Source: an uncultured Aquimarina sp. (GTDB lineage: Bacteria; Bacteroidota; Bacteroidia; Flavobacteriales; Flavobacteriaceae). From it: a stretch of DNA of 64,000 nucleotides. This document shows positions 1-64,000 of the stretch, in pieces (position 1 is the first letter of the stretch; the number at the start of each line of letters is the position of its first letter). The stretch spans positions 62,001 to 126,000 of the forward strand of contig CANMFM010000010.1 in the NCBI GenBank assembly GCA_947497175.1, written 5' to 3'. The translations under genes were made by a program, and so were the position numbers. The notes under the pieces are model-generated. The model saw nothing but the letters and a program-made list of their open reading frames with translations. It had not been told where the DNA came from and made no database searches.

Positions 1-165
1 GTTTCATCCTTATCGGCCCCCGGATTATCTATTAAATATCTCAAAGAGTATGATGCTTCACCGTATGAAATATTTCCAGGGTTAGTAAAAAAAGAAGACG
101 GAATGTTTGAAACCCGAGATAAATTGTATCCATTAATTTTTGCTGTGAAAGCAATAAAAGGATAA
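1..165 (+). CDS. C-terminal fragment of an unidentified protein
   Basis: An open frame enters from before the window and ends at TAA 163-165, giving the last 54 residues. The peptide is mixed hydrophobic and charged and ends in YPLIFAVKAIKG. I do not recognise it with certainty. The closing strand-like segment is compatible with the end of a class I SAM methyltransferase, but that is a guess. It lies upstream of kmo with a 148-bp gap, so co-transcription is possible but not shown. The evidence for coding is the uninterrupted frame and ordinary codon use. The N-terminus is outside the window. Confidence 0.5.
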   Translation, partial: VSSLSAPGLSIKYLKEYDASPYEIFPGLVKKEDGMFETRDKLYPLIFAVKAIKG

Positions 166-313
166 TTCAGCAATATTTGTTATTTTTACCGAAGGTTTTA
201 ATGTTTGCATAAGTTTCTTAGATACGAGAAGCTTACCTGTTGGAGACATTAAGACTCGAATCTTCTTATGATTCTTTATAATATTCCAGCGGGTTGTGAA
301 TCACGATTAATTT

Positions 314-1675
314 ATGCAAACAAAAAATATCGCTATAGTTGGAAGCGGACTCGTAGGTTCGTTATTAGCTCTTTATCTCAAAAAACGTGAGTATCAGGTT
401 ACTGTCTTTGATAGAAGACCTGATATACGCACTGTACAGTTTAGTGGGCGTTCTATTAATTTGGCAATGTCTGTGCGTGGCTGGAAAACACTAGATATAA
501 TCGGAATTGGGGATGAGGTTAGAAAATTGGCTATTCCGATGGATAAGCGAACCATACATCTAACAGGAGAACCGGTATACCATCAATATTATGGAAAAAA
601 AGGAGAAGCTATTTCTTCAATACCAAGGGGAGTTCTTAATAGAAGAATGATTACTCTGGCCGAAGAAGCAGGAGTGGTCTTTAGATTCAACGAAAAAGTT
701 TGGGATATCAACTTACCTGAAGCAAAAATCTATACTGGAGAAACTGAAAAAAGCGAATGGACCGAATATCAATATGATATGATTTTTGGTTGTGATGGCG
801 CTTTTTCGAGGGTAAGACATAAGATGCAACGAAGAAGTAGGTTTGATTATTCTCAAAAATTTTTAGATACGGGCTACAAGGAGTTAAGTATTCCTCCTAA
901 TGAAGATGGAACTCATAGATTAGATAAACATTCATTGCATATATGGCCCCGTGGTAAATTTATGCTTATTGCATTACCAAATTTGGACGGCAGTTTTACC
1001 TGTACCCTTTTTATGCCGCATGAAGGTAAAAACTCTTTTGAAGAGCTTACTAATGATGATGAGGTCATTAAATTTTGGGAAAAACATTTCCCGAACACGA
1101 TCAACTTAATGCCAACTTTACTCCACGATTTTAAAAATAATCCTAAAAGTGCTTTGGTGACCATGAAATGTTATCCATGGACCTATTGGGATAAGGTAGC
1201 TTTGGTGGGGGATTCTGCCCATGCTATCGTGCCTTTTTACGGTCAAGGCATGAACGCCGGATTTGAAGACATTTCTATTTTAGATGAAATCATAAATACG
1301 CATGGGGATGAGAACTGGCAAACAATTTTTGAAACCTATCAAGAGTCACGAAAACCTAATGCTGATGCCATAGCTGAACTTTCGTACCGTAATTTTATTG
1401 AAATGAGTAGTAAAACAGCTGATCCAGAGTTTATTTTAAGAAAAAAGATCGAAAAGCAGTTTTCTGAAAAATATCCTGATCAATGGTTGCCATTATACTC
1501 TAGAGTTACATTTAGTCATCAACCGTATGCTGAGGCTCTAAAAATCGGAGACAAGCAAGCTATGATCATGGATAGGGTGATGCAAATGGATAATATAGAA
1601 AACGTCTGGAATACCGAAGAGGTAGAACGCCATATTCTTGAACTTTTAGACGAAAAACTTCCTGTTAAGAATTAG
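314..1675 (+). CDS. kmo: kynurenine 3-monooxygenase
   Basis: FAD-dependent aromatic hydroxylase that converts L-kynurenine to 3-hydroxykynurenine in oxidative tryptophan degradation and de novo NAD synthesis. At 453 residues it is of normal length. The N-terminus carries the Rossmann motif VGSGLVGS (residues 9-16) for FAD, followed by the KMO-type stretch GRSINLAMS near residue 45. A second FAD motif, GDSAHAIVPFYGQGMNAG, lies near residue 297. The C-terminal part is mainly helical. It appears monocistronic; the next gene converges from the other strand. No other kynurenine-pathway gene is visible in the window, so the rest of the pathway must be encoded elsewhere. Confidence 0.95.
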   Translation: MQTKNIAIVGSGLVGSLLALYLKKREYQVTVFDRRPDIRTVQFSGRSINLAMSVRGWKTLDIIGIGDEVRKLAIPMDKRTIHLTGEPVYHQYYGKKGEAISSIPRGVLNRRMITLAEEAGVVFRFNEKVWDINLPEAKIYTGETEKSEWTEYQYDMIFGCDGAFSRVRHKMQRRSRFDYSQKFLDTGYKELSIPPNEDGTHRLDKHSLHIWPRGKFMLIALPNLDGSFTCTLFMPHEGKNSFEELTNDDEVIKFWEKHFPNTINLMPTLLHDFKNNPKSALVTMKCYPWTYWDKVALVGDSAHAIVPFYGQGMNAGFEDISILDEIINTHGDENWQTIFETYQESRKPNADAIAELSYRNFIEMSSKTADPEFILRKKIEKQFSEKYPDQWLPLYSRVTFSHQPYAEALKIGDKQAMIMDRVMQMDNIENVWNTEEVERHILELLDEKLPVKN

Positions 1676-1728
1676 CAATACAACCGATATAGTGACATTT
1701 TTTGTTTGGAATTGTATGTTGCATTACC

Positions 1729-3096
1729 CTATAAACCAATAAATCGTTTTAGAAAATTCAACTTTCTAGTGCTGTATGGGGGATATTTAAAGTTGGGTTC
1801 GATCCAGAATGGTTTTTGTAAAATACTTTTGTAATGTGAGAATGTTTCGAATCCGTATTTTCCATGATAGTTTCCAATACCACTGTTTCCCACACCTCCA
1901 AACGGAAGAGTTTGCTCTGTAAAGTGCATCATAGCATCATTTATTGCACCGCCACCAAAAGAAATCTCATTTAGAATTTTCTTTCTTGTAGGTTTACTTT
2001 TTGTAAATACATAGCAAGACAGAGGTTTAGATAGTTGCTTCACTTTGTCAATAGCTTCTTCTACAGTATCAAAGGTAAGTATAGGTAAGATTGGACCAAA
2101 AATTTCATCTTGCATCACATCATCAGAAAATTCAACATCTTTCATCACGGTTGGGGGTATCACTCTTTCTTCCTTGTTTACTTTACCACCAACGTAAACT
2201 TTATCGGTATTAATCATATTACGAAGCCGATCAAAATTCTTTTCATTAATAATCTGAGTGTAATTATCATTGTCGACATGATACTCTGATTTCTCGATAT
2301 GTTCTTTAATCGAAGATAACATTTTATCTTTAATGCTTGATTCTACCAACACATAATCAGGGGCAATACACGTTTGACCAGCATTAAGAAATTTAGCCCA
2401 TACTAGTCGCTTGGCTGTCATATCAATGTTTACATCTTTTGTAATAATCGCCGGACTTTTACCTCCTAGCTCTAATGTAACGGGTGTTAGGTGCTTTGCA
2501 GCGGCCTGATAAACAATTTTGCCCACAGGAACGCTTCCTGTAAAGAAAATTTTATCAAACTTTATATCTAATAATTCAGTTGTTTCTTTTACTCCACCTT
2601 CTACTACTTTGAAAAAGTGAGGATCAAAATTTTTATTTATAAGTTCTGCCATTACCGCAGATGTTCTGGAGGGCACTTCACTGGGTTTAAGCACTACGGT
2701 GCATCCTGCGGCGATAGCGGCAATAGCCGGACAAAGTGATAATTGGTACGGGTAGTTCCAGGCGCCGATAACTAAAACAGTACCATAGGGTTCTGGGAGG
2801 ATATAACTTTTTCCTGGGAGGTTAGCCAATCCCGTAGAGGCTTTCTTTTTCTTAGCCCATTTACTAACTTTTACCAGGGCCAGATCAATTTCATGATAAA
2901 TTATTGACAACTCGGTTATATACGTTTCAAACTCAGATTTTTTGAAATCTTTATAAATAGCATCATACAACAACGTTTCATTTTTTTTCAGGATATTCTT
3001 AAGACGCTTTAATTCTTTAATTCTGAAAGGTATCTCTTTGGTTGCATGGGTATTGAAAAAATGCTGATGCTTATCTATAATTTCCTGATAATTCAT
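1729..3096 (-). CDS. aldehyde dehydrogenase (class 3 / fatty aldehyde type)
   Basis: NAD(P)-dependent aldehyde dehydrogenase of the short, class 3-like type without a signal peptide (455 residues). Visible motifs are VLVIGAWNYPYQ and KPSEVPSRTS for the cofactor pocket, LELGGKSP with the general-base Glu near residue 207, and NAGQTCIAP with the catalytic Cys near residue 240. The C-terminus is hydrophobic and basic, as in membrane-associated fatty aldehyde dehydrogenases. I prefer the ATG at 3096; the longer frame opens with TTG at 3111. The gene lies 40 bp downstream of a fatty-acid-hydroxylase-superfamily gene on the same strand, which suggests an operon acting on lipid-derived aldehydes. 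The substrate is inferred only. Confidence 0.9.
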   Translation of the reverse strand: MNYQEIIDKHQHFFNTHATKEIPFRIKELKRLKNILKKNETLLYDAIYKDFKKSEFETYITELSIIYHEIDLALVKVSKWAKKKKASTGLANLPGKSYILPEPYGTVLVIGAWNYPYQLSLCPAIAAIAAGCTVVLKPSEVPSRTSAVMAELINKNFDPHFFKVVEGGVKETTELLDIKFDKIFFTGSVPVGKIVYQAAAKHLTPVTLELGGKSPAIITKDVNIDMTAKRLVWAKFLNAGQTCIAPDYVLVESSIKDKMLSSIKEHIEKSEYHVDNDNYTQIINEKNFDRLRNMINTDKVYVGGKVNKEERVIPPTVMKDVEFSDDVMQDEIFGPILPILTFDTVEEAIDKVKQLSKPLSCYVFTKSKPTRKKILNEISFGGGAINDAMMHFTEQTLPFGGVGNSGIGNYHGKYGFETFSHYKSILQKPFWIEPNFKYPPYSTRKLNFLKRFIGL

Positions 3097-3136
3097 AGTA
3101 AAGGCTTTCAATGATTATAAAGGTATTGAGTGTAAG

Positions 3137-4072
3137 TTACGTTTTTTGTTTCTCCAATTCAAGTTGGCGTTGCATTTGTTTAACAGTCAGCGTGCTACCA
3201 TCATGGCTCCATCCGGGAGGACCAAAGATGTACATAAACTTATGATACCAATTTTTTGATTTTTTGGTATCCTTCCAGATATCTTTATATTCATGAGTTA
3301 AAATCACCCAGGGGTTATAAGAATTTGGTGCATGAGTTACTCCATATTGCACTTCAATGTTTTCATCAAGTTCTTTCCAGGTGCCAAAGATTTTATCAAA
3401 AATATTGAGAAACCCTCCATGATTTTTGTCCATATACTCTATATTCTTGGCATGATGCACTTGATGCATGGTATGTGTATTAAAAATCTTTTCTATGAAT
3501 CCCATTTTAGGAATATAAACAGAGTGTAATTGAAATTGCCATAAAGCTTCTATACCCAGACATACAACAACCATTTCTGGAGGAAAACCTATCGCAGGAA
3601 GCCACATATAGAATAGTGGTTTGTACAGAATGGTAAACCAACCATTACGAACAGCAGTACCCAAATTAAAGTTATCAGAAGAATGATGTACAATGTGTGC
3701 GGCCCATAATGCTCTCACCATGTGATTTTGCCTATGAAACCAATAATATGTAAAATCATCGAGTAATTGACAAGCGAGCCAAATATACCAGGCATATCCA
3801 AAAGATTTCCATCCCATGATATTGGTACGTATACCGTCAATTTCCGGATTAAAAATTTCATACACATAATTAAAAATTACGATAGCAGAAATTGTTTTAA
3901 TCAGTGGAGCTAATATCGCAGAACCAACACCCATAAACAAGCTAGCACTAAGGTCTTTCCATTGATACAGATCTTTATGCTTATGATCATGAGTTTTGCT
4001 ATACGTAAGCTCAAGTAATATTAGTCCAAGAAAACATGGTACTCCATAGACTAAGGGGTTTGTAAAATCCAT
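3137..4072 (-). CDS. sterol desaturase / fatty acid hydroxylase superfamily protein
   Basis: Integral membrane di-iron oxygenase family, 311 residues with several hydrophobic segments. The histidine clusters that bind iron are present: HRQNH near residue 113, HIVHH near residue 126 and HTMHQVHH near residue 198. The family includes sterol desaturases, carotenoid hydroxylases and alkylglycerol monooxygenases, so the exact substrate cannot be read from sequence. It is first in a likely two-gene operon with the aldehyde dehydrogenase downstream. That pairing would suit an enzyme releasing a fatty aldehyde, for example by ether-lipid cleavage, but this is inference. Confidence 0.88.
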   Translation of the reverse strand: MDFTNPLVYGVPCFLGLILLELTYSKTHDHKHKDLYQWKDLSASLFMGVGSAILAPLIKTISAIVIFNYVYEIFNPEIDGIRTNIMGWKSFGYAWYIWLACQLLDDFTYYWFHRQNHMVRALWAAHIVHHSSDNFNLGTAVRNGWFTILYKPLFYMWLPAIGFPPEMVVVCLGIEALWQFQLHSVYIPKMGFIEKIFNTHTMHQVHHAKNIEYMDKNHGGFLNIFDKIFGTWKELDENIEVQYGVTHAPNSYNPWVILTHEYKDIWKDTKKSKNWYHKFMYIFGPPGWSHDGSTLTVKQMQRQLELEKQKT

Positions 4073-4197
4073 TCTTTTTTCAATTCATAACAAGGGCAGA
4101 AGATAGGAAGATTTTTTAAGTATACCTTTAACAATCTCGTTCTATTATAAGTATGATGGTTTTTTTAACGATTAAAAAAAAAGATAGTACGATTAAT

Positions 4198-5043
4198 CTA
4201 CAGATTACCGCCAAGCGCTACAAAAGCTTTTAACACATTTTGAATTGCTTTTTTTTCAACTTTAGTTATTGTTCTTTGATACACGTCATCTTTGCCAACA
4301 AATTTTATTTGTGCAATTTTGCTCGAGGCAATTTTTCGAGTTAACGTCAAATCTTCGTTCTTTACGACACGATCTAACCATTCCCTTTTTCCTCCAGATT
4401 CTTGTTTTTCCTTAAACTCTCCAGGGATATTTTCTATAATTTCAAAGATTTCTCCATCCACAGTTATCTCTATTCTTTCTATATGAAGTGATTTCTTTTT
4501 AGAAAAGTAGTTTATAGATATCCCCAACCAGGGTTTTTTTTCTTTTTTGCCAATATATGCTTGTATATAATTTTTGGTGTTTAATTTGGTCGAGGATTTA
4601 TCTCTGTACCAGGTAACATCATTATCGATATCATATTTCTTTTCCATTCTAGACAGTGCTTTTTTATTTGCTTCACTGTCTGGATTGTCTTGTATGTTAG
4701 ACATACCTTCGTTGTCTTCTTTTTCACTAATTTTTGCTTTCTTATTACTTCTTGCGGTCTCTAATATTTTTTGCTCAACCTTTTTTAATAGGACCTTACC
4801 CTTTTTATATTCATTAGAATTGACATATTTTGCTTTTAAGGTCAAAAGCCGTTTTCGACTTTTTGTGTACTCTTCGGTATCATAATAATTAACTGCTTTT
4901 TCGTACATTTCAGCTGGTGTAAGCTCACATTCTGCTAGTTTGTTTTTAAGTTTTTCATTTTCTCTTTTTAATCTGTCGTATTCGGCTTGTGGGATACCGC
5001 AACTAACAAGTATTAAAAACAGGAAATAGCATATTAGTCTCAT
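4198..5043 (-). CDS. lipoprotein with N-terminal coiled coil, unknown function
   Basis: I do not recognise the family. From the ATG at 5043 the protein opens with a signal sequence ending in the lipobox LVSC, so it is probably a lipoprotein; an in-frame ATG at 5064 would add seven residues before the signal. After the Cys comes a charged coiled-coil heptad stretch (YDRLKRENEKLKNKLAE). A TPR-like helical pair (AVNYYDTEEYTKSRKRL) follows, then a lysine-rich low-complexity linker and a C-terminal part of beta character. The terminal region looks like a ligand-binding or assembly domain. No partner gene is evident; neighbours on both sides are separated by more than 100 bp. Confidence 0.75.
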   Translation of the reverse strand: MRLICYFLFLILVSCGIPQAEYDRLKRENEKLKNKLAECELTPAEMYEKAVNYYDTEEYTKSRKRLLTLKAKYVNSNEYKKGKVLLKKVEQKILETARSNKKAKISEKEDNEGMSNIQDNPDSEANKKALSRMEKKYDIDNDVTWYRDKSSTKLNTKNYIQAYIGKKEKKPWLGISINYFSKKKSLHIERIEITVDGEIFEIIENIPGEFKEKQESGGKREWLDRVVKNEDLTLTRKIASSKIAQIKFVGKDDVYQRTITKVEKKAIQNVLKAFVALGGNL

Positions 5044-5186
5044 GGTTTTTATGAATAAGGGCATTTTAATAGGTTTTGTATTACATATTGATTCTCAATA
5101 TACTAAAAAAGTGTTAACACACATAATTGTATGCGAAACCCTTGGTATAGTATAGACAATTATTGGTAAGTAAAAATGTAGAATTA

Positions 5187-5612
5187 TTATTTTGCAAAAA
5201 TTTGCGAAGTATCTTTAAAAGCTTTAAACTCAAGAGCGTTGCCGCAGGGATCATAAAAGAACATGGTGGCCTGTTCGCCAATTTCTCCTTTAAATCGTAT
5301 GTAAGGGGCTATTGCAAATTCGATCCCTTTTTTTGTGAGCGTATCAGCCAGATTCTGCCAGGTTTCCCAATCCAAGAGGATTCCAAAATGGGGAACAGGT
5401 ACATTTTTACCATCGACCGGATTACTATATTTTTTTTCTGAACCAATCGTCGGTTTATAGTGGATTACTAATTGATGACCAAAGAAATTGAAATCAACCC
5501 ATTGATCACTGCTTCTACCTTCATCTAGTTCTAAAATTTCATTATAAAATTTTCTTGCTTTTTTTAGGTCATCGACAGGAATTGCCAGATGAAAAGGAGA
5601 TAGTGTATTCAT
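5187..5612 (-). CDS. VOC family (glyoxalase/bleomycin resistance-like) protein
   Basis: A 141-residue single-copy VOC module. It begins with the typical strand and helix [18 protein letters not shown], including the first metal ligand His8. A GHQLVIH strand follows, and it ends with [14 protein letters not shown] carrying the second-half metal-ligand Glu. The pattern is that of proteins annotated as glyoxalases or dioxygenase-like proteins; the substrate cannot be inferred. It is a stand-alone gene on the minus strand, with ATG at 5612 directly before the first strand of the fold. Confidence 0.85.
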
Positions 5613-5730
5613 ACTAATAAAATATTGAATACCTAAATTTACCTATTTTGAGAAACTAGAAATTCTTATACCATTAAATTAGGATATAATTAACAATAGT
5701 ATTTACTCGACAATCGAAATTTAAATGCTC

Positions 5731-5789
5731 TGAGGCTTGCCTCGAAATCAAAATTATTTTTCAACCGATGCGTCATGGGCTTGCCCTGA
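5731..5789. repeat. two short GGCTTGCC-core inverted repeats
   Basis: Positions 5731-5745 (TGAGGCTTGCCTCGA) and 5776-5789 (TGGGCTTGCCCTGA) are small hairpins that share the core GGCTTGCC. A third member, TCAAGGCTTGCCTTGA, lies at 36124-36139. The varied arms around a constant core look like a degenerate dispersed REP-type repeat. They lie between the rluF stop and the VOC gene and could double as a weak transcript end for rluF. Confidence 0.5.
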
Positions 5790-5795
5790 GGTAGT

Positions 5796-6662
5796 TTACT
5801 TTCTACGATCTTTGCGTTTCTTTTTAGCAGGTCGCGAAGTATCTTTTTTTGTTATATAACTTCTTTTTCCTTTGGTTGTAGTAATAGGTTTTATTTTTGA
5901 CTGTCGTTTTGCTTCCGGATTTTCTATAACTGACGCTTCTTCGGTCTTGCTAGACTCTCCTACATCGGTATTGATTACTTTTAATTCTTCATCGGTTAAG
6001 TACCGCCATGTACCAACAGGAACATCTAAGGATACATTCATAATGCGAATTCGTTTTAATCGTACGACTTCATACCCTAAATATTCGCACATTCTTCTAA
6101 TCTGTCGATTAAGCCCCTGGGTTAGTACAATTCTAAAATCGTATTTACTAATCTGCTCAACTTCACATTTACGTGTTATGGTATCCAAAATTGGAATCCC
6201 ATTCCCCATTCTTTTTACAAATTGAGGGCTAATTAGCTTATTTACTGTAACTACATATTCTTTTTCATGGTTGTTTCGGGCTCTAAGAATTTTATTAACG
6301 ATGTCTCCGTCACTTGTCAAAAAGATAAGGCCTTCGCTAGGTTTATCTAATCGCCCAATGGGAAAAATTCGTTTGGGATAATTAATAAAGTCTATAATGT
6401 TATCTTTTTCATTTTGTGCGGTCGTGCAGACGATACCTACTGGCTTATTGAAAGCAAGGTATACATGATTTTCGTTAGGTTTGTTAATTAATTCTCCATC
6501 AACATGTACCACATCTTCATGAGTTACTTTGGTTCCCATTTCCGGTATTTCTCCGTTAATGGTTACACGTCCCTGATCAATCAATTTATCTGCCTCTCTA
6601 CGAGAACAATAACCAACTTCGCTAAGGTATTTATTAAGTCTGATGAATGTTTTTTCAGGCAT
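5796..6662 (-). CDS. rluF: 23S rRNA pseudouridine synthase RluF
   Basis: Pseudouridine synthase of the RsuA/RluF branch, expected to modify U2604 (and in some species U2605 or a tRNA site) of the ribosomal decoding region. An N-terminal S4 RNA-binding domain (IRLNKYLSEVGYCSRREAD) is followed by the catalytic domain with GRLDKPSEGL, whose Asp near residue 105 is the nucleophile, and by GLNRQIRRMCEYLGY. A basic tail rich in Lys and Arg (KKKRKDRRK) extends the C-terminus. The ATG at 6662 is preferred to the TTG at 6683 because a -7 box TATCTTTG lies just upstream, overlapping the longer frame. Confidence 0.92.
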   Translation of the reverse strand: MPEKTFIRLNKYLSEVGYCSRREADKLIDQGRVTINGEIPEMGTKVTHEDVVHVDGELINKPNENHVYLAFNKPVGIVCTTAQNEKDNIIDFINYPKRIFPIGRLDKPSEGLIFLTSDGDIVNKILRARNNHEKEYVVTVNKLISPQFVKRMGNGIPILDTITRKCEVEQISKYDFRIVLTQGLNRQIRRMCEYLGYEVVRLKRIRIMNVSLDVPVGTWRYLTDEELKVINTDVGESSKTEEASVIENPEAKRQSKIKPITTTKGKRSYITKKDTSRPAKKKRKDRRK

Positions 6663-6680
6663 AGTACTAAAAATGATAGG

Positions 6681-6688
6681 CAAAGATA
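6681..6688 (-). promoter_or_regulatory. -7 promoter box of rluF
   Basis: Reading the minus strand, TATCTTTG matches the Bacteroidota -7 consensus TAnnTTTG and ends 18 nt before the ATG at 6662. It supports the shorter rluF start. No good -33 TTG was found. Confidence 0.6.
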
Positions 6689-6819
6689 CTATTTAAAGGC
6701 TTTGATGATACGAATTCATGTTATTTAAGGTCAAATTGTGAGCCTTAAGCGTAAATAAAGATACCCCCATATGTATACCATCTTTGGAAAGATCACAAGT
6801 TTTTTGGGGATCAGCCCTT

Positions 6820-7659
6820 TTAATTTTTTAAGAAATCAAGAATTAAAGCGTCTACCTCGTCAAAGAATAACGAATGGCCAAAACCCGTTGTAGAGATAAA
6901 TTGTACTCCATTCCAGTTTTTTGAAATGGCTTCTGCTTCTTTATAAGGAGCAATATCATCATGTTTATCATGAATCAAAAGCCCTTTATGAGTATTCTCT
7001 TTAACAAAATATGCGGCAGAGAATTCTTTAAAATAATAACCATGCATATCCTTAAAATATTGATCAAGTGATTTCATGAATTTAGGAGAGAGTTGTAATA
7101 GTTCTTGATACCCACTCATAATTCTGGCTAATTCTCCGGGAGGGGCTAATACGATTAACTTGTCGATCTCAGAGTTTGGGTAGGTGTATTGATGAAATAT
7201 AGTCGTCATTCCGCCCACAGAATGACCCAAAAGATGATTTGGGCGATATAATTCAACAATCTTTTGAAGACACTTGGTATACAACGGAACATTGAGAATT
7301 TTTCCAGAAGAATTTCCATGTGCCGGAGCGTCAAATGCAATTACATTATATCCCTGATTATGTAGTTTTTGAATAAGCGTTTTCCAACGATGTGCATTGC
7401 TTTCCCATCCATGAATCAATAAGATTGTCTCTCCCAGGTTAGGCCACCTGTACGTTTGGATTTTGTAGTTTTCAATACGAACGATTTCATCTTCTGCATC
7501 TTCAAGAAAATCTTCTTGTTCAGGTAGTATTTTACCTTTTCTGGGAGTACAAAACAAAACATAAGCCTTATTTAGTGCCTTTTTTTTTGAAAAAAAGAAT
7601 AAGAACAGAATATACTTTCCAAGTATGACGGGTACATATTTTTTAAACTTTTCTTTCAT
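6820..7659 (-). CDS. alpha/beta hydrolase
   Basis: Alpha/beta-hydrolase fold enzyme of 279 residues. It shows the oxyanion-hole segment LIHGWESNAHRW, the nucleophile elbow GHSVGG (Ser near residue 146), an acid-containing strand LLIHDKHDDIAP and the final GHSLFF histidine. The N-terminus has a short hydrophobic stretch with lysines (ILFLFFFSKKK) that may anchor it to the membrane. Its ATG overlaps the stop of the upstream cupin gene (ATGA at 7656-7659), so the two are translationally coupled. The substrate is unknown. Confidence 0.88.
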   Translation of the reverse strand: MKEKFKKYVPVILGKYILFLFFFSKKKALNKAYVLFCTPRKGKILPEQEDFLEDAEDEIVRIENYKIQTYRWPNLGETILLIHGWESNAHRWKTLIQKLHNQGYNVIAFDAPAHGNSSGKILNVPLYTKCLQKIVELYRPNHLLGHSVGGMTTIFHQYTYPNSEIDKLIVLAPPGELARIMSGYQELLQLSPKFMKSLDQYFKDMHGYYFKEFSAAYFVKENTHKGLLIHDKHDDIAPYKEAEAISKNWNGVQFISTTGFGHSLFFDEVDALILDFLKN

Positions 7660-8024
7660 TCATCTTCTCTATGTACAGTTTCTGGTGTAAATGCAGGAAG
7701 ACAAATGGCAAGATATTCGCATTCCTGATTAAAGGGATTAGAATATTGAATTCGTGTATTTTTTTTAATTTTAATAGATTCTCCAGATTCCAGGATTACT
7801 TTTTCTCCATCTATAATAAATTGCTTTTTACCACGAATAATATAAGTGTATTCGTCAAACTCAGGAGTTTGAAAAGGTTCGCTCCATCCTGGAGGTGCAA
7901 TCATATGCGCAATACTAATTTCAGCTGTACCGTCTGTAGCTTTTCCAAAATGCTCTTCAATCAATTTGCCGTCAGTAGTTGGAACGGTAAACGGAGTTTT
8001 TTGAATCGTATAATTTTTTGCCAT
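7656..8024 (-). CDS. cupin domain protein
   Basis: Small single-domain cupin of 122 residues. The beta-barrel pattern is visible in PGWSEPFQTPEFDEYTYIIRGK (cupin motif 1, where His positions are replaced, so metal binding is uncertain) and ESGESIKIKKNTRIQYSNP (motif 2). The ATG at 8024 is chosen over the TTG at 8030 because a perfect -7 box lies three bases upstream, implying a leaderless message. It is first in a two-gene unit with the overlapping alpha/beta hydrolase. Its role is unknown; sensor or isomerase-like functions are both possible. Confidence 0.85.
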   Translation of the reverse strand: MAKNYTIQKTPFTVPTTDGKLIEEHFGKATDGTAEISIAHMIAPPGWSEPFQTPEFDEYTYIIRGKKQFIIDGEKVILESGESIKIKKNTRIQYSNPFNQECEYLAICLPAFTPETVHREDE

Positions 8025-8027
8025 GCT

Positions 8028-8035
8028 CAAAAGTA
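8028..8035 (-). promoter_or_regulatory. -7 promoter box of the cupin-hydrolase operon
   Basis: Minus-strand TACTTTTG fits TAnnTTTG and ends only 3 nt before the ATG at 8024. Transcription would start at or next to the start codon. Confidence 0.55.
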
Positions 8036-8089
8036 TAATTTTTTTGGCTGCGTAATATAATCTAAAATAAAAACATGTAGTTTTTATTT

Positions 8090-8659
8090 CTAATCATTAT
8101 GATCCCAACTGATCCAGAAATGTTTAATCTTTGCCGAATCGGGTATATCCGAAGCTTTGATCTTAATGTCTGTTGTATGTTGAAATTCTTTTGGTAATTC
8201 TTTCTTATCAACAGTGAAATAGGCCTGAATACTATCCACAAAAATTACAGCGGTGCTTAGTGTGTTATTTATTTTTGAAATTGTATAGTGTTCTTTAATG
8301 TTTTTGAAAATACTCCCCGAAGATAAACCCGAACCTGTTTTGTACCTCGGATCAATTATTTGTATGTTTTCTATTGTTGATGTAGGATCAGATGGGGTTT
8401 TGGCTTCTAATATTAGTAGTTTGGCACCTCCTTTTTCATAGATTTCAATCTCATTAGAACCGCCCAGAGAACTCTTGCTCATAATTGATTTTACAATAGA
8501 GTCTTTTGCAAAAACCGAATCCAATTGATTAACTTTAATTTCAGTAGTTAGAAACCCTATTCGGTTGATAGCGATATCAAATTGGCTTTGCTTTTTCTCT
8601 TTTTGACATCCACAAAAAAGGACCGAAATAATAAGTATTTGAAAAATTCTGCTTTTCAT
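8090..8659 (-). CDS. hypothetical lipoprotein
   Basis: A 189-residue protein beginning with a lipoprotein signal peptide, lipobox FCGC (Cys18), followed by a Lys/Gln-rich spacer. The mature part is beta-strand rich and contains a YKTGSGLSSGS segment, reminiscent of small periplasmic proteins that bind a ligand or another protein. I do not recognise the family. It lies alone between the cupin promoter and the HerA-like ATPase, all on the minus strand, with gaps of 54 and 129 bp. Confidence 0.75.
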   Translation of the reverse strand: MKSRIFQILIISVLFCGCQKEKKQSQFDIAINRIGFLTTEIKVNQLDSVFAKDSIVKSIMSKSSLGGSNEIEIYEKGGAKLLILEAKTPSDPTSTIENIQIIDPRYKTGSGLSSGSIFKNIKEHYTISKINNTLSTAVIFVDSIQAYFTVDKKELPKEFQHTTDIKIKASDIPDSAKIKHFWISWDHND

Positions 8660-8788
8660 GATGTAGTGATTATGATTAGACCTAATACAGTAACGTAAAT
8701 TATTTCATCAACATATAAGTATAGGCTTCTATTGTCTAATAAAAATTAAAATAAGAGCTTTTAGATCAAGATTAACTATATTTTAATC

Positions 8789-10324
8789 TTATTTCAACAA
8801 CTTATTTAGTACACCAAGAGCACCTCTAATAAAAGTAGCGCTAGTTAAAACTTTTAAAACTGCTTTTTCAGTAGCACTTGTTCTTTTACTTCGGGATCGA
8901 GAACTAGAAGAACTTTTATTTAATTTTTCTCTTTCTTTCTTGGCGGCAGCTTTGGCTTCTTCAGCTTCTGCTTTTTCAATCTTTTTCACTAATAATTCAT
9001 AGGCACTTTCTCTGTCTACTATATCATTATATTTTGAACTGAGTGTTGATTTCTTAAGTAAAGCTTTTAGTTCCTGTTCTGTTAAAACATCCATTCTGCT
9101 CATTGGAGCTCTCAACATAGTAGCTGCAAGTGGGGTAGGGCGTCCTTTTTCGTCTAATGCCGATATCAATGCTTCTCCTATCCCCAAAGAGGTCAAGATC
9201 TCTTTAGTATCGTAGTAATCGGATTCTGGATAGTTCTCTGCAGTAAGTTTTATGGCTTTCCGGTCTTTGGCTGTAAAAGCTCTAAGTGCATGTTGAACTT
9301 TAAGACCAAGTTGTCCTAATACACCATCAGGCACATCTGTTGGATTTTGGGTTACAAAGTATAATCCAACACCCTTTGATCGTATTAATTTTACGATACT
9401 TTCTATCTGATCCATTAATGCATTAGAGGCTTGTTTAAAGATCAAATGAGCTTCATCAAGAAATATGACCAATTCTGGTCTGTCACTATCACCTTGCTCA
9501 GGGAATGTACTGTATATTTCGGCAAGTAGGCTAAGCATAAAAGTTGAAAATAGTTTTGGTCTATCTTGTATATCGGTTAGTCTTATTATGTTGATGACTC
9601 CTCTGCCATTGTCGTCAATACGACATAAATCATCTACTTCAAATGATTTTTCGCCAAAGAAGATATCGGCACCTTGCTGTTCGAGTTCAATAATTTTTCG
9701 AAGAATAGAACCTGTTGATGCCGAAGAAATTCGGCCATAATCTTTTTCTAATTCTTTTTTACCTTCGGCAGTAGAAAACTGTAGGACTTTTTTCAAATCT
9801 TTTAGATCCAGTAAAGGCAATTTATTATCGTCACAGTATTTAAAAATTATTGCAATAATACCTGCCTGGGTTTCTGTAACATCTAAAATTCTGGATAAAA
9901 GAACAGGGCCAAATTCACTTACGGTAGCTCTAAGTCTTACGCCATTTTGATCTGATAAAGAGAGAATTTCTACAGGAAATTCTTTAGCTTCAAAAGGGAT
10001 ACCTATTTTTTCATGACGCTCATCGATTTTTGGATGCCCGGGGCTTGCAGCCGCTATACCGCTAAGATCTCCTTTGATATCCATGAGCAGTACAGGAATT
10101 CCTTTTTCGCTTAAGTTTTCAGCAATTACTTGTAACGTTTTGGTTTTACCTGTACCTGTGGCACCGGCAATCAATCCATGGCGGTTTAAGGTTTTTAGCG
10201 GTATTTTTACATGTGCATTGGTTATGGTTTCGCCTTTATACATGGCAGCTCCCATAGTTATAAAATCACCTTTGGTTGTATAACCTTTATTGATATGATC
10301 TAGAAATGCCTGATGGTCACTCAT
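8789..10324 (-). CDS. HerA-like helicase/ATPase, DUF853 (YjgR-type)
   Basis: A 511-residue ATPase of the HerA/FtsK superfamily, DUF853 group. The Walker A motif GATGTGKTKTLQ lies near residue 54 and is followed by VLLMDIKGDLSG. Walker B is in LVIFLDEAHLIFKQA, and a sensor segment LYFVTQNPTDVPDGVLGQLGLK follows. The C-terminus has an Ala/Glu/Lys coiled coil and a Ser/Arg-rich linker (SSSSRSRSKR) before a final hydrophobic helix. The cellular role of this family is not settled; a DNA- or membrane-linked motor is the usual guess. It is divergent from the RidA-like lipoprotein gene 110 bp away. Confidence 0.88.
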   Translation of the reverse strand: MSDHQAFLDHINKGYTTKGDFITMGAAMYKGETITNAHVKIPLKTLNRHGLIAGATGTGKTKTLQVIAENLSEKGIPVLLMDIKGDLSGIAAASPGHPKIDERHEKIGIPFEAKEFPVEILSLSDQNGVRLRATVSEFGPVLLSRILDVTETQAGIIAIIFKYCDDNKLPLLDLKDLKKVLQFSTAEGKKELEKDYGRISSASTGSILRKIIELEQQGADIFFGEKSFEVDDLCRIDDNGRGVINIIRLTDIQDRPKLFSTFMLSLLAEIYSTFPEQGDSDRPELVIFLDEAHLIFKQASNALMDQIESIVKLIRSKGVGLYFVTQNPTDVPDGVLGQLGLKVQHALRAFTAKDRKAIKLTAENYPESDYYDTKEILTSLGIGEALISALDEKGRPTPLAATMLRAPMSRMDVLTEQELKALLKKSTLSSKYNDIVDRESAYELLVKKIEKAEAEEAKAAAKKEREKLNKSSSSSRSRSKRTSATEKAVLKVLTSATFIRGALGVLNKLLK

Positions 10325-10434
10325 AATGGATATATTTTTTGATAAAAATAGGAATCTTAACTTTTCTATTGAAATTATACGTTATTTTTAATGCAGAACT
10401 TTCAATAACGAACACGGTTTTATTTTTTATAGCT

Positions 10435-10875
10435 ATGAAGAACACAATTTTATTAATAGTCGTATATACACTTTTAGTGAGTTGTACTAAAGCGCCTTCA
10501 AATATTACTTTTCATAAAACTCATGAGCCTAAAAAAGAAAATGCTCCCTTTTCTGATGCTGTTCAAGTTGGAAATCTGTTTTTTCTTGCTGGCCAGATCG
10601 GTATGGATCAAACGACTAGAAAATTAGTAGATGGTGGGATCAAAGCAGAAACCAGACAAACCCTAGAAAATATCAAAGCGGTCTTAGAACATCATGAAAT
10701 GACGATGAATAATGTTGTTAAATGCACAGTGATTCTGTCAGATATCGAAGATTTTTCAGCCTTTAATGAAGTTTATAAAACGTATTTTCCACAAAAACCT
10801 GCTCGTACTACTTTTGCAGGCAAAGGTTTAGCTGTAGGCGCTAAAATTGAAATTGAATGCATTGCGGCAAAATAG
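10435..10875 (+). CDS. RidA/YjgF-family lipoprotein
   Basis: A RidA-fold protein (2-iminobutanoate/2-iminopropanoate deaminase family) carrying a lipoprotein signal: from the ATG at 10435 it opens with a hydrophobic segment ending in LLVSC. The longer frame from 10339 adds an implausible hydrophobic N-terminus. Fold motifs include APFSDAVQVGNLFFLAGQIG, TLENIKAVLEHH and ARTTFAGKGLAVGAKIEIECIA. The conserved substrate-binding Arg is present in PARTTF. Most RidA proteins are cytoplasmic, so an exported, lipid-anchored version would act on periplasmic or surface substrates; that is inferred. Confidence 0.85.
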   Translation: MKNTILLIVVYTLLVSCTKAPSNITFHKTHEPKKENAPFSDAVQVGNLFFLAGQIGMDQTTRKLVDGGIKAETRQTLENIKAVLEHHEMTMNNVVKCTVILSDIEDFSAFNEVYKTYFPQKPARTTFAGKGLAVGAKIEIECIAAK

Positions 10876-11055
10876 GGGGTAATGTTTATGAAGTAGGTAA
10901 GGCTGAGTTTATGCATCAGACAGCATGATCATGTTGTTTTATTACTCCTGTAATTTCTTTAATAGCATCTTGTATGAAAGAATTTTTACTAATCTGTTTT
11001 ACTCAATTTCTCTAAAATCATAAATGGTAATTCATGATTCATGATTTTTATTATT

Positions 11056-11063
11056 TACCTTTG
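11056..11063 (+). promoter_or_regulatory. -7 promoter box of queE
   Basis: TACCTTTG matches TAnnTTTG and ends 7 nt before the ATG at 11071. This rules out the upstream in-frame ATG at 11041, which would lie before the transcription start. Confidence 0.6.
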
Positions 11064-11070
11064 CAAACTT

Positions 11071-11700
11071 ATGCAAGAGAGAATACAAAAATTAGTAGGC
11101 GAAGGGAAAATGCTTCCTTTGATGGAAGAATTTTATACCATACAGGGAGAAGGGTATCATAAAGGAACAGCTGCATATTTTATCAGAATAGGAGGGTGTG
11201 ATGTTGGTTGTCATTGGTGTGATGTTAAAGAAAGTTGGAATGCAGATCTTCACCCTCCAACAGCCACTGAAACCATTGTCGAAAATGCAACAAGGTATAG
11301 TGATGTAGTTGTAGTAACCGGAGGAGAACCGTTAACCTGGGATATGACACTGCTGACCGAAGAACTTAAAAACAGAAACGCTAAAACTCATATAGAAACT
11401 TCGGGAGCCTACCCACTTACAGGACAATGGGATTGGATTTGCCTTTCTCCAAAAAAAGTGAAGCTACCAAAAACAGAAATATATCATCAAGCGAATGAAT
11501 TAAAATGTATCGTATATAATAAGAACGATTTTGAATTTGCTGAAGAACAGGCAGCCAAAGTTTCTAATGATTGCATATTATATCTACAACCCGAATGGAG
11601 TGTGCGTGAAAAAATGATTCCGTTAATTGTTGATTATGTGATGAATAATCCAAAATGGAAAGTTTCTCTACAAACACACAAATATTTAAATATTCCTTAA
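11071..11700 (+). CDS. queE: 7-carboxy-7-deazaguanine synthase QueE
   Basis: Radical SAM enzyme that forms 7-carboxy-7-deazaguanine from 6-carboxytetrahydropterin in queuosine biosynthesis. The short 210-residue form shows the N-terminal substrate segment FYTIQGEG. It is followed by the cluster motif CDVGCHWCD, where three Cys in a Cx3Cx2C arrangement bind the 4Fe-4S cluster. The SAM-binding strand VVVTGGEPL and the late motif ELKCIVY are also present. No other queuosine gene lies nearby. The start at 11071 is supported by the -7 box. Directly downstream begins the peptide-gene region; a functional link is not implied. Confidence 0.93.
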   Translation: MQERIQKLVGEGKMLPLMEEFYTIQGEGYHKGTAAYFIRIGGCDVGCHWCDVKESWNADLHPPTATETIVENATRYSDVVVVTGGEPLTWDMTLLTEELKNRNAKTHIETSGAYPLTGQWDWICLSPKKVKLPKTEIYHQANELKCIVYNKNDFEFAEEQAAKVSNDCILYLQPEWSVREKMIPLIVDYVMNNPKWKVSLQTHKYLNIP

Positions 11701-11973
11701 AGAAAAATTGACGTTTTTGTCGTTTTTTTTACGTTTTCTTTTTACATATAATTTTCATTGTGGTTTTTCCGTAACTACATCGTGGCTAAGCATTTGATTT
11801 TTTTAAATTTTTGTAAGTTTTGTATTACAAAATAATATGAGCATTCATAACAGATTGAATTTTATCTATGAAAAACCATGAGATGTCAAAAAAAAAGTAA
11901 CTTTTTAACAATTATATTGATTATTTAAGGCTATCTGGTTAATTTTAAAGTAATTAACTTTTAAAGAAAATCT
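11701..11973. other. AT-rich leader region before peptide gene 1
   Basis: Contains no credible gene. The stretch 11950-11969 has an imperfect AAAGT-aatta-ACTTT palindrome just before the first peptide ATG, and a TAACTTTT near-match to the -7 box. Another short palindrome (TTTTGTA-tTACAAAA) lies at 11818-11832. Confidence 0.4.
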
Positions 11974-12072
11974 ATGAATTCTATTTTTACTTTCAGAGGG
12001 CTTGACTTTAATGCAGTGGTTAGATTTTTGAAAGATCTTCCCGGGGCATCCATTTATGCAATGCGTAAATAA
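11974..12072 (+). CDS. short cationic peptide gene 1 (FLxxLPxA family)
   Basis: A 32-residue open frame that annotation by length would miss. The product starts MNSIFTF and ends with FLKDLPGAS followed by four residues and MRK. It shares spacing and residues with two other frames at 12432 and 12798: FL[KR]xLP[GS]A, then three residues, Ala, Ile/Met, one residue and a basic C-terminus. The LPGAS codons differ synonymously from copy 3 at four of five positions, which is strong evidence for translation. Net charge is positive and the middle is hydrophobic. A strong intrinsic terminator follows 45 bp later. Possible roles are signalling or antimicrobial peptide, small toxin, or precursor of a modified peptide; none can be chosen from sequence. 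Confidence 0.7.
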   Translation: MNSIFTFRGLDFNAVVRFLKDLPGASIYAMRK

Positions 12073-12117
12073 CAAAAAATAGCCTATTTAAAAAAAAACG
12101 TTTTATTATTAAATACT

Positions 12118-12149
12118 AAAGACTATACATATTCGTATAGTCTTTTTTT
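12118..12149 (+). terminator. intrinsic terminator after peptide gene 1
   Basis: An 11-bp perfect stem (AAAGACTATAC with GTATAGTCTTT) around a 6-nt loop, followed by a run of T. It ends the first peptide transcript, so each peptide appears to have its own unit. Confidence 0.85.
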
Positions 12150-12244
12150 CTTCAGCTATTATAAAGTAAAAGGTTTAATCAAGTTTGTTTTAGATTTTTT
12201 TAAGATTTGGTATAGCGTTAAGGATTATTTTTTATGAGTAAAAA

Positions 12245-12257
12245 GGGGAAAATCCCC
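12245..12257. repeat. GGGG-N5-CCCC mini-hairpin upstream of peptide gene 2
   Basis: GGGGAAAATCCCC lies about 175 bp before the second peptide ATG. A similar GGGG-N6-CCCC lies at 12624-12637, about 160 bp before the third. The role is unknown. Confidence 0.35.
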
Positions 12258-12403
12258 CTAAATCACCACCTAAAGCTGTAGGTAATTTCTTCAAAATTTA
12301 ACATATCAAAAAGCTTTTATGCCTTATGTCGTGCTAAAATTATTTTTTGTCTAAAAATTTGCTTTCATGGTGTTAATTTTTTTTCTTCAATAAAGATACC
12401 AGT

Positions 12404-12411
12404 TATCTTTG
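12404..12411 (+). promoter_or_regulatory. -7 promoter box of peptide gene 2 within an inverted repeat
   Basis: TATCTTTG matches TAnnTTTG and lies 20 nt before the ATG at 12432. Its first seven bases form the right arm of a perfect inverted repeat AAAGATA-N5-TATCTTT (12392-12410), an arrangement that could be a repressor site. Confidence 0.6.
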
Positions 12412-12431
12412 TATAACAAATTATAAACCAA

Positions 12432-12536
12432 ATGATTATGAAGTTATTTTACGGTATTATGGTAATTGATATGAAAGCTTTAAAATCTTTTTTAAGACAA
12501 TTACCTTCGGCTTGCAGTAATGCAATTCACAGATAA
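12432..12536 (+). CDS. short cationic peptide gene 2 (FLxxLPxA family)
   Basis: A 34-residue frame, start MIMKLFYG, with the family pattern FLRQLPSAC, three residues, Ala-Ile, one residue, Arg at the very end. It aligns without gaps to peptide 3 and with a two-residue N-terminal difference to peptide 1. Both 34-mers begin M-x-M-x-LFY. An alternative start at the second Met (12438) would remove two residues. It has its own -7 box at 12404-12411. It is the only member with Cys (position 28) in place of the Ser that follows the LPxA motif. A stem-loop (TTTTAGA-gaaa-TCTAAAA, 12540-12557) follows the stop but lacks a T-run. Function unknown. Confidence 0.7.
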   Translation: MIMKLFYGIMVIDMKALKSFLRQLPSACSNAIHR

Positions 12537-12623
12537 GAATTTTAGAGAAATCTAAAAAATGACAGCGAGTAGATAAAAAAGAGATTTTTGTGTCGGAGTA
12601 GGGCGATTTAAAGTATAGAATTA

Positions 12624-12637
12624 GGGGAGATTACCCC
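12624..12637. repeat. GGGG-N6-CCCC mini-hairpin upstream of peptide gene 3
   Basis: GGGGAGATTACCCC is the counterpart of the hairpin at 12245-12257 and lies at a similar distance before a peptide ATG. The surrounding sequence is otherwise not conserved. Confidence 0.35.
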
Positions 12638-12747
12638 ATTTTACTTGTGCAAAACATCAATATCAAAAATTGGAACTTTCTGATATATAGATTTTTGTGT
12701 TGATTGTCGATAAAATATCAGGTTATATCTAAAAGCTTAAAAAAATA

Positions 12748-12778
12748 TTGACATCACCTAATTTGGGTGGTATATTTG
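12748..12778 (+). promoter_or_regulatory. promoter of peptide gene 3 with embedded palindrome
   Basis: TTG (12748-12750), 20 bp spacer, then TATATTTG (12771-12778) is a near-ideal Bacteroidota -33/-7 promoter. The spacer contains the 15-bp near-palindrome CACCTAATTTGGGTG (12755-12769), placed where a repressor would block polymerase. Confidence 0.7.
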
Positions 12779-12797
12779 AGTAATATTAATTTAATAT

Positions 12798-12902
12798 ATG
12801 AATATGGGGCTATTTTACACGAAATTTAGATTAACTTTTAGAATTGTAATGGAATTTCTAAGAGAATTACCTGGGGCGTCAGGTCATGCTATCAATAGAT
12901 AG
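12798..12902 (+). CDS. short cationic peptide gene 3 (FLxxLPxA family)
   Basis: A 34-residue frame, start MNMGLFYT, with FLRELPGAS, three-residue spacing, Ala-Ile, one residue and C-terminal Arg. It shares LPGAS with peptide 1 but with different synonymous codons (TTA CCT GGG GCG TCA against CTT CCC GGG GCA TCC). It shares the M-x-M-x-LFY start with peptide 2. It has the best promoter of the three and ends 80 bp before a strong bidirectional terminator. The central part is rich in Phe, Arg and Thr; an amphipathic helix is plausible. No modification enzyme, exporter or immunity gene is recognisable beside the cluster. Confidence 0.72.
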   Translation: MNMGLFYTKFRLTFRIVMEFLRELPGASGHAINR

Positions 12903-12982
12903 TATCAAAAAAGATATTATTATCTCCATACTGGGATAATCAAAAATCAATTATATTTAGGGGCATAATATAATTTATTTTA

Positions 12983-13019
12983 AAAAAGAAGCTTGGTAAA
13001 ATTTACCAAGCTTCTTTTT
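12983..13019. terminator. bidirectional terminator between peptide gene 3 and the DUF2911 gene
   Basis: An 18-bp perfect inverted repeat (AAAAAGAAGCTTGGTAAA and its complement) around one base, giving T-runs on both strands. It serves the convergent units on either side. Confidence 0.9.
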
Positions 13020-13038
13020 ACTTAATACGAGTAACGTA

Positions 13039-13569
13039 CTACATGTAAAAAGGGACTTCTACGCGAGCAGTATCCCATCCCATAACCATGTGATAGCCTT
13101 TATCAACTTTTTTAAATGCAACCGAAAATGCCTCAAGAGCATCACCAGATGCTACCGGAACTTTTATTCTGGCTACATCCTTACCTTTGTCATAAGAATA
13201 AGCTCCCCAGCTGTCCAGGTCAGAATTAACAATGATTGTCCATTCTTTTTCTCCAGGAATTGTATATAAAGAATAAGTACCCGCCTTAATAGACTGATCT
13301 CCCATCTTTACATCCTTAAAAAATTTAATTTCTGTAGCCTCATCTGCACCAGTCCTCCATACTTTATCATATTTTACAAGATCTCCAAATATTGTTCTCC
13401 CTTTTTTTTGTGGACGACTATAAACTACTTTAATTTCTGGTTTAGCATTGCGATCAGCCTTTGCATAAGAGATATCGGTTGGACTCTTTTGTAGACCCGC
13501 GAATTTTTGTGCATTTGTTGTTATGGTTCCTACAAACATAATAACAACTAATAAGAGTGATTTTTTCAT
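13039..13569 (-). CDS. DUF2911 family secreted protein
   Basis: A 176-residue exported protein with a clear Sec signal peptide (KKSLLLVVIMFVGTITTNAQ). The conserved body of the DUF2911 family is visible: VYSRPQKKGRTIFGDLVKYDKVWRTGAD and AGTYSLYTIPGEKEWTIIVNSD. This family is common in Bacteroidota and its biochemical role is unknown. It ends at the bidirectional terminator and is probably monocistronic. A near-consensus -7 box (TATCTTTA) lies about 30 bp before the start. Confidence 0.88.
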   Translation of the reverse strand: MKKSLLLVVIMFVGTITTNAQKFAGLQKSPTDISYAKADRNAKPEIKVVYSRPQKKGRTIFGDLVKYDKVWRTGADEATEIKFFKDVKMGDQSIKAGTYSLYTIPGEKEWTIIVNSDLDSWGAYSYDKGKDVARIKVPVASGDALEAFSVAFKKVDKGYHMVMGWDTARVEVPFYM

Positions 13570-13830
13570 AATAGTGATTTTGAATTTTTTCTTGAATGTA
13601 AAGATATACCTGAACTCATGTGCTAAATGTTAATCGAGTCTATAAATTCTGTTAAATGTTGTAAATAACAATTTAGTAGTACATATTGGTAAATAGTCAT
13701 GTTTTGGTTTCAATTTTTATTCTTTTTTGATATTTTTGTTTCAAATTTAAATCAAAAGTTGTATTATTGTTTTTATTTATTAACTATATATGAATCTTTG
13801 AACTATTAACTAACATAAAATATTATCAGT

Positions 13831-15495
13831 ATGTGTGGAATTGTTACTGCTTTTGATTTAAAGCAAGATGTAGAGGTATTAAGACCTCAGTTATTAGAAA
13901 TGTCTAAAAAAATTCGTCATCGTGGGCCAGACTGGAACGGTATCTATGCAAATGAAAAGGCAATCTTAGCACATGAAAGATTAGCAATTGTTGATCCGGC
14001 ATCAGGAAAACAACCTTTATTTAGTGAGGATAAAAAATTGGTTTTAGCAGCTAATGGAGAAATTTATAATCATAGAGAACTTCGTAAGCAGTTTGAAGGA
14101 AAGTATAATTTTCAAACACATTCAGATTGTGAAGTAATTTTAGCTTTATATAAAGAGAAAGGTACTTGTTTTATAGATGAGTTAAATGGGATCTTCGCTT
14201 TTGCTTTGTACGACGTAGAAAAAGACACCTATTTAATCGCAAGAGATCATATGGGTATTATACCATTATATATGGGTTGGGATCAAAACGGAACATTCTA
14301 TGCAGCTTCAGAACTAAAAGCACTTGAAGGAGTGTGTACCAAAATAGAATTATTTCCTCCAGGTCATTATCTGTCTAGTGAAGATGGTGAGCTAAAGAAA
14401 TGGTACGTTAGAGATTGGTCTGATTATCAAAATGTAAAAGAAAACCAAACGAGTATTGATGAGGTGAGAGATGCTTTAGAAGCAGCAGTACACAGACAGT
14501 TAATGTCAGATGTGCCTTATGGAGTTTTACTATCAGGCGGTCTTGATTCTTCGGTGACTTCTGCGATTGCAAAAAAATATGCAGATAAACGTATAGAATC
14601 CAATGATACCAAAGAAGCATGGTGGCCACAATTACATTCTTTTTCTGTAGGTCTGGAAGGGTCTCCTGATTTAGCTGCTGCGCAAAAAGTCGCTGATCAT
14701 ATCGGAACCGTGCATCACGAAATTAAATTTACGATCCAGGAAGGTTTAGATGCTATAAAAGATGTGATTTACAATCTTGAAACATACGATATTACCACGA
14801 TAAGGGCCTCCACCCCAATGTATTTAATGGCAAGAGTAATTAAATCAATGGGTGTAAAAATGGTATTATCTGGCGAGGGAGCTGATGAAATTTTTGGAGG
14901 TTATTTGTATTTTCATAAAGCACCTAATGCCCAGGAGTTTCATGAAGAAACGGTGCGAAAATTAGATAAATTACACATGTACGACTGTTTACGTGCAAAC
15001 AAATCACTTGCAGCATGGGGTATCGAAGGGCGCGTACCATTTTTAGACAAAGAATTTATGGATGTTGCCATGCGTATGAATCCAAAAGATAAAATGATTA
15101 ATGGAGAACGAATGGAGAAATGGGTGATTCGTAAGGCTTTTGAGTCGTATCTTCCGGAAAGTGTGGCTTGGAGGCAAAAAGAACAGTTTTCTGATGGAGT
15201 TGGATATAGCTGGATCGATACCTTGAAAGAAGTCGTAAATAAAAAGGTGTCTGATGAGCAGATGGCAAATGCTCATTTTAGATTCCCGATTCAAACACCG
15301 CAAAATAAAGAAGAGTTTTATTATCGTTCTATATTTGAAGAGCATTTCCCTAGTGATGCAGCAGCATTTAGTGTTCCGCAAGAACCATCGGTAGCATGTA
15401 GTACTAAAATTGCGCTAGAATGGGATGAAGCTTTTAAAAATATGAATGATCCTAGCGGAAGAGCTGTTGCTGCTGTGCATGAAGAAGCCTACTAG
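13831..15495 (+). CDS. asnB: asparagine synthase B (glutamine-hydrolysing)
   Basis: Makes asparagine from aspartate, ATP and glutamine. The 554-residue length is normal. After Met removal, Cys2 of MCGIV becomes the N-terminal nucleophile of the glutaminase domain, with RLAIVDP and NGEIYNH motifs following. The synthase domain has the PP-loop SGGLDSS near residue 235 and the later motif SGEGADEIFGGY. The gene is monocistronic, preceded by a 260-bp AT-rich region and followed by hairpins at 15517-15536 and 15563-15592. Confidence 0.96.
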   Translation: MCGIVTAFDLKQDVEVLRPQLLEMSKKIRHRGPDWNGIYANEKAILAHERLAIVDPASGKQPLFSEDKKLVLAANGEIYNHRELRKQFEGKYNFQTHSDCEVILALYKEKGTCFIDELNGIFAFALYDVEKDTYLIARDHMGIIPLYMGWDQNGTFYAASELKALEGVCTKIELFPPGHYLSSEDGELKKWYVRDWSDYQNVKENQTSIDEVRDALEAAVHRQLMSDVPYGVLLSGGLDSSVTSAIAKKYADKRIESNDTKEAWWPQLHSFSVGLEGSPDLAAAQKVADHIGTVHHEIKFTIQEGLDAIKDVIYNLETYDITTIRASTPMYLMARVIKSMGVKMVLSGEGADEIFGGYLYFHKAPNAQEFHEETVRKLDKLHMYDCLRANKSLAAWGIEGRVPFLDKEFMDVAMRMNPKDKMINGERMEKWVIRKAFESYLPESVAWRQKEQFSDGVGYSWIDTLKEVVNKKVSDEQMANAHFRFPIQTPQNKEEFYYRSIFEEHFPSDAAAFSVPQEPSVACSTKIALEWDEAFKNMNDPSGRAVAAVHEEAY

Positions 15496-15562
15496 TCATC
15501 TTTTAGAAGTAAAGATGCTACAGACTATTTTGTAGCAGTAAGTTGAATTAATTAAGATTTTG

Positions 15563-15592
15563 AACCTCGAGAATATTTTCTTGGGGTTTTTT
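15563..15592 (+). terminator. intrinsic terminator of asnB
   Basis: An 11-bp stem with two G-T pairs (AACCTCGAGAA with TTCTTGGGGTT) followed by TTTT. A shorter hairpin GCTACA/TGTAGC precedes it at 15517-15536. Confidence 0.75.
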
Positions 15593-15606
15593 AATGTTTA
15601 CAACTA

Positions 15607-15638
15607 AAGAAGGCTATAGATGATGCTATAGCCTTCTT
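15607..15638. terminator. hairpin at the end of the astacin gene
   Basis: A perfect 13-bp stem (AAGAAGGCTATAG and its complement) with a 6-nt loop lies 40 bp past the stop of the minus-strand protease gene. The T-run is weak on both sides. Confidence 0.55.
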
Positions 15639-15679
15639 ACCTGCTGATGAATAGGTTTTAATAGAAATGTTTGAATGGT

Positions 15680-16840
15680 CTAGTTTCTGCACTGACCTAA
15701 ATTACGCCATCTAAAGTTACTTTGTAATTCGTATAATGATCCTCTATATGTAACTTTATCTCCAGCACTGTATCTGGTGCTTCTGCTGTATTCGTTAACT
15801 CCGTCACAAATATCTGCTGGTGGAGTAGTGGTATCACATTCTTTAATAAGATTCCATCTAGAGAAATCTCTCTCGTACAATGAACCTTGATATGTAACGC
15901 GATCTCCAACTTCGTATCGTTGACCTCTTACCCATTCTTCAACGCCTTCGCAAGTATCGGTGTCTCCACCGCCACCGCCACCGTCACCGGCTGGGTATAG
16001 TTTATTGGTGCCTGCAATATCTCCTGCAGATAATACACTTCTAAATGGTATACGGCTCCCATCTTTTTCTAACATTACAGGTTGACGATTCTTACTAAAG
16101 GTAAAACTACTGTAAATCATTATAGATTCTACATCAAAAGGACCAGGATTAACCGAATTATTATCTACTCTAAATTGACTGATAGCACCATCTTGAATAT
16201 TTTCGGGGAAAATATCAACAAATTGATCTCTGTCACTTCGGTTTTGTTCGTGTAGATATCCTAAAGTATGTCCGATTTCATGTGTCATTACTCCTGTACC
16301 GGTTCTAACACCCATATTTATTGTTCCTCTTGTGCCCTGAACTCCCAAACTGGCAGAGGCACAATTACAATTTCGCCCACTATTTCTAATGGTTACATAA
16401 TAATTTTCATTAGTCCTTTCTTTAAACTTGATGTTAGTTTTATTAGTCCATTCTTCCATAGATCTAAAAGTAACGTCACGCTGATTGCTAGTAAGACTAC
16501 CGTCTAATACATAAACAATGGTATTGTTAGGCCATTTTCTAACTCCAGAGGCAAGACCAAGTTTGGCGTCAATCTCTCCTGGAACAAAGTTTGGGTCATA
16601 AGGTATTTTTTCATCTTGTAATTGTTCTGGGCTAAATTCTACATCTCCCCATTTAAATATGCCGTTTTCGAGTTCTTCAACCTCTATTAGATGTCCTCTA
16701 AAGTACTTTTCTACGAGCTGTGGAGCTTCTGTAGTTTCTGGAAGAGTTTCTTCAAAGCTTTCATTAGAACAGGAAGCTGCAAAAAGTCCTAAACATAATG
16801 CTGTTACTTTACCTAGGTAAATTAATTTTTTTGTTTTCAT
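15680..16840 (-). CDS. astacin-family (M12A) metalloprotease lipoprotein with two chitin-binding-like modules
   Basis: Exported zinc protease of 386 residues. A lipoprotein signal ends at AASC. The catalytic domain has HEIGHTLGYLHEQNRSDRD near residue 182, the HExxHxxGxxHE zinc signature of astacins, and a Met-turn SIMIYSS near residue 240. A Gly/Asp linker (GGGGGGD) leads to two repeats of about 45 residues (GQRYEVGDRVTYQGSLYE and TRYSAGDKVTYRGSLYE), each with conserved Trp. These look like carbohydrate-binding modules of the CBM5/12 (chitin-binding) type. A role in degrading chitin-associated or other extracellular protein is inferred. The gene stands alone. Confidence 0.92.
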   Translation of the reverse strand: MKTKKLIYLGKVTALCLGLFAASCSNESFEETLPETTEAPQLVEKYFRGHLIEVEELENGIFKWGDVEFSPEQLQDEKIPYDPNFVPGEIDAKLGLASGVRKWPNNTIVYVLDGSLTSNQRDVTFRSMEEWTNKTNIKFKERTNENYYVTIRNSGRNCNCASASLGVQGTRGTINMGVRTGTGVMTHEIGHTLGYLHEQNRSDRDQFVDIFPENIQDGAISQFRVDNNSVNPGPFDVESIMIYSSFTFSKNRQPVMLEKDGSRIPFRSVLSAGDIAGTNKLYPAGDGGGGGGDTDTCEGVEEWVRGQRYEVGDRVTYQGSLYERDFSRWNLIKECDTTTPPADICDGVNEYSRSTRYSAGDKVTYRGSLYELQSNFRWRNLGQCRN

Positions 16841-19284
<2,444 letters not shown>

Positions 19285-19302
19285 CATATAATAAATCTAT
19301 TC

Positions 19303-19340
19303 AAAATCCGCTATATCTATATGTGTAGCGGATTTTTTTT
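19303..19340 (+). terminator. intrinsic terminator of gyrB
   Basis: An 11-bp stem (AAAATCCGCTA with TAGCGGATTTT) followed by a long T-run, 18 bp after the stop. Confidence 0.9.
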
Positions 19341-19370
19341 ATATTGCAACCCCGATAAAACCCAAATCTA

Positions 19371-20372
19371 ATGAAAAAGTTAACAGTATTGTTGGCATTA
19401 ATTTTAGGTCAGATGGCCTCTTCTCAAACCGACATCGATCAAATTCTGGAGATCGGAATTGCTAATGCTCAAAGATTTAGTGCAGATTATTTTGTTCCTG
19501 CTGGTGAGTCTTTAGTGAATAGCATGTCTAATGGATGGTACAGTACTGCAAAGACAAAAAAACTTTGGCACTTTGAAGCTGGTATTGTTGGTAACCTTTC
19601 TTTTGTAAGAGAAGAAAAGCAATCTTTTATTCTCAATACTGCAGACTATATTAACATTACATTCAGGAATGGGCAAACCAGTCAAGAGGTAACCAATGCA
19701 TTTGGTGTTAATCAAGGCGATGTAGCAGTGATTATTAACGAAGGTGACCCTGATGAATTAGAGGTGGTTTTACCCGACGGCATAGGAAGTGCGCCGATTA
19801 ACTCTATCCCTGCAGGGTTTTTACAAGGATCTTTGGGGTTGATAAAAAGTACCGAAATCAAAGTGCGTTTTCTACCCAGAATTAAAGCTGTAGAAGATGC
19901 AGAAATACAATTGTACGGAGTCGCTTTTCAACACGAATTTACAGACTGGGTTTTTCCTTTAAAAAGATGGCCCGTGAAATTGGCTGGATTAATAGGGTAT
20001 ACTAACGTAAAAGGGTTTTATGATATAAACACCAGTAGCGGTGTACCGGGTGTTGCTCAAGAAGTTAGACTCAATTCTAATTCTTGGTTGATTACCAGTA
20101 TTGTATCTACAAAATTACCCAAACTAAATTTTTATGGAGGTTTAGGGTATTATTTTGGCTCAAGCGATGCCGATGTGCTGGGAGTATATCAAATTCAGAA
20201 TGGCCCCTTTGCTTCAGAGGTTATCACTGATCCTATTAGCGTAAAAAACAAAACTATAGGAGTTAAAGCGACCATTGGCGCCAGAGTGAAGTTTGGTGTT
20301 TTTAATGCGAATCTAGACTATACCCTTCAGAATTATAATAACCTATCTCTTGGACTTGCTTTTGGATGGTAA
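19371..20372 (+). CDS. putative outer-membrane beta-barrel protein (DUF6588-like)
   Basis: A 333-residue protein with a Sec signal peptide (KKLTVLLALILGQMASSQ). The body alternates polar and hydrophobic residues as in outer-membrane beta barrels, with segments such as FSADYFVPAGESLVNSMSNGW and a C-terminal strand ending in GLAFGW (aromatic last residue, as required for BAM insertion). It resembles the DUF6588 family of Bacteroidota, though I am not certain. It lies alone between gyrB and mdh. No function is known. Confidence 0.75.
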   Translation: MKKLTVLLALILGQMASSQTDIDQILEIGIANAQRFSADYFVPAGESLVNSMSNGWYSTAKTKKLWHFEAGIVGNLSFVREEKQSFILNTADYINITFRNGQTSQEVTNAFGVNQGDVAVIINEGDPDELEVVLPDGIGSAPINSIPAGFLQGSLGLIKSTEIKVRFLPRIKAVEDAEIQLYGVAFQHEFTDWVFPLKRWPVKLAGLIGYTNVKGFYDINTSSGVPGVAQEVRLNSNSWLITSIVSTKLPKLNFYGGLGYYFGSSDADVLGVYQIQNGPFASEVITDPISVKNKTIGVKATIGARVKFGVFNANLDYTLQNYNNLSLGLAFGW

Positions 20373-20480
20373 TTTAGCGTGTATTTGTGAATTAATTCGT
20401 TAAAGAATTTGTATTTTCGCGCAAGTATTGAAATTTTTTAATACAACGAATTAATATTAACTTAAAATATACACAACATA

Positions 20481-21407
20481 ATGAAAATTACAGTAGTAGG
20501 AGCTGGTGCAGTAGGTGCAAGTTGCGCCGAATACATCGCAATTAAGGATTTTGCTTCAGAAGTAGTATTGTTAGATATCAAAGAAGGGTATGCAGAAGGT
20601 AAAGCAATGGACCTTATGCAAACGGCTTCTCTTAATGGTTTTGACACAAAAATAACAGGAACTACAGGAGATTATTCTAAAACTGCAGGAAGTGATATCG
20701 CTGTAATTACTTCAGGAATCCCGCGTAAACCAGGAATGACTCGTGAAGAGTTGATTGGGATCAACGCTGGAATTGTTAAAACGGTATCTTCTAGTTTAAT
20801 CGAGCATTCTCCAAATGCAATTATTATTGTAGTAAGTAACCCTATGGATACAATGACCTATTTGGTTCATAAGACTACAGATCTTCCAAAGAATAGAATC
20901 ATCGGTATGGGAGGTGCATTGGATAGTGCACGTTTCAAATATAGATTGGCTGAAGCATTAGGAGCTCCTATTTCTGATGTTGACGGAATGGTAATTGGAG
21001 GTCATAGTGATAAAGGAATGGTGCCTTTAACCAGATTAGCAACTAGAAATAGTGTGCCTGTTTCAGAATTTATTTCTGATGACAGATTAGAGCAAGTAGC
21101 TGCAGATACTAAGGTGGGAGGGGCTACACTAACTAAATTATTAGGAACATCGGCATGGTATGCTCCAGGAGCGGCTGTTTCTGGATTGGTGCAGGCTATA
21201 GCTTGTGATCAAAAGAAAATTTTCCCCTGTTCTACATTACTAGAAGGCGAGTATGGTTTACACGATCTTTGTATTGGAACACCAGTAGTATTAGGAAGAA
21301 ATGGAATCGAAAAAGTCGTAGAAATCGAACTTAGTGATGCCGAAAAAGCTAAATTAGCTGAGAGTGCAGAAGGTGTTAAGAAAACCAATGGGTTATTAGA
21401 GTTTTAG
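20481..21407 (+). CDS. mdh: malate dehydrogenase
   Basis: NAD-dependent malate/oxaloacetate oxidoreductase of the citric acid cycle, of the LDH-like MDH group (308 residues). The Rossmann motif VGAGAVGAS is at residues 5-13. The substrate loop SGIPRKPGMTREEL carries the Arg residues typical of malate rather than lactate specificity. SNPMDTMTY is followed by the catalytic His in GGHSDKGMVPL near residue 173. It is monocistronic and followed by a strong terminator. Confidence 0.96.
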   Translation: MKITVVGAGAVGASCAEYIAIKDFASEVVLLDIKEGYAEGKAMDLMQTASLNGFDTKITGTTGDYSKTAGSDIAVITSGIPRKPGMTREELIGINAGIVKTVSSSLIEHSPNAIIIVVSNPMDTMTYLVHKTTDLPKNRIIGMGGALDSARFKYRLAEALGAPISDVDGMVIGGHSDKGMVPLTRLATRNSVPVSEFISDDRLEQVAADTKVGGATLTKLLGTSAWYAPGAAVSGLVQAIACDQKKIFPCSTLLEGEYGLHDLCIGTPVVLGRNGIEKVVEIELSDAEKAKLAESAEGVKKTNGLLEF

Positions 21408-21436
21408 TACGCTTTTAATTCAATCTATAATTTATT

Positions 21437-21465
21437 ATAAAAGCTGCAACACTGCAGCTTTTATT
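21437..21465. terminator. intrinsic terminator of mdh
   Basis: A 12-bp perfect stem (ATAAAAGCTGCA with TGCAGCTTTTAT) and a 4-nt loop, 30 bp after the mdh stop. Confidence 0.85.
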
Positions 21466-21583
21466 GTTATATACAATTTGTTTATAGTTTTTGAGTTATT
21501 ATTCTTTTTTAAGGATTTGTGATGTTCCAAAAATTACAGAACATATTTACTTGAAGACTTTAGAAATGAAGTTTTAATTTTTT

Positions 21584-21591
21584 TATATTTG
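21584..21591 (+). promoter_or_regulatory. -7 promoter box of the gene at 21596
   Basis: TATATTTG ends exactly 4 nt before the ATG at 21596, which implies a leaderless or almost leaderless transcript. Confidence 0.6.
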
Positions 21592-21595
21592 CCGC

Positions 21596-22213
21596 ATGAA
21601 GAAAAAATGGTACTTCGGGATATTAATGACTGCACTTGCAGTACTTGTTGTTATTCAACAACAAACTGTAGTGCCTAATCAAGAGATTGTATTAGAGTTT
21701 GTTAATATAGAGATCACTTCTAAAGAAGCCCAGAATGCTATTGCAAACGTAAAAAAACAATTGCAATCTATAGGGGTAAAAAATACCATAGTATCAAAAG
21801 AGTTAGAAAATGGCACCCTCAAAATTGCCTATTATAGTGACGAAGATGTAGAATTTATAAAAAGAACACTTTCTGAAGCACAAAATATAGCACTTGATCA
21901 CGTTTTTTACGATCAAACTGAAAAAGATAGTCAATTTCCTCTACCTAAAAATTCTAAAGACTATAACCTGGATGTTTATAAAATCCAGGAAAGTACAGAT
22001 ATTGATTCTGATTATAATGGTTTGTATGTTTTAGAACTAAAACATGAACAAGATGCAGATTCTAGTACTAATTTGTATAGTTTAATTACCAAAACTGATG
22101 ATAACTTAGATCGGCTTGTAAAAGTAGCTCAAAAATTAAATTCAACTATTGTAATTGCAATAGATACTATATCACATACGATCCCAGAAGTGAGAGCTGG
22201 ACCAATTTCTTAG
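21596..22213 (+). CDS. hypothetical protein with N-terminal membrane anchor
   Basis: A 205-residue protein, not recognised. The N-terminus (KKKWYFGILMTALAVLVVIQQ) is a signal anchor or signal peptide. The rest has a repeated alpha/beta character: ANVKKQLQSIGVKNTIV followed by GTLKIAYYSDEDVEFIKRTL, and a similar half later. The upstream -7 box fixes the start. It lies 203 bp before secDF on the same strand, so it may be co-expressed with the translocase, but no link is shown. Confidence 0.75.
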   Translation: MKKKWYFGILMTALAVLVVIQQQTVVPNQEIVLEFVNIEITSKEAQNAIANVKKQLQSIGVKNTIVSKELENGTLKIAYYSDEDVEFIKRTLSEAQNIALDHVFYDQTEKDSQFPLPKNSKDYNLDVYKIQESTDIDSDYNGLYVLELKHEQDADSSTNLYSLITKTDDNLDRLVKVAQKLNSTIVIAIDTISHTIPEVRAGPIS

Positions 22214-22416
22214 TTGGAATTCAGAGCTTTTACAAATTCCTAAAAACCAATTTTTTTAAAAAGCTATAAAAGGAGAGTGAAACTGCTCTTGAAAGCTCTT
22301 CTAGCCTTTTAAAATTATCGTGTATCCGTAGTTTGATATAAAATATTACCATAAATTTTTTACTAATTAATAATCATTGTCAAACCTTAAGTGAGTTTGG
22401 CTTAAACAAATAAATA

Positions 22417-25400
22417 ATGCAAAATAAAGGACTTGTTAGGGTATTTGCGATTTTGTTCGGATTGGTATGTGTATACCAATTGTCTTATACGTATTTAACC
22501 TACACAAAAGAAAAAGAGGCAGAAGCCTATGCAGAGCAAAAGTACCCTGAAACTCTAGACAATTATTCAAAGTTTAGAGAAACAGCAGAAAGAGCATACT
22601 TAGATTCTATCGGTAAAGAAGAAATTTTTGCTGGTATTACCTATAACTTTGCTAAAAATAAAGAACTTAATAAAGGTCTTGACCTTAAGGGGGGGATCAA
22701 TGTAATTCTTCAAATCTCAGTTAAGGATATATTAAAAGGACTTTCTAATAATTCTAAAGATCCGTCTTTTAATCAGGCGTTGCTTGCTACAGATGAAGTA
22801 CAAAAGAATAGCCAGAATACTTATATAGAGGATTTCTTTACAGAGTTTGAAAAAATTTCGGATGCAAAATTAGCTTCACCAGATATTTTTGCAAATAAGA
22901 CGCTCAGTGATGATATCACTTATGATATGACTAACGATTTAGTGAGACCGGTACTAAGAAGAAAAATCGACGAATCGGTAACTTCAGCTTTTGAAGTATT
23001 ACGTAAGCGTATTGATAAATTTGGGGTGACGCAACCCAATATTCAACGTTTAGGAGAATCTGGGCGTATTTTGGTTGAATTACCAGGAGCAAAAGATGTA
23101 GAAAGAGTAAAAAGTTTGCTACAAAGTACTGCACAGTTAGAATTTTGGGATGTATACAAGGCAGAAGAAATCTTTCCGTTCTTATTTACAGCAAATAACC
23201 TTTTAAAAGAACAAATTGATACTGTTGAAAAAGTTAAAGAGGAAGTTAAAGAAGGAGAAGAAAGCGAAGTAGTCATTGATTCGACGCAGATAGATACTAC
23301 CAAATCAGATGCTGATGCTGCCATCGAAGACTTATTAGAAGATGCAGAAGATTCTACAGATATTGAAGCTCAGGTTAATCCTTTATTAGATCTAATTGCC
23401 GGTCAAGGCGGTCAGGGTGGTCCAGTTGTCGTATCTGTTTTGAAGAAGGATGCTGATCAGTTTATGGCATATCTAAATGATCCAAAAGTTAGGGCATTAT
23501 TGCCTGTAGAACAACGTTATGTGAAATTTGCCTGGGGTAAACCAGAAAAGGACTCAGAAGTTCTTGATCTTTATGCAATTAAAGGAAATAGAGATAATGA
23601 GCCAGAGCTAAGCGGTGGTGTTATTACCGATGCAAGACAAGAATATAACCAGTTAGGAAAAGTAACTGTTACTATGCAAATGGATGGTAAAGGGGCTAAG
23701 AAATGGGAAGAAATGACCGGTCGTGCATTTAGCCAAAGAAGCCAGATTGCTGTTGTTCTTGATGATGTTGTGTATTCTGCACCAGGAGTTACTACAGGAG
23801 CTATCAGCGGAGGTAGAAGTGAGATTACTGGAGATTTCTCTGTAGAAGAAGGTCAGGATTTGGCCAACGTATTAAGAGCGGGTAAATTACCGGCTTCAGC
23901 AGATATTATTCAAAGTGAGGTTGTTGGACCTTCTCTTGGTCAAGAAGCAATCGATAGTGGTATCATGTCTTTTGCAATTGCATTGGTATTAATCCTGATC
24001 TGGATGATATTTTATTATGGCAAAGCTGGAGCATTTGCCGATGTTGCATTGGTTGTTAATATTCTGTTTATATTTGGAGTTTTAGCAGGTTTAAAAGCCG
24101 TGTTAACACTTCCTGGTATTGCGGGTATTGTACTAACGATTGGTATGTCTGTAGATGCCAACGTGTTAATATTTGAAAGAATTCGGGAAGAACTTGCTAA
24201 AGGAAAATCTCAGGCCGATGCCATTAAAGATGGATTTAGTAATGCATTATCTTCGATATTAGATGCAAACATTACAACAGGACTTACAGGTTTGATCTTA
24301 TTAGTTATAGGTACAGGACCAATTAAAGGTTTTGCAACTACCTTATTAATCGGTATTCTGACGTCTTTATTTACTGCAATCTTTATTACCAGATTATTCA
24401 TTGATGGATACGGTAAAAATGGTAAAGAACTGGCTTTTTCTACTGGCGCAACAAAGAACTTGTTTAAAAATGTCAATATTGATTTCTTGAAGAAGCGTAA
24501 AATCGCTTACGTTATTTCTGGTGTTATAATTTTAGCGGGTGTTGGTTCTTTATTTACCAATAACTTAGATTACGGAGTAGATTTTGTTGGAGGTAGAACA
24601 TACACAGTTCGTTTTGCAAAGGATGTTGTCCCTACAACTGTTGAGAAAGATCTGGTTGCAGTATTTGAAAGTGCTCAGGCAAAAACTCTAGGAGCAAATA
24701 ACCAGTTAAAAATTACCACAAAATATAAGGTAAATGAAACGGGTGAAGCTGTGGATACAGAGATTTCGAATAAATTATTTGAAGCCCTGAAACCTTACTT
24801 AACTGATGGATTAACCTACGATGAGTTTGCAAATGGCGATGAAGATAAGCAAGTTGGTATCATGTCATCTATGAAAGTCGGACCTACCATTGCAGATGAT
24901 ATTAAGCAAGCTGCTTTTTGGTCTGTATTAGGATCGTTAATTGTAGTATTCTTATATATCTTATTCCGATTTAGAAGATGGCAGTTTAGTTTAGGAGCGG
25001 TTGCCGCTGTATTCCATGATGTACTTGTGGTGCTTGGAGTATTTTCATTAACATGGAAATTTATGCCGTTCAATATGGAAATTGATCAAGCATTTATTGC
25101 GGCGATACTTACAGTGATTGGTTACTCTCTGAATGATACGGTGGTTGTATTTGATAGAATTCGTGAATTCTTCAAAGAACATACAACATGGCCGTTAGCA
25201 CAAAATGTAAATGGAGCTTTGAATAGTACTTTAAGTCGTACATTAAATACATCTTTAACTACCTTATTAGTACTTGTAGCTATATTTATATTTGCAGTAC
25301 CCTTAAGAGGATTTATGTTCTCGTTAATTATTGGTGTACTCGTAGGTACGTACTCATCATTATTTATTGCAACTCCAATAATGCATGATACAGTGAGCAA

Positions 25401-25446
25401 AGTTGGTTTAAAAATCAAAGAGAAAAATACTGAAGAGAAAAAGTAG
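22417..25446 (+). CDS. secDF: fused protein translocase subunit SecDF
   Basis: RND-type export factor that pulls proteins across the inner membrane using the proton gradient. SecD and SecF are fused in one chain of 1009 residues. The SecD part starts with a transmembrane helix, then GLDLKGGINV and the P1 domain, and ends in a six-helix block with VLTIGMSVDANVLIFERIREEL. The SecF part begins near residue 690 with DYGVDFVGGRTYTV and has VIGYSLNDTVVVFDRIREFF. An insert of about 90 residues rich in Glu and Asp with a GQGGQGG linker lies in the first periplasmic domain. It is monocistronic. Confidence 0.95.
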   Translation: MQNKGLVRVFAILFGLVCVYQLSYTYLTYTKEKEAEAYAEQKYPETLDNYSKFRETAERAYLDSIGKEEIFAGITYNFAKNKELNKGLDLKGGINVILQISVKDILKGLSNNSKDPSFNQALLATDEVQKNSQNTYIEDFFTEFEKISDAKLASPDIFANKTLSDDITYDMTNDLVRPVLRRKIDESVTSAFEVLRKRIDKFGVTQPNIQRLGESGRILVELPGAKDVERVKSLLQSTAQLEFWDVYKAEEIFPFLFTANNLLKEQIDTVEKVKEEVKEGEESEVVIDSTQIDTTKSDADAAIEDLLEDAEDSTDIEAQVNPLLDLIAGQGGQGGPVVVSVLKKDADQFMAYLNDPKVRALLPVEQRYVKFAWGKPEKDSEVLDLYAIKGNRDNEPELSGGVITDARQEYNQLGKVTVTMQMDGKGAKKWEEMTGRAFSQRSQIAVVLDDVVYSAPGVTTGAISGGRSEITGDFSVEEGQDLANVLRAGKLPASADIIQSEVVGPSLGQEAIDSGIMSFAIALVLILIWMIFYYGKAGAFADVALVVNILFIFGVLAGLKAVLTLPGIAGIVLTIGMSVDANVLIFERIREELAKGKSQADAIKDGFSNALSSILDANITTGLTGLILLVIGTGPIKGFATTLLIGILTSLFTAIFITRLFIDGYGKNGKELAFSTGATKNLFKNVNIDFLKKRKIAYVISGVIILAGVGSLFTNNLDYGVDFVGGRTYTVRFAKDVVPTTVEKDLVAVFESAQAKTLGANNQLKITTKYKVNETGEAVDTEISNKLFEALKPYLTDGLTYDEFANGDEDKQVGIMSSMKVGPTIADDIKQAAFWSVLGSLIVVFLYILFRFRRWQFSLGAVAAVFHDVLVVLGVFSLTWKFMPFNMEIDQAFIAAILTVIGYSLNDTVVVFDRIREFFKEHTTWPLAQNVNGALNSTLSRTLNTSLTTLLVLVAIFIFAVPLRGFMFSLIIGVLVGTYSSLFIATPIMHDTVSKVGLKIKEKNTEEKK

Positions 25447-25463
25447 TTTTTTCATATATACTT

Positions 25464-25498
25464 AAAAAAGTCCATCATATTGTGATGGACTTTTTTTT
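25464..25498. terminator. bidirectional terminator between secDF and the DUF1206 gene
   Basis: A perfect 14-bp stem (AAAAAAGTCCATCA and complement) with a 5-nt loop and T-runs on both strands, positioned between convergent genes. Confidence 0.9.
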
Positions 25499-25515
25499 GA
25501 TCGTTATATAAGCTC

Positions 25516-26289
25516 TTAGTCATCATAAGATCTATATTTTGCCATGGCAAACATATAAACTCCGTAACACAAAAGGCCAATTGATACAAGTGCAAATAAC
25601 CATGGGCCAGATGTACTTTGTTCTAAAAATGAGAAGGCTTCTTTGGTTCCTTTTATATCTCCCGATGAAGATAGATCCATACCAGCTTTAATAAAGAAAT
25701 ATGAAATGATACCAACGACAATTCCTCTTGAGACTAATCCGGAATACCCCAGTTTTTTTATAATTCCTCTTTTTTGTGAGTCTGATATAGAGTTTAAATC
25801 AAACTTATTAAGAAAATCTCCTTTTATGGCTTTAATAAATTGATAAATGCTTTTGATTGCTAAACCAAGTCCGATGATAACCAGAAGATACGTTTCGGTT
25901 TGTCCGCCTGCCGGCATACTGTTACCACCACCTTCGTTTTCTCGAAAAATTTCTGTTATTGCGTAAATACCCAAACCCAGATAAACGGCCCCACTAATAA
26001 AAAAACTGATTCTCTTTACAATGCCTTTGGCATCATTGCCAATGCCCTCTGGATCCTGTAAGCTTTGTATAAATCTCCAGAAAGCATAACAAGATAACCC
26101 TAATCCAAGTAATGCTAAAATTATCTTGCCAAACGCTTGATTTTCAAGAAATTCTATAATTTGTAATTTTCCTAATTTTTGACCGCCAAGATCTAGTGCC
26201 GCCATAAGAGCCAAAATTCCTGTAAGGGCATATACAACTCCTTTTGCAGTATATCCGATATGGGCTACTGTTTTTATTTTTTGATCCAT
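25516..26289 (-). CDS. DUF1206 membrane protein
   Basis: A 257-residue integral membrane protein made of three repeats of a two-helix unit, the hallmark of DUF1206. The first repeat has HIGYTAKGVVYALTGILAL, the second KRISFFISGAVYLGLGIYA and the third KKLGYSGLVSRGIVVGIISY. Each unit carries a conserved aromatic and Gly pattern at the helix start. Function is not established for the family. It stands alone, ending at the shared terminator with secDF. Confidence 0.9.
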   Translation of the reverse strand: MDQKIKTVAHIGYTAKGVVYALTGILALMAALDLGGQKLGKLQIIEFLENQAFGKIILALLGLGLSCYAFWRFIQSLQDPEGIGNDAKGIVKRISFFISGAVYLGLGIYAITEIFRENEGGGNSMPAGGQTETYLLVIIGLGLAIKSIYQFIKAIKGDFLNKFDLNSISDSQKRGIIKKLGYSGLVSRGIVVGIISYFFIKAGMDLSSSGDIKGTKEAFSFLEQSTSGPWLFALVSIGLLCYGVYMFAMAKYRSYDD

Positions 26290-26440
26290 TTTATGTTTTT
26301 TTATAATACATGTTTATTAATGAACATACTTAATGGACAAAAGGTACTTATATACGGAGTTGAGCATTAGCTTTTATAATAAATTGTTTTGCTCAAATGA
26401 AATAAAGAATATTTTACGTCTGGGATTACACCTACTGCTT

Positions 26441-26944
26441 TTATTTTGTGAAAGAAATAGAATCTCCGGCTTTTAGATTCCAGGTATTCGACAATCCTGC
26501 ATTAACTTCTAAAACATATTGGGCAGGAGCCTCAGAAGGTAAAGAAGATTCATTAAATGGTTGTGCGTTTTTTTGGATGCTAACGACCTTGTTTTTAGAA
26601 TCGATAAATATAATATCTAATGCAAACTCTGTGTTTTTCATATAAAAAGAGCGTGGAGCTTCTTCAGAAAATATAAATAGCATTCCTTGATTATTTTGCA
26701 TTGATTTGCGATACATCAGGCCTGTTTGGATTTGATAGTCATCATCAGCAATCTCGATATCTAACGTAGCAATTGTACTTGGTATGGTGTCTTTCGTATC
26801 AAATAATGTAAGTTCTCCTTCTTTAGTGAAAGTTACTTCTTTTACAAGGTTTTTAGTGTTTTTAGAATCTGTTTTGCAAGAAAGTATACTTAGTACTGCA
26901 CACACTATAACCAGAATTGTTATTTTTTTTTTCATGAGTTTCAT
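26441..26944 (-). CDS. DUF192 family lipoprotein
   Basis: A 167-residue exported protein with lipobox SILSC. The DUF192 domain follows: IADDDYQIQTGLMYRKSM, QGMLFIFSEEAPRSFYMKNTEFALDIIFID and YVLEVNAG. These are the conserved blocks of this small all-beta family found in bacteria and archaea, whose role is unknown. Starts at 26944 and 26935 are both ATG; the shorter one removes three residues before the same signal. It is downstream of the creD operon terminator. Confidence 0.87.
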   Translation of the reverse strand: MKLMKKKITILVIVCAVLSILSCKTDSKNTKNLVKEVTFTKEGELTLFDTKDTIPSTIATLDIEIADDDYQIQTGLMYRKSMQNNQGMLFIFSEEAPRSFYMKNTEFALDIIFIDSKNKVVSIQKNAQPFNESSLPSEAPAQYVLEVNAGLSNTWNLKAGDSISFTK

Positions 26945-26967
26945 TTTTTTTGAAGAACTAAAAGTAT

Positions 26968-27010
26968 TGAAAAAAGCTACACTTCAAAAGTTTGAAGCAT
27001 AGCTTTTCTT
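26968..27010 (-). terminator. terminator of the creD cluster
   Basis: On the minus strand a nested stem (AAAAGCTA...TAGCTTTTTT enclosing CTTCAAA/TTTGAAG-type arms) with a T-run lies 20 bp past the creD stop. Confidence 0.75.
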
Positions 27011-27029
27011 ATTTTGTTGTAGATGGTTA

Positions 27030-28385
27030 TTAATCATTTCCCCAATCGATCTTTCGAGATATCATCATGATGGTGCCAAGAATTAAGAATAACCCTATAC
27101 TGCCTACAAGTAAAGCATAGCTTTCTAGCTGTATGATTACAAAAATAAACGTATAGAGTATAGCTAAAGATGCCGCTATGAATCCCATAAATTTTAAACT
27201 TTTGAGAATTGCTTTCGAATATACTGAAATGAGTAATACTACAGCAACACCTGCTGTGATATACGCTTGTAAGAAGCTGGAATGTTCTGATATGGATATG
27301 AGAAGTGTATAAAACATCGTTAATGCTAAACCAATCATCATATATTGAAAAGGATGGATATTAATTTTGCTAATGGTTTGTATTAAAAAGAAAACTAAAA
27401 ATGTAAGTGCAATAACCAGATGTCCATATTTGGTTGCGCGTTCACTTTTTTGATACTCATCCACAGGAATTAAAAGTTTTACACCAAAGGCAGAAGAATC
27501 AATATAAGGGAGTTTTTCAAAAAATTCTTGTTCAAATTCTCTATTGATTTGCAGTACTTTCCAGTTGGCTTCAAAACCGTTTTCTGTAATTTTCTTTGTT
27601 TTGGTATCGGGTAGATAATTACCGTTAAAACTTGGTGATGCCCAATTGGAAGTTATTGATACATTAGTCTCTTTTCCAACAGGTATAAAACGTAGTTGTT
27701 CGCTTCCATTGATTATAAGATTTAAACTAAAATCGATTGGATTTTCTTTTGGAATAGAGCTTTCTTTAAGAAACTTTGATTCTAAAGCATTGGTGTGCGA
27801 TTTTTGCAAAAATCTCGATTGTAGCGCATAAATGTCTTGCCCAATTTTTAATTCCAAGTTACTTTTTATTCCTTTTAAATTTGTAGAATTTAGTAATATG
27901 GTAGCTTTATTCCACAAAATATCAGCTTCAGCTATATCTTGCATTTCAAAGCTTGGAATGGTAAAAGAACCTTTTATTTGCATATCGGCTGTATATACCA
28001 CCGATTCATAGATACTTCTTCCCAGAGTTTCAGATTCGACATTTGTTTTGATGTTTAATATATCGGGGAAAAAGAATGCATGTTTTATAGCGATTAGATC
28101 CTCCTCGATATAGGATTTTGTCTTTTCATCCCAGCTCTTTTTAAGGGTATGTACTTGGTACGGAATTTTGAGTATAGGTCCATACAATAATACCTCGTTT
28201 CCCCATTTTTGATTGATTTCTCTAACGACTTCTTCTTGTCTGTAGGCTCGCTCCTGTATTAGGTTTTTAATGTATGATAATGGAATTAGCAGCACCAGAA
28301 TTAGTATTCCTACCATCAACATGCGTACGGTAATCGAAGTCTTTAACCATTGCCCGAAGGACTTTTTTTGTTTTTGGGTTTCCAT
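27030..28385 (-). CDS. creD: inner membrane protein CreD
   Basis: CreD family envelope-integrity protein, 451 residues. It has an N-terminal helix (VRMLMVGILILVLLIPL), a large periplasmic domain with the family signature LYGPILKIPY and IDSSAFGVKLLIPVDEYQKSERATKYG, and six C-terminal transmembrane helices. In Enterobacteria CreD responds to envelope stress and beta-lactams; its activity is unknown. Here it is last in a minus-strand cluster of membrane proteins headed by a winged-helix regulator. It lies 45 bp after the DUF1361 gene and is followed by a terminator. Confidence 0.92.
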   Translation of the reverse strand: METQKQKKSFGQWLKTSITVRMLMVGILILVLLIPLSYIKNLIQERAYRQEEVVREINQKWGNEVLLYGPILKIPYQVHTLKKSWDEKTKSYIEEDLIAIKHAFFFPDILNIKTNVESETLGRSIYESVVYTADMQIKGSFTIPSFEMQDIAEADILWNKATILLNSTNLKGIKSNLELKIGQDIYALQSRFLQKSHTNALESKFLKESSIPKENPIDFSLNLIINGSEQLRFIPVGKETNVSITSNWASPSFNGNYLPDTKTKKITENGFEANWKVLQINREFEQEFFEKLPYIDSSAFGVKLLIPVDEYQKSERATKYGHLVIALTFLVFFLIQTISKINIHPFQYMMIGLALTMFYTLLISISEHSSFLQAYITAGVAVVLLISVYSKAILKSLKFMGFIAASLAILYTFIFVIIQLESYALLVGSIGLFLILGTIMMISRKIDWGND

Positions 28386-28430
28386 ATGTATAAAGTTTCT
28401 TGTATTCGTATTTCTTATAATGCTTAGGTG

Positions 28431-29075
28431 TCAATTTTTATCCTGATAGTATGCAATCAAATGGTAGGTTATAATTAAAAAACTGCCAAAACCAATTGTA
28501 AATATCCATGTATCTATATGTTGAATGGGGAATAAGATTCTTTTTAGGATATCTGATAGGATACCAATGGGATTTTGAAGAATATCCCAACTATTCCATC
28601 GCAATACTCTACCTAGATAGATTCCGAATCCGCAAAGAAGTAAAATGATATGCACGCCATACTTGGTGGTTTTTTGAGTCAGTCGTTCTGATAATAGTTG
28701 TTGCATCATTTGTAAAGAAGCAAAGCCTATAATCAGACCATTAATGGCAAAGGATAGAATAAGCAGAACATCGAACCAGACCGAATGTAATGTGCTTAAT
28801 CGAAGATGTTGTAGATCGGTTATGATATATGGAGAGTTTGGTAAAAACACTAACCAGATTATAAAACCACTCCAAAAAATAACGTTATTTACTTTTCTGA
28901 TGCTAAGTAATGTAGTAATCAGATATGGTATTCCTGCAAGAAATAGGTTCCAGACCAGAAAAAGGAAAAAAAGAGAATCAGTCTTTATGATTCTGGTAAG
29001 CAACAAGGCTCCGCTAAAAGTAACAGCCATTGTAAAACTTTTTATAAAAGACATTTGTCTGTATGTAGTATTCAT
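28431..29075 (-). CDS. DUF1361 membrane protein
   Basis: A 214-residue multi-pass membrane protein. The DUF1361 signature FLPNSPYIITDLQHL lies near residue 80 and the late conserved segment GIYLGRVLRWNSWDIL near residue 155. Six to seven hydrophobic helices can be counted. The family is uncharacterised. It is inside the creD cluster, 12 bp after the 99-residue membrane protein gene, so it is almost surely co-transcribed. Confidence 0.88.
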   Translation of the reverse strand: MNTTYRQMSFIKSFTMAVTFSGALLLTRIIKTDSLFFLFLVWNLFLAGIPYLITTLLSIRKVNNVIFWSGFIIWLVFLPNSPYIITDLQHLRLSTLHSVWFDVLLILSFAINGLIIGFASLQMMQQLLSERLTQKTTKYGVHIILLLCGFGIYLGRVLRWNSWDILQNPIGILSDILKRILFPIQHIDTWIFTIGFGSFLIITYHLIAYYQDKN

Positions 29076-29087
29076 TATTATAGGTGT

Positions 29088-29387
29088 TTAAAAAGGATTA
29101 TTCATCACAATCATTATATATCCTATGGCTATAGGAATGTTGATCAAGAAAAGTAGTATGGTAGTTATGTTTTCTCTATAATGTTGGTAGTTGATAATAG
29201 CGTTGGTACATAATCCTATAAGAGTAATCGCATTGATGACGAATACGACTAAAACATAAAACACCCCACCTACCAGAAAGGCTTCAGATTCAAAGATTAA
29301 ATATAACAGTAACAGGAATATTCCTAGTAGAAGACTAAGGGTAGCAAGGAGTAGAGCCTTTTTATTGATGGATTGTCTTATTTGCAT
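29088..29387 (-). CDS. small membrane protein, unknown
   Basis: A 99-residue protein with three hydrophobic helices (ALLLATLSLLLGIFLLLLYLIF, VGGVFYVLVVFVINAITLIGL, TILLFLINIPIAIGYIMIV). I do not recognise a family. Its start overlaps the end of the Coq4-like gene by 10 bp and its end is 12 bp from the DUF1361 gene, so it is a genuine operon member. Confidence 0.75.
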   Translation of the reverse strand: MQIRQSINKKALLLATLSLLLGIFLLLLYLIFESEAFLVGGVFYVLVVFVINAITLIGLCTNAIINYQHYRENITTILLFLINIPIAIGYIMIVMNNPF

Positions 29388-29848
29388 AATGGAGCGATTA
29401 AAAATATAGTTCTTAGTACATCAACAGGTTGATGTAACAGTTTTTTGTAGTTAATCTGATGAAAAGAATATGCTGTTTTTCCTTTTTTATAAGCCGTGCT
29501 AAAAAGATTGATTTTATCTGGATAGAGTAGGGTGCCTATAAAAATCACCAGAAATAGATAGATGCTTCGCTTTCCATTTCCCAAAAGATAGTACTGCATC
29601 GCTATCTCTTCGGGAACAGAAATGCCCGAACTGGTTAATACATGAAAAACATCATGGTCTTCTAGTTTTGGTTGTGGAGAAAAATCATGCATAAGCAGAA
29701 AACATCCCAAATGAAAACCTAAACTATTTTTGGGGTACTGTTGTAGTAAATTCGAAACAGAAATGTCCCAGGGTTTTTCGGTTTTAAACCACTTTTGGTA
29801 TGGTTTTTTACTTAGTTCGTAAATCGTTTCTAAAAGTAATGCTCTCAT
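29378..29848 (-). CDS. Coq4-like protein
   Basis: A 156-residue protein with the diagnostic metal motif of the COQ4 family, HDxxH-x11-E: His65, Asp66, His69 and Glu81 in EDHDVFHVL...SVPEE. It is followed by the conserved AMQYYLLGNGKRS. COQ4 proteins act in ubiquinone biosynthesis in mitochondria and some proteobacteria. Members of this phylum use menaquinone, so the target here is unclear. A hydrophobic segment IYLFLVIFIGTLL may bind membrane or lipid. It is first after the second operator palindrome and overlaps the next gene. Confidence 0.82.
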   Translation of the reverse strand: MRALLLETIYELSKKPYQKWFKTEKPWDISVSNLLQQYPKNSLGFHLGCFLLMHDFSPQPKLEDHDVFHVLTSSGISVPEEIAMQYYLLGNGKRSIYLFLVIFIGTLLYPDKINLFSTAYKKGKTAYSFHQINYKKLLHQPVDVLRTIFLIAPLCK

Positions 29849-29865
29849 TTTAAATTTTTAAAAGT

Positions 29866-29882
29866 ACTTTGAAATTCAAAGT
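29866..29882. promoter_or_regulatory. palindromic operator upstream of the Coq4-like gene
   Basis: ACTTTG-N5-CAAAGT, a perfect 12-base palindrome with AAATT in the centre, ends 17 nt before the ATG at 29848. An identical-arm copy lies at 30870-30886. The shared flank AAAAGT on the left of both copies strengthens the case for one regulator. Confidence 0.72.
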
Positions 29883-29902
29883 ATGTGGGTAAAAAAAATA
29901 GA

Positions 29903-30196
29903 TTATTGCTTTAATAACTTTTCAATAGCTTCTACATGTTTTTTGAAAGCTTCTCGGCCTTTTTTAGTTACGCTATATCGTGTATTAGGTTTTCGACCTA
30001 TAAATGATTTTTCGACCAAAATATATTCATCTTTTTCTAATGCCTTCGTATGACTTGCAAGGTTACCATCGGTTGCTCCTAGAAGTTCTTTTAAGGTTTT
30101 GAAATCTGCAAATTCGTTAACAACCAGAATTGACATAATGCCTAATCTGATACGATGATCAAAAGCTTTATTTATATTTCCTATTATATTTTTCAT
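29903..30196 (-). CDS. winged-helix transcriptional regulator
   Basis: A 97-residue DNA-binding protein of the winged helix family typified by HTH_34 (MarR/ArsR-like). It begins with DHRIRLGIMSILV, then helix-turn-helix KTLKELLGATDGNLASHTKALEKDEYI and a wing GRKPNTRYSVTKKGREAF. There is no ligand domain. It is second in the cluster, between two copies of a palindrome that is a good candidate for its own operator. Autoregulation and control of the downstream creD genes are inferred. Confidence 0.9.
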   Translation of the reverse strand: MKNIIGNINKAFDHRIRLGIMSILVVNEFADFKTLKELLGATDGNLASHTKALEKDEYILVEKSFIGRKPNTRYSVTKKGREAFKKHVEAIEKLLKQ

Positions 30197-30254
30197 CCTT
30201 GTTTCCGCCGGAGCGAAAATCTTTTATACTTTTTACAGTTTTATGATCTTGTCT

Positions 30255-30860
30255 TTATCGGTCGTGCTTAAAATAAATAAGGCTTCCATAAATAATATGC
30301 ATTACTCCAAATCCTAAGACCCAGAACCAAAAGCCATACCCGGGATACAAAGCACAGATCAAACCTAACATAATTTCTATATATCCCAAATATTTTACAT
30401 TACCAATGGTGTATTTTGATGCGTTTATAAGTGCTAGTCCATAAAAAATAAGCATTAATGAACCTGTGAGACCATAGTGGTTGCTATATATTTTAATCAT
30501 GATATAAATTCCACCAGTAACTAAAGGAATTAGAAAGGCAATAAGTAACCTTTTTGAGGTGCCGTTCCATAGGATTTCATTATTCTTTTTAGCCTTTCTG
30601 GTGCTTAGAAATATTGCCGTAATAACACTAAGCAGGGCGACAGTAACCAGGTCGAGTAAAATATAGTTAAAAATTTTTCCGTCAAGAATTAGATAATCTC
30701 TATCGCTAATGCTAACCAGGTAATATGCGATAGCTGCTCCAATTATGGCATAGATACCGGCCATAATACCGGATAAACCACTAAGTGAGAAAAAACGAGA
30801 TGATTTATTCATCATATCTTTGATCTCTGTTATGTCTTTTAAGTAATCTTCTGTGCTCAT
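30255..30860 (-). CDS. membrane protein co-transcribed with the regulator
   Basis: From ATG 30860 a 201-residue protein starts with a soluble amphipathic stretch (TEDYLKDITEIKDMMNKSSRFF) and then has five to six transmembrane helices. The longer frame from 30923 would add an unlikely hydrophobic N-terminus and overlap the operator. I do not recognise a function; such proteins commonly precede a winged-helix regulator in Bacteroidota. The palindromic operator lies 9 nt before the start. The regulator follows after 58 bp. Confidence 0.8.
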   Translation of the reverse strand: MSTEDYLKDITEIKDMMNKSSRFFSLSGLSGIMAGIYAIIGAAIAYYLVSISDRDYLILDGKIFNYILLDLVTVALLSVITAIFLSTRKAKKNNEILWNGTSKRLLIAFLIPLVTGGIYIMIKIYSNHYGLTGSLMLIFYGLALINASKYTIGNVKYLGYIEIMLGLICALYPGYGFWFWVLGFGVMHIIYGSLIYFKHDR

Positions 30861-30869
30861 TTTAAAAGT

Positions 30870-30886
30870 ACTTTGAAAAACAAAGT
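30870..30886. promoter_or_regulatory. palindromic operator upstream of the membrane protein/regulator pair
   Basis: ACTTTG-N5-CAAAGT with AAAAA centre, same arms as 29866-29882, immediately before the ATG at 30860. Binding here would block transcription start. Confidence 0.72.
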
Positions 30887-30941
30887 AAAAGTAAAATATC
30901 GAAGTATGCAAATGATTTTTCAATTAGTATGATCAAAAACT

Positions 30942-30949
30942 TATTTTTG
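30942..30949 (+). promoter_or_regulatory. -7 promoter box of the DUF1801 gene
   Basis: TATTTTTG fits TAnnTTTG and ends 4 nt before the ATG at 30954, another leaderless arrangement. Confidence 0.5.
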
Positions 30950-30953
30950 GGGT

Positions 30954-31316
30954 ATGAATCCAGCAGAAGAATACATTCTAAAACAACCAGAACCTTTTAA
31001 ATCAATGCTTCTTCATATTCAGGTAATTGTCCAAACTACACTTCCTGATATTGAGCTATTGTATAAATGGCGAGTACCTTTTTATTATGTAGGCAAAAGT
31101 CCTATATGCTATCTTAACGTAACCAAAGGATATGTAGATGTTGGTTTTTGGGGAGCACAATATTTTACCAAACATTCAGAAAAGCTAGAGTCTGATAAAA
31201 GAAAATATGTTAAATCCTTGCGCTACCAAAACCTTGAAGACATAGAAGATCAAGTGCTTATCGAAATTCTAGAACAAGCCTATATCTTTAGAAATGAAAA
31301 GTTTATAACTGGTTAA
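30954..31316 (+). CDS. DUF1801 domain protein
   Basis: A 120-residue protein of the DUF1801 (YdhG-like) fold, with the iron-chaperone-like core WRVPFYYVGKSPICYLNVTKGYVDVGFWGAQYF. These small proteins resemble frataxin/IscU-type chaperone domains, but function is unproven. The gene converges on kdsA and overlaps its 3' end by 14 bp (31303-31316). Confidence 0.85.
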   Translation: MNPAEEYILKQPEPFKSMLLHIQVIVQTTLPDIELLYKWRVPFYYVGKSPICYLNVTKGYVDVGFWGAQYFTKHSEKLESDKRKYVKSLRYQNLEDIEDQVLIEILEQAYIFRNEKFITG

Positions 31317-32121
31317 CTGTTTGTCTAATAGCTACCAAATTGCTTAATAACGTCTCTAAATAGTCAAGATGCAGCATATTGGCGCCATCGCTTTTTGCAG
31401 TAGCAGGATCAAAATGTGTTTCCATAAATAGCCCATCAACTCCGGTAGCTATTCCTGCGCGTGCGATAGTTTCGATCATGTCTGGTCTTCCTCCTGTAAC
31501 ACCGCTGGATTGATTAGGTTGTTGTAAAGAATGAGTAACGTCCAGTACAGTAGTTCCATATTGTTTCATCGTTGGTATACCTCTAAAATCAACAATCATA
31601 TCCTGGTAACCAAACATAGTGCCTCTATCGGTGATCATGGCGTTGTCATTTCCACTATCTTTTACCTTTTTAACTGCATGCTGCATGGCTTCAGGACTCA
31701 TAAATTGCCCTTTTTTAAGATTAACAGTTTTACCTGTTTTTGCGGCAGCTACCACTAAGTCGGTTTGACGTACTAAAAATGCCGGGATTTGCAGAATATC
31801 TACATACTCGGCCGCTAATACAGCATCTTCATTTTCATGAATATCGGTTACTGTTGGGATTTCAAAAGTTTCGCCTACTTTACGTAAGATTTTTAAGGCT
31901 TTTTCATTTCCAATTCCTGTAAAACTATCAATGCGACTACGATTTGCCTTTTTAAAAGACCCTTTAAACACATATGGTATTTTTAATTTGGATGTAATGT
32001 CAACTACTTTTTCTGCAATTCGCAAAGCCATATCTTCTCCTTCGATAGCACATGGTCCAGCCAGAAGAAAGAAATTATTGGCGTCAAGGTGTTTTAAATT
32101 AGGGATGTTCTCTAGTTGCAT
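31303..32121 (-). CDS. kdsA: 3-deoxy-8-phosphooctulonate synthase (KDO8P synthase)
   Basis: Condenses phosphoenolpyruvate with arabinose 5-phosphate to form KDO 8-phosphate, a precursor of lipopolysaccharide inner core. The 272-residue protein has the family opening FFLLAGPCAIEGEDMA, the segment KGSFKKANRSR, QIPAFLVRQTDLV and VTGGRPDMIE. It has its own -7 box at 32141-32148 and converges on the DUF1801 gene with a small overlap. No other KDO gene is near. Confidence 0.95.
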   Translation of the reverse strand: MQLENIPNLKHLDANNFFLLAGPCAIEGEDMALRIAEKVVDITSKLKIPYVFKGSFKKANRSRIDSFTGIGNEKALKILRKVGETFEIPTVTDIHENEDAVLAAEYVDILQIPAFLVRQTDLVVAAAKTGKTVNLKKGQFMSPEAMQHAVKKVKDSGNDNAMITDRGTMFGYQDMIVDFRGIPTMKQYGTTVLDVTHSLQQPNQSSGVTGGRPDMIETIARAGIATGVDGLFMETHFDPATAKSDGANMLHLDYLETLLSNLVAIRQTVNQL

Positions 32122-32140
32122 GATAGCTTATTTTAAGGTA

Positions 32141-32148
32141 CAAAGATA
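32141..32148 (-). promoter_or_regulatory. -7 promoter box of kdsA
   Basis: Minus-strand TATCTTTG, 19 nt before the kdsA ATG. Confidence 0.6.
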
Positions 32149-32228
32149 GAAGTTTTATTGTGAGAATTAATGCATTATGCATAAGAGTTTCTGTCTCAAA
32201 TTCTACGACATTTTAAATAACAAGCAAA

Positions 32229-32263
32229 ACATGTACAACATGTCAAAATAACTCGTACCTTTG
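32229..32263 (+). promoter_or_regulatory. typA promoter with ACATGT pair
   Basis: The -7 box TACCTTTG is at 32256-32263, 22 nt before the typA ATG. Upstream, ACATGT-aca-ACATGT (32229-32243) gives two copies of a 6-bp palindrome in the -33 area, a possible regulator site. Confidence 0.55.
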
Positions 32264-32285
32264 CAGCCTTAAAAATGAGGCGTTT

Positions 32286-34085
32286 ATGACAGCTATAAAA
32301 AACATTGCAATAATTGCACACGTAGATCACGGTAAAACTACGTTGGTAGATAAAATTATGTACCATTGCCAATTATTTCGTGAAAATGAAAATACAGGTG
32401 ATTTAATCCTTGATAATAATGACTTAGAGCGTGAAAGAGGTATTACCATTACTTCAAAAAATGTATCAGTTACGTATAAAGGGACTAAAATCAATATTAT
32501 CGATACTCCTGGTCACGCCGATTTTGGAGGAGAGGTAGAACGTGTCTTAAATATGGCAGATGGAGTATTACTTCTTGTAGATGCTTTTGAAGGACCCATG
32601 CCGCAAACACGTTTTGTACTTCAAAAAGCAATTGACCTTGGGTTAAAACCATGCGTTGTTGTTAATAAAGTCGATAAAGAAAACTGTACACCAGATGAAG
32701 TACATGAGAAAGTATTTGATCTTATGTTTGAGTTAGGAGCAGAAGAGTGGCAGTTAGATTTTCCAACAGTATATGGTTCTGCAAAGAACAATTGGATGAG
32801 CGATGATTGGAAAAACGAAACAGATAATATTGAACCATTATTAGATATGGTTATCGAGCATATTCCTTCTCCAAAAATAGAAGAAGGTACTCCTCAAATG
32901 TTAATAACATCCTTAGATTTTTCATCCTTTACAGGGCGTATCGCAATAGGTCGCTTACAAAGAGGGACCTTAACCGAAGGGATGCAGGTTTCACTGGTAA
33001 AACGCGACGGAACCGTTAAAAAATCAAAAATTAAAGAGCTTCATACTTTCGAAGGTTTAGGAAGAAGAAAAGTAGAAAAGGTTGAAGCTGGTGATATTTG
33101 TGCACTAGTAGGGCTTGAAGGTTTTGAAATCGGGGATACAGTGGCCGATATAGAAAATCCTGAAGGATTAAAAACAATTGCGATCGACGAGCCTACGATG
33201 AGCATGTTGTTTACCATTAATGACTCTCCTTTCTTTGGTAAAGATGGAAAATTTGTAACCTCAAGACATATCAAAGAGCGTTTAGCAAAAGAACTCGAAA
33301 AAAACCTAGCATTACGAGTAAATGAAACCGATAGTGCCGATAAGTTTTTAGTATTTGGTCGCGGTGTATTGCACCTGTCTGTATTGATAGAGACTATGCG
33401 TCGAGAAGGATATGAGTTACAAATAGGACAGCCCCAAGTGATCATCAAGGAGATAGATGGAGTAAAATGTGAACCTATAGAAGAACTAACCATAGATCTT
33501 CCCGAATCTGTTTCTGGAAAAGCTGTAGAAATGGTAACAATGCGTAAAGGAGAGATGCTGAGTATGGAAGCTAAAGGTGACCGTATGGTGTGTGAGTTTA
33601 TGATTCCGTCTAGAGGTATTATTGGTCTTCGTAACCAATTGCTTACTGCTACGGCTGGAGAAGCAATCATGGCGCACCGATTTAAAGAATATCAACCTTT
33701 AAAAGGCGATATTCCAGGGCGTATTAATGGTTCTCTTGTTTCTATGGAAAAAGGGTCCGCCATACCATATTCTATAGATAAATTACAAGATAGAGGAAAG
33801 TTTTTTGTAGATCCCGGAGAAGACATTTATGAAGGTCAGGTGATTGGTGAGAACTCTCGAGGTGATGATATGACGGTTAATATTACTAAAACAAAGAAAC
33901 TATCTAATGTACGTTCGTCAGGAGCTGATGATAAAGCTAAAATTGTACCTGCGATCAAGTTTTCTTTAGAGGAAGCTTTAGAGTATATACAAAAAGATGA
34001 ATATGTAGAAGTTACTCCTAATCACCTTAGGTTACGAAAAATATTTCTTACAGAAGTAGAGCGTAAACGAAACAAGATCGTGTAA
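32286..34085 (+). CDS. typA: translational GTPase TypA/BipA
   Basis: Ribosome-binding GTPase important for ribosome assembly and stress growth, 599 residues. G motifs are visible: G1 AHVDHGKTT (11-19), G2 region ERERGITI, G3 [12 protein letters not shown] and G4 [11 protein letters not shown]-like domains II, III and V follow, and the BipA-specific C-terminal domain ends in [14 protein letters not shown]. It is monocistronic with a good promoter box and a strong terminator. Confidence 0.96.
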
Positions 34086-34118
34086 TACATTAACTTTTTT
34101 AGTCACGGTTATAATTAT

Positions 34119-34158
34119 AAACCCCTTAAGAAATCTCTTACTTAAGGGGTTTTATTTT
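34119..34158 (+). terminator. intrinsic terminator of typA
   Basis: A 12-bp perfect stem (AAACCCCTTAAG with complement) and 10-nt loop followed by a T-rich stretch. Confidence 0.88.
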
Positions 34159-34442
34159 GTAGGTATTATTTACCTAATACAGGGTCTTTAATCTATTCAG
34201 TATAACAACTGAAAAAAGTGGTCTATTTCCTCATTGCATATCTACTTGCGCCAGGCAAGTGCTTTAAAAAATTCCGTAATGCTTTGAGGTCTACGATCAT
34301 AATTCCGTAAAATAATTTCATAAGCCTATTTTTTAAATGATATAATTTTTTGTCTATTATAAGATACGACAGAATTTTTATCTAATTACAAATGAATCAA
34401 AGTTTTATAAAAAATTTAATACTTGTGTAAAGAGCCTGTAAA
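34159..34442. other. intergenic region between typA and the sRNA pair
   Basis: No gene seen. It contains a weak hairpin CTTGCgccaGGCAAG at 34246-34260. The rest is AT-rich. Confidence 0.45.
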
Positions 34443-34584
34443 ACAAAAAGTCCCGAGGGGGGAAACTCGGGACTTGTATCGATATTTTGGGGTATGATTT
34501 GGGGGCTAATCCAAATATCTTGGGGTAATTTTGGGGATTCTTTATTTTGGGGTAAAGTGTTTTGTACACTTCTTTAATTTTTAT
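34443..34584 (-). ncRNA. putative C-rich small RNA, copy 1
   Basis: A compact transcription unit on the minus strand of about 140 nt. The -7 box TATATTTG is at 34589-34596 with a TTG 18 bp upstream. After the start comes a stem-loop AAGTGT-N5-ACACTT. Five C-runs in the setting CCCCAAAAT or CCCCCAAAT follow, with a short CCAA/TTGG stem between them. It ends in a terminator: AGTCCCGAG/CTCGGGACT stem (34449-34474) and a T-run. A second copy lies 380 bp away. A translated frame exists but is just YPKI repeats from the C-rich motif, without a separate start. C-rich motifs could pair with G-rich ribosome-binding or leader sequences, as in UCCC-motif sRNAs of Firmicutes; this is inference. Confidence 0.68.
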
Positions 34585-34588
34585 AGTA

Positions 34589-34596
34589 CAAATATA
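34589..34596 (-). promoter_or_regulatory. -7 box of sRNA copy 1
   Basis: Minus-strand TATATTTG, with TTG 18 bp upstream (34615-34617). ACAAGTT at the -33 site is conserved in copy 2. Confidence 0.65.
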
Positions 34597-34822
34597 ATGG
34601 GTTATCTCGAACCGCAACTTGTAAAAATCAATAAATATTCGGTAAAAAGCATGTAATTATCGATAAAATGCATAAAAATCATGTTTTTTTAATTTTTAAC
34701 CTACAGTTTTCAATACATTGTTTGTAAATAAAAGAGATGATGTATACACAAGAAATATATTCTTTTTTGATATCTCATAATATATAAATAATTGATTGTA
34801 AGTAGAATAATTAAGAAGTGGT

Positions 34823-34964
34823 AAAAAAAATCCCGAGAGGGGGCTCGGGATTTATAGTCGATATTTTGGGGTATGATTTGGGGGGTAATCCAAATATTTT
34901 GGGGTAATGTTTGGGGTTCTCTTTATTTCGGGGCGAAGTGCTTATTACACTTCCGTAATTTTAT
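34823..34964 (-). ncRNA. putative C-rich small RNA, copy 2
   Basis: Paralogue of the RNA at 34443-34584 in direct tandem, about 380 bp upstream in the transcript sense. It keeps every element: -7 box TATATTTG (34969-34976), 5' stem-loop AAGTG-N7-CACTT, five C-runs, CCAAA/TTTGG internal stem and terminator stem AAATCCCGAG/CTCGGGATTT (34828-34853) with eight T. Differences fall mainly in loops and spacers, and the terminator stem changes on both sides (AGTCCCGAG to AATCCCGAG with the matching pairs), so it behaves as a structured RNA. Confidence 0.68.
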
Positions 34965-34968
34965 GGTA

Positions 34969-34976
34969 CAAATATA
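34969..34976 (-). promoter_or_regulatory. -7 box of sRNA copy 2
   Basis: Minus-strand TATATTTG, with ACAAGTT at the -33 position as in copy 1. Confidence 0.6.
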
Positions 34977-35151
34977 GGAAGTAGTTTACAGGTATAACTT
35001 GTAAAAATCAACAAATAATCGGTAAAAAACATTTTTTATCGATAAAAAACACAAAAAACAAGTATTATTTAAAATTTTGATGTGTTTTCCTATAGTTGAT
35101 TTGAGTTTTATAATATTGTGTAAAAGAGAAAGCTAAAAAAAGAGTATAAGA

Positions 35152-35835
35152 CTACCCTTTTCTTTGTACTACTTCAAAAACTTTATTTCCATCACATTTC
35201 AAAGTTTTTGAGGGATATTTAAGAAGTAACGCATAATCATGTGTGGCCATAAGGATGGTATTGCCATTCTTATTGATATCTTGTAGTACTTCCATAACTT
35301 CTACAGAGGTTTGAGGATCTAAATTTCCTGTGGGTTCGTCTGCTAATATTAACTCAGGATCGTTAAGTAAAGCTCGGGCTATAGCAATACGCTGTTGTTC
35401 TCCACCCGATAATTGATACGGAAACTTAAAACCCTTGGTTTTCATCCCTACTTTATCTAAAACATTATCAATCTTGTCACTCATTGCTATTTCGTCGGTC
35501 CAACCTGTAGCTTTAAGCACAAATAATAAATTGTCTTTTACGGTTCTATCATTGAGCAGCTTAAAATCCTGAAATACAATGCCCAATTTACGACGTAGAA
35601 AAGGGATTTGACTTTCTTGTAGCGTAGGTAAATCAAAGTCAACAATGCTTCCTTCTCCTTCTAACAGAGGAAGATCACCATATAGTGTTTTCATAAAGCT
35701 ACTTTTACCCGTACCTGTTTTACCAATAAGATAGACAAAATCGCCTTTGTTAACCTCTACATTAACATCAGATAGAATTAGGCTTTCGCGTTGATAAATT
35801 GAAGCATCTTTAAGGCTTAAAACCGTATTAGACAT
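35152..35835 (-). CDS. ftsE: FtsE-type ABC transporter ATP-binding protein
   Basis: ATPase of the FtsEX complex, which couples ATP use to cell-wall hydrolysis at division. At 227 residues it is of normal length. Walker [10 protein letters not shown] lies near residue 38, the signature [16 protein letters not shown] near 143, Walker [14 protein letters not shown] near 160 and the H-loop ATHDYALL near 198. FtsX is not adjacent, so identity rests on similarity to FtsE rather than to LolD or MacB. It follows the sRNA pair and has a 357-bp upstream region. Confidence 0.82.
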
Positions 35836-36192
35836 AGTTTATGATTATCAATTAATAGTACTTGGTAAAAGTAAAAAGTTTTCTTCTAATACAATTGGGT
35901 ATTAAAAATAGTTTTTAACTACATTATCTAGATAACCATTTTTTATACCAAATATTTTAGAAACTCCTTAATGGTCTTTTCAAAGAAGCCAACATTCATA
36001 AAGAATTCATAATTCTATTTTATCATGTAATTATCTTTAAAATCTTTCGTTATTACTATGAAGATTAGGCTATCTTTAACACAAAATTTATTCGCGGGAA
36101 ACGATATTTACTTAAAAAAAATCTCAAGGCTTGCCTTGATTCAATTAAATTGTCATTTCGGTCTGTACCGGAATCTAAACCTATATATTTAG
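35836..36192. other. 357-bp region between ftsE and the TPR gene
   Basis: No coding frame supported. It holds a hairpin TCAAGGCTTGCCTTGA at 36124-36139, the third copy of the GGCTTGCC-core repeat, and presumably both divergent promoters. TATATTTA lies directly before the ATG at 36193 as an imperfect -7 box. Confidence 0.5.
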
Positions 36193-39100
36193 ATGAACAA
36201 ATACATCACTTCGATGCTTTTTGTGATTGGCTTGTCTGGAACTATATCTGCACAGCAATCTGCAATTTACACAAATGAATTAGTGCACTATAACCAGGCG
36301 TTAGAATTGTATAATAATAAACAATTTTTAGCAGCTCAAAATCTTTTTGACAAGGTGCGAGATGCTGTTAATGACGAAAATATAGATGCCAATTGCAGTT
36401 ATTATATCGCCAATTGTGCTGTTTGGCTTAATCAAAAAAATGCCGATCAACTCTTAGAGAACTTCGTAGTACAATACCCTACCAGTATCAAACGAAATGC
36501 GGCATATCTTGATGCAGCAACCTACTATTTTGATAACGGAAAATATGCCTACGCCCGCAAATGGTATGATAAAGTTGATGCCGCTAATTTGAGCCGAAAT
36601 GAAAAAGAAAAATATAATTTCAATTATGGGTATGCTTATTTTAAAATTCAAAGATTTAACGAGGCAAAAAAGTTTTTGAATCGAGTACAAGATTCTCCAG
36701 AATATGGGGCAAAGGCAAAGTACTATCTTGGATTTATAGCCTATGAAGGTGATCACTATAAAGAGGCCGATAAACTTTTTGACGAAGTTAAAGACTTGGA
36801 TCAGTACAATAAAAACTTATCGTACTTCCAGAGTGATATGAATTTTAAATCAGGGAACTTTGAAGATGCCATAAAAGAAGGGTTAATTCAATTGCCTAAA
36901 TCAAAACCTTCAGAAAAATCTGAATTGAATAAAATTATCGGGGAAAGTTATTTTAATCTGGGACAGTACGAAGAAGCTATTCCGTACCTTAAAGAATATA
37001 AAGGTCGTAAAGGAAAATGGAATAATACGGATTACTATTATCTTGGATATGCTTACTACAAAAAAGGAGATTACAACAACGCAATTTCAGAATTTAATAA
37101 AATTGTAGATGGGCGCAATGCTACGGCACAAAATGCCTATTATCATTTGGCAGAATCCTACCTAAAAACAGATCAAAAGCAACAGGCGTTAAATGCTTTT
37201 AAAAATGCTTCAGAAATGGATTTTGAAGCCAAAATTAAAGAAGATGCCCTATATAACTATGCCAAATTGAGTTATGAAATAGGAAACTCATATGAAAATA
37301 CTCCAAGTATTTTATTACGGTATTTAGACCAATATCCAAATTCGGAATTTGAAGATGAAATTAAAGAGCTTTTAGTCAGTTCATACATTACATCAAAAAA
37401 TTATAAAGAAGCAATGGATCTTCTTGAAGGAAGCAGAAATTTTGCAGACAAAGAGGTGTATCAAAAAGTTGCCTTCTACCGTGGTGTCGAATTGTACACT
37501 CAAAATAACTATACAGAAGCCATAGTTTATTTTGATAAATCTTTACAAGAACAAGTAGATGGCAATTTTGCTGCCCGGGCTATGTACTGGAAAGCAGAAT
37601 GTCAATATCTATTAAACAATTTTGATGAAGCGTTGATCGGTTTTAAAGAGTTTCGGGGCAGCACAGGTGCATCATCAACTATAGAATTAGAAGATTTGGA
37701 TTATAATTTAGGATATACGTATTTTAAATTAAAACAATATCAGCAAGCAGCTCAATATTTTGAAACCTATAGCAAAAAGACCACCATAAACGAAATTAAA
37801 CAAGAAGACACCTATCTTAGATTAGGTGATAGTCACTTTATTTCCAGTAAGTATTGGCCCGCTATGGAAGCATACAATGAAGCGATTAAAAGAAATGGAC
37901 CTGATGCTGATTATGCACACTATCAAAAAGCCATTAGTTACGGATTCGTAAATAAGCATAGTCAAAAAATCAAAGATTTAGAGATGTTCTTGTTGCAATA
38001 CCCAAGATCTACGTATCGCGATGATGCTATGTTTGCCCTTGGAGATGTATATATTTCTGAAAATAAAATAGACCGAGGAATTGAGGCATATGATCGCTTG
38101 ATTAGAGAAATACCCAGAAGCTCATACGTGTCCAAAGCGTTATTGAAACAAGGTTTAGTTTTCTATAATAGAGATCAAGGTAATAGCGCTTTGTCAAAAT
38201 TTAAGAAAGTAGTAGCTGATTATCCCGGTACTGATGAGGCAATACAGGCAGTAAATACGGCTAGACTTATTTATGTGGATTTAGGAAGAACCGATGAGTA
38301 TGCTTCTTGGGTTAAGGGGTTAAGCTTTGTAGAAGTAAGCGACGCGGATTTAGACAACACTACATTTGAAGCTGCCGAGAAACAGTTTCTTGAGAATAAT
38401 GAAACTGCCGCTATCAATGGATTTGAGAAATATCTAAGCGAGTTTCCAAATGGGTTACATGCCTTAAAAAGTCATTTTTACGTAGCACAGTTATACTTCA
38501 GCAAAGGAGATAAAGAGACTAGTATTCCGCATTACGAATATGTTTTGCAAAAAGATCGGACAGAGTTTACAGAACAAGCCTTGGCAAGAGTATCACAAAT
38601 TTATTTAGAAAACCGTAGCTACCAAAAAGCGATTCCGGTATTAGAGCGATTAGAAAATGATGCAGATTATCCTCAAAATATCATTTTTGCGCAATCTAAC
38701 TTAATGAAGGCATATTATCAATTACTTAATTATCAAAAAACAATCGAGTATGCAGATAAGGTGTTAGGCAATCCCAAAATCCAGAAAGATGTAAAAAGTG
38801 ATGCAAAGATTTTTACAGCGAGAGCCGCATTACAGACCAATAACATATCGCGAGCAAAAGCGGCATATGCCGAAGTACAAAAAATCGCAACCGGAGAACT
38901 AGCAGCCGAGGCCTTGTATTATGAAGCTTATTTCAAGAATGAAGAAGGTAATTATAAGGCTTCGAACCAAATCATACAAAAACTATCCAGAGACTATCCG
39001 GGATACAGATTATATGGATCTAAAGGCCTAGTCCTTATGGCAAAGAATTTTTATGGACTTAAGGATGCATATCAGGCGACATACATCTTAGAAAGTGTGA

Positions 39101-39210
39101 TTAAAAATTTCTCTGATTATCCAGATGTTATTGATGAAGCTAAAGAGACACTTAAAAAAATTAAAGCCGAAGAGGCAAAGACTAATTCATCCATCCAAAC
39201 CGAACAATAA
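36193..39210 (+). CDS. large periplasmic tetratricopeptide-repeat protein
   Basis: A 1005-residue exported protein with a Sec signal peptide ending in ISAQ. It is made almost wholly of TPR helices; clear repeats include YYLGYAYYKKGDYNNAISEFNKIV, KAVSKALLKQGLVFYNRD-like and YYIANCAVWLNQ. The repeat pattern SNARE of 34 residues recurs about 25 times across the chain. TPR proteins scaffold complexes; the next gene, 28 bp downstream, encodes an outer-membrane barrel-like partner, so the pair is likely an operon. Similar pairs occur in this phylum, function unknown. Confidence 0.9.
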   Translation: MNKYITSMLFVIGLSGTISAQQSAIYTNELVHYNQALELYNNKQFLAAQNLFDKVRDAVNDENIDANCSYYIANCAVWLNQKNADQLLENFVVQYPTSIKRNAAYLDAATYYFDNGKYAYARKWYDKVDAANLSRNEKEKYNFNYGYAYFKIQRFNEAKKFLNRVQDSPEYGAKAKYYLGFIAYEGDHYKEADKLFDEVKDLDQYNKNLSYFQSDMNFKSGNFEDAIKEGLIQLPKSKPSEKSELNKIIGESYFNLGQYEEAIPYLKEYKGRKGKWNNTDYYYLGYAYYKKGDYNNAISEFNKIVDGRNATAQNAYYHLAESYLKTDQKQQALNAFKNASEMDFEAKIKEDALYNYAKLSYEIGNSYENTPSILLRYLDQYPNSEFEDEIKELLVSSYITSKNYKEAMDLLEGSRNFADKEVYQKVAFYRGVELYTQNNYTEAIVYFDKSLQEQVDGNFAARAMYWKAECQYLLNNFDEALIGFKEFRGSTGASSTIELEDLDYNLGYTYFKLKQYQQAAQYFETYSKKTTINEIKQEDTYLRLGDSHFISSKYWPAMEAYNEAIKRNGPDADYAHYQKAISYGFVNKHSQKIKDLEMFLLQYPRSTYRDDAMFALGDVYISENKIDRGIEAYDRLIREIPRSSYVSKALLKQGLVFYNRDQGNSALSKFKKVVADYPGTDEAIQAVNTARLIYVDLGRTDEYASWVKGLSFVEVSDADLDNTTFEAAEKQFLENNETAAINGFEKYLSEFPNGLHALKSHFYVAQLYFSKGDKETSIPHYEYVLQKDRTEFTEQALARVSQIYLENRSYQKAIPVLERLENDADYPQNIIFAQSNLMKAYYQLLNYQKTIEYADKVLGNPKIQKDVKSDAKIFTARAALQTNNISRAKAAYAEVQKIATGELAAEALYYEAYFKNEEGNYKASNQIIQKLSRDYPGYRLYGSKGLVLMAKNFYGLKDAYQATYILESVIKNFSDYPDVIDEAKETLKKIKAEEAKTNSSIQTEQ

Positions 39211-39238
39211 TTATCAGTTTTAAAACGATTTGTATCTT

Positions 39239-41020
39239 ATGATTAGATATTTTGCAAACATAAGTAGGCCTTACAGGTGGTCAAGACCTGTAAAGTCTGG
39301 AAAATTACTTTTTATACTAAGCATATTGCTAAGTACACTAAGTGTTGCACAAGAAAAAGAAAACGAAGATCTGGAAACCGAAAGAGTTGTTATCGTGAAG
39401 GCTTATACTCCCACGATAAGTGACGCCTTTAAGATTAAATCTTCTCCCGTTCTCAATGATTCGGTTACCCAAAAGAAAAAGCAACTACGGTATAGTATTT
39501 TTTCGGTTCCGGTGGCCTCTACATATACCCCGGCAAAAGGTCGAGCTGCTAACATAGACCGACCTAAGCCTTTAGAAATCTATGATAACTACGCAACATT
39601 AGGGTTTGGTAATTTTACATCAGCTTTGGCAGAGTTCTACAGTAATTTTCAACTCAATCGTTCTGATAATTTAGGATTCTATCTGCATCATAACTCTTCT
39701 CAAGGTGGAATCGATGAGGTACAATTAGACGATAAATTCTATAACACCTCTTTAGATCTTAATTATACATCACGTAATCGGGAGTATACCTATGGTCTCG
39801 AAGTAGGAGCAGAACATATGTTGTACAATTGGTACGGATTACCAGAAACTCCTGAACTAACTACAGAACAACTTAATGCTATTGATCCGCAACAAAATTA
39901 TTTTGGAGTAAAATTAGGAGGTAAACTTCAGTTTGATGACCTGTATTTTAAGAAAGCGTCTCTCCAGTATCATTTTTTTGGCGATGCCTTAAAATCTACA
40001 GAGCATCACGTCGTTGCTAAACCAACCTTCGAGTTTGAAATGGGAAATTCGCTTATTACTACAAACTTTATTGTTGATTATCTTAGCGGAAGTTTTGATC
40101 GTGATCTTAATCCCATTTTGGCAACTCCAAATGCCTATGGTATTTTAAATCTGGGAATAAATCCAAGCTTAGTTATATTAAGAGATAACCTTACCCTGCA
40201 CCTTGGGGCAGCTGCATATTATAGTATAGATACCGAAAATGAAGATAATGATTTCTTTATATACCCCAAAATAACAGCTTCATATAGCGTAGTAGAAGAC
40301 AATGTTATTGTGTATGGTGGCTTAGAAGGTGAATTAAATCAGAATTCGTATCGGGATGCTGTTAAAACCAATCCCTTTGTATCTCCAACCCTAATTATAG
40401 AACAAACCAATACCTTGTATAATGCTAACATAGGATTAAAAGGGCAACTATCAGATCTTGTGAGTTATAACTTTAGAGGAAGTTATATTTCAGAAGATGA
40501 GAAACCTCTGTTTGTAAGCAATGAAAGATCAGCTTTTCAGTTTGAAGGATATGATTACGGAAATTCTTTCTCATATCGTTATGATGATGTTACTACTTTA
40601 GTTGGGTACGGAGAAATAAATTTTGAGATTAGTAAAAAATTTAAACTAGGAGCTTCTGCAGAATATTTTAATTATCGTACTGAAGATGAACAAGAAGCAT
40701 GGAATTTGCCTGAAATAAAAGCAACCGCGCAGTTAGATTATCAAATCAACGAACAATGGTATTTTGGTGCACAATTATTTTATGTAGGAGAACGAGAAGA
40801 CATTGATAATACAGTAACATTACCTGCAATTACTAATGCAGTTACTACATTAGATGCATATGTTGATGCCAATGTTAATTTGGGATATCGTTTAAATGAT
40901 CAACTCTCTTTCTTCGTAAAAGGCAATAATCTAGTGGGAGAAAATTATGAACGCTGGGTCAATTTTCCTGTGCAAGGGATACAGGTTTTAGGGGGGGCTA
41001 CCTATAAATTTGATTATTAA
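39239..41020 (+). CDS. outer-membrane beta-barrel protein (TonB-receptor-like, no plug)
   Basis: A 593-residue exported protein resembling the barrel part of TonB-dependent receptors. The start is ATG 39239; the longer TTG start at 39230 adds three residues. The N-terminus is unusual: about 25 residues before the hydrophobic signal core (LLFILSILLSTLSVAQ) are encoded by a palindromic repeat at 39269-39295. After the signal, a short VVIVKAYTPTISDAFK segment resembles the TonB-receptor N-terminus, but no plug domain is present. The C-terminus ends in GGATYKFDY with the aromatic residue needed for outer-membrane insertion. It is 28 bp after the TPR gene. Confidence 0.85.
   Translation: MIRYFANISRPYRWSRPVKSGKLLFILSILLSTLSVAQEKENEDLETERVVIVKAYTPTISDAFKIKSSPVLNDSVTQKKKQLRYSIFSVPVASTYTPAKGRAANIDRPKPLEIYDNYATLGFGNFTSALAEFYSNFQLNRSDNLGFYLHHNSSQGGIDEVQLDDKFYNTSLDLNYTSRNREYTYGLEVGAEHMLYNWYGLPETPELTTEQLNAIDPQQNYFGVKLGGKLQFDDLYFKKASLQYHFFGDALKSTEHHVVAKPTFEFEMGNSLITTNFIVDYLSGSFDRDLNPILATPNAYGILNLGINPSLVILRDNLTLHLGAAAYYSIDTENEDNDFFIYPKITASYSVVEDNVIVYGGLEGELNQNSYRDAVKTNPFVSPTLIIEQTNTLYNANIGLKGQLSDLVSYNFRGSYISEDEKPLFVSNERSAFQFEGYDYGNSFSYRYDDVTTLVGYGEINFEISKKFKLGASAEYFNYRTEDEQEAWNLPEIKATAQLDYQINEQWYFGAQLFYVGEREDIDNTVTLPAITNAVTTLDAYVDANVNLGYRLNDQLSFFVKGNNLVGENYERWVNFPVQGIQVLGGATYKFDY
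39269..39295. repeat. palindromic repeat inside the barrel gene
   Basis: An imperfect palindrome CTTACAGGT...ACCTGTAAAG lies within the coding sequence. Its core matches the free-standing palindrome at 62245-62277 (AGGT-NN-TCAAGACCTGT; 15 of 17 bases), so it appears to be a domesticated copy of a dispersed repeat. Confidence 0.62.
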
Positions 41021-41062
41021 ATTGCAGAAAATTATCTTTAGTTAATTTCAATTTGATCAGCT

Positions 41063-41410
41063 ATGGAAGAACGTATAGAAGTTGAAGTTGTAGAACTGTT
41101 TCCCAGTATTGTACTGCTGTTATTGACCATTATGGTTATCGCGGGAATCCTTTTATATTTAAAGATTAGGAGAAATTATGCCTCTCGAAATACCACAGAC
41201 CTATATTTAGAAAAACTTGCACTTCTTTCATCTAGAGAAAGACAAGTTTTTGATGAAATATTAAAGTATAAATCTTTAAAAGAGATTGCAGAAACATTAT
41301 ATATAGAAGTTTCTACGGTTAAATCGCATGCTAATAAGATTTATAAGTTATTTGGTGTTAAGAATAAAAGAGAGTTGCTAGCTAAACTACTAGGCTTCCA
41401 CAATGCTTAG
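41063..41410 (+). CDS. membrane-anchored LuxR-type helix-turn-helix protein
   Basis: A 115-residue protein with an N-terminal transmembrane helix (ELFPSIVLLLLTIMVIAGILLYL) and a C-terminal LuxR/GerE DNA-binding domain (LSSRERQVFDEILKYKSLKEIAETL...STVKSHANKIYKLFGVKNK). There is no receiver or ligand domain. The regulator would contact DNA while tethered to the membrane. It lies 42 bp after the barrel gene in the same direction and may sense the state of the envelope or the TPR/barrel pair; that is inference. Confidence 0.87.
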   Translation: MEERIEVEVVELFPSIVLLLLTIMVIAGILLYLKIRRNYASRNTTDLYLEKLALLSSRERQVFDEILKYKSLKEIAETLYIEVSTVKSHANKIYKLFGVKNKRELLAKLLGFHNA

Positions 41411-41515
41411 TATGTTATGAGATCCAACCTTTTTCCAACTTTTTTCCAACCTCTTGAGAAGCAGATTTAACATCGTATAGAATAGCTTTGAGTCATCTTA
41501 ACGTTAAAAAAAAAC

Positions 41516-42622
41516 ATGATGACTAAATTTAATTTAATTCTGACTTCTATCATTTACCTCATACTTGGATGTAATGGCGATGATCATATTTCTGGAGAAA
41601 TTCTTACCTCCAGAATTGATAAAATAATGAATCAAGAAGCTGATTTTCAAGGAGTAGTTTGTATTGGCAATTTAGATAACATTTTTTATAGCAAAGGATT
41701 TGGTTTTGCAGATAGAGAGAACCAGATAGCGTTTGATAAAAATACCCTTTTTGATATAGGATCAATAACAAAACCGTTTACCAGTATCGCTATAATTAAA
41801 TGTCAAGAACTTGGGTTGATAAATTATAATGACACTCTGGAAAAGTTTTTTCCTGAAGTTCCAGAGGACAAAAAGGATATCACAATTAAACAATTACTTA
41901 CACATAGTTCAGGGTTTGTTGATGCAATAGGTGATGATTATGAAAAAATAGCTAAAAAAACATTTCTCACTCAAAGTTTTGACACAGAGCTGTTATTTCT
42001 ACCTGGAGAACGATATGAATATTCAAACGTTGCTTTCAGTATCTTGGGTATTATTATTGAAACAGTAAGTGAAAAATCTTATGAGGAGTTTTTAAGGAAG
42101 TACGTTTTTCTTCCTTCAGAGATGAAAACTGCAGGATATTTAATACCTAATTATAATAATGCAGTAATTGCTAATGGATATGACGATTTAGGAATATTTG
42201 GGAACCCTGGTACCAATCTAGGGAAACCTAATGAACAGCCTTGGGACATCGATGGCCCTTATTGGCACTTAAAGGGGAATGGTGGATTATTAATGTCTGC
42301 ATATGATATTATCAAATACTATACATCTATAAAATCAAACCTTATCGCTGAGTCGAGCAAACAAATGCTGTATACAAAATATCTTAAGGAAGATGATGAT
42401 AGGGGTGCGCTCTACAGAGGGTTAGGATGGGGAATACTCGATACTGATAAGGGTTTGGCGGCTACACATAATGGAGGGAATGGTGTTTTCTTTGCTGATT
42501 TTACCTATTTAATAAAAGAGGACCTCTTTGTGTTTCTAGCTTCTAATGCCTACAGAGAAGACCAAGATGATCTTTTGATCCGACTGATGAAAGAGCTTTC
42601 AGTCACTATAATTGATAATTAA
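41516..42622 (+). CDS. beta-lactamase-family serine hydrolase (lipoprotein)
   Basis: A 368-residue enzyme of the class C beta-lactamase/DD-peptidase fold. The lipobox is ILGC. The catalytic SxxK motif is in FDIGSITKPFTS (Ser near residue 84), the YxN motif in YEYSNVAFSILG near 170 and the third box HNGGNG near 323. Members cleave ester or amide bonds; the substrate is unknown and true beta-lactamase activity is unlikely to be inferable. Two ATG codons in a row (41516 and 41519) are both possible starts. Confidence 0.87.
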   Translation: MMTKFNLILTSIIYLILGCNGDDHISGEILTSRIDKIMNQEADFQGVVCIGNLDNIFYSKGFGFADRENQIAFDKNTLFDIGSITKPFTSIAIIKCQELGLINYNDTLEKFFPEVPEDKKDITIKQLLTHSSGFVDAIGDDYEKIAKKTFLTQSFDTELLFLPGERYEYSNVAFSILGIIIETVSEKSYEEFLRKYVFLPSEMKTAGYLIPNYNNAVIANGYDDLGIFGNPGTNLGKPNEQPWDIDGPYWHLKGNGGLLMSAYDIIKYYTSIKSNLIAESSKQMLYTKYLKEDDDRGALYRGLGWGILDTDKGLAATHNGGNGVFFADFTYLIKEDLFVFLASNAYREDQDDLLIRLMKELSVTIIDN

Positions 42623-42781
42623 AAGATAATATGTCCAATATATCTATAGTTACATCACCGGCGGAAGTTGTTTAGAAGGCTGAAAAATAAGTTACGTTCA
42701 TTGTTAAAAAAGATGCGTACTCAGTATTGATATATGATCAGGTATGATTTTTGTTGTATTTTTAGATAAAAAATAAAATCT

Positions 42782-43594
42782 ATGAAAAGTATTTCTCTAG
42801 TTATCTTTAGCTTCTTTTCAATGTTTACCTATTCTCAGGATCATTTTAAGTTGTATTATGAAGAAACCGACAATGGGTTTAGAATCTTAGCTGATAATGA
42901 TGAGTACAGCCCTGTTTCTGCAAAAATAAATTTTAAACTAGAAAACTTAAATTCTACCAACGGTAATAATAAAGTTTTTGTTATACCCGCAAGAACTAAA
43001 AAATATACCATTACAGATCTTAATGTAATCGACCGCAAGAAGAGAATTAAATTAGGGTACGAATCTACTTTCAATCATGGCGATCATACGTTAAAAACCT
43101 ATGATACTGATTTCAAATATTACTTACCTTTTGGTAAAGGAAATACGTTTTGGCTCTCTCAAGGGTATAATGGCACTACTTCTCATAAAAATGAAAATGC
43201 ATTAGATTTTAAAATGCCTACAGGAACAAAAATTTATGCAGCTCGCGATGGTATTGTTATCGATGTTGAGCAAAGCTATAGCAAAAGTTGTACTACGGCA
43301 GAATGTGCTAAATTCAACAATTTTATTTTAATATACCATAGCGACGGTACCTTTGCAGAGTATACACATATCAAGAAAAATGGTGCTAGCGTCAACATCG
43401 GGGATCAAATAAAAATCGGTCAGTTAATAGGCTATAGCGGTGATGTTGGATGGGCCACAGGGCCACACCTTCATTTTATTGTATTTTTTCAGCGATTAAA
43501 AGATAGAGAAACATTAAAAACAAAATTCTTAACCGGAAGCGGTAAAAAAGCCATTGCACTTACTGAAAAAGAACAATATACAAGAGCATATTAA
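42782..43594 (+). CDS. M23-like secreted peptidase with altered zinc motif
   Basis: A 270-residue exported protein with a signal peptide (SISLVIFSFFSMFTYSQ). The C-terminal half resembles LytM/M23 endopeptidases: ALDFKMPTGTKIYAARDGIVIDV, FAEYTHIKKNGASVNIGDQIKIGQ and TGPHLHFIVFF with the HxH ligands. The first motif, normally HxxxD, reads ENALD here, so one zinc ligand appears absent. Such degenerate M23 domains occur in LytM regulators of amidases. Activity is therefore uncertain. Confidence 0.82.
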   Translation: MKSISLVIFSFFSMFTYSQDHFKLYYEETDNGFRILADNDEYSPVSAKINFKLENLNSTNGNNKVFVIPARTKKYTITDLNVIDRKKRIKLGYESTFNHGDHTLKTYDTDFKYYLPFGKGNTFWLSQGYNGTTSHKNENALDFKMPTGTKIYAARDGIVIDVEQSYSKSCTTAECAKFNNFILIYHSDGTFAEYTHIKKNGASVNIGDQIKIGQLIGYSGDVGWATGPHLHFIVFFQRLKDRETLKTKFLTGSGKKAIALTEKEQYTRAY

Positions 43595-44027
43595 AACATG
43601 TTTTACCTGAACTTGTCGGGTTTCTGTCGGCAGGGTTATTCTAAGTAGCTTTTGGCCAGTACTCAAAATGACTCTTATTGAACCTTCATAATACATTCGA
43701 ACTTTGGTATGAGGGTTTAAAAGCACTAAAAAAAATATGATATTCTCTAAGTCTGAGCATAGCGTACCTTATGCTCAGACTTAAACATATAAAGAAACGT
43801 CATGTTTTGAAGTGATTTGATACCGCAATAAATATTCTGTTCTGTATTATAGATTTGATTGATAACTTCTAAATAAACAACTGATAATAAAACACCTTTC
43901 AGACAATAAAAAATATCCTTAAGAATTGATTTGCCTTAAAAATTAACTATTCTTAACGTTAAACTTGTTGATTTACAGCTTATTGTTTTTTATTTTAGAA
44001 AACACGAATGATTTAAATCAAAATGTT
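43595..44027. other. 433-bp region before the VWA/plug/TPR genes
   Basis: No gene seen. A perfect 13-bp hairpin (AAGTCTGAGCATA with complement, 43749-43782) lies 155 bp past the M23-like gene but lacks a T-run. From 43938 onward the sequence is nearly identical to the upstream region of the second paralogue (47116 onward). Confidence 0.6.
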
Positions 44028-44192
44028 ATGAAGAATAGGACGCTTTTATTTTTGTCGATTTTTTTGGGGACTACACTTTTTTCTTTTGGGCAATATGAAG
44101 TACTTATAGATGCTTTTGTTCTTAATCAAAATACTAATACACCAATTTCTTATGCTAATGTCGGTTTTGTCGATAAAGGAGTGGGTACCGTA
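43938..44192. repeat. 5' duplicated block, copy A
   Basis: The upstream region plus the first 55 codons of paralogue A are nearly identical to 47116-47370 in front of and within paralogue B. Differences are scattered single bases. Confidence 0.85.
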
Positions 44193-47018
44193 ACTAATAA
44201 TAACGGGCGGTTTTACTTGCGTTATGACGAAGATAAAATCATGGACAACGACACGATACAATTTTCGGGTATTGGATACCAATCTACACGTTATACATAC
44301 AGGCAACTTTCTCAAATATTACATAATAATAATAAGATTTTTCTTAAACCAGTAAAAACTACTCCTAATCCTACTAACGAATCTTTTGAAGAAAGTATAC
44401 AAGACGCCTTAGGATATATTACATACGATTCAGATGTTCAGGCATATTGGAAGGATAAGAATGCTTTGGGAAGTCAAATAGGAGCTTTTATCAGATCGCC
44501 AAAAAAAAATACAAAGCTCACAAGTTTAAAGTTTAATGTGCTCGAAAATACAGCAGATAGTTTATTGGTTAGAGTTCATATCTTTAAAAATGATAGTGGT
44601 AAACCGGGAGTTGATATCGTTGCAAATAATATTTATCATATGATCTCTCGAAAAACGGGAGAAGAAACTATCGACCTTTCTGCCTATAATTTGGTTGTTC
44701 ATGAGGATTTCATTGCAAGTCTCGAGTTGCTAAGAGTCTATGGACAGAATCTTAGATTTGCTATTTCTGGAAGCAAAGTAGGACATTCATTTGTAAAAAA
44801 TACGAGCCATGATCAATGGCACTTCAAAAAAAATGCAGGTGTAGCGTTTAAAATCCATACTCAAAATCCGTTATCTTCCTATGCCTCTAATGAACGAGAT
44901 AAACCACATCATATTACTATGTATTGGGATACATCCCTATCGATGAAAGATAAGAATATTGAAAAAGAAGTTATATTTCTTAAGAACTACTTTTCAGAAA
45001 TTATCAATACCAAGGTGAATCTGATCACTTTTTCTAATCAATCGGCAAAGAGCAAACAATTTGTAATTCAAAATGGAGAAAGTAAAGAGTTGATTAACGA
45101 GATAAAAGAGATTAAATATAACGGTGCGACTAACTTTTCAACACTCTTTAAAGAAAAGAATAACACCGATCAGTATCTCGTATTTACAGACGGGAATTAC
45201 AATTATGGAAAACCAGAATTTACATATCATGTACCTGTTTTTTATTTGAGTAGCAAATTGAATTCGAATCATAGAGAAATGCAACAATCGGCAAGTTTTA
45301 CAAATGGGGTATATATTAATCTTTTGAAAACGGATCCAATTGTAGCATTTGATTATATCTTTAATAAGACAGAAGCTTCATTAGCATATGATTTTGAAAA
45401 ATCTTCAGAAGTAGTTAAAGGTGTCGTATTATCAGAAGATGATATCCCTGTACAAGGTTGCAGAATATTAGTAAAGGGCACATTATTGCATAGCGAAACC
45501 AATAAAGATGGAGTTTTTTATGTAAATGCAAAAGAAGGCGATATGTTGGCATTCACACACTTTGGTTTTGAAGACAAAGAGATTTTAGTAGATGCTCCTG
45601 AAGATATTAAGATTAATCTAAAATCTAAGTATAATGATTTAGGTCAGGTACAAGTAAGTAGTAACGATAATGATGGTTCAAAAGAAGTGATTGATTTAGG
45701 CGGAATAAAAAAAGAAAAACAAAGACTGGGTTTTGCAGCGTATACCGTTACAAAGGACAAATTTTTACCCTCTGCCATTTTTTTAACCGACATTATAAGA
45801 GCCCGGTTTCCATCGGTTGCAACTCGAGGTAATGGTAATATAATTTGTAATACTCGCTCAAGGTCTTTTAATAGATCCTGCCTGACTCCTCTATTTGTGG
45901 TAGATGGCGTGCCAATACGAGACGTTCCTATGTATTTGCTTCCTTCAATGATTGAAAGCATAACCTTTGTACCTGGTTTTTCTGGTACTATTCAATATGG
46001 ACCGTTAGCCAGAAATGGAGTTTTTTATATAAAAACCATGCTGTTTGCTAATAACAAAGCGTCTCAGAATATGGGGTACGAAGATTTTACAGAAAGCGCA
46101 AAAAACTATTCTCATCCAAAATTGACGTATAATTTTGATGATAAAAGACCTAAATATTTAGATGCATTAGTGAATAGTCAGACATTCAAAGAGGCTGTAG
46201 ACAAGTATTTTGAATTAATACAATACCATGGAAAAAAAGCAGCCTTTTTTATACATAGTTTTGAGTATTTTAAAAAGTGGAACAACAGTTTTTCTAGAGA
46301 AGTATTATCGAGTTTGATTGAAATTTCTAATAGTAAAGATTATGAGGCTTTAAGAGCGTTAGCTTTTAGGTTAGAAGAGCTTGGTGATCAAAAAAGTGCA
46401 TTACTAGTCTATGAGAACATCTTTGAAATCAGACCCAATTATGCACAATCCTATCTAGATTTAGCAAGAACATATAAAGAAAACCGGAAGTATCAGGAAG
46501 CGTTTGAAATTTATAAAATAATGCTTCAGAATAATGATAATGATGTAGATTTTACTGCACTCTTACCACAAGTAAGATCACAAATACAACATTTATTAAA
46601 TAATCATCGCGTACAAGTGTCATACACCGATGTACCCACGCAGCTTCTTGTTGTTAAAAGTGCTCCTGTTCGTATTGTTTTTGACTGGAACGATCCAGAG
46701 GCAGAATTTATTCTTCAGTTTGTGAACCCGAAAATGAATTATTATGAATGGTCTAACCAATCCGAAGAGTATCAAGTATCGTATAAAGAAGATTCAAACA
46801 GCAGAGCTTTATCCAAAGAGTTTATTATCGAAAAATCATTTGAAGGAGAATGGGTTGTAAACCTTAATGTAAATAGAAAAACAGCTAAATCATCAGCATC
46901 CTTTCTTAAATATACCATTTATACCAATTATGGGTTGCCTAATGAAACTAAAGAGATGAAATTTATAAAACTCTACAATCAAACAGAAAAAGTGACTCTG
47001 GATAAATTTTCTATATGA
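44028..47018 (+). CDS. VWA / TonB-plug-like / TPR multidomain protein, paralogue A
   Basis: An exported protein of 996 residues. The ATG at 44028 places a signal peptide (KNRTLLFLSIFLGTTLFSFGQ) at the N-terminus; the longer frame from 43965 is unlikely. Domains in order: carboxypeptidase-regulatory-like (about 25-110); an unrecognised region; a VWA-like domain with MIDAS motif DTSLS near 302, GATNFS near 365 and FTDGNYNYG near 386; a second regulatory-like domain (about 463-545); a TonB-plug-like domain (about 580-690, FVVDGVPI, ESITFVPGFSGTIQYG); and TPRs (about 785-850). There is no barrel, so it is not a TonB receptor. A tandem paralogue follows. Function is unknown. Confidence 0.88.
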   Translation: MKNRTLLFLSIFLGTTLFSFGQYEVLIDAFVLNQNTNTPISYANVGFVDKGVGTVTNNNGRFYLRYDEDKIMDNDTIQFSGIGYQSTRYTYRQLSQILHNNNKIFLKPVKTTPNPTNESFEESIQDALGYITYDSDVQAYWKDKNALGSQIGAFIRSPKKNTKLTSLKFNVLENTADSLLVRVHIFKNDSGKPGVDIVANNIYHMISRKTGEETIDLSAYNLVVHEDFIASLELLRVYGQNLRFAISGSKVGHSFVKNTSHDQWHFKKNAGVAFKIHTQNPLSSYASNERDKPHHITMYWDTSLSMKDKNIEKEVIFLKNYFSEIINTKVNLITFSNQSAKSKQFVIQNGESKELINEIKEIKYNGATNFSTLFKEKNNTDQYLVFTDGNYNYGKPEFTYHVPVFYLSSKLNSNHREMQQSASFTNGVYINLLKTDPIVAFDYIFNKTEASLAYDFEKSSEVVKGVVLSEDDIPVQGCRILVKGTLLHSETNKDGVFYVNAKEGDMLAFTHFGFEDKEILVDAPEDIKINLKSKYNDLGQVQVSSNDNDGSKEVIDLGGIKKEKQRLGFAAYTVTKDKFLPSAIFLTDIIRARFPSVATRGNGNIICNTRSRSFNRSCLTPLFVVDGVPIRDVPMYLLPSMIESITFVPGFSGTIQYGPLARNGVFYIKTMLFANNKASQNMGYEDFTESAKNYSHPKLTYNFDDKRPKYLDALVNSQTFKEAVDKYFELIQYHGKKAAFFIHSFEYFKKWNNSFSREVLSSLIEISNSKDYEALRALAFRLEELGDQKSALLVYENIFEIRPNYAQSYLDLARTYKENRKYQEAFEIYKIMLQNNDNDVDFTALLPQVRSQIQHLLNNHRVQVSYTDVPTQLLVVKSAPVRIVFDWNDPEAEFILQFVNPKMNYYEWSNQSEEYQVSYKEDSNSRALSKEFIIEKSFEGEWVVNLNVNRKTAKSSASFLKYTIYTNYGLPNETKEMKFIKLYNQTEKVTLDKFSI
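46947..47016. repeat. 3' duplicated block, copy A
   Basis: The last 70 bp of coding sequence are identical to 50119-50188 in paralogue B, including third codon positions. The middle of the genes is clearly diverged. Confidence 0.9.
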
Positions 47019-47115
47019 TATCTGTTCGTAGATCCAATTCTTATCACAAATAATAGTATATGATGAGCATGATTGTTATAATAATCAATAATTGAAAAAC
47101 CATGTAATTCATTCC

Positions 47116-47370
47116 AAAAATTAACTATTCTTAACATTAAAACTATTGATTTACAGATGATTGTTTTTTATTTTAGAAAACACGAATGATTTTAATCAAA
47201 ATATTATGATGAATAGGGCACTTTTATTTGTATTTATTTTTTTGGGGACTACACTTTTTTCTTATGGGCAGTATGAAGTACTTATAGATGCTTTTGTTCT
47301 TAATCAAGATACTAATACACCAATTTCTTATGCTAATGTCGGTTTTGTCGATAAAGGAGTGGGTACCGTA
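47116..47370. repeat. 5' duplicated block, copy B
   Basis: Near-identical counterpart of 43938-44192, spanning the intergenic region and the first codons of paralogue B. Confidence 0.85.
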
Positions 47371-50190
47371 AGCGACAAGAACGGAAGATTTTATTTGCGC
47401 TATGATGAAGATAAAATTAAAGACAACGATACTCTGCAATTTTCAGGCGTTGGATACGAACCGCTTCACTTTACTTATAAACAGCTTTACAACACATTAC
47501 AGCAAAGTAATAAAATCTATCTAAAACCCCTAGATATTAGTGATAAGAGAGAGTACACCGCTATTGAAGAAGGTAAACAAAAAACCTTGGGGTATATAAC
47601 GTATGATTCTGATGTTCAGGTGTATTGGAGGGGTAGAAATGCACTCGGAAGCCAAATAGCGGCATTTATAAGAGCACCAAAAACAACTACAAAACTATTA
47701 AACCTAAAATTTAATGTAGTCGAAAATACTGCCGACAGTCTATTGGTTAGAGTTAATATCTTTAAAAATGATCAAGGTGCTATTGGTCCTAATATAGTTA
47801 CTGATAATATTTATCATACTATTTCTCGAAAAAATGGAGAAGAAATTGTCGACCTTTCAGCCCATAACATGATCCTTGATGGAGATTTTATAGCAAGTAT
47901 TGAACTGGTTAAAGTGTATGGTAAGAATTTTCGTTTTGCGGTATCGGGGAGTAACGTTGGACATTCTTTTATTAAAAATGCAAGTCAGGATCGTTGGCAT
48001 TTTAGAAAAAATATTGGAGTTGCCTTCAGAGTCGAAACCCTAAATGCATTATCACAGAATACATCTAGTGAGTATGAAAAGCCAACACATATCACATTGT
48101 ATTGGGATACATCACTCTCTATGCAAAATAGAAATATCGAAAGAGAAGTAGAGTTTCTTGAGAATTACTTTGCTCAAATTATTAAAACAAGGGTGGATTT
48201 GATTATGTTTTCTAATCAATCCGCTAAGACCAGAACCTTCATGATCCAAAATGGAGAAAGTACAGATTTAATTAATGAAATTAAGGGGGTTAAATATAAC
48301 GGAGCTACAAATTTTTCAACCCTTTTTAAAGCGCATGATAAGACAGACCAATATCTGGTGTTTACAGATGGAAATTATAATTTCGGAAAACCAGAGTTTA
48401 CTAATAATGTACCTGTTTTTTACCTTAGTAGTACCATAGATGCCAATCCTTCAGAATTACAACAGGCGGCACATTTTGCAAATGGCAAGTATGTAAATCT
48501 TTTAAGAACACCGCCGCAAGAAGGGTTAGCTCATATTTTTAAAAGATCAGATGATCCAATAGTATATACTATTGAAGAATCACCACAAGTAGTTAAGGGT
48601 GTGGTCATATCCGAAAATATTCCGGTAGAAGGGTGTAAAGTTTTTGTAAAAGAAACACTTATCGCTGCAGAAACCGATAGCGATGGTAATTTTAGTATTA
48701 AAGCCGAAGCAGATCAAGTACTATCTTTTCAACATTTTAGTATGAAAAGTAAAGAAGTATTGCTAGATGATTCAAAAACGCTAAGGATAGAGCTTACTCC
48801 AAAATACGAGAAACTTAGCCAAGTCACTCTAAAACAAAAAAAGAATGATCAACCCGAAAAAAAAATCTACCTGGGTAATAATATTACCGAGAAACGCAAG
48901 ATGGGGTTTGCTGCCTATATGATCACCAAAGAAGAATTTCCGCCATCGGCTCTTAATTTCGTAGATCTTATAAAGGGAGAATTTCCGGGAGTTCAGATAT
49001 TTGGTTCGGGCGCAACAACCAAAATTTTAGTTCGAGGGCAAAATACAATCGAAGGAGTTAATGATCCGCTATTTGTAATTGATGGTGCGATACAGACTAG
49101 ACTTCCTTTTTATCTATTACCTCCCATGATTGAAAGTATAACTTTGATACCCGGAATTTCGGGAACTACAATGTATGGTGGGCGAGCAAGAAATGGGGTT
49201 TTTATTATTAAAACCAATATGATACCTTCTTTAGGATCGGATAATAAATCAAAAAATACACTTTTAGTCAAAGGAAACGATTATAATGAATCCACCTTTT
49301 TATTGAATCCCAACCTAAACAGGCCGGCATATCTCGACCGGTTATGGGAAAGTACTAGTTATGCTCGCGCTTTGGAGGTATATTACGCGCTTAGAGAAAC
49401 ACATATAAATGAAGTGCCTTTTTATGTTTTTTGTTCTGAATATTTCAAACGCTCGAATCCAAAATTCTCAAGCGAGGTAATCTCTAATTTAGCCGAAATA
49501 GTTGATGATAATTATTGGGTGTTACGAACGCTGGCATTTTTGCTAGAAGAAAAAGGGGATATTCAACAGGCAGCAATTATTTATGAAAACTTATTTGATT
49601 TAAGACCAAATTTTGCCCAGTCTTATCTAGATTTGGGACGAATATATAAAGAGAACAAAGAATATGCAAAAGCATATGATATGTATAAAAGAACGTTAGA
49701 AGAGTTTCAATACGTAGAAGGGTTAGCTGAAGTTCAAAAACAAGTAAAATCAGAGTTGCAGTATTTGCTAAACCATCACCGGTTGTATATACCCTACAAT
49801 GATATCCCTACAGAACTTTTGGTTGTAAAAGGGGTGCCTGTTCGTATCGTTTTCGATTGGAATGATCCGCAGGCCGAGTTTGAGTTTCAATTTGTAACTC
49901 CCGAAAACAAATATCAAAAATGGGTACGTCGATTTGATGATTCTAAAGAATCTCTGATGCAGGAGGTAAAACACGGTATTACTTCAAAGGAGTTTATTGT
50001 CGATAATTCGGTTCCGGGAGAATGGAGGGTAAACATACAAACGTATGATGACGTTACTAAAGTAAATCCTACATTCATGAAGTATACGATCTACAGAAAC
50101 TTTGGCTTACCTGATGAGACTAAAGAGATGAAATTTATAAAACTCTACAATCAAACAGAAAAAGTGACTCTGGATAAATTTTCTATATAA
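47206..50190 (+). CDS. VWA / TonB-plug-like / TPR multidomain protein, paralogue B
   Basis: A 994-residue tandem copy of the preceding gene with the same domain order: signal peptide, carboxypeptidase-regulatory-like domain, VWA with DTSLS near 302 and FTDGNYNFG near 385, second regulatory-like domain, plug-like domain (DPLFVIDGAIQTRLPFYLLPPMIESITLIPG) and C-terminal TPRs. Two ATGs in a row (47206 and 47209) are possible starts. Both ends of the gene are almost identical to paralogue A while the centre has diverged, a pattern of gene conversion or selection. Its own near-identical upstream block suggests shared regulation. Confidence 0.88.
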   Translation: MMNRALLFVFIFLGTTLFSYGQYEVLIDAFVLNQDTNTPISYANVGFVDKGVGTVSDKNGRFYLRYDEDKIKDNDTLQFSGVGYEPLHFTYKQLYNTLQQSNKIYLKPLDISDKREYTAIEEGKQKTLGYITYDSDVQVYWRGRNALGSQIAAFIRAPKTTTKLLNLKFNVVENTADSLLVRVNIFKNDQGAIGPNIVTDNIYHTISRKNGEEIVDLSAHNMILDGDFIASIELVKVYGKNFRFAVSGSNVGHSFIKNASQDRWHFRKNIGVAFRVETLNALSQNTSSEYEKPTHITLYWDTSLSMQNRNIEREVEFLENYFAQIIKTRVDLIMFSNQSAKTRTFMIQNGESTDLINEIKGVKYNGATNFSTLFKAHDKTDQYLVFTDGNYNFGKPEFTNNVPVFYLSSTIDANPSELQQAAHFANGKYVNLLRTPPQEGLAHIFKRSDDPIVYTIEESPQVVKGVVISENIPVEGCKVFVKETLIAAETDSDGNFSIKAEADQVLSFQHFSMKSKEVLLDDSKTLRIELTPKYEKLSQVTLKQKKNDQPEKKIYLGNNITEKRKMGFAAYMITKEEFPPSALNFVDLIKGEFPGVQIFGSGATTKILVRGQNTIEGVNDPLFVIDGAIQTRLPFYLLPPMIESITLIPGISGTTMYGGRARNGVFIIKTNMIPSLGSDNKSKNTLLVKGNDYNESTFLLNPNLNRPAYLDRLWESTSYARALEVYYALRETHINEVPFYVFCSEYFKRSNPKFSSEVISNLAEIVDDNYWVLRTLAFLLEEKGDIQQAAIIYENLFDLRPNFAQSYLDLGRIYKENKEYAKAYDMYKRTLEEFQYVEGLAEVQKQVKSELQYLLNHHRLYIPYNDIPTELLVVKGVPVRIVFDWNDPQAEFEFQFVTPENKYQKWVRRFDDSKESLMQEVKHGITSKEFIVDNSVPGEWRVNIQTYDDVTKVNPTFMKYTIYRNFGLPDETKEMKFIKLYNQTEKVTLDKFSI
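50119..50188. repeat. 3' duplicated block, copy B
   Basis: Identical counterpart of 46947-47016, encoding the terminal 23 residues of both proteins. Confidence 0.9.
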
Positions 50191-50398
50191 CCTATTTGAC
50201 AGCAGATACAATTCTTACAAGAATGCAATATCAAATACTGCGCTCTTGTGAGGTGTAAATGTATTGATTAAAAACCATCGTAGTTAGTAAAACAACTTTT
50301 TTTGAACTGGCAAGGGTGTTGGTATATTGTTAAGAGATATTTCTATTACTACTAATTTTCCTACCTTTCCTACCGTAAAAACAAAAACACATCATATC

Positions 50399-52189
50399 AT
50401 GATCAAAAAAATGATAACTATAGCTTGTTTGGCTATAGCATTTACTGCTTGTAAAAATGAGAAAACAACCGAACAACCTACAACAGATGGTGATCTAAGC
50501 ATTAGGTTTAACGAGATGCTTAACAACTATTATGAAGAAGGTTTGAAGCTTAACCCTGTACAAGCTACTTTTGCGGGAGATAATCGATTTAATGATCAGT
50601 TTCCTAATCCACTTTCAGATGAGATAATAAACAAGACAAAGGCATACTATACTAAATATAAGGAAGAATTAGCAACATTTGATGACACTATGTTATCGGA
50701 TAGTGAAAAGATGAGTAAAGCAATTCTAAAATGGGAGTGTGATATTAACCTCGAAAAATTTAATTTCAGAACTGATTATTTTCCAATTGATCAAATGTGG
50801 TCAATCAACTTAATAGCAGGGCAGTTAGCAAGCGGAGCAAGCGCTCAGCCTTTTAAAACTGTTGAGGACTATAAGAATTGGTTAAAACGTCTCGAAGGCT
50901 ATTTGAAATGGATGGCTTCTGCGCAAGAGAAAATGAAGGAAGGTATCAGGCAGGGATACGTATTACCAAAATCTTTAATTGCTAAAGTGCTTCCGCAATT
51001 AAAGGCGTTAACCGTTGAGGATTTGGATGCCCATCTCTTCTATACTCCGGTAAAGAACTTTCCTGAAGGTTTTTCTGAAGAGGAGAAAAAACAAGTAACC
51101 AAGTCTTACAGCACAATGGTTTCTGATAAAATTATCCCGGCATACAAAAGTTTACATCAATTTATGAGTACTGCATATTTAGATGCAGGTAGAGAGAGCT
51201 CAGGTATCGCTGATATTCCTAACGGATCAGATTTTTATAACTATCAAATTAAGTTGTATACAACTACCAATATGACTGCCGACGAGATTCATAAGCTGGG
51301 ATTATCTGAAGTTGCTCGTATTTCTTCAGAAATGGAGAAGGTAAAAGAACAAGTAGGGTATCAAGGGGATTTGAAATCTTTCTTTGAGTACGTGCGGAAT
51401 AAGAAAGAATTGATGCCATTTAAAGAACCACAACAGGTGATCGACAATTTTAATGCGATTCATGATCGTATGAAACCACAAATTGAAAAATTATTTGATG
51501 TCAAACCAAAAACTCCTTTTGAGGTACGTAGAACCGAGGCTTTTCGAGAAAAATCAGCTAGTGCAGAGTATAATCCAGGATCACTTGACGGAACACGCCC
51601 AGGTATTTTTTATACACCCATTCCTGATGCAACAAAATATAATATCTATAGTGATGAATCTTTATTTTTACATGAGGCTATCCCGGGACATCATTATCAA
51701 ATTTCCTTAACGCAAGAAAGCGAAGTATTACCAAAATTTAGAAAGACGCTATGGTATAGTGGCTACGGAGAAGGTTGGGCTTTATATAGTGAGTCACTCG
51801 GTAAAGAACTTGGTTTATATACAGATCCTTACCAATATTTTGGTATGTTAGGAGCAGAAATGCACCGTGCAATTCGCCTTGTGGTAGATACGGGGTTACA
51901 TTCTAAAGGATGGACACGAGAACAAGCTATACAATACTCTTTGGATAACGAAGCCGAGTCTGAAGCCGGAATAACTTCAGAGATCGAAAGGTATATGGCC
52001 AATCCCGGACAAGCCTTGTCATATAAAATTGGGCAATTAAAAATTATAGAACTTCGAGCTAAAGCAAAGAAGGAGTTAGGTGATAAATTTGATATTCGTA
52101 AATTTCATAATCAAGTATTAGAGACAGGATGTGTACCCTTAGCATTACTCGAGGATAAAATTAATAACTGGATTACTACTGTTGAGTAG
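50399..52189 (+). CDS. DUF885 family lipoprotein peptidase
   Basis: A 596-residue exported protein. From ATG 50399 it has a lipoprotein signal ending in AFTAC; the longer frame from 50327 adds a non-signal stretch. The DUF885 domain is clear: LNPVQATFAGDNRFND near the start, HEAIPGHHYQIS (a HExxxGHH zinc-type motif) near residue 425 and SGYGEGWALYSESLGKELG near 458, then NEAESEAGITSEIERYMANPGQALSYKIGQL. The family is thought to comprise metallocarboxypeptidase-like enzymes. It is monocistronic and a repeat element follows. Confidence 0.9.
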   Translation: MIKKMITIACLAIAFTACKNEKTTEQPTTDGDLSIRFNEMLNNYYEEGLKLNPVQATFAGDNRFNDQFPNPLSDEIINKTKAYYTKYKEELATFDDTMLSDSEKMSKAILKWECDINLEKFNFRTDYFPIDQMWSINLIAGQLASGASAQPFKTVEDYKNWLKRLEGYLKWMASAQEKMKEGIRQGYVLPKSLIAKVLPQLKALTVEDLDAHLFYTPVKNFPEGFSEEEKKQVTKSYSTMVSDKIIPAYKSLHQFMSTAYLDAGRESSGIADIPNGSDFYNYQIKLYTTTNMTADEIHKLGLSEVARISSEMEKVKEQVGYQGDLKSFFEYVRNKKELMPFKEPQQVIDNFNAIHDRMKPQIEKLFDVKPKTPFEVRRTEAFREKSASAEYNPGSLDGTRPGIFYTPIPDATKYNIYSDESLFLHEAIPGHHYQISLTQESEVLPKFRKTLWYSGYGEGWALYSESLGKELGLYTDPYQYFGMLGAEMHRAIRLVVDTGLHSKGWTREQAIQYSLDNEAESEAGITSEIERYMANPGQALSYKIGQLKIIELRAKAKKELGDKFDIRKFHNQVLETGCVPLALLEDKINNWITTVE

Positions 52190-52210
52190 TTGTTTTGATT
52201 TAAGAGTTTT

Positions 52211-52347
52211 AAAGAGGCTATCTAAAAAAAGGTCATCTCGAGAGAAACGAAAGAATCTGTTGAGCGAACGTTAGCTATGAGCAGATTACTTCAGAATTGA
52301 AATTTTCGTAATGACAGTATTACATTTTTTTAGACAGCTTCTTTTTT
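52211..52347. repeat. MITE-like element with terminal inverted repeats
   Basis: A segment of about 137 bp bounded by imperfect inverted ends: AAGAGGCTATCTAAAAAAA on the left and the matching TTTTTTTAGACAGCTTCTT on the right, about 20 bp each. The interior has another palindromic region around GTTGAGCGAACGTTAGC. It encodes no protein. It may also end the upstream DUF885 transcript. Confidence 0.62.
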
Positions 52348-52442
52348 GTTATTTAAAAGATTGAAAGCGATATTTGATACCCTTTGAGCCGAGATGGCTT
52401 TTTAATTTTTATAATCAAAGCACATATGATATATTTAACAGT

Positions 52443-54086
52443 ATGAAAAGTATCTGCATCCTACTTGGTATTGCCTTCTTTACAATTTCTTGTAGCCAAA
52501 CTTACGAAGAAAAATTACAAGAGAGTATCGATATCATTAATGCTGAAGCCAATTACAAATATTTAGCATTAGAAGAGGGTAGTGGTTTAGATCCGTTGCC
52601 CATAGTCGATGATTCAATTATGAGTTATATTATAGAAAATCCAAAGTTTGAGGTACTAGAGCAGATTACTATCAAAAATGCTCCAAAAGTTACAGCTGAA
52701 GGGTATAAAAAATTAAAAAAACTAAAAAACTTAAGATTACTCAGACTTGAAGAGCTACCCATCAATAATCGTATAGTAAACACACTTTTTAAAGATTTGG
52801 ATTCAATCGGTTCAATTGGTCTATACAATATTCCCGATATCGATTCTATTATCATCAGCTCGCAAAAGAACTGGTTAAGTGTAGATATAGAAAGATGCCC
52901 TAAATTAAAAAATATACATCTTAAAAATTCACCTAAACTTGTAACTCTTACTGTAAATAGTGGTGCACGCACAAACCCACTATCTATACAAATAGAAAAC
53001 TCCAGAACACCAATTATTAGCTTTAGTAATAGTAATATGATGACCCCTATGAATATCAGTAGTGATAGCAGTTACTATTCTCTCGGGTTTTATCATTGTG
53101 ATTTTTCAAAAAGTGCTCCAGATTTTTTCTCGTCTTTTGATCGTATGACCGATCTTAGAATAGTAGATTCAGATATAAATGAGATTCTTTTTAAAGGGTT
53201 ATCTAAGTTAAAAAAAATACATATTCAAGGTATTTACGAATCGGGTAAGGATACAACACCTTTGATAAAAGTATCCCTAGATGATCTTCCTTCACTTTCA
53301 GAATTTTTAGTACAATCAAACACATTAAAAAAACTAAATTTCAAAAGATTGGATAGTCTTAAAAGAGTTTATCTTTCCGGAGTTGGCAGAAACTTTTCAA
53401 TATCGGGTTTTGATGCTATAAAAAATATTGAGGGGATCGAATTAAGCGGAGAATCATTTAATGACGAACTTTTTGACAAGATGACTTCTTTACCAAATCT
53501 TTCCTACCTGGGATACCATACAGATACTATAACAAAAACTCAATTTGCATCAATAAAAAATGCTCCTCGATTAAAAAGAATAAATATATCTCCGGTAAAA
53601 GATATAGATGAGTTAAATGACCTTTTGCAAATTGAAGGTATCGAATATCTTGATATTAACGAGTCAGATATTAGCACAATTACTATAGCCGATCATCCAA
53701 GTTTAGAAGTTTTTACCGCCAAATCAGGAAAAAATATTGAAAACATTACGATTTCCAATTGTCAAAATCTAAGTGACCTTTATTTGAATTTATCGTATCC
53801 AAAACATGTGAGGATACAAAATATACCAAATCTTAAACTTTTAAAACTTGGATTATGTAAATTGAATAATCGCCAAGAGTTTATAAATAGCCTTGCCAGA
53901 CTAAAATCATTAATGTACTTGAGTTTAGAAATTTGTAATACTGACCAAACCATAGACTTAAGAACGCTTGATAAATTACTTTATATCCCTGTAAATACCG
54001 AGGTAAACGAACTTTTTCTGAATAAGGCGTTAGAAGGAGTGATCGATACCCATAACTATACAGGTTCAATCAAATATGTAGAATAA
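52443..54086 (+). CDS. leucine-rich-like repeat lipoprotein, unknown
   Basis: A 547-residue exported protein. The ATG at 52443 gives a lipoprotein signal ending in TISC; the frame from 52374 adds 23 unlikely residues. The mature part has repeats of about 20-24 residues with a leucine/isoleucine ladder (for example LKNIHLKNSPKLVTLTV, LRIVDSDINEILFKGLSKL and LSYLGYHTDTITKTQF), as in irregular leucine-rich repeats or beta solenoids. Such surfaces usually bind protein or polysaccharide. No catalytic motif is seen and no partner is identified. Confidence 0.78.
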   Translation: MKSICILLGIAFFTISCSQTYEEKLQESIDIINAEANYKYLALEEGSGLDPLPIVDDSIMSYIIENPKFEVLEQITIKNAPKVTAEGYKKLKKLKNLRLLRLEELPINNRIVNTLFKDLDSIGSIGLYNIPDIDSIIISSQKNWLSVDIERCPKLKNIHLKNSPKLVTLTVNSGARTNPLSIQIENSRTPIISFSNSNMMTPMNISSDSSYYSLGFYHCDFSKSAPDFFSSFDRMTDLRIVDSDINEILFKGLSKLKKIHIQGIYESGKDTTPLIKVSLDDLPSLSEFLVQSNTLKKLNFKRLDSLKRVYLSGVGRNFSISGFDAIKNIEGIELSGESFNDELFDKMTSLPNLSYLGYHTDTITKTQFASIKNAPRLKRINISPVKDIDELNDLLQIEGIEYLDINESDISTITIADHPSLEVFTAKSGKNIENITISNCQNLSDLYLNLSYPKHVRIQNIPNLKLLKLGLCKLNNRQEFINSLARLKSLMYLSLEICNTDQTIDLRTLDKLLYIPVNTEVNELFLNKALEGVIDTHNYTGSIKYVE

Positions 54087-54227
54087 TGTATGTTTTCGTG
54101 AATATCTAGTTTGTTATTTTAGTCAAATACGATACTATACTTTTTATATTAAGAAAATCTTAACCTCTACACTATTCAGATATCCCTATTTTTAAACTGT
54201 ATAAACACAAATCAACCATAAAATACA

Positions 54228-55865
54228 ATGCTAAGAATCTTTTTTTTACTCGTAACCACTATTTTATTTGTTTCTTGTCAAGAACCGTTGGCGGTAGATA
54301 TGTTGGTAATAAATGCCAATGTCTATACGGTTGACGATACAATTCCAAGAGCGACTGGATTTGCAATAAAAGATGGTAAATTTATTGCCGTTGGAAATAC
54401 AGATGAAATTCTTGAGAATTATACAGCAACAGATACTATAGACGCTAGAGGAAAAACAATAGTACCCGGATTAATTGACGCGCATTGCCATTTTTATGGA
54501 TTAGGGATGCAACAACAAAAAGTTGATCTTACAGGAACAAAAAGTTATGATGAAGTATTAGATCGTATTGTAACGTTTCAGAATAGTAAAAATGTTTCTT
54601 TTATCACAGGTCGTGGTTGGGATCAAAATGATTGGAAGGTTAAAGAGTTTCCCACTAAAGAAAAATTAGATAGTTTGTTTCCCGAAACTCCTGTAGCTAT
54701 TACCAGAGTAGATGGTCATGCTTTGTTGGTTAATCAAAAAGCTTTAGATATGGCTAATATAACCGTGGATACAAAAGTAAACGGAGGTGAAATCCTTAAA
54801 AAAGACGGGCAGCTTACAGGGGTTTTAGTAGACAATCCTATGGAGTTAATCGAAGCCATTATCCCTGAGCCTACACAATTAGAACAAGTACAAGCGTTAA
54901 AGGATGCCCAAAAAATCAATTTTAGTTATGGGTTAACTACCGTAGATGACGCAGGATTAAGTCCAGAGGTGATTTCTTTGATAGATAGCCTTCAAAAAAG
55001 TAATCAGCTTAAAATTAGAATGTATGCCATGGTAAGCAATGTTCCCGATTACGTAGAGTATTACTTAAAAAACGGAGTATATAAAACAGCTAAACTTAAC
55101 GTTTCTTCATTTAAAGTGTATGCAGACGGAGCACTTGGATCAAGAGGTGCTGCTTTAAAACAACCATATTCTGACAAAGAAGGGCATCACGGCGCTATGG
55201 TTATTGGTCAAAAAGAATTTACTGCTTTAGCTGAACGATTAGCAGGATCTCCTTTTCAGATGAATACGCATGCTATCGGAGATTCTGCTAATGCTGTTGT
55301 TATGAGAACATATAATGAGGTGCTCAAAAATAAATCAGATCGCAGATGGAGAGTAGAACATGCACAAGTTGTAGCTCAAGAAGAGTTTGACATACTCAAT
55401 GATAACCTAGTGATGAGCGTACAGCCTACACATGCAACTAGTGATATGTATTGGGCAGATGAGCGACTGGGAGAGCAACGCATTAAAGGTGCATATGCAT
55501 ATAAAAAGCTCTTAGAAAAAACGGGAAAAATAGCATTAGGGACCGATTACCCCGTAGAGCATGTAAGTCCTTTCTATACATTTTATGCCGCTGTGGCCCG
55601 AAAAGACCTTAAACAATATCCCGAAGGAGGTTTTCAGAAAGAAGATGCACTCAGCCGAGAAGAAACCCTAAAAGGAATGACACTATGGGCAGCATATAGC
55701 AATTTTGAGGAAACCGAAAAAGGTAGTATTACAACAGGTAAATTTGCAGATTTTGTTATTCTGGAAGATGATATTATGGAGATTCAGGAAGATAAAATCC
55801 CAAATATTAACGTTTTTGCTACCTATGTTGGCGGGGAGAACGTGTATTCTTTAGATGTTAACTAA
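54228..55865 (+). CDS. amidohydrolase family protein (lipoprotein)
   Basis: A metal-dependent hydrolase of the amidohydrolase-3 (YtcJ-like) group, 545 residues, with lipobox LFVSC at the N-terminus. Metal-ligand motifs include VPGLIDAHCHFYGLG near residue 80, MNTHAIGDSAN near 346, WRVEHAQVV near 371 and GTDYPVEH near 428. It is exported and lipid-anchored, so the substrate is extracytoplasmic and unknown. The gene is monocistronic. Confidence 0.92.
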   Translation: MLRIFFLLVTTILFVSCQEPLAVDMLVINANVYTVDDTIPRATGFAIKDGKFIAVGNTDEILENYTATDTIDARGKTIVPGLIDAHCHFYGLGMQQQKVDLTGTKSYDEVLDRIVTFQNSKNVSFITGRGWDQNDWKVKEFPTKEKLDSLFPETPVAITRVDGHALLVNQKALDMANITVDTKVNGGEILKKDGQLTGVLVDNPMELIEAIIPEPTQLEQVQALKDAQKINFSYGLTTVDDAGLSPEVISLIDSLQKSNQLKIRMYAMVSNVPDYVEYYLKNGVYKTAKLNVSSFKVYADGALGSRGAALKQPYSDKEGHHGAMVIGQKEFTALAERLAGSPFQMNTHAIGDSANAVVMRTYNEVLKNKSDRRWRVEHAQVVAQEEFDILNDNLVMSVQPTHATSDMYWADERLGEQRIKGAYAYKKLLEKTGKIALGTDYPVEHVSPFYTFYAAVARKDLKQYPEGGFQKEDALSREETLKGMTLWAAYSNFEETEKGSITTGKFADFVILEDDIMEIQEDKIPNINVFATYVGGENVYSLDVN

Positions 55866-56045
55866 TTTCGGTGTAAGAAAATTTACATAAGTCATCGTAT
55901 TTTTGTAGCAGTAAAGATGTGTCGAAAACGAGAATTCTATCAACATCGCTTTGACCACTTTCTTTGTGTTATCAAACTACATTGAACTCGAGTGTAATGG
56001 TATTAACTCAAGCTTGTCATACTATGCTTATCAAGAGATTGTACG

Positions 56046-56831
56046 TTATCTTCCACCATTGGCTTGTAGATCTGCAATACATTGTGCATCCAGTTCTGGG
56101 ATCATTTCGCCCATACCCATAATACCACTACCAAACTCAATAGCGGCTTCCATTAAACACTTCGAAACGTTACAGTGGCTGTTACCATCACCATTTGCAT
56201 CTGTATCTTCATGTTCTGATTGCAGTGGAGTACCAATATTTACCAATCCGAGCAGATGTGCAAATTCGTGATTTAAGGTTGCGGTTTCGATAGTACTTAA
56301 CGAAGGTGCATTGGGTCTAGTGCTTAATCTGCGTAAAGTGCTTTCATAAATAACCATAGAAGTATTGAGATAAGCGCTACCTAAAGTAACCTGTTCATCG
56401 GTGTCGTCTTCTTTACTACCATCGGCAAAGTATACATAAACAGCAATATCATCTTCTTGATTAAAAAGTGTTCGATGAGTATTTTCTATTTCTGCTATTT
56501 CTTCAATGGTAAAAGAAGTATCATTAGAAGAAGGTACGGTACGTTGAGTAATTGTGATTCCATCTGGTTTAAAAAGTCGTTCTTGTAAAAATTGTCTAAA
56601 TTCATTTACCGCTGTTACCGTAGGTTCAAAGCCTTGAACAGATACAATTTCTATAGAGAGACTATTAAAATTAGTCGCACTTAAAAGATCATTTGCAGAA
56701 GAGCCCAGAGGTCTTAGATTTGCAACTTGAGAGGTGCTGTCGTTAATCGGTGTAGTATCATCATCATCAGAACAACTCACGAGGATAAATGACGATAGAA
56801 GTAGGTAACCTAAAAATTTTAATAGCTGCAC
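56046..56831 (-). CDS. secreted zinc metalloprotease (lipoprotein)
   Basis: A 261-residue exported protein with lipobox LVSC followed by an Asp-rich spacer (SDDDDT). The zincin motif HEFAHLLGLVNIGTPLQSEHE near residue 184 gives HExxH plus a third ligand, and is of the type called membrane metalloprotease in Bacteroidota. The late CNVSKCLM and IMGMGEMIPELD form the Met-turn region. Substrate unknown. It converges on the amidohydrolase. Confidence 0.85.
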   Translation of the reverse strand: MQLLKFLGYLLLSSFILVSCSDDDDTTPINDSTSQVANLRPLGSSANDLLSATNFNSLSIEIVSVQGFEPTVTAVNEFRQFLQERLFKPDGITITQRTVPSSNDTSFTIEEIAEIENTHRTLFNQEDDIAVYVYFADGSKEDDTDEQVTLGSAYLNTSMVIYESTLRRLSTRPNAPSLSTIETATLNHEFAHLLGLVNIGTPLQSEHEDTDANGDGNSHCNVSKCLMEAAIEFGSGIMGMGEMIPELDAQCIADLQANGGR

Positions 56832-57018
56832 AAGATTTATTTTTAACGTTGTTAGTACTAGTAAATAAGCATAGTCATAGAAGCGCCTATTCTTATGTGT
56901 TCATATTATTCTACTCAATAATTGAGATATAAATGCTACAGGGCTTATACAGATGCACTTTGCTTTATGTATTGCTTTTCCACAAAGATTATACCATCAA
57001 TCAAATATGCTCACTCTG

Positions 57019-57729
57019 TTAATTTATAATAAGTTTTGCTAAGTAGTCGTTATTTTCTCCATTACATAACAGTTCGCATAAGAATCCGTTGGCATTTGCG
57101 GCATTTTGTAATGTGTTATAATCAATATATAACCAATCAAACCAATCGGATTCTAGTTTTTTGTATTTTAATTTATATCGCATTTCACCATAATAGGCGG
57201 CAGAAGCATCGACCCAAAAACTGCCATCATCATCTGCAAAGAGATATGAAATATCTGATGAGTCTAATAAAACTTGTCCACCAGGATGTAAAAGTGTTTT
57301 AATTTGAGTAAAGAATCTATCGATATTATTTAGTGTGCCTATAATGCCACTTCCGTTCATTAATAATAACAGCGTGTCAAATTTTTCGTTTTTAAGTGTA
57401 AAAATATCCTGAATTACTGCGTTAGTAATACCCCGTTTGTTACAGGTTTCTATTGCTCCTTCTGAAATATCGATTGCCTTTGTAGTTAATTTTTTTTCAT
57501 TTTGAAGGTAGAGTGCATGACTCCCTGCCCCGCAGCCAATATCCAAAACTTTACCATACGCAAGATCTAAGGCTTTTTGTTCTATAACAGGCATTTCTGA
57601 ATACGTTCTAAACAGGTACGATACGGGGATAATGTCATCATCAAAATCTGGAGCTTGTACAATAATGTCTTCAAAATACTCTTGATTATAAAAATCCCTA
57701 ATGGCTGTTCCGAAGATATCTTGTTTCAT
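57019..57729 (-). CDS. class I SAM-dependent methyltransferase
   Basis: A 236-residue cytoplasmic enzyme with the Rossmann SAM-binding motif VLDIGCGAGSHALYL near residue 70, followed by the acidic strand KAIDISEGAIE and the FDTLLLLMNGSGI strand. The substrate is not predictable. It stands alone, with 210 bp before the divergent Cys-cluster gene. Confidence 0.9.
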   Translation of the reverse strand: MKQDIFGTAIRDFYNQEYFEDIIVQAPDFDDDIIPVSYLFRTYSEMPVIEQKALDLAYGKVLDIGCGAGSHALYLQNEKKLTTKAIDISEGAIETCNKRGITNAVIQDIFTLKNEKFDTLLLLMNGSGIIGTLNNIDRFFTQIKTLLHPGGQVLLDSSDISYLFADDDGSFWVDASAAYYGEMRYKLKYKKLESDWFDWLYIDYNTLQNAANANGFLCELLCNGENNDYLAKLIIN

Positions 57730-57928
57730 GTTTTAGATTTTATATCTGTAGTTTACGACATGTTATGCAATTATAAATTTAGTATTTAATTGGTTCAATA
57801 TTTTACATATACGATTCAGATCCCTTCTCTTTCTGAGAGAGAAACCTAATCTCGGCTATTTAAAAGGAACAAACAACTCAAGTTTATTATTTATTCTATT
57901 CATATAAGAATTCGTCAATACTAAATTG

Positions 57929-57936
57929 TAATTTTG
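57929..57936 (+). promoter_or_regulatory. -7 promoter box of the YkgJ-like gene
   Basis: TAATTTTG fits TAnnTTTG and ends 4 nt before ATG 57941; a leaderless start is likely. Confidence 0.58.
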
Positions 57937-57940
57937 CAGT

Positions 57941-58432
57941 ATGCAGGACTTTATAAATCAATTACCACAGCTGGCCAAAGATAAACATAACGAGAATAAA
58001 AAATTCTTTGCGAAGCTTAAAAAAAAACCTCCTAAAAAATTAGATAGCATCATGCAAGAACTCCACGATGAAGAGTTTGAGCAAACGGATTGCCTTCAAT
58101 GTGCGAATTGCTGTAAAACTACCGGGCCATTATTTACGGATAAAGATGTAGAACGTATTTCAAAACATTTAAAAATGAAACCGCAGCAGTTTGAAGCGCA
58201 ATATTTAAAAATGGATGAAGAAGGTGATTTGATACTTCAGCAAACTCCTTGTTCTTTTTTAGGAGCTGATAATTATTGTCTTATTTATGAAGTAAGACCC
58301 AAGGCTTGCCGTGAATATCCGCATACTGATCGTAAAAAATTTCAACAGATTTCAAACTTAACATTAAAAAACGTAGTTATTTGTCCGGCTGCTTATAACA
58401 TAGTTGAGAAAATGAAAGCGAATATCAAATGA
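57941..58432 (+). CDS. YkgJ family Fe-S/zinc cysteine-cluster protein
   Basis: A 163-residue protein of the YkgJ family, with DCLQCANCCKTTGPLF (CxxCxxCC-type) near residue 48 and a second cluster CSFLGADNYCLIYEVRPKACREYPHTD near 107. These Cys residues are thought to bind iron-sulfur or zinc. The family is widespread and uncharacterised. It is convergent with the NamZ-like gene, 11 bp from its end. Confidence 0.9.
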   Translation: MQDFINQLPQLAKDKHNENKKFFAKLKKKPPKKLDSIMQELHDEEFEQTDCLQCANCCKTTGPLFTDKDVERISKHLKMKPQQFEAQYLKMDEEGDLILQQTPCSFLGADNYCLIYEVRPKACREYPHTDRKKFQQISNLTLKNVVICPAAYNIVEKMKANIK

Positions 58433-58443
58433 TGCAGCGTGTA

Positions 58444-59766
58444 TTATTGGTATAACAAATACTTTTTTCGCATGGCCTTATATTTAATAAGACCCTCGCG
58501 CCATGATTTTTTAATTTGTGTAATACTCCAACCTTCTTCTATTTGTTGTTGTAGTTTTTGAGTACCTGCGTGCAATGTAAATGATTTTGTATTAAAGAAC
58601 TTCTCTTGGTTAGTAGAGTTTTTGTAAGCATAAACAAGCCATTCCAGGTGTATTGCATTTAGATGTGGAGTGTTCTTTAAATTTTTCCCATAACATACCT
58701 CGCCTTGGTGTTTTGGGTATTTAGCTCCAAAATTTGGTTGAGGTATATATGCATAATCATATTTTGCTATAGTTAAATCTGGAGAACCAAAAATTTGAAA
58801 CTGCGTTTCGGTACCCCTACCGGCATTAATGGTAGTTCCTTCAAAAAAACCAAGGCTGGGATATAAGTTGATAGATTTATCATTAGGAAGATTTGGAGAA
58901 GGCCTGATGGGTACACTATATGAAGTTGTATGTGTATAATTTTTTACCGGTATAATCGTGATATCACATGTTAGCCCTTCTTCAAGCCATTTTTCGCCGT
59001 TAATCATTTGTGCATATTCTCCTATTGTCATGCCATGTACAAGAGGTATAGGGTGCATGCCTAGAAAACTAGAGTGTTCTGGTTCTAGCGTTGGGCCATC
59101 TATATAATGTGCGTTGGGGTTTGGGCGATCCAAAATTAGCATCGGGATATTTTGCTCTGCACACGCTTGCATTACATGATGTAATGTGGATATGTAGGTA
59201 TAAAATCGTACTCCTACATCCTGGATATCAAAAACAACAATATCCAGACCGGTTAAAGCATCTTTTGACGGTTTTTTATTTTTGCCGTACAATGAAATTA
59301 TCGGCAATCCGGTTTTAATATCTTTTCCATCAGAGACCAGCTCTCCTGCATCAGCTTTGCCTCTAAAGCCATGTTCGGGTGCAAAAACCTTTATAATATT
59401 GATGTTTTCAGATAATAATGAGTCTACAATATGAGTGTATTGTTGAAGCGCAGGCGGTTGAATCTTTTCAACATTTTCTTGTAAGGAAGACAGATTGGGA
59501 TATTTAAAAATCACCGAAGTTTGATTACCCACAATGGCCACTTTTTTATCTTTTAGTAACGGCAGATATCGCTCTGTTTGATTCGCTCCGATAATAACGG
59601 GAGCTATTATTTTTGTAGTATCTTTTACAATAGTATCTTTAGGTATTGTGTTTGTAATATCCACAGTAGAAGTCTGTGAGGATAATTTTGTTCCACTTCC
59701 GCAAGAAATAAGAGCGGTACAAAAGAATAAAAATGTATTTTTGAATGCATTTCTAATAAAAACCAT
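58444..59766 (-). CDS. namZ: exo-beta-N-acetylmuramidase NamZ-like (DUF1343) lipoprotein
   Basis: A 440-residue exported protein with lipobox ALISC. The DUF1343 (GH171) core includes VAIVGNQTSV, VFAPEHGFRGKADAGE, SLYGKNKKPS, IVVFDIQDVGVRFYTYISTLH and ILDRPNPNAHYIDGP. Characterised NamZ enzymes release N-acetylmuramic acid from peptidoglycan fragments, so a role in cell-wall turnover or scavenging follows by family. Its start codon lies 8 bp from that of the divergent LolC/E-type gene, so its promoter must lie inside the neighbour. Confidence 0.9.
   Translation of the reverse strand: MVFIRNAFKNTFLFFCTALISCGSGTKLSSQTSTVDITNTIPKDTIVKDTTKIIAPVIIGANQTERYLPLLKDKKVAIVGNQTSVIFKYPNLSSLQENVEKIQPPALQQYTHIVDSLLSENINIIKVFAPEHGFRGKADAGELVSDGKDIKTGLPIISLYGKNKKPSKDALTGLDIVVFDIQDVGVRFYTYISTLHHVMQACAEQNIPMLILDRPNPNAHYIDGPTLEPEHSSFLGMHPIPLVHGMTIGEYAQMINGEKWLEEGLTCDITIIPVKNYTHTTSYSVPIRPSPNLPNDKSINLYPSLGFFEGTTINAGRGTETQFQIFGSPDLTIAKYDYAYIPQPNFGAKYPKHQGEVCYGKNLKNTPHLNAIHLEWLVYAYKNSTNQEKFFNTKSFTLHAGTQKLQQQIEEGWSITQIKKSWREGLIKYKAMRKKYLLYQ
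59736..59743 (+). promoter_or_regulatory. candidate -7 box of the permease gene inside namZ
   Basis: TATTTTTG on the plus strand, 31 nt before the TTG start at 59775, lies within the 5' end of the namZ coding region. Confidence 0.4.
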
Positions 59767-59774
59767 AGTTAAGC

Positions 59775-61016
59775 TTGAATTTCGAGTATTTTATTGCCAA
59801 ACGCCTTATCAAAGGTAAGGAACATAAAAGTAGCATTTCGGCTCCAATCATAAAAATTGCGATTTCGGCAATTGCAATGGGTATGATTATGATGCTGATT
59901 ACTGTAGCTACAGGTGTAGGTTTACAACGTAAAATTCGTGAAAAAGTTGCAGCCTTTAATGGGCATGTGGTAATTTCCAGTTTTGACAACAATAATAATC
60001 TGGAATCCTGGATCCCAATCAAAAAACAACAAGATTTCTATCCCAATTTTAATAGTGTTGAAGGAATTACTCATATTCGTGGTGTTGCGACCAAGATCGG
60101 AGTGATTAGAACGGCTTCTGATTTTGAAGGAATTGTAATGAAAGGGGTTGGTGAAGATTATAACTGGGGACATTTTGAAGAATACCTGGTTGAGGGTCGG
60201 TTACCGGATTTTTCAGAAAATCTAAATCAGGAGATTTTAATTTCAGAATATATAGCCAAACGTTTGGGATTACATGTGGGGGATAAAGCGATCACTTATT
60301 TTTTAAAGAAAAATGATGCTGCGAATTCGCGACCAAATATTAGAGCTCTAGAAATTGTGGGTATTTATAATTCGGGATTTCAGGAGTTTGATGAAAAGTT
60401 TTTATTTGCTGATATTCGTCATATCCAACGAATGAATAAGTGGGGCGATGATGAGATAGGCAATTTTGAAGTATTCATAGACGATTTTGATAAGATAGAT
60501 CAAAAAGGACAAGAAATATATGAAAACATCCCGTCGGTACTCGATAGTCAGACTATTACCTTAAAATATGCCACCATTTTCGAATGGCTAAAACTTTTTG
60601 ATCTTAATATTATAGGAATCATAAGTATTATTATCCTGGTGGCTGGGATCAATATGATAACTGCTCTTTTAGTGTTGATACTCGAAAGAACTCCTATGAT
60701 AGGAATATTAAAGGGGTTAGGAGCTAGTGATTGGAGTATAAGAAAAGTCTTTTTATACAATGCCGCATATCTAATTTTAGTTGGTTTGTTTTGGGGCAAT
60801 CTAATAGGGATTGGGTTACTCTTTTTACAGGATTACTACGGAATTGTTAGCCTTAACCCAGAAACATATTATGTAAATAGGGCTCCGGTATTTATAGATT
60901 TCGGATATATTCTATTACTTAATTTAGGAACTATGGTATTATGTTTAATCATGTTGCTTATTCCTTCATATATAGTAGCTAAGATATCACCTACTAAGTC
61001 TATTCGTTTTCAGTAA
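59775..61016 (+). CDS. LolC/LolE-type ABC transporter permease (FtsX-like)
   Basis: A 413-residue permease of the lipoprotein-releasing LolCE type. It starts with TTG at 59775; the N-terminal MNFEYFIAKRLIKG is typical of the family, so TTG is accepted. One transmembrane helix (KIAISAIAMGMIMMLITVATG) is followed by a large periplasmic domain and three C-terminal helices with LVLILERTPMIGILKGLGAS, the FtsX coupling motif. The ATPase partner (LolD) is not beside it. It would sort lipoproteins to the outer membrane. Confidence 0.9.
   Translation: MNFEYFIAKRLIKGKEHKSSISAPIIKIAISAIAMGMIMMLITVATGVGLQRKIREKVAAFNGHVVISSFDNNNNLESWIPIKKQQDFYPNFNSVEGITHIRGVATKIGVIRTASDFEGIVMKGVGEDYNWGHFEEYLVEGRLPDFSENLNQEILISEYIAKRLGLHVGDKAITYFLKKNDAANSRPNIRALEIVGIYNSGFQEFDEKFLFADIRHIQRMNKWGDDEIGNFEVFIDDFDKIDQKGQEIYENIPSVLDSQTITLKYATIFEWLKLFDLNIIGIISIIILVAGINMITALLVLILERTPMIGILKGLGASDWSIRKVFLYNAAYLILVGLFWGNLIGIGLLFLQDYYGIVSLNPETYYVNRAPVFIDFGYILLLNLGTMVLCLIMLLIPSYIVAKISPTKSIRFQ
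59810..59817 (-). promoter_or_regulatory. candidate -7 box of namZ inside the permease gene
   Basis: Minus-strand TACCTTTG lies in the first 15 codons of the permease gene, 43 nt before the namZ ATG. Confidence 0.5.
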
Positions 61017-61185
61017 GTAGCTTATGAAAATCCTTCCATAATTCTCAAGACTCTTGCTAAATTCTTGTTGCAAATCCAAATTATGAAGGTGTGAATTCTT
61101 TATTAGTAATTTTGTATTTAAAAACACTTACTAATTAAAACACTACGAATTCTCATTTATAGATCTAATTTATGTCTCGGTAAAA

Positions 61186-61193
61186 TATATTTG
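61186..61193 (+). promoter_or_regulatory. -7 promoter box of the fasciclin gene
   Basis: TATATTTG matches TAnnTTTG and lies 17 nt before ATG 61211. Confidence 0.6.
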
Positions 61194-61210
61194 ACTTCAA
61201 AATTTTACCT

Positions 61211-61801
61211 ATGAATCTTAGAATAGCATTTTACATTTTTACCATTTCGGGAGTATTACTTTTTAGCGCTTGTACGCAACCACAAAAAACCACTGTTAAA
61301 AATCAAAATGATAAGTTAATTGCACAAGCTAACATTGATGCTGTAGAAGAAAAAATTCCTACGCTTTCAGAGATTATATCCATTGATGTTGGATTTACTA
61401 AGTTATCAGAAATGATGCAAGCTACCGGGTATATCAAAAAACTTGAAGGAGAAGGCCCCTATACTGTTTTTGCTCCAACCAATGGTGCACTGGATAGGTT
61501 ACACCCAAAGACATTAGAAAGTCTAAAGAAACCTGAAAATCAGGAAAAATTAATTTCAATGTTAAACTATCATATCATTTCAGGATTAATTAACAAACAA
61601 GATATAATCAAGGCTATTAAGGAGTATGGCGGAAGTGTAAAATTAAAAACCATTGCCGGAGATCAATTAACAGCCACTATGAAAAAGGATAAAATCTATT
61701 TGATCGATGAGAGAGGAAACGCTGGTCGATTAATGATTAACGATATTGAAGCCTCTAACGGGATAATTCACACTACAGAATCCGTAATGATGCCAAACTA
61801 A
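61211..61801 (+). CDS. fasciclin (FAS1) domain lipoprotein
   Basis: A 196-residue exported protein with lipobox LFSAC. A single FAS1 domain is visible: FTKLSEMMQATGYIKKLEGEGPYTVFAPTNGALDRL (H1 region), NYHIISGLI (YH motif) and NDIEASNGIIHTTESVMMP at the C-terminus. FAS1 domains mediate adhesion or protein binding. It is monocistronic with promoter box and terminator. Confidence 0.93.
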   Translation: MNLRIAFYIFTISGVLLFSACTQPQKTTVKNQNDKLIAQANIDAVEEKIPTLSEIISIDVGFTKLSEMMQATGYIKKLEGEGPYTVFAPTNGALDRLHPKTLESLKKPENQEKLISMLNYHIISGLINKQDIIKAIKEYGGSVKLKTIAGDQLTATMKKDKIYLIDERGNAGRLMINDIEASNGIIHTTESVMMPN

Positions 61802-61833
61802 TAAATAACAACCACAATCAATTATTGGCGTGT

Positions 61834-61869
61834 AAACGGAAGCGATCCTAATGTAGCTTCCGTTTTTTT
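61834..61869 (+). terminator. intrinsic terminator of the fasciclin gene
   Basis: A 10-bp stem (AAACGGAAGC with GCTTCCGTTT) and 12-nt loop followed by seven T. Confidence 0.88.
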
Positions 61870-61965
61870 ATAAATTGATTTTTACTTGATACATCATTTC
61901 ATTAAAACAAACCACTTGAACTGACGTTGCGATTAAGCTCAACACAGATCAAACATACACGCTAC

Positions 61966-62154
61966 GTCACATCGAGTGCTACGCCCTAGCGGGGTGTATC
62001 GAGATGCTTTCGTAACTAAAAAGGTTCTCGATAGCTCTGCTGAGCCTGTCGAAGTACAATTTTTCTCCATTCCATTCCAAAAAACCACTCGAACTGACGG
62101 GCTAACATGCGAGGTCACATCGAGTGCCACGCCCTAGCGGGGTGTATCGAGATG
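61966..62154. repeat. two copies of a GC-richer dispersed repeat, 148 bp apart
   Basis: A 41-bp unit at 61966-62006 and 62114-62154 (GTCACATCGAGTGC, then one base, ACGCCCTAGCGGGGTGTATC and GAGATG) differs by a single base between copies. Both are preceded by CCACT[TC]GAACTGACG. The unit is itself palindromic (CATCGA...TCGAGATG; GCCC/GGGG). The region is non-coding. Confidence 0.75.
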
Positions 62155-62244
62155 TTTTAGAACCGAAAAGTCCAAAAAAAGGGAACATCATCTATGGTGC
62201 TCCTTATATCTTAGCTACTTTTAATCAAGCCTCATACTTTAACC

Positions 62245-62277
62245 AAACCTCATAGGTCTTCAAGACCTGTGAGGTTT
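62245..62277. repeat. perfect-type palindromic repeat (REP-like)
   Basis: AAACCTCA...TGAGGTTT with inner AGGTCTTCAAGACCT forms a near-perfect 33-bp hairpin. It stands between the repeats and the hypothetical gene and matches the core inside the barrel gene at 39269-39295. Confidence 0.75.
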
Positions 62278-62295
62278 CGCATATTGTTTATTTGG

Positions 62296-62985
62296 TTATA
62301 CTATCTCCTCTTCTTCAACGGATAGTAAACTACCAGATCGGGAAGGGGTGCGGTACAGGTCTCGTTTTGCTGGTGACTCATCAAACACATTATCGGCTGC
62401 CGCGTTGATTTTTTGCAGAATGGCATAGAGCTCATTAAGCTGCTCTATGCGCTCAGCAGTATCTACCATACGTGTGCCTTTTTTCTGTTCTTGCTCTTTA
62501 TTGGCTTCGCGTAGGGCTTGTGCCAGGATAGCAGATTGCTTTAGTATTTCTACCGGCACACTCGTGGCTTCTAAAGCTGTACGATGTTGAGCGATGGTAT
62601 CTGATAACCCTTCCATAAACTGAATCATTTTGGTCTGGTTATTCGTAACCGTTCTAAAACGACCAATACCAAACTGCTTTTGTATCGCCTTTTTATCCGG
62701 GAATGCATCTAATACCCAATATCGAAGCTTTTTAAAATACGTACGGCAATCCTGCATGGCCTTTTCTACGATCTCTGTTTTTTCTTGTAGCTGCGCTACG
62801 TTGAGGTCATCGCCACCTTCTTTATAGCCTTGCGCTACCTTTAGCTCTAGCGCAGTAATAAATCCTTTGTTGAGTTTAGGATCAAAGGCGGTAAATTGAT
62901 CAATATCTAGTTTTAAATGTTCTACTGTAGTGTCTCCCCATTCTAGAAGGTTACTGTCTTTTAATCTGAAATTACGTTCTGCCAT
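62296..62985 (-). CDS. hypothetical protein, helical
   Basis: A 229-residue soluble protein, not recognised. It is mainly helical, with Gln/Glu/Lys-rich stretches (LQEKTEIVEKAMQDCRTYFKKLRYWVLDAFPDKKAIQKQFG and ALREANKEQEQKKGTR) and a Ser/Arg/Glu-rich tail. The G+C content of its codons is higher than that of neighbours. It has no signal peptide. It is flanked by dispersed repeats and preceded by a 21-bp tandem repeat 95 bp from its start, a repeat-rich setting that suggests a mobile or variable neighbourhood. Confidence 0.72.
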   Translation of the reverse strand: MAERNFRLKDSNLLEWGDTTVEHLKLDIDQFTAFDPKLNKGFITALELKVAQGYKEGGDDLNVAQLQEKTEIVEKAMQDCRTYFKKLRYWVLDAFPDKKAIQKQFGIGRFRTVTNNQTKMIQFMEGLSDTIAQHRTALEATSVPVEILKQSAILAQALREANKEQEQKKGTRMVDTAERIEQLNELYAILQKINAAADNVFDESPAKRDLYRTPSRSGSLLSVEEEEIV

Positions 62986-63621
62986 TTCTTTAGGTTTTAA
63001 AAAGTGTTAGTAAATAATTTTTGTTGTAAACACATTTATACTGGCGGTCAGACAAATTATCTAAAAGGATACCCTTCTCGACAAGACGGAAGCTCCTCTT
63101 GATAACATGCAAGCCTCTCTCTACAAGGCGGAAGCCTTTTGAGACAAGATGGAAGCCTTTCTTGACAAAGCGTAAGCTTCTAGAGACAAGACGGAAGCCT
63201 CTCTTGACAAGGAGGAAGCTTCTAGAGACAAGACGGAAGCCTCTTTTGACAAGACGGAAGCCCCTCTTGACAAAGCGGAAGCTTTTCTTGACAAAAATGA
63301 ATGAACTACTAGTTTGTATATGTATTTATCTGCAATATGACGATTGCATCGGGGTGGGTGTGCCATTAAGCAATGGTTAATATAGAGATAATATTTTGAT
63401 ATACAAGTAGTTTCGTTAGTTTTTGAATGCGGGATATTAATTTTTATTGGCATTCTAGGTCTGATCTGGGGCCTATGAGGAGGGAAAGGATATGTTTTAC
63501 GTTTTGTATTGGTCTATTTATGATTTTAATGTGTGGGATTGGGTTAGCTATAACATCTCTTGTATGTTGCGTTTGCCTGCGAAAGCGGTATATGCAATAT
63601 ACAAATTGTTGTAGGTAGTTT
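62986..63621. other. 636-bp region with tandem repeat, no confident gene
   Basis: Holds the 21-bp repeat (63080-63289). The rest (63290-63621) has weak open frames only, one with a hydrophobic segment at 63427-63618, not supported by promoter or homology. Confidence 0.5.
63080..63289. repeat. tandem array of ten 21-bp units
   Basis: Ten units of exactly 21 bp, typical start GACAAGACGGAAGC then seven bases CTCTCTT. Since 21 is a multiple of three, every frame shows heptads; the GAC frame reads DKTEASL-like heptads but is stopped in units 3 (TGA) and 5 (TAA). Units differ at a few positions, so the array is not newly expanded. Confidence 0.9.
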
Positions 63622-64000
63622 TTATTCAAATCGTTTTTTTAAGTCACTCCATTCATTAAGAAAAAAAGAATATCTTCTAACATTGTGATAATCGCCTTTA
63701 TAGTATCGATGTTTTTTAAAAATTCCTTCAAGATCAAACCCTACTTTTTCAATTAGCTTTATTGATTTGATATTGTATTCAAAAACATCTAAATATAGCT
63801 TTCTAATTGGTAAATTCTGGTGAACAAAATCAAAAACTAATTTGTATGCGTCTACACCAAAGAAGCTATTTTGATATTTTGGTAATAAAAATGCTGAAAT
63901 TGAAGCGTAATTATCTGTCTTATTATGATCATGAATAAATATTGTCCCAATATTCTCCTCTAAATTGTTTTGAATCATAAAATAAAATGAGAACTCATTT
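63622..64000 (-). CDS. GNAT family acetyltransferase, N-terminus outside the window
   Basis: The frame runs to the window edge without a stop, so the ATG at 63978 is probably internal. The visible 126 residues cover the GNAT core: strand ISAFLLPKYQNSFFGVDAYKLVFDFVHQ (acetyl-CoA loop region), IRKLYLDVFEYNIKSIKLIEKVGF and the end strand YKGDYHNVRRYSFFLNEW. It resembles RimJ/RimL-type or spermidine/ribosomal-protein N-acetyltransferases. The substrate is unknown. Confidence 0.82.
   Translation of the reverse strand, partial: NEFSFYFMIQNNLEENIGTIFIHDHNKTDNYASISAFLLPKYQNSFFGVDAYKLVFDFVHQNLPIRKLYLDVFEYNIKSIKLIEKVGFDLEGIFKKHRYYKGDYHNVRRYSFFLNEWSDLKKRFE

Follow-up and report, generated by a model that had tools for sequence, protein, structure and literature searches.

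A tandem pair of putative C-rich small RNA genes beside typA in Aquimarina

What occupies the interval between typA and an ftsE-like gene in the genome of an uncultured Aquimarina sp.? In the window, the stretch of 64,000 nucleotides that was analysed here (assembly GCA_947497175.1, contig CANMFM010000010.1), this interval holds a tandem pair of predicted minus-strand genes of about 141 nt each. A sequence-only reading had taken them for two direct copies of a structured, C-rich small RNA (sRNA), and they are indeed direct copies, 379-381 nt apart. A promoter, C-rich sites and a terminator, kept together at one syntenic place, strongly support the reading as a pair of sRNA genes. The two tandem paralogues very probably represent a real sRNA gene family, whose transcription we infer. 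This candidate family matches no described family found in this analysis; a search of the whole window against Rfam (15) gave no match at gathering, and the six matches below gathering included no LhrC-type family. The 5' end of each RNA was placed 4 nt after the TATATTTG box, and the length of 141 nt depends on this placement; the 30 aligned RNAs range from 105 to 174 nt. The features are collected in Table 1.

Table 1. Features of the typA-ftsE interval in the window, and the second C-rich locus of the same genome.
Feature	Position	Strand	Remarks
typA	32286-34085	+	TIGR01394, E 1.5e-267
Copy A, intrinsic terminator with C-run in loop	34444..34475	-	predicted by folding and RNAalifold
Copy A, predicted RNA	34444..34584	-	about 141 nt
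Copy A, core: internal hairpin and UACCCCAAAAUAUCGA	34479..34521	-	
Copy A, 5' stem-loop	34554..34572	-	predicted by folding
Copy A, -7 promoter box TATATTTG	34589..34596	-	
Copy A, TTTTTACAAG box	34618..34627	-	
Copy A, upstream boxes TTTTATCGATA and TTTTACCGA	34636..34668	-	from the listing of genus promoters
Copy B, intrinsic terminator with C-run in loop	34824..34852	-	predicted by folding and RNAalifold
Copy B, predicted RNA	34824..34964	-	about 141 nt; start placed 4 nt past the -7 box
Copy B, core: internal hairpin and UACCCCAAAAUAUCGA	34858..34900	-	
Copy B, 5' stem-loop GAAGUGU/GCACUUC	34935..34953	-	well formed in the window and in A. mytili; in most other sequences weak or missing
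Copy B, -7 promoter box TATATTTG	34969..34976	-	consensus TAnnTTTG
Copy B, TTTTTACAAG box	34998..35007	-	at about -35; third in a series spaced by 20-21 bp
Copy B, upstream boxes TTTTATCGATA and TTTTACCGA	35018..35047	-	about 20 bp apart; sole match of the two-box pattern in the host genome
ftsE-like ATPase gene	35152-35835	-	TIGR02673 best match, 234 bits, below the model's cut-off of 265 bits
Second C-rich locus, in L158	oriented 1356-1499	-	around G000:C3 122505-122582

The promoter box proposed for each copy is present at both as TATATTTG, in keeping with the -7 consensus TAnnTTTG described for Bacteroidota in the available text of two studies (PMC9723704, PMC7366714). TACAAG stands upstream of 29 of the 30 aligned RNAs. 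A pattern that demanded TACAAG and the TTTG box, and left the upstream boxes free, picked 34 promoters in the genus; 31 of these have the TTTTACCGA box, and most have a TTTTATCGATA-like box 20-21 bp further up. This spacing recalls the direct repeats that are bound by LytTR regulators, and the spaced boxes would be the binding sites of a regulator that controls the sRNA promoter. In the host genome, the promoter pattern has three matches, the two copies and a further site (control 2), and the two-box pattern occurs once. Since both patterns are nearly confined to the sRNA copies, no shared regulon was found with the exact patterns.

A different view of the interval is that it holds a cis-acting or decayed element, with a role in typA or ftsE regulation, or else a short coding sequence, rather than a trans-acting RNA. 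Fixed synteny beside typA would suit this, as would a 70-aa open reading frame with a TTG start (34405-34617, minus) that crosses copy A. The evidence from the locus itself makes it improbable. Each copy has its own promoter and its own terminator; the copies are convergent with typA, whose own terminator-like inverted repeat lies at 34119-34152; and the RNA still stands beside typA in loci where ftsE is outside the flank examined (L026-L032). A stop-free frame runs through the body in 8 of the 30 aligned RNAs, but the frame is not constant. The protein-coding reading was rejected because the 30 RNAs have no conserved or common frame, and the earlier statement that the design is free of a coding frame stands, the 70-aa frame across copy A notwithstanding.

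The predicted sRNA pair is found in most of the Aquimarina genomes examined, at one chromosomal spot. BLASTN detects the RNA in 41 of 66 genomes of the genus, with two strong copies in the host genome, and all 30 loci fetched from the BLASTN matches (the window's own included) carry typA and/or ftsE alongside. The covariance search in relatives that the sequence-only reading had proposed as a check was run with model R1, which was built from 30 sequences and has seven pairs, all of them in the terminator. At E <= 0.01, R1 matches 47 of the 66 genomes, or 47 of the 58 of good quality; the weak matches include other loci. The 11 good-quality genomes that went unmatched lack both the promoter pattern and any CCCCAA cluster in the 1.5 kb downstream of typA. 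Six genomes with weak matches were read downstream of typA: four have promoter and C-run cluster (G029, G055, G021, G059), G043 has the cluster only, and G058 has neither.

A scan of named genomes for the exact signature returned 25 stretches, 22 of them from Aquimarina and one from a metagenome-assembled genome that matches the genus member G033; the remaining two are probably due to chance (L112 was inspected). Of 397 family genomes, 77 match R1 at E <= 0.01, and three of these are genus members. The best 27 loci from the 74 genomes outside the genus (L065-L091) were rejected as homologues, having neither a C-run cluster nor typA; unlike the Aquimarina RNA, none of the 27 is C-rich. In 13 genomes from other genera, the 1.5 kb that follow typA contain no such promoter, and G066 alone has a C4 pair there, which is unrelated. 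A pattern of three CCCCAA matches 99 of 299 family genomes; judging from the listed sequences, these matches are mostly coding or chance. Five of nine regions from other genera (L147, L148, L149, L150 and L155, out of L147-L155) have CCCCAA clusters in apparent leaders, some of which precede lipoprotein-like genes, as in a pair of congeneric species. In L147 the clusters are found some 1.2-1.5 kb past typA and on the strand of typA, unlike the Aquimarina RNA. A mobile origin was considered and rejected, as the signature gives no match in viral contigs. The two copies of A. mytili (L004) each keep their own terminator type, so that the duplication appears to predate the split of the two species.

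Folding of the whole RNAs gives z-scores of -5.61 for copy A and -4.75 for copy B, and the terminator proposed for each is strong in both. In the structure models the terminator is the sole stem that is clearly conserved with compensatory changes: RNAalifold, applied to the 30 RNAs, retains the terminator only, with two-sided changes at four of its seven pairs. The claim that stem bases change along with their partners is thus good for the terminator and fails for the 5' stem of the window copies, where the differences are one-sided G-U swaps. Nor is the 5' stem-loop, described earlier as conserved, strong in most of the genus. Both window copies and both A. mytili copies form it strongly; over the 30 sequences the mean z of this region is -0.6, and z < -1 is reached in just six (these four, L017 and L020), values that come from a region cut automatically and wrongly for a few rows, such as L007, L028 and L031. 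The internal TTTGG/CCAAA stem does pair, in 71.7% of cells among the 12 sequences that form an internal hairpin, but its two two-sided pairs are no more than shuffles give (mean 1.6). An alternative hairpin, UGAAUU/AAUUCA, occupies the same place, with 94.4% of cells paired and no two-sided change in the same 12 sequences. The loop of the internal hairpin shows AGCCCC or similar.

What is kept across the genus, apart from the terminator, is mainly in the primary sequence: the RCCCCAA sites and the 3' segment UACCCCAAAAUAUCGA. Comparison of the window with A. mytili gives an identity of 1.00 for the two 40-nt blocks containing this 3' part, whereas blocks in the spacer between the copies reach only 0.42-0.65. 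The five C-rich motifs claimed for each copy correspond to five C4 sites in each. CCCCAA itself occurs five times in the body of copy A and four times in that of copy B; for neither body did any of 20000 composition shuffles give as many. The 30 RNAs together have 106 C4 sites, with one to six per body (zero to five for CCCCAA). The last four Cs are preceded by A at 55 of the 106 sites, by G at 38, by C at 11 and by T at 2, and followed mostly by AAAA (49) or AAAT (18). The C4 sites are predicted to be unpaired with a score of 0.86, vs 0.57 at other body positions, which is partly trivial because G is scarce in the bodies.

The bodies as a whole are C-rich and G-poor (copy B has 30 C and 12 G), and the intervals between C-runs peak at 12 nt (20 of 76) and 19 nt (11 of 76). 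Such an RNA, with C-runs every 11-20 nt, could act as a decoy for Rho or as an antiterminator by occupying the primary RNA-binding site of Rho, for which a YC-spacing rule holds. We consider this very unlikely. The intervals are not phylogenetically independent, and Rho binding needs neither the exact RCCCCAA motif nor a purine before the C-run, which counts against a role of Rho here.

The C-rich RNA probably works as a multi-site regulatory RNA. Our tentative preference is for the RCCCCAA repeats acting as a multivalent decoy that titrates a trans-acting factor. The factor, most likely an RNA-binding protein, would recognise the same motif near the start codons of mRNAs, and the sites on the sRNA would bind it and titrate it away from a set of these. 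Action of this type has its model in the CsrB/RsmZ and CrcZ RNAs; in CsrB/RsmZ, GGA motifs in hairpin loops bind CsrA. The Aquimarina RNA resembles CsrB/RsmZ in repeating a short motif many times, in loops or single strands, and in having duplicated genes, and differs in that its motif is CCCC, not GGA, and its bodies are G-poor.

In favour of a decoy, the motif is short, repeated and variable in number, the C4 sites are predicted to be unpaired, the orthologues are syntenic, and leaders in the host genome are enriched in the motif. In the last 30 nt before 960 starts (leaders from 27.6% of the genome, with starts taken from the longest open reading frames), CCCCAAA is seen 10 times, vs 1.1, 1.6 and 2.9 expected from Markov models of order 1, 2 and 3. 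No other of the 35 C4A3 permutations is as common in these leaders, where the motif has the same sense as in the sRNA, and 7 of the 15 CCCCAA in the last 60 nt sit 10-19 nt from the start codon. An earlier sample of 372 genes had allowed no decision; the larger sample of 960 is enriched. Against a decoy, the enrichment is not replicated in G024, another Aquimarina with the sRNA (609 genes; 1 seen vs 0.56 expected, order 2), and over the whole host genome CCCCAAA at most 12 nt upstream of any ATG is as frequent as in the control (111 vs 108). Some orthologues also have very few C4 sites, namely only one or two in 8 of the 30 RNAs. Pairs of CCCCAA outside the sRNAs are near the control in the host genome (12 vs 8). 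An enrichment of signal peptides among the motif genes was examined and rejected (4 of 10 vs 249 of 960, P 0.25). The 15-mer TTCGCCCCAAAATAT, present in 4 of the 30 aligned sRNAs and absent from the window copies, also stands in one leader of the host genome (L373 minus, oriented 3328), whose gene begins with MNWIYDPWPWYV.

A close rival is multi-seed base pairing, in which the C-runs would pair with G-rich sites on a few target mRNAs, with UACCCCAAAAUAUCGA as the main seed, so that translation is blocked or stability changed. Bacterial sRNAs of such size mostly act by base pairing. Within the genus the 3' segment is conserved to a high degree, beyond the need of a short protein site, and this suits a pairing seed. 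Furthermore, the nearest design to the Aquimarina pair is LhrC of Listeria, whose genes lhrC1-4 stand in tandem. According to the available text of PMC4132741, LhrC is G-poor, is encoded in several copies, LhrC1-5, and presents C-runs in a loop, a single-stranded stretch and the terminator loop; its promoter region upstream of -53 responds to a regulator. Multi-copy genes and several C-rich sites in loops or single strands are shared by LhrC, the UCCC-type sRNAs and, by prediction, the Aquimarina RNA. Unlike LhrC, the latter is without an Rfam match, has upstream boxes 20-21 bp apart and belongs to a host whose leaders have few G-runs. The parallel with the UCCC-type sRNAs of Firmicutes drawn in the sequence-only reading is therefore apt for the design (copies, C-runs in loops or single strands, little G). 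It does not extend to the UCCC motif, since a purine precedes the C-run at 93 of 106 sites and T at 2.

The search for G-rich targets, also proposed at the outset, gave no clear excess of complementary sites. In the host genome TTTTGGGGT is found 111 times vs 82 in the reversed control, with at least four of the listed sites inside the sRNAs themselves. Over 37 genomes WATTTTGGGGTA is found 224 times vs 192, including the sRNAs' own sites, without which the totals are near the control; the counts are highest in G022 (17 vs 4) and G017 (12 vs 4). Among 70 complement-site loci inspected (some being duplicate places, and three the sRNA loci), there are four coding sequences and one leader (G018, G009) in which homologous genes from two genomes share the site. 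Such recurrence favours pairing, but within coding sequences it is expected from ordinary conservation, which leaves the one leader. The 960 leaders of the host genome have few G-runs, with two occurrences of TTTGGGG (0.64 expected, order 2), which also speaks against pairing. On account of the null result in G024 and the near-ATG counts at control level, we hold the decoy reading at a little short of an even chance and pairing only slightly lower.

The decoy reading also draws support from a second, unlinked locus in the host genome that resembles a C-rich RNA gene (a weak R1 match, E 8e-5). Orthologues of this locus occur in four other genomes (L362, L364, L368, L369), each sharing at least one homologous neighbour gene; one neighbour, on the downstream side, resembles CAAX protease genes. 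A TATTTTTG or TACTTTTG box upstream is followed by a hairpin and a terminator. The hairpin loops read UCCCC, CCCCC, UCCCCC or CCCCCA, and three of the sequences have folding z-scores of -3.3, -3.0 and -2.5. As the second locus presents its C-runs in hairpin loops, different RNAs share a C-rich element. This second locus of shared design is new here. Designs of C-runs plus terminator are rare in the host genome: of 613 terminator-like sites in 464 kb, five have two or more upstream C-runs, and three of these five are the window copies (one counted twice); the equivalent with G-runs numbers six. A third C-rich candidate (L367, G021:C14 78644-78740, minus) combines several C-runs with a terminator and turned up in G021 alone.

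A more far-reaching and rather doubtful proposal is that unlinked RNAs sharing loop-borne RCCCCAA are the Bacteroidota counterpart of Csr/Rsm or Crc. A new RNA-binding protein (or Rho) that recognises CCCCAAA at start codons would be titrated by these RNAs, which a dedicated regulator binding direct repeats would control. To our knowledge, few RNA-binding regulators have been described in Bacteroidota, where translation initiation depends little on Shine-Dalgarno pairing, and post-transcriptional regulation in the phylum is thinly explored. A duplicated C-rich sRNA, kept in most of the genus together with a highly conserved promoter, and a second locus of like design offer a defined bait for the partner factor and its regulon.

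At the level of the phylum, the nearest known RNAs are FopS/GibS and the Rfp sRNAs. The available text of PMC11697453 describes FopS/GibS of Bacteroides as a family of 14 paralogues with single-stranded regions and an intrinsic terminator, together with an RRM protein, RbpB. The Aquimarina RNAs are likewise paralogous sRNAs of Bacteroidota with, by prediction, single-stranded regions and an intrinsic terminator. They differ in number, with a tandem pair and one other locus vs 14 paralogues, and in their C-run repeats, which the same text does not describe for FopS. It states that the FopS structure was deposited in Rfam; the Aquimarina RNA is without a match at gathering in Rfam 15, a release that may not include the FopS model. 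Rfp18 of Flavobacterium psychrophilum is conserved across its genus, according to the available text of PMC9723704; it and the other Rfp RNAs are likewise sRNAs of Flavobacteriaceae, and were compared by description. In the literature surveyed, with subscription papers mostly outside its scope, neither a C-rich Bacteroidota sRNA of such design nor any Aquimarina sRNA was recognised, which agrees with the initial assertion that no RNA of this design was known from the phylum.

A family of microproteins of 32-34 aa (MKLFYGIMIVDLKALRNFLKHLPGASRYAMRK-like) has a member between the sRNAs and typA (34321-34223, minus), and at the same place in other Aquimarina. Two members were searched against Pfam, without a match, and against NCBIfam, where nothing passed the cut-off. 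Paralogues stand in a row near 12 kb of the window (11974-12072, 12432-12536 and 12798-12902, plus), and further ones occur in two other stretches of the host genome (L257, L160). Upstream of the microprotein, L009, L021, L061 and L103 have a TTGGCCCGATTACTG(T/C)A-like sequence, which resembles a sigma-54 promoter of the -24/-12 type.
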